In this document: positions 1-12,029 of the stretch, one piece after another
Layout of the letters: each line of letters opens with the position of its first letter
How positions within the stretch are numbered: the stretch's first letter is position 1
From: an uncultured Methylobacter sp.
GTDB taxonomy: Bacteria > Pseudomonadota > Gammaproteobacteria > Methylococcales > Methylomonadaceae
Assembly (NCBI GenBank): GCA_903831545.1
Contig: CAIKYI010000331.1
Span: forward strand, 1-12,029
DNA length: 12,029 nucleotides
Reading direction: 5' to 3'
Made by a program: the position numbers and the translations under genes
The notes under the pieces: model-generated
The model's input: only the letters and a program-made list of their open reading frames with translations
Told to the model about the DNA's origin: nothing
The model's database searches: none

Positions 1-704
1 GCATGCATAACAGTGACAAGCGGGCTTTGAATCGATATTTAAACCGCACCGCAGAGACGACCTTGCTGGGTGTGGATGTGATTGTCTGGCTGATCGATGG
101 TTTATCCTGGCATGAATATGACGAGGTAATCTTTAAAAAGCTGGAACAGGCCGGTTTGCCGGTCATCCTTGCCGCTAACAAGGTTGATAAGGTCGTCGAT
201 AAAGAAGCCATTTTAACGTTCTTTAACGAGGCCCAACATCGATTTCCGTTTACGCACCTGGTGCCCATTTCGGCGTTAAAACGAACCAATCTCGATGAAT
301 TGGAAAAATTGATCATGGCATTGTTGCCGGAGCGGGATTTTATTTATCCTGAAGATCAGGTTACGGATCGCTCGGAAAGATTTTTAGCTGCTGAAATTGT
401 CAGGGAAAAACTGACCCGGCGTTTGGGTGATGAGTTGCCTTATGCGCTGACTGTTGAGATTGAGCGTTATGAAGAAAAACCAAGTATAACCAAAATATAT
501 GCGATTATCTGGGTGGAACGGCTGACCCAAAAGAATATAGTGATTGGCAAGGACGGCGAAATGCTAAAAAAAGTCGGCACCGATGCCAGGATAGATATAG
601 AAAAGCTGATTGGCCAGAAAGTCTATTTGCAGCTTTGGGTAAAAGTTAAAAAAGGCTGGTCAGATAGTGAAAGAGCCTTGCAAAGCCTGGGCTTTAATGA
701 CTGA
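1..704 (+). CDS. era: GTPase Era, 3' part (5' end outside the window)
   Basis: Era is a GTPase that binds 16S rRNA through a C-terminal KH domain and acts in late assembly of the 30S ribosomal subunit, at the membrane-cytosol interface. The window opens inside the G domain, just after where the DxxG (DTPG) motif should lie. The ATG at position 3 is in frame but aligns to the middle of the family (the stretch before 'KRALNR'), so it is not the true start. Numbering from it, the G4 motif NKVD is at residues 59-62 and the G5-like ISALK at 89-93. The KH domain carries the GxxG loop (GKDG, 182-185) and the typical end 'LWVKVKKGW..SERALQSLG'. The gene overlaps recO by 8 nt, so the two are probably translationally coupled. 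The order era-recO-pdxJ matches the well-known rnc operon of Gammaproteobacteria. The identification is secure; only the N-terminal third is missing. Confidence 0.97.
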   Translation, partial: MHNSDKRALNRYLNRTAETTLLGVDVIVWLIDGLSWHEYDEVIFKKLEQAGLPVILAANKVDKVVDKEAILTFFNEAQHRFPFTHLVPISALKRTNLDELEKLIMALLPERDFIYPEDQVTDRSERFLAAEIVREKLTRRLGDELPYALTVEIERYEEKPSITKIYAIIWVERLTQKNIVIGKDGEMLKKVGTDARIDIEKLIGQKVYLQLWVKVKKGWSDSERALQSLGFND

Positions 705-1467
705 ATCCGCAGTTTATTTGCAACCTGCATTTATTTTGCAGCAGCGCAATTATCGCGAAACCAGTTTGATCATTGACGTGTTGACCCGGGATTTCGGGCG
801 AGTTGCCATATTGGCCAAAGGCGTAAGAACGCCAAAATCCAAAACCGCAGGTTTACTGCAACCTTTTATTCCGCTGGTACTTTCTTATGTCGGCAAGGCC
901 GAATTGAAAATATTGACCAATGTTGAACGCAACGCCGGTTTGCAACAGGCTTGCGATGCACATCCCCTTTCGGGTGATACACTTTTGTCTCTCAAGGCGT
1001 TAAATGGCCTGGGGTTTTATTGTGGTTTTTACATCAATGAGCTGGTTGCCTGTTTTTTGCACACATCAGATCCTCATCCCGAAGTGTTTAAATATTACCA
1101 CGACTGTTTACTGTGTCTGACCAACTGCTTCACTATGGAAGCAGCTTTACGGTTGTTTGAACTTAAACTGCTGGAGTGTGCAGGTTATGGTTTGCAGCTC
1201 GACTGTGACTGTAATGAACAACCCATCCAGGCCTTAAAAAAATATCACTACATTGCTGGTCATGGCGCGGTTGAGGCGCTGGATGGTCCAGTTTCTGGCA
1301 AAACACTGCTGGCCTTAAGTAAAACAGAATTATCTGATCCGCAAGTATTAAGTGAAGCAAAATCTTTGATGAGAAGAGTTATTGAGGTGTATTTACAGGG
1401 CAAACCACTTAAAAGTCGAGTGGTTATTAATAAAATCATGGTAAGCACTCATCAATTTAACAATTAG
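697..1467 (+). CDS. recO: DNA repair protein RecO
   Basis: RecO works with RecF and RecR to load RecA onto SSB-coated single-stranded DNA during gap repair, and it also anneals ssDNA. I chose the ATG at 697, which gives 256 residues, a usual length. A GTG at 667 is in frame but would add ten residues that are only out-of-frame era sequence. The N-terminal OB fold is recognisable from about residue 7 to 75 ([25 protein letters not shown], then [11 protein letters not shown]). The helical C-terminal part has [18 protein letters not shown] at about 154-171, and the family-typical LKSR near the end (238-241). Several Cys residues (161, 170, 172) fall where some RecO proteins carry a zinc site, but a complete C4 finger is not evident. 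It overlaps era by 8 nt and ends 13 nt before pdxJ, so it is probably co-transcribed with both. Confidence 0.93.
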
Positions 1468-1480
1468 ACAGCACACTAAA

Positions 1481-2230
1481 ATGAATAATCCACAAATCCT
1501 GTTAGGCGTAAATATTGATCATGTCGCTACCTTAAGGCAAGCCAGAGGCACTGTTTATCCGGAACCCGTTCAGGCTGCATTAATTGCCGAGCAGGCCGGC
1601 GCTGACGGAATAACTGCACATTTGCGTGAAGACCGTCGACATATTCAGGATAGAGATATTTATCTGTTAAAAGAAATACTGCACACCCGACTGAATTTTG
1701 AAATGGCGGTGACCGATGAAATGGTAGATATGGCAGTTAAAGTACAGCCTTATGCTTGCTGCCTGGTACCTGAAAAACGTGAAGAATTAACCACTGAAGG
1801 TGGACTTGATGTAGCAGGAAATCTGCATCGTTTGCAATGGGCTTGCGATAAATTAGGTACAGCCGGCATTGAAGTATCATTGTTTATTGATCCGGATGAA
1901 ATTCAGATAGATGCGGCCGTAAAAGTCGGGGCGCCGGTAGTTGAGTTACATACAGGCGCTTATGCTGAAGCCGGTAATCGCCACCAGCAAGCGGAAGAAT
2001 TGGCTCGCATCCGGCAGGCAGCGGCTTATGCGCACAGTGCAGGACTCCAGGTTAATGCCGGGCATGGTTTGAATTTTTATAATGTCGAAGCCGTTTGCTT
2101 AATCCCGCAACTGGTGGAGCTTAATATCGGTCATTCGATTATTGCGCAGGCGTTATTTTCAGGCCTGGCTCAGTCGGTTCGAGATTTAAAGCAGATTATG
2201 CGTGACGCAAGATTACAGCAACGTGTTTGA
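1481..2230 (+). CDS. pdxJ: Pyridoxine 5'-phosphate synthase PdxJ
   Basis: PdxJ is the last ring-closing enzyme of the DXP-dependent vitamin B6 pathway. It condenses 3-amino-2-oxopropyl phosphate (3-amino-1-hydroxyacetone 1-phosphate) with 1-deoxy-D-xylulose 5-phosphate to pyridoxine 5'-phosphate in the cytosol. The 249-residue product is close to E. coli PdxJ (243) and alignable by eye along its length. It opens with [18 protein letters not shown], followed by HLREDRRHI. Catalytic residues corresponding to E. coli His45, Glu72 and His193 appear as His47 (AHLRED), Glu74 (FEMAV) and His195 (NAGHGL). The ATG lies 13 nt after recO; no strong Shine-Dalgarno is visible, consistent with translation within the era-recO-pdxJ transcript. 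In E. coli acpS follows pdxJ, but here a PP2C phosphatase takes that place. Confidence 0.97.
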
Positions 2231-2244
2231 CTTAAGGTAAACAA

Positions 2245-2979
2245 GTGGCACTGGAATTTTATCAATTAACTCACGCAGGTGATCGGGAGAATAATCAGGA
2301 CTTTATGGCGCATCTCATTACTGACAGTTATGCGCTGTTTGTCGTTGCCGATGGTTTGGGTGGACATCACGCCGGAGAAAAAGCGTCCCGATTTTTTTGT
2401 GAGGGCTTGTTAAACAGTGCAGACCGGTTTGGGAAGCAGGTGGCCCAGAATCCTGTCGATAGTTTTGAAGCCTGGATCACTGAAGCTGTCAATGAAATGA
2501 AAAGGCTGTTTGCGCTTGATCAGTCCGGTGCTGAAGCGCATACCACTTGCGCTATTCTTTATCTGGATGAGCAGCGCGTTATAACTGCGCATTGTGGTGA
2601 TACACGGATCTACAGAATGACAAATGAGCAGATCCTTTGGCGCACCCGGGATCATTCCATTCCCCAGCAATTATTGAACGAAGGCAAGATTACCGAGCAA
2701 CAGATGGCCCAACATCCAGAGCAAAATCAGCTAACTCGGAGTATCAATATCCTTAAAAAACAGGATGTGGAAATTAACCTGTATCCTGCCATGCAAACCG
2801 GTGAAACTTTTATCTTATGCAGCGATGGTTTTTGGGAATATGTAAAACCAGCCGAGTTGTTGCAATTGGCCGGACTGGCCAGCAGCAAGGTTGAACTGGG
2901 CAAGTTGGCGCGTTTGGCGATATTTCGGGCTAAAGGAAATAGTGACAATGTGACCGTGCAGTGGATAAGAAGGCGTTAA
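2245..2979 (+). CDS. PP2C-family (PPM) serine/threonine protein phosphatase
   Basis: This is a stand-alone 244-residue PP2C/Stp1-like phosphatase, a Mn/Mg-dependent cytosolic enzyme that removes phosphate from Ser/Thr. It starts with GTG, with AAGGT about 6 nt upstream as ribosome binding site. The motifs appear in family order: GDRENNQD (12-19), VVADGLGGHHAGE (33-45) with metal-binding Asp36-Gly37, HCGDTRIYR (116-124), RDHS (135-138), NQLTRSI (161-167), CSDGFWEYV (192-200) with Asp194, and GNSDNVTV (231-238) with Asp234. All expected metal ligands are present, so it should be active. There is no signal peptide, membrane segment or fused kinase or FHA domain. It lies 14 nt after pdxJ and is probably the last gene of that transcript. 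No Hanks-type kinase is in the window, so the substrate and partner are unknown. Confidence 0.92.
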   Translation: MALEFYQLTHAGDRENNQDFMAHLITDSYALFVVADGLGGHHAGEKASRFFCEGLLNSADRFGKQVAQNPVDSFEAWITEAVNEMKRLFALDQSGAEAHTTCAILYLDEQRVITAHCGDTRIYRMTNEQILWRTRDHSIPQQLLNEGKITEQQMAQHPEQNQLTRSINILKKQDVEINLYPAMQTGETFILCSDGFWEYVKPAELLQLAGLASSKVELGKLARLAIFRAKGNSDNVTVQWIRRR

Positions 2980-3026
2980 TTTGGCAGGTTAGCGATGTGC
3001 AAGCACTGATTGATGCAGAGAAATAA
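2961..3026 (+). other. 21-codon ORF overlapping the end of the phosphatase gene; possible gene remnant
   Basis: A GTG-initiated frame of 21 codons starts inside the last codons of the phosphatase gene and ends at TAA 3024-3026. It reads VDKKALIWQVSDVQALIDAEK. The overlapping start resembles the start of a translationally coupled downstream gene, but the frame closes just before the arsM promoter. It may be the stump of a gene cut off when the arsenic cassette arrived, or it may be chance. Only about 47 of its bases are free of the phosphatase coding constraint, so the evidence is thin. Confidence 0.18.
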
Positions 3027-3029
3027 ATG

Positions 3030-3058
3030 CTGACAAAAGACTTTTGGTTGGCTACAAA
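3030..3058 (+). promoter_or_regulatory. Candidate sigma70 promoter for the arsenic cassette
   Basis: CTGACA (3030-3035; five of six matches to TTGACA) is followed by a 17-nt spacer and TACAAA (3053-3058; four of six matches to TATAAT). The predicted start would be near 3065, giving a leader of about 15 nt that still contains the purine-rich AGGGGAAAGG before the arsM ATG at 3080. The call rests on consensus matching by eye only. Confidence 0.4.
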
Positions 3059-3079
3059 TTAATTTTCCAGGGGAAAGGT

Positions 3080-4123
3080 ATGACTAAGTCCGTCGAAATT
3101 AGCGAATCCGTGCGCCATTATTATGGTCAGGTTTTACAATCCAGCAATGATCTTAAAACCAGTGCCTGTTGCACTATTGACAGCATGCCCGCTCACCTGA
3201 AAGTTTTATTGGGGAGTTTGCACCCGGAAGTTCTGGAACGTTTTTATGGTTGCGGTTCGCCTCTCCCGCCCGCTTTATGGGGTAAGACAGTGTTGGATCT
3301 GGGTTGTGGTTCGGGACGTGACTGTTATTTGCTATCCAGACTGGTAGGTCCTGAAGGCCTTGTCATTGGCGTTGATATGACGCCCGAACAACTTGAAGTC
3401 GCATTGCGTCATCGCGATTGGCATGCGGAGAGTTTTGGTTATGCCAATGTGGAATTTTTACATGGCCATATCGAAAACCTCGCGGCGATTGGCATTGATG
3501 ACGACAGTATCGACGTGGTGATTTCCAATTGTGTAATCAACCTGTCACCCGACAAACCCAAGGTGCTGGCAGAAATTTTCAGGGTACTCAAACCCGGCGG
3601 TGAACTGTATTTTTCAGATGTTTTTGCCGACCGTCGCGTTCCTGTTGCCTTGCAAAAAGATCCGGTTTTATTGGGCGAATGTCTGGGAGGCGCTTTGTAT
3701 TGGGAGGATTTCCGGCGGGTTTTGCAAGCTCTGGGTTGTCCGGACGTACGCGTTGTCAAACAAAATCCAATCAGTTTAAACGATGCGGAAGTCGTGGCCA
3801 AAATTGGCATGATCAACTTTAGCTCAGTCACTGTCAGTGCGTTTAAGCTTCCGCTGGAAGACCGTTGCGAGGATTACGGGCAAGTCGCATATTATCTTGG
3901 CACTATTCCCGAACATCTTCACGGTTTCGATCTGGACGATCATCATCATTTTGAAACTGGCCGCCCGTTGCGGGTTTGTGGAAACACCGCCGATATGCTG
4001 CAGGACAGTCGCTATGCCGAGCATTTTCAGGTGTTGGGCGACAAGTCACGACATTTCGGTTTGTTCGATTGTACGTCTGGTCCGCAAGGTTCTTCGGCAG
4101 AAACGAGTGGCTTGTGTTGTTGA
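3080..4123 (+). CDS. arsM: Arsenite S-adenosylmethionine methyltransferase ArsM (arsenosugar type)
   Basis: ArsM transfers methyl groups from SAM to thiol-bound As(III), giving mono- and dimethylarsenicals in the cytosol. I chose the ATG at 3080 (347 residues), preceded by AGGGGAAAGG; a TTG at 3044 would add 12 residues and overlap the likely promoter. The class I SAM site is VLDLGCGSGRD (71-81), followed by GVDMTPEQ (97-104). Four Cys sit at the spacing of the arsenic-binding Cys of characterised ArsM: Cys30 (in SACC, with a neighbour Cys31), Cys58, Cys151 (SNCVINLSPDK) and Cys201 (GECLGGALYWEDF). The 28-residue and 50-residue intervals match Cys44-Cys72 and Cys174-Cys224 of the Cyanidioschyzon enzyme. 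The C-terminal domain includes RHFGLFDC (324-331) and ends in a vicinal Cys pair (GLCC). Its position upstream of arsS suggests that it supplies dimethylarsenic for arsenosugar synthesis. Confidence in the arsenic substrate is high. Confidence 0.93.
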   Translation: MTKSVEISESVRHYYGQVLQSSNDLKTSACCTIDSMPAHLKVLLGSLHPEVLERFYGCGSPLPPALWGKTVLDLGCGSGRDCYLLSRLVGPEGLVIGVDMTPEQLEVALRHRDWHAESFGYANVEFLHGHIENLAAIGIDDDSIDVVISNCVINLSPDKPKVLAEIFRVLKPGGELYFSDVFADRRVPVALQKDPVLLGECLGGALYWEDFRRVLQALGCPDVRVVKQNPISLNDAEVVAKIGMINFSSVTVSAFKLPLEDRCEDYGQVAYYLGTIPEHLHGFDLDDHHHFETGRPLRVCGNTADMLQDSRYAEHFQVLGDKSRHFGLFDCTSGPQGSSAETSGLCC

Positions 4124-4161
4124 ACAGTGCACCAAGCATTTACTGTTGATTTCAAAATCAA
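4123..4161 (+). promoter_or_regulatory. Two adjacent dyads between arsM and the GDCCVxC gene
   Basis: Right at the arsM stop codon, AACAG (4123-4127) and CTGTT (4143-4147) can pair, extended inside by TGC/GCA around an ACCAA loop. Immediately after comes a perfect AT-rich dyad, TTGATTT (4146-4152) with AAATCAA (4155-4161). Neither hairpin is followed by a run of T, so a strong intrinsic terminator is unlikely. They could protect the arsM 3' end, attenuate readthrough into the downstream genes, or bind a regulator. The 117-nt gap here is the largest inside the cassette. No clear sigma70 promoter could be picked out in the rest of the gap. Confidence 0.25.
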
Positions 4162-4240
4162 TTTGAAGAGGCATCAAGTTTGTTAACTATGAGGTTATTT
4201 TCGTTTATTTGCGTCTAACAATTATTTTGAAAAATTTCTT

Positions 4241-4462
4241 ATGAACACTGCTATTTTGGAATCAACGTTAATATGCCCGCATTGCGGTTACAGCAAAACT
4301 GAGCAAATGCCCACTGACGCCTGCCTGTGGTTTTACCAATGCGAGGGCTGTCATACACTTTTAAAACCCAAACCCGGCGATTGCTGCGTGTTCTGTTCCT
4401 ATGGCAGCGTCGCTTGTCCGCCTATTCAGTTGCATGGTAAAAATGCCGGTTGTTGTGGCTGA
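4241..4462 (+). CDS. Small Cys-rich GDCCVxC-domain protein
   Basis: This 73-residue cytosolic protein carries 11 cysteines. The motif GDCCVFC (47-52, plus Gly46) followed by YGSVACPP (54-61) identifies the 'GDCCVxC domain-containing (seleno)protein' family, in which some members have selenocysteine. Here every candidate position is encoded by a Cys codon and no in-frame TGA is used. CPHC (12-15) and CEGC (34-37) look like a zinc-ribbon-type metal site, and the protein ends GCCG. The family is known to occur beside arsS-type radical SAM genes, as it does here. Its biochemical role is not established. A thiol carrier or sensor for As(III) or methylarsenic is my inference from the Cys content and the neighbours. 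The start ATG lacks a strong Shine-Dalgarno. The gene is short, but its motif makes it clearly real. Confidence 0.88.
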   Translation: MNTAILESTLICPHCGYSKTEQMPTDACLWFYQCEGCHTLLKPKPGDCCVFCSYGSVACPPIQLHGKNAGCCG

Positions 4463-4507
4463 CCATGATAAGGAAACAGGCGCTATCGGGTATTCCAGAG
4501 AATACTG

Positions 4508-5467
4508 ATGCGTGACACCAAACCACTACTCGCCACCAGTGACTTTCCGGCCATTTTTCGAAAACAGCCGGATATACTGCAAATAAATTTGGGGTATCTT
4601 TGCAATCTTAGTTGTGTACATTGCCACGTCAACGCTGGCCCCAAGCGCACAGAAATGATGAGTCAGGCTACGCTGGAGCAGGTTTTGGCCTTTGCACAAG
4701 CGGCCAAGGTTCATACTCTTGATTTAACTGGCGGCGCACCGGAAATGCACTCGCATTTTTACATGTTGGTTGAAGCCGCCCGCGGTCTGGGGATTAAGGT
4801 CATTGATCGTTGTAATCTGACCATTTTGGAAGATTCGCGTTATCCGGGTTTGGCGGAATTTATGGCGGCACAACAAGTTGAAATCATCGCCTCACTGCCT
4901 TGTTATCTTGAAGAAAATGTCGATAAACAGCGCGGTAAAGGCGTGTTTAAAGACAGTTTAAAGGCTTTGCAACGGCTAAATAAACTGGGCTATGGTCAAC
5001 CGGATAATTCGCTACAACTTAATCTGGTTTTCAATCCGCAAGGTGCCGAGTTGCCGCCAGAGCAAAAAAATCTGGAGCAGGCTTACAAACAGCATTTGCT
5101 GGAGCATTATGGCATCGTTTTTAATCGGCTTTATGCCATTGTAAATATGCCTATCCAGCGTTTTGGCAGTGTGCTGCTCAGCCAAGGCCAGTTTGATGCC
5201 TATCTTAAACTTCTGCGTGACAATTTTTGCCAAGCCAATCTGGCGCATTTGATGTGTTTGAATACGCTGAGTATTGATTGGCAGGGTTTTGTTTACGATT
5301 GCGACTTCAATCAAATGCTGTCCCTACCGTTAGGCGCCATGCCCAAAGCGCAGGTGCATATCACCGATATAAATCTCGAAACCTTGGCTGGCAAAACCAT
5401 TAACACGGCAGCGCATTGTTACGGTTGCACGGCTGGACAGGGCAGCAGTTGTGGCGGCGCTTTATAA
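4508..5467 (+). CDS. arsS: Arsenosugar biosynthesis radical SAM protein ArsS
   Basis: ArsS belongs to the radical SAM/Cys-rich family TIGR04167. In cyanobacteria, members add the 5'-deoxyadenosyl group of SAM to dimethylarsenic, forming the arsenosugar precursor. The 319-residue protein has the 4Fe-4S motif CNLSCVHC at 32-39 (Cys32, Cys36, Cys39), the SAM-binding TGGAPE (74-79), and a second conserved block starting at Cys250 (CLNTLSIDWQG) with Cys265 in YDCDFNQM. The C-terminal tail is CYGCTAGQGSSCGGAL (Cys304, Cys307, Cys315). In some relatives a residue of this tail is selenocysteine; here it is Cys, and the gene ends in TAA. The spacing of 45 nt after the GDCCVxC gene and 21 nt to the next ATG supports one operon. 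The activity depends on dimethylarsenic from ArsM upstream. The family call is very secure; the reaction is assigned by homology. Confidence 0.93.
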   Translation: MRDTKPLLATSDFPAIFRKQPDILQINLGYLCNLSCVHCHVNAGPKRTEMMSQATLEQVLAFAQAAKVHTLDLTGGAPEMHSHFYMLVEAARGLGIKVIDRCNLTILEDSRYPGLAEFMAAQQVEIIASLPCYLEENVDKQRGKGVFKDSLKALQRLNKLGYGQPDNSLQLNLVFNPQGAELPPEQKNLEQAYKQHLLEHYGIVFNRLYAIVNMPIQRFGSVLLSQGQFDAYLKLLRDNFCQANLAHLMCLNTLSIDWQGFVYDCDFNQMLSLPLGAMPKAQVHITDINLETLAGKTINTAAHCYGCTAGQGSSCGGAL

Positions 5468-5488
5468 CACAGTTTTTTGAGTGACCTT

Positions 5489-6172
5489 ATGAAACCGCAA
5501 CTCAGTATTATCATTCCGGTTTTAAACGAAGCTGAACAACTTGCCGCCAGACTTCAAACCTTGCAACCCTTGCGGAATGTTTGTCAATTAGTGTTGGTCG
5601 ATGGCGGTAGCGAAGATGGTAGCGCACAAATCGCCGCACCGCTGGTTGATCAGGTTTTACATAGCCCACGCGGTAGGGCCAGGCAGATGAATTGCGGTGC
5701 GGCTTATGCTGAAGCCGAAGTGTTGATGTTTTTACATGTCGATACCTGTTTACCGGTTAATGCCCCGGATGTGATCTTGGCGGCAGTTGCCCTGGGCTAT
5801 CACTGGGGACGTTTTGATGTCAGCTTTGACGCTCTTCAGCCTATTCTTAAACTGATTGCCTTTATGATGAACTGGCGTTCGAGACTTACCGGAATTGCAA
5901 CCGGCGATCAGACCCTGTTTGTGACTCGCGAGACTTTTAACAAAGTTGAAGGCTTTCCTGATATTGCATTGATGGAAGATATTGCTGTTAGTGCCCGTCT
6001 TAAAAAGATGGGTAGACCTTGCTGTCTGTCAGCAAAGGTCGTTACCTCGGCACGGCGCTGGCAACAGCAGGGCATTATCAAAACCATTCTGTTGATGTGG
6101 TGGCTGCGACTAAGTTATTTTTTTGGTGTTGATCCAAACGTATTGCTTGGTCAATATTATCGAAAACCTTAA
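5489..6172 (+). CDS. Family 2 glycosyltransferase, TIGR04283 (rSAM/selenodomain-associated transferase 2)
   Basis: This is a GT-A fold, GT2-type glycosyltransferase of 227 residues counted from the ATG at 5489. A TTG at 5477 would add four residues, and neither start has a clear ribosome binding site. The N-terminus SIIIPVLNEAEQL and the nucleotide-binding VDGGSEDGS (37-45) are typical. HVDT (83-86) sits at the position of the DxD metal motif, followed by TGDQTLFV (138-145) and the catalytic-type MEDIAVSAR (162-170). A hydrophobic stretch near 198-213 (KTILLMWWLRLSYFFG) may be a membrane association patch. Sugar donor and acceptor are unknown for the family. Its place directly after arsS, in a family defined by co-occurrence with such radical SAM genes, suggests a role in maturing the arsenosugar, for example making the glycosidic link to the aglycone. 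That role is inference. Confidence 0.85.
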   Translation: MKPQLSIIIPVLNEAEQLAARLQTLQPLRNVCQLVLVDGGSEDGSAQIAAPLVDQVLHSPRGRARQMNCGAAYAEAEVLMFLHVDTCLPVNAPDVILAAVALGYHWGRFDVSFDALQPILKLIAFMMNWRSRLTGIATGDQTLFVTRETFNKVEGFPDIALMEDIAVSARLKKMGRPCCLSAKVVTSARRWQQQGIIKTILLMWWLRLSYFFGVDPNVLLGQYYRKP

Positions 6173-6181
6173 TTATTATCC

Positions 6182-6859
6182 ATGACCACACTTTTCCCTG
6201 ACAGTGTTTTGCTGGTTTTTTGTAAAGCGCCTATAGATGGTCAAGTTAAAACCCGGCTGCAACCTGCTTTAACTGCAAGCGAAGCTACATTAGCGCATCG
6301 GCAACTGACAAGATTAACCTTGGCGCGAGCTTTTCAGAAACCGTTGTGTGAAGTTCAGTTATATTGCTCGCCTGATACCAGTCATGTTTTTTTCGGGGAA
6401 TGTGCCGAGGATTATCCGCTGACCTTGTTCACGCAACGTGGCGACGATCTGGGAGAGAGGATGCTTAATGCGCTGAGCGATGCACTGGCACGGCATCCAC
6501 ACGCGCTGCTTATCGGTTGTGATTGTCCCAGTCTCAGCGTTGATGATTTACAGCATGCGCTGTCAGTGCTTCAAAATGGCTGGGATGCGGTCATCGCACC
6601 TGCCGAAGACGGTGGTTATGTGTTGATTGGTCTAAACGCGCCACAACCCGTTTTATTTGAAAATATGGCCTGGGGCGGACCAACGGTTATGGCCGAAACC
6701 CGGCATCGCGCAAAAAAAGCATCCTTAGCAGTGCATGAGTTGGCTATGCAATGGGATGTCGATACGGTAGAGGATTGGGCCCGATATTTAGTCTTAGCCA
6801 AGGCAGGTATGAAAATGGAACACGGATTTAAGCTGATTAACACGGATATAAAAGAGTAA
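6182..6859 (+). CDS. TIGR04282/DUF2064 transferase (rSAM/selenodomain-associated transferase 1)
   Basis: This 225-residue protein belongs to the DUF2064 group, with a nucleotidyltransferase/GT-A-like fold related to CofC and MobA. Characteristic blocks are FCKAPIDGQVKTRL (13-26), RGDDLGERM (86-94), IGCDCPSLS (111-119), APAEDGGYVLIGL (139-151) and WGGPTVM (164-170). It starts 9 nt after the TIGR04283 gene, so the two are probably co-translated, and the families often occur as a pair. It could activate a sugar or alcohol as a nucleotide conjugate, or transfer one. The substrate is unknown. Roughly the last 15 residues (from about KMEHGFKLINTDIKE) are encoded by the left arm of an inverted repeat, so the natural C-terminus may have been replaced or extended by the repeat. 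The body of the domain looks complete. Confidence 0.85.
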   Translation: MTTLFPDSVLLVFCKAPIDGQVKTRLQPALTASEATLAHRQLTRLTLARAFQKPLCEVQLYCSPDTSHVFFGECAEDYPLTLFTQRGDDLGERMLNALSDALARHPHALLIGCDCPSLSVDDLQHALSVLQNGWDAVIAPAEDGGYVLIGLNAPQPVLFENMAWGGPTVMAETRHRAKKASLAVHELAMQWDVDTVEDWARYLVLAKAGMKMEHGFKLINTDIKE

Positions 6860-6922
6860 GAAGGTAGGCTTTGATTTTTAAGAAATCAGGGTAAATCCTG
6901 ACGATCCGTGTCATCCGTGCTC
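6816..6922. repeat. Inverted repeat of CACGGAT/ATCCGTG words between convergent genes
   Basis: The left arm holds CACGGAT twice (6821-6827 and 6841-6847) and the right arm holds the reverse complement ATCCGTG twice (6904-6910 and 6913-6919). Between them lie two overlapping, mutually exclusive hairpins: TGATTT (6872-6877) with AAATCA (6883-6888), and TCAGG (6886-6890) with CCTGA (6897-6901). On the minus strand the second is followed by a T-rich stretch and could weakly terminate the transporter transcript. Tandem 'ATCCGTG' words are, to my recollection, common in dispersed short repeats of several bacteria, so this is probably a copy of a mobile or dispersed palindromic element. The arms enter the 3' ends of both flanking genes. 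Confidence 0.5.
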
Positions 6923-7807
6923 TATTGTTCTATGAAATAAACCGGTTAAGCGATCAAAAAATTCATGCGTCAACAAGGCGCCGAGTATCAGTAATGTTCC
7001 GGTAACAACTTTAACGGTGAGCGGTTCATGATTAACAAAATGACCTAACAGCAGTGCCATGACCGGTGAAACCAGCGTGACCAGTGAAACTTTGGTAGCG
7101 CTTTGATGAAGCAGCAAATAGTAATAAAGCACGAAACCGGCTGTCGTGGCTATCATGCCCAGGTAAACAATTGATGCCAGACTCACGGGGGAGATTTCAA
7201 CCGGCCATTGACCGTCAAAGTAACTCCACGTAAGCAGATAAAGTGGAAGTGCAAATAAAAGCCCGCCAGAGACTTGTAATAATGACGGTATGTTCGCATT
7301 AATACGTTTGACCCACACCGAACTCAGTGCCTGTAAAAAAGTGGAGGCCAGAGCGCCAATAATGCCCAGTACAGCGTCATGACCCAATTGCAATGCTGAG
7401 CCAAACATAATCCACAAACCGCTGACACCCATCAAATAAGCCAGCACATTGCCTAAAGTCAGGCTTCTTTCACCCAGGCATAAAGCGGCCAATAAGGCCG
7501 TCATCAACGGCAAAAGACCAAATATCACCGATATCCAGCCGGAAGGTATAAATTGCGCTGCCCAATACACGACCAGCATGGAGCCATATATTTGCAGGGC
7601 AACGGCAAGATAGGTCTGCAGAGCTTTCCGATGCACGGGCAAGCGTTGCCTCGACAGAACTAATATCAACAGCAGGCAAACCGTACCGATTGCCATGCGT
7701 CCGGTCACGCCAAACAGAAATCCCGGTCCTTGGCCGCTCCATTTGATAGCCAGCGGAGTAGTTGCCCACAATAAAATTATACTGAGATAGGCCAGTGGTA
7801 TACGCAT
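6911..7807 (-). CDS. DMT-superfamily (EamA) transporter
   Basis: This 298-residue inner-membrane protein shows the two-fold EamA repeat and about ten hydrophobic segments. The first repeat spans roughly residues 5-138 and ends after LGERSLT and VSGLWIMFG. The second spans about 146-285, with LVSPVMALLLGHFVNHEPLT at 243-264 mirroring the LLPLMTALLAALCLGERSLT block of the first. Family members export metabolites, amino acids or drugs; the substrate cannot be read from sequence. CAGGTAA directly before the ATG serves as ribosome binding site. It follows the cupin gene by 32 nt on the same strand, so the two probably form an operon. Its end lies within the inverted repeat that also reaches the arsenic cassette; the final residues (about TIEHG) are repeat-encoded. 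A link to arsenosugar export is possible only by proximity. Confidence 0.88.
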   Translation of the reverse strand: MRIPLAYLSIILLWATTPLAIKWSGQGPGFLFGVTGRMAIGTVCLLLILVLSRQRLPVHRKALQTYLAVALQIYGSMLVVYWAAQFIPSGWISVIFGLLPLMTALLAALCLGERSLTLGNVLAYLMGVSGLWIMFGSALQLGHDAVLGIIGALASTFLQALSSVWVKRINANIPSLLQVSGGLLFALPLYLLTWSYFDGQWPVEISPVSLASIVYLGMIATTAGFVLYYYLLLHQSATKVSLVTLVSPVMALLLGHFVNHEPLTVKVVTGTLLILGALLTHEFFDRLTGLFHRTIEHG

Positions 7808-7839
7808 TTACCTGATTTTAAATAACAAAAATGTAGGTT

Positions 7840-8235
7840 TCATTTATCAGGCGCTAATTCAAAAATAATCAGTTCAGCAGTATCTGTACTTATATTTTCA
7901 ACCGACATCAGTTCGCCCGTTTCCCAAAAGACTTCACCCGCGGCGTAAGTGTTGGCATTACCGCCTTCGACGACTTTTAATTTGCCCTTTACTACATAGC
8001 GCGGCCCCGGTCCTTCATGGGTATGCCAAGGTGTTTTAAAGGCAGGTGGAAACGTCACCCGTAGTATTTTGGCGGTGAGGTTTGGACTTGGAAGTTCAAG
8101 CTTTTTTTCTAATAGCAGGTTTTTGGATAAGCCGGGTTTTTCTTGGGCTAAAACGGCTTGTGTGCCGCCAACATAGCCAAGCATAAGCGTCGCCAGTAAA
8201 AATAGAGTGAGTCTGATAGTGCGTGTGTTTAACAT
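7840..8235 (-). CDS. Secreted cupin-domain protein
   Basis: This is a 131-residue single-domain cupin with a Sec signal peptide: TRTIR near the N-terminus, a hydrophobic core LTLFLLATLMLGYVGG, and probable cleavage after AVLA (about residue 30), so the mature protein should be periplasmic. I chose the ATG at 8233-8235 because AAGAGG precedes it at normal spacing. An ATG 21 nt upstream (8254-8256) is in frame, would overlap that site, and would place extra residues before the signal. Cupin motif 1 gives HTHEGPGPRYVVKGKL with His71 and His73. Motif 2 (GEVFWETGELMSVEN, 100-114) lacks the usual His, so a full 3-His/1-Glu metal site is not evident. The gene is upstream of the transporter on the same strand. 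The ligand or reaction is unknown. Confidence 0.82.
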   Translation of the reverse strand: MLNTRTIRLTLFLLATLMLGYVGGTQAVLAQEKPGLSKNLLLEKKLELPSPNLTAKILRVTFPPAFKTPWHTHEGPGPRYVVKGKLKVVEGGNANTYAAGEVFWETGELMSVENISTDTAELIIFELAPDK

Positions 8236-8413
8236 TTTTTGGCCTCTTAATTTCATGTTTAGAGAAAAACTAATAGTGGTTCAAGGTGATAATTGTACGC
8301 TACCCGGTTTTTCTATTTGTTAAATTCTTAAAATGCACACAGAATAGCCGTATCAATGTAAGACCGTGACTGACCAATCCAATTATGGGGCAAGGTTCAG
8401 GGCAGGTAATTAA

Positions 8414-9349
<936 letters not shown>

Positions 9350-9456
9350 TTTTGAGATGATGATATAAACAAGGGCAATATTAGGTTACGTCAGAATAGC
9401 TGCTCTTCAAATTGCAGGCAAGCAAACTGATGTAACATTTTTTAGCTGAGTAAATC

Positions 9457-9485
9457 TTTGTTTATCTGAGTCTAAACAAATTTTT
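9457..9485 (+). terminator. Terminator-like hairpin after hemF
   Basis: TTTGTTTA (9457-9464) and TAAACAAA (9473-9480) form a perfect 8-bp inverted repeat with an 8-nt loop, followed directly by five T (9481-9485). Geometry and T-run fit an intrinsic terminator, but the stem has only one G:C pair, so it may be weak. It lies about 108 nt after the hemF stop and upstream of the argD promoter. The rest of the hemF-argD gap (9350-9613) shows no other gene-like frame that I can support. Confidence 0.35.
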
Positions 9486-9521
9486 CACGGATCAATGAAC
9501 TTTCCGGTTAGTCAATTACGC

Positions 9522-9550
9522 TTGCCTGGGATTAACTTGAAACCTATAAT
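9522..9550 (+). promoter_or_regulatory. Sigma70 promoter for argD-argF
   Basis: TTGCCT (9522-9527) is separated by exactly 17 nt from a perfect TATAAT (9545-9550). Transcription would start near 9557, leaving a leader of about 57 nt before the argD ATG at 9614. This is the best promoter match in the window. I could not convincingly place an ArgR operator near it. Confidence 0.6.
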
Positions 9551-9613
9551 CGAACATTTTTTTAATGGCCGGTAAGTTTGCGGTCTGTTTTCTCTGAATT
9601 ATAAATAGATACA

Positions 9614-10801
9614 ATGACTAGTCACATTATGCCAACTTATGGGCGCTTACCCGTTATCTTTGAACGGGGCGAGGGTGCCTGGTTGTTTGATCAAAACAAT
9701 AATCCTTACCTGGACGCGCTCTCCGGCATTGCCGTGTGCAGTTTGGGACACGCTCATCCTGCCGTGCATCAAGCCATATGCAAGCAAAGTGAAAAACTGC
9801 TGCATACCTCAAATCTTTATGGCATTGCCGTTCAGGAACAACTGGCTGACCGGTTAACAGAGAAAAGCGGCATGGATAACGTGTTTTTTTGCAATTCAGG
9901 CGCCGAAGCCAACGAAGCGGCGATTAAATTGGCGCGTAAATACGGTCATGAGCAAGGCATAGAAAATCCGGCGATTATTGTCATGGAAAAAAGTTTCCAT
10001 GGCCGCACCCTGGCAACCTTGAGCGCCACCGGCAACGCAAAAATTCAACAGGGTTTTGCACCGTTGGTTGAAGGCTTTGTGCGTGTTCCTTACAACGACA
10101 TTGAGGCCATCGAACAAGCTCTTGAACAGCATAAGAATATTGTCGCCATTTTGCTTGAACCCATACAGGGTGAGGGTGGCATCAATATCCCCGCTGATGA
10201 TTATCTGAACAAGATACGCAGTTTGTGTGATCAGCATCATGTGTTGATGATGCTTGATGAAATTCAGACGGGCATAGGCCGTACCGGCAAGTTTCTGGCT
10301 TATCAGCATAACGGCATCATTCCCGATGTGTGTACTTTGGCCAAAGCCTTGGGTAATGGCGTGCCGATTGGAGCCTGTCTGGCCCGTGGCAAAGCGGCCA
10401 AAGTGTTGACTGCCGGAAATCATGGCTCCACTTTTGGCGGCAATCCTTTGGCGTGCAGTGCTGCTTTAGCGGTATTGGCAACACTGGACGCTGAAAACCT
10501 GCTTGAGCAGGCTACTCAAAAAGGCGACGCCATCTGTTCTGCGTTTAAGCAACAACTTCAGCATAACGAACATGTTGTTGATATCCGTCATAAAGGACTG
10601 ATGATCGGCATCGAACTTGATCGGCCCTGTGCTGACCTGGTTCAGGCTGCCTTACAACAGAAGTTGTTGATTAATGTCACCAATGAAAAAACCATTCGTT
10701 TGTTACCTCCATTAATTATTAACGAACAGCAAATTGCTCAACTCGTAGAAACTTTATCCGCTCTAATTCATACGTATGCAAATATCCCCGATGAAGCCTA
10801 G
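9614..10801 (+). CDS. argD: Acetylornithine aminotransferase ArgD
   Basis: ArgD is a cytosolic class III PLP aminotransferase that converts N-acetylglutamate 5-semialdehyde and glutamate to N2-acetylornithine in arginine biosynthesis; members often also act on succinyl-diaminopimelate for lysine. The 395-residue length is usual. The opening [20 protein letters not shown] and [17 protein letters not shown] are typical of the family. PLP contacts include [15 protein letters not shown] (94-108), FHGRT (128-132), [12 protein letters not shown] (214-225) with Asp215, and the Schiff-base Lys244 in [23 protein letters not shown] (270-279) contributes the conserved Thr. The start ATG has only a weak ribosome binding site. 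The stop lies inside the start of argF, so the two genes overlap and are probably translationally coupled. The acetylornithine rather than ornithine or GABA substrate is supported by the argF partner. Confidence 0.95.
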
Positions 10802-11699
10802 ACATTTTATTAGCCTGCTTGATTTATCCGGCGATGAATTTCGTCGTTTGATTGCAAGAGGTACTGCTTTAAAAAACAACCGTGATCCTGATTATCAGCC
10901 ATTGAAAGGTAAGGTACTGGCGATGATTTTTGAAAAATCATCAACACGAACCCGCATTTCCTTTGAGGCCGGTATGACCCATTTCGGTGGAACTGCTCTT
11001 TTTTTATCACCCCGAGATACCCAATTGGGGCGTGGTGAATCGTTGCAAGACAGTGCCCGCGTCATTTCCAGTATGGTTGATGGCGTGATGCTAAGAACGG
11101 ACAAGCACGAAACCGTGACCACTTTCGCCCAATTTTCAAGGGTTCCCGTGATCAATGGTTTGACAGATTTGCAGCATCCCTGCCAATTACTGGCAGATAT
11201 GCAGACTTATTTTGAACATCGGGGTGATATTAAAGGTAAAACTGTGACCTGGATCGGTGATGGTAATAATATGTGCCATTCCTATATCACGGCGGCAACG
11301 GTTTTGGACTTTAACTTGAATATTGCCTGTCCTGAAGGATATCCTCCTTTAAAAAGCATTGTTGACGCTGCAGGTCAGCGTATTCGTTTCTTTGATACAC
11401 CGCTGGAGGCGGCTAAAGATTCAGCATTGATTGTTACCGATGTTTGGGCCAGCATGGGCCAGGAACAAGAACAAAAGCAACGCGAGGAGGCTTTTAAAAG
11501 CTATCAGGTCAATGCCGAAATAATGAAAGCGGCTCAACCGGACGTATTGTTTATGCACTGCTTGCCGGCGCATCGTGGCGAAGAAGTCAGCGCTGAAGTG
11601 ATTGATGGTGTTCATAGCGTCATCTTTGATGAAGCTGAAAACCGCTTACACGCGCAAAAGGCACTTCTGGAATTTCTGCTTTGTACACAGCAGCTTTGA
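10791..11699 (+). CDS. argF: Ornithine carbamoyltransferase ArgF
   Basis: ArgF makes citrulline from ornithine and carbamoyl phosphate in arginine biosynthesis, as a cytosolic trimer. I chose the ATG at 10791 (302 residues), because [13 protein letters not shown] matches usual family starts. An in-frame ATG at 10776 would add five residues. The carbamoyl-phosphate site is FEKSSTRTR (47-55), with HPCQLLAD (129-136) completing it. DGNNMCHS (157-164) and VTDVWASMG (215-223) form the ornithine-binding parts, the latter holding the SMG loop. [10 protein letters not shown] (256-265) carries the catalytic Cys258. This HCLP signature separates it from aspartate and acetylornithine transcarbamylases. 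It overlaps argD by 11 nt and shares its promoter. No clear terminator was found between it and the next gene. Confidence 0.97.
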
Positions 11700-11735
11700 A
11701 TTTTACTTTCTTAACGACCAACTATAGAGATTCAA

Positions 11736-12029
11736 GTGAAAAAAATACTTAACTCGTTTTTTATCCTGCTGGTAACTTTGGGTTCAGCGCAGGCTGAAAC
11801 TGTTTATGTTACCGATAATTTAAATTTATCACTTCGGAGTGAAGAAAATAACACCAGCAAAGTAATAAAACTCCTGGCGACCGGCACTCCGCTTACCATA
11901 GTAGAAGAAAACAAAAGCACTGGCTTTGCTCGGGTTCGCTTACATGACGGCACTGAAGGTTATATGCCGATCCGGAATACCATGAAAGAACCGCCTAGCC
12001 GTTCGCAGTTGGATGTCGCAACAAAAAAC
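11736..12029 (+). CDS. SH3-domain envelope protein, TIGR04211/YgiM-like (3' end outside the window)
   Basis: A GTG at 11736, preceded by AGAGA, opens a frame that runs uninterrupted through the last base (98 codons). The product begins with a Sec signal peptide, MKKILNSFFILLVTLGSAQA, with predicted cleavage before ETVYV at residue 21. A bacterial SH3 (SH3b) domain follows: VYVTDNLNLSLRS (23-35), VIKLLATGTPLTIVE (43-57) and GFARVRLHDGTEGYM (63-77). This arrangement matches the TIGR04211 'SH3 domain protein' family, which includes E. coli YgiM. In those proteins a coiled coil and a C-terminal membrane helix follow; here that part lies beyond the window. It probably resides at the inner membrane facing the periplasm. 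Family members have no firmly established function. It is 36 nt from argF on the same strand, but functional linkage is not implied. Confidence 0.82.
   Translation, partial: MKKILNSFFILLVTLGSAQAETVYVTDNLNLSLRSEENNTSKVIKLLATGTPLTIVEENKSTGFARVRLHDGTEGYMPIRNTMKEPPSRSQLDVATKN

Follow-up and report, generated by a model that had tools for sequence, protein, structure and literature searches.

An arsenosugar-type gene cassette in an uncultured Methylobacter sp. and a proposed route for the steps that follow ArsS

The window studied here, a stretch of 12,029 nucleotides from an uncultured Methylobacter sp., bears a cassette of five genes which we estimate, at roughly one chance in two, to direct the synthesis of a 5-deoxy-5-dimethylarsinoyl riboside. 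In the proposed scheme, ArsM would convert arsenite to dimethylarsenic(III) and ArsS would join the latter to the 5'-deoxyadenosyl group of SAM, yielding the arsenic analogue of 5'-methylthioadenosine. From the phosphorolysis onward the steps are those that we infer: a housekeeping MTA phosphorylase (MTAP), encoded elsewhere in the genome, would remove the adenine and leave arsenoribose alpha-1-phosphate, the TIGR04282 protein would combine this with an NTP to give NDP-arsenoribose, and the TIGR04283 protein, acting as an inverting GT2 enzyme, would pass the arsenoribose to a probably glycerol-type acceptor, producing a beta-riboside. An alpha-1-phosphate donor handled by an inverting GT2 enzyme fits a beta-riboside product. 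This agrees with the arsenosugars found in nature, which are beta-ribofuranosides (title of PMC6656958). The cassette itself is a further example of an already known arsenosugar kind, since its last three genes are already named for arsenosugar biosynthesis in NCBIfam. What we add is the mechanism proposed for the steps after ArsS.

All five genes annotated in the first pass are present on the forward strand and in the order given there, namely arsM, GDCCVxC, arsS, TIGR04283 and TIGR04282, with successive gaps of 117, 45, 21 and 9 bp when arsM is started at ATG 3080 and the TIGR04283 gene at ATG 5489. Alternative open starts occur at TTG 3044 for arsM and TTG 5477 for the TIGR04283 gene. The host is indeed gammaproteobacterial, the nearest named relatives being Methylobacter and other Methylococcales. 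Another Methylobacter genome (locus L092; L195 is the same place and no separate occurrence) has the identical five-gene order, with identities of 86, 79, 77, 73 and 74%, and the genes flanking the cassette differ between the two. The same genes in the same order between different flanks argue that the cassette is a real unit, beyond chance, as had been proposed. Promoter-like and terminator-like matches in the window occurred at shuffle level only, the Rfam scan gave nothing at gathering scores, and inspection by eye of 28 stretches upstream of arsM (the window's included, some representing the same place twice) revealed no common motif.

The first gene, arsM (3080..4123), encodes an arsenite methyltransferase of 347 aa. 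It matches the solved ArsM structure 5evj over residues 8-339 (E-value = 1.4e-111), a near-full-length homology, and its cysteines 30, 58, 151 and 201 align with the ArsM cysteines in the 5evj alignment. These four conserved cysteines matter in ArsM enzymes. Their importance is also stated in passages of PMC8552651. The protein scores below both NCBIfam ArsM cut-offs (NF008823, 201.8 against 263 bits; arsenosugar ArsM NF038099, 118.1 against 400 bits). The radical SAM enzyme ArsS (4508..5467, 319 aa) lies well above the TIGR04167 cut-off (453.5 against 300 bits) and contains the Radical_SAM and DUF3641 (PF12345) domains, the CxxxCxxC motif as C32xxxC36xxC39 and the C-terminal cysteines C304, C307 and C315. 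Its C-terminal HCYGCTAGQGSSC is common to most of the relatives compared. For a separate ArsS set, rows with fewer than 280 aligned residues and duplicates were dropped and 97 of 123 rows were then taken. ArsS was present in 82 of 101 sampled genomes of the family and in 180 of 369 of the class. Although selenoproteins are known in the ArsS and GDCCVxC families, their two members in the window use cysteine throughout, and a selenoprotein reading was rejected. In one relative (L069) arsS has a single in-frame TGA; it falls at a conserved Trp position rather than at a Cys, so this gene was regarded as damaged or misread.

For the pair ArsM-ArsS, the first-pass interpretation as arsenosugar enzymes is supported. 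In Synechocystis, ArsM and ArsS catalyze the first arsenosugar steps, and ArsS chemistry and the SsArsM/SsArsS pair are treated in parts of PMC12159101 and PMC8552651, where the arsenosugar steps assigned are those of ArsM and ArsS only. The window pair resembles SsArsM/SsArsS in family and motif (ArsM with a TIGR04167 radical SAM enzyme, CxxxCxxC, DUF3641). It differs in that arsM and arsS are neighbors and share their cassette with genes for a thiol protein and two transferase families, and in that the product is a predicted one. The arsinothricin cluster arsQML likewise pairs ArsM with a radical SAM enzyme of arsenic metabolism; there, according to portions of PMC8552651, ArsL transfers an aminocarboxypropyl group and ArsQ is the exporter. 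The window, in contrast, has an enzyme of the ArsS family and no ArsQ-type exporter, the sole transporter among ten window proteins scanned being of the EamA type and encoded on the opposite strand.

The small gene between arsM and arsS (4241..4462) encodes a GDCCVxC domain thiol protein of 73 aa with 11 cysteines, the GDCCVxC motif and a score of 107.2 bits against a cut-off of 40 (NF041374). Nine of its cysteines are invariant in an alignment of 19 chosen sequences. We considered it as an arsenosugar-specific part and rejected this, because 12 of 23 genomes of the genus have it (the window's included), because it lay near arsM in 5 of 12 other loci examined, and because it is also found in mer operons, following merP in both plasmid loci examined. 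The GDCCVxC protein thus belongs to a general family; in the cassette it is probably an accessory thiol that would buffer As(III) or pass it on.

The TIGR04283 protein (5489..6172, 227 aa) reaches 276 bits against an NCBIfam cut-off of 182 when translated from 5477, and carries the GT2-like motifs D, HxD, ED and RRW. HxD85, ED163-164 and SxR189 are invariant in an alignment of 29 sequences (28 of 32 TIGR04283 rows plus the window), and D38 is kept in at least 90% of them. It looks like an inverting GT2 enzyme. The TIGR04282 (DUF2064) protein (6182..6859, 225 aa) scores 194.4 bits against a cut-off of 134, so that both window proteins pass the limits of families called arsenosugar biosynthesis glycosyltransferases in NCBIfam and stand in the common order ArsS-TIGR04283-TIGR04282. 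The portions of PMC13188914, PMC9312934 and PMC11237643 that give these TIGR numbers report no experiments on the proteins. The TIGR04282 protein also matches the model of the F420-pathway 2-phospho-L-lactate guanylyltransferase CofC (TIGR03552) over residues 21-206 (E-value = 8e-10), which is most of its length, with stretches resembling KTRL, DGG and DIDxxxDL; its family alignment comprised 29 of 34 TIGR04282 rows plus the window. Searched against the PDB, the TIGR04282 profile matches 3cgx, deposited as a putative nucleotide-diphospho-sugar transferase, and 2i5e, with no further chain at E 0.01. Both genes were correctly called in the first pass; for TIGR04282, sequence comparison tentatively suggests a CofC-type nucleotidylyltransferase rather than the glycosyltransferase of its NCBIfam name. 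It differs from CofC itself in score (38.7 bits against the CofC cut-off of 105) and in gene context, and CofC homology does not tell its substrate.

For the predicted phosphorolysis, MTAP was found in 37 of 40 ArsS-positive and 16 of 40 ArsS-negative genomes (p = 8e-7, kinship ignored). The link is weaker when the comparison is restricted to genomes that reach 2.3 Mb and 90% completeness (28 of 30 vs. 12 of 20; p = 0.009, kinship again ignored), and MTAP, being a housekeeping gene, counts against a special link with ArsS. It is over the cut-off in 20 of 23 genomes of the genus, but none turned up in the genome of the window itself, which is 72.7% complete. In 37 ArsS-positive genomes with MTAP, places compared by eye put none within 10 kb of TIGR04283. 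On plasmids the arsenosugar clusters read MTAP-TIGR04283-TIGR04282 in Burkholderia glumae (gaps of 17 and 8 bp) and TIGR04283-TIGR04282-MTAP in Cupriavidus, while in Acinetobacter portensis MTAP is encoded on the opposite strand, 2.2 kb beyond TIGR04282. All three plasmid MTAPs exceed the TIGR01694 cut-off, in Cupriavidus with a margin of half a bit. Of five genera with TIGR04283 on plasmids, two had no MTAP in the stretches examined.

A possible alternative, clearly less probable than the proposed scheme, is that arsenic is handled by ArsM and ArsS alone, a nucleosidase hydrolyzing the dimethylarsinoyl-adenosine and ordinary enzymes glycosylating the sugar, while TIGR04283 and TIGR04282 would add an ordinary sugar to the product or to an envelope lipid, leading to arsenolipids or to membrane repair under arsenic stress. 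Across the class, TIGR04283 is over its cut-off in 56 of 60 ArsS-positive and 5 of 60 ArsS-negative genomes (at the looser limit of E 1e-25, a TIGR04283-like frame appears in 13 of the ArsS-negative 60) and TIGR04282 in 51 of 60 and 7 of 60, respectively, which speaks against this alternative, as do the plasmid MTAPs adjoining the pair, since they tie it to nucleoside cleavage. The two genes start no more than 2 kb apart in 52 of the 56 ArsS-positive genomes with both (the place of ArsS being usable for 48 genomes, among the matches listed), and at two loci (L165, L166) a single open frame encodes both, in a search that covered plus-strand, stop-free matches no more than 5 kb distant. Within the methanotrophs, most ArsS loci lack the pair nearby: in the stretches examined, each family was present at 6 of 39 named loci, as the ordinary-sugar alternative would have it. 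The same alternative is favored by the pair occurring without ArsS in two genomes, and by fatty acid hydroxylase and DUF3047 genes in several relatives' clusters. In one of the two (G168), TIGR04283, TIGR04282, an APH kinase and a nucleoside hydrolase are consecutive; with these genes as queries, no nucleoside hydrolase or kinase was found near ArsS in the other loci examined.

It is rather unlikely that TIGR04282 activates the acceptor instead, linking a nucleotide, as CofC does, to a small phospho-acid or to glycerol phosphate, so that the pair would assemble the arsenosugar's glycerol side chain. Among named enzyme models, the one that TIGR04282 approaches most closely in profile comparisons is the CofC-type guanylyltransferase (TIGR03552; 2i5e), an enzyme type whose substrates are small phosphorylated acids; however, the GT2 partner requires an activated sugar, and a sugar-1-phosphate is just what an adjoining MTAP would provide.

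The reported lack of arsR, an arsenite pump and an arsenate reductase holds for the 12 kb contig and not for the genome, another contig of which (C561) has arsR, an LMW-type arsC and acr3 consecutively; their absence from the window is thus by itself no argument for dedicated production of an organoarsenical, and that deduction is unsupported in the form given. A role of the cassette in simple arsenic detoxification, with the organoarsenical as waste and the transferases as passengers, agrees with arsR-arsC-acr3 in the same genome and with ArsM being a known detoxification enzyme, but is improbable given the company that ArsS and the transferase pair keep across the class sample and the joint occurrence of the five genes at two distinct sites in genomes of the genus.

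Returning to the proposed scheme, we put forward more tentatively its wider form, in which MTAP cleaves dimethylarsinoyl-adenosine, TIGR04282 is a misnamed arsenoribose-1-phosphate nucleotidylyltransferase, TIGR04283 forms the beta-riboside, and the methane oxidizers of the family, most of which carry ArsS, may be an overlooked source of arsenosugars. The main text of a study of 97 Methylobacter genomes (PMC12810054) has no word starting with "arsen", and arsenosugars receive a single mention in passages of PMC5552862. The compact cassette offers an inexpensive genetic hypothesis for each of the missing steps and opens the nucleoside-to-glycoside question, which also concerns the arsenosugars of algae and seafood, to direct testing. 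Should methanotrophs indeed produce arsenosugars, methane oxidation would be tied to arsenic cycling in lakes and paddies.

The five frames at 3080-6859, all on the forward strand, belong by their NCBIfam families to an ArsM-like methyltransferase, a GDCCVxC protein, ArsS, TIGR04283 (GT2-like) and TIGR04282 (DUF2064). ArsM scores below both NCBIfam ArsM cut-offs; a solved ArsM structure aligns to it across nearly the full length and the expected cysteines are present. ArsS bears the CxxxCxxC motif, DUF3641 and the C-terminal tail HCYGCTAGQGSSC. The genes are closely packed in one direction, as the first-pass annotation had described, with gaps of 117, 45, 21 and 9 bp, and its view of the cassette as a unit is upheld by L092, a twin locus in another Methylobacter genome. 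There the identical order recurs (identities of 86, 79, 77, 73 and 74%; gaps of 37, 71, 0 and 19 bp) between flanking genes that differ on either side. The window's own neighbors, a PP2C phosphatase upstream (2245-2979) and EamA, cupin and HemF downstream (6911-9349), gave no indication of cassette membership. In a quick tree without bootstrap (97 rows picked from 123), the window ArsS falls in a well-supported ten-sequence group (SH-aLRT 100); methanotroph ArsS from outside this group is accompanied by different kinds of ArsM and differently arranged genes. The window spans an entire contig of a 72.7% complete genome in 805 contigs. The closest named relative of its ArsS is L092 (77%), an uncultured Methylobacter record, followed mostly by Methylococcales, and the GDCCVxC gene of L092 has the same position as in contig C188 of G113, a genome of the window's own genus. 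The host is accordingly treated as a Methylobacter-group methanotroph.

The absence of arsR, an arsenite pump and arsenate reductase, put forward earlier, holds for this contig and fails for the genome, where contig C561 carries acr3, LMW-type arsC (below its NCBIfam cut-offs, above that of Pfam LMWPc) and arsR consecutively. It is therefore no argument for dedicated synthesis. Acr3 is above cut-off in 21/23 genomes of the genus. The GDCCVxC protein has 11 cysteines, nine of them invariant across 19 chosen sequences. Its relatives make up 2399 of 2401 scored candidates, it is found in 347 plasmid records, and its gene lies immediately behind merP in both plasmid loci inspected. It is probably a general soft-metal thiol protein that the cassette has recruited.

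ArsS was above cut-off in 82 of the 101 genomes sampled from the family and 180 of the 369 from the class (Gammaproteobacteria). Eighty named loci were retained out of 103 found, and 25 present the immediate order ArsS-TIGR04283-TIGR04282: 24/41 non-methanotroph loci vs. 1/39 methanotroph loci, a split that is our own, by record titles and ArsS similarity, one record being titled merely "proteobacterium". Cassettes of this kind are thus widespread, and the window is a compact member with a gene order unusual for methanotrophs. Bigger clusters in relatives also hold ECF sigma factor, pyridine-nucleotide oxidoreductase, VTT, DUF547, DUF3047 and fatty acid hydroxylase genes; a DUF3047-type family is directly upstream of arsS in 27/60 family loci (e.g., L063, 9462-10130). 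A relative's cluster (L189, 5754-6776 and 9093-10202) has arsM immediately behind a PiT-type phosphate transporter and encodes HvfX alongside an HvfA-like EGKCG RiPP precursor. Five genomes (G042, G023, G017, G049, G050) carry, besides a full arsS, additional matches solely as fragments, some with stops, which suggests decaying extra copies; the sole listed copy of G021 is split in two pieces.

Co-occurrence was studied in 60 ArsS-positive and 60 ArsS-negative genomes (no match at E 1e-60), drawn randomly from the class sample. TIGR04283 was above cut-off in 56 vs. 5 and TIGR04282 in 51 vs. 7 (58 vs. 13 and 56 vs. 7 with looser limits). Both families occur in 56 ArsS-positive genomes, with starts ≤2 kb apart in 52, and TIGR04283 lies ≤5 kb from ArsS in 37 of the 48 whose ArsS place is listed. 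A single open frame contains both families in L165 and L166. Among the five ArsS-negative genomes with TIGR04283 above cut-off, G308 may have lost ArsS in assembly, since its contig begins within an arsM-like frame, and the assemblies of G386 and G406 are fragmented. The pair occurs in the absence of ArsS in G257 and G168, both 98-99% complete. In G168 (L205, 7217-10597), the genes for TIGR04283, TIGR04282, an APH-type kinase and a nucleoside hydrolase are consecutive, as though a different nucleoside were handled by the same sugar-activation scheme. TIGR04283 retains GT2-like catalytic motifs (29 sequences). TIGR04282, with invariant KxR, GxD, P-x(2)-DGG and DxxxD (30 sequences), matches the CofC guanylyltransferase model. 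Just two PDB entries came within E 0.01 of its profile: 3cgx at E 1e-48, and 2i5e, presumably a CofC protein, at E 1e-3.

The ArsS product would be a 5'-arsenic analog of 5'-methylthioadenosine, and the co-occurrence of MTA phosphorylase (MTAP) was therefore examined in the first 40 genomes of each set. At E 1e-50 it was present in 37/40 ArsS-positive vs. 16/40 ArsS-negative genomes (Fisher p = 8e-7), in 34/36 vs. 14/36 with one genome per family, and in 28/30 vs. 12/20 (p = 0.009) among genomes of ≥2.3 Mb and ≥90% completeness; fewer, 32 of all 80, passed the curated cut-off. In the genus, 20/23 genomes have MTAP above cut-off, including that of the twin (G113); none was found in the window's own incomplete (72.7%) genome. 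A Burkholderia glumae plasmid carries contiguous MTAP-TIGR04283-TIGR04282, with DUF2282, DUF692 and DoxX genes nearby, an unannotated stretch of a Cupriavidus plasmid TIGR04283-TIGR04282-MTAP, and an Acinetobacter portensis plasmid MTAP 2.2 kb beyond TIGR04282 on the opposite strand. All three exceed the TIGR01694 cut-off, Cupriavidus by half a bit. The entire plasmid collection holds MTAP in 70 records and TIGR04283 in 51 from five genera, 47 of them Burkholderia, nearly all alike among those listed and best counted once. No MTAP was seen in the stretches read of the Thiodictyon and Hymenobacter clusters, nor within 10 kb of TIGR04283 in any of 37 ArsS-positive class genomes having it; among chromosomal or contig ArsS loci examined, one place (L065 = L109) has an MTAP-like frame ~2.5 kb from ArsS, on the opposite strand.

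The cassette belongs to a known kind: NCBIfam already labels TIGR04283 and TIGR04282 as arsenosugar biosynthesis glycosyltransferases, and ArsM-ArsS chemistry is described in published accounts (PMC12159101, PMC8552651). Narrow literature searches, on the two TIGR families and on arsenosugars in methanotrophs, found neither the TIGR04282/MTAP functional proposal nor the breadth of ArsS in methanotrophs in print. From gene context and stereochemistry we infer a route in which MTAP would phosphorolyse the ArsS product to an alpha-1-phosphate, nucleotide transfer would retain the anomer, and an inverting GT2 enzyme would yield a beta-riboside, as in natural arsenosugars, given as beta-ribofuranosides in PMC6656958.
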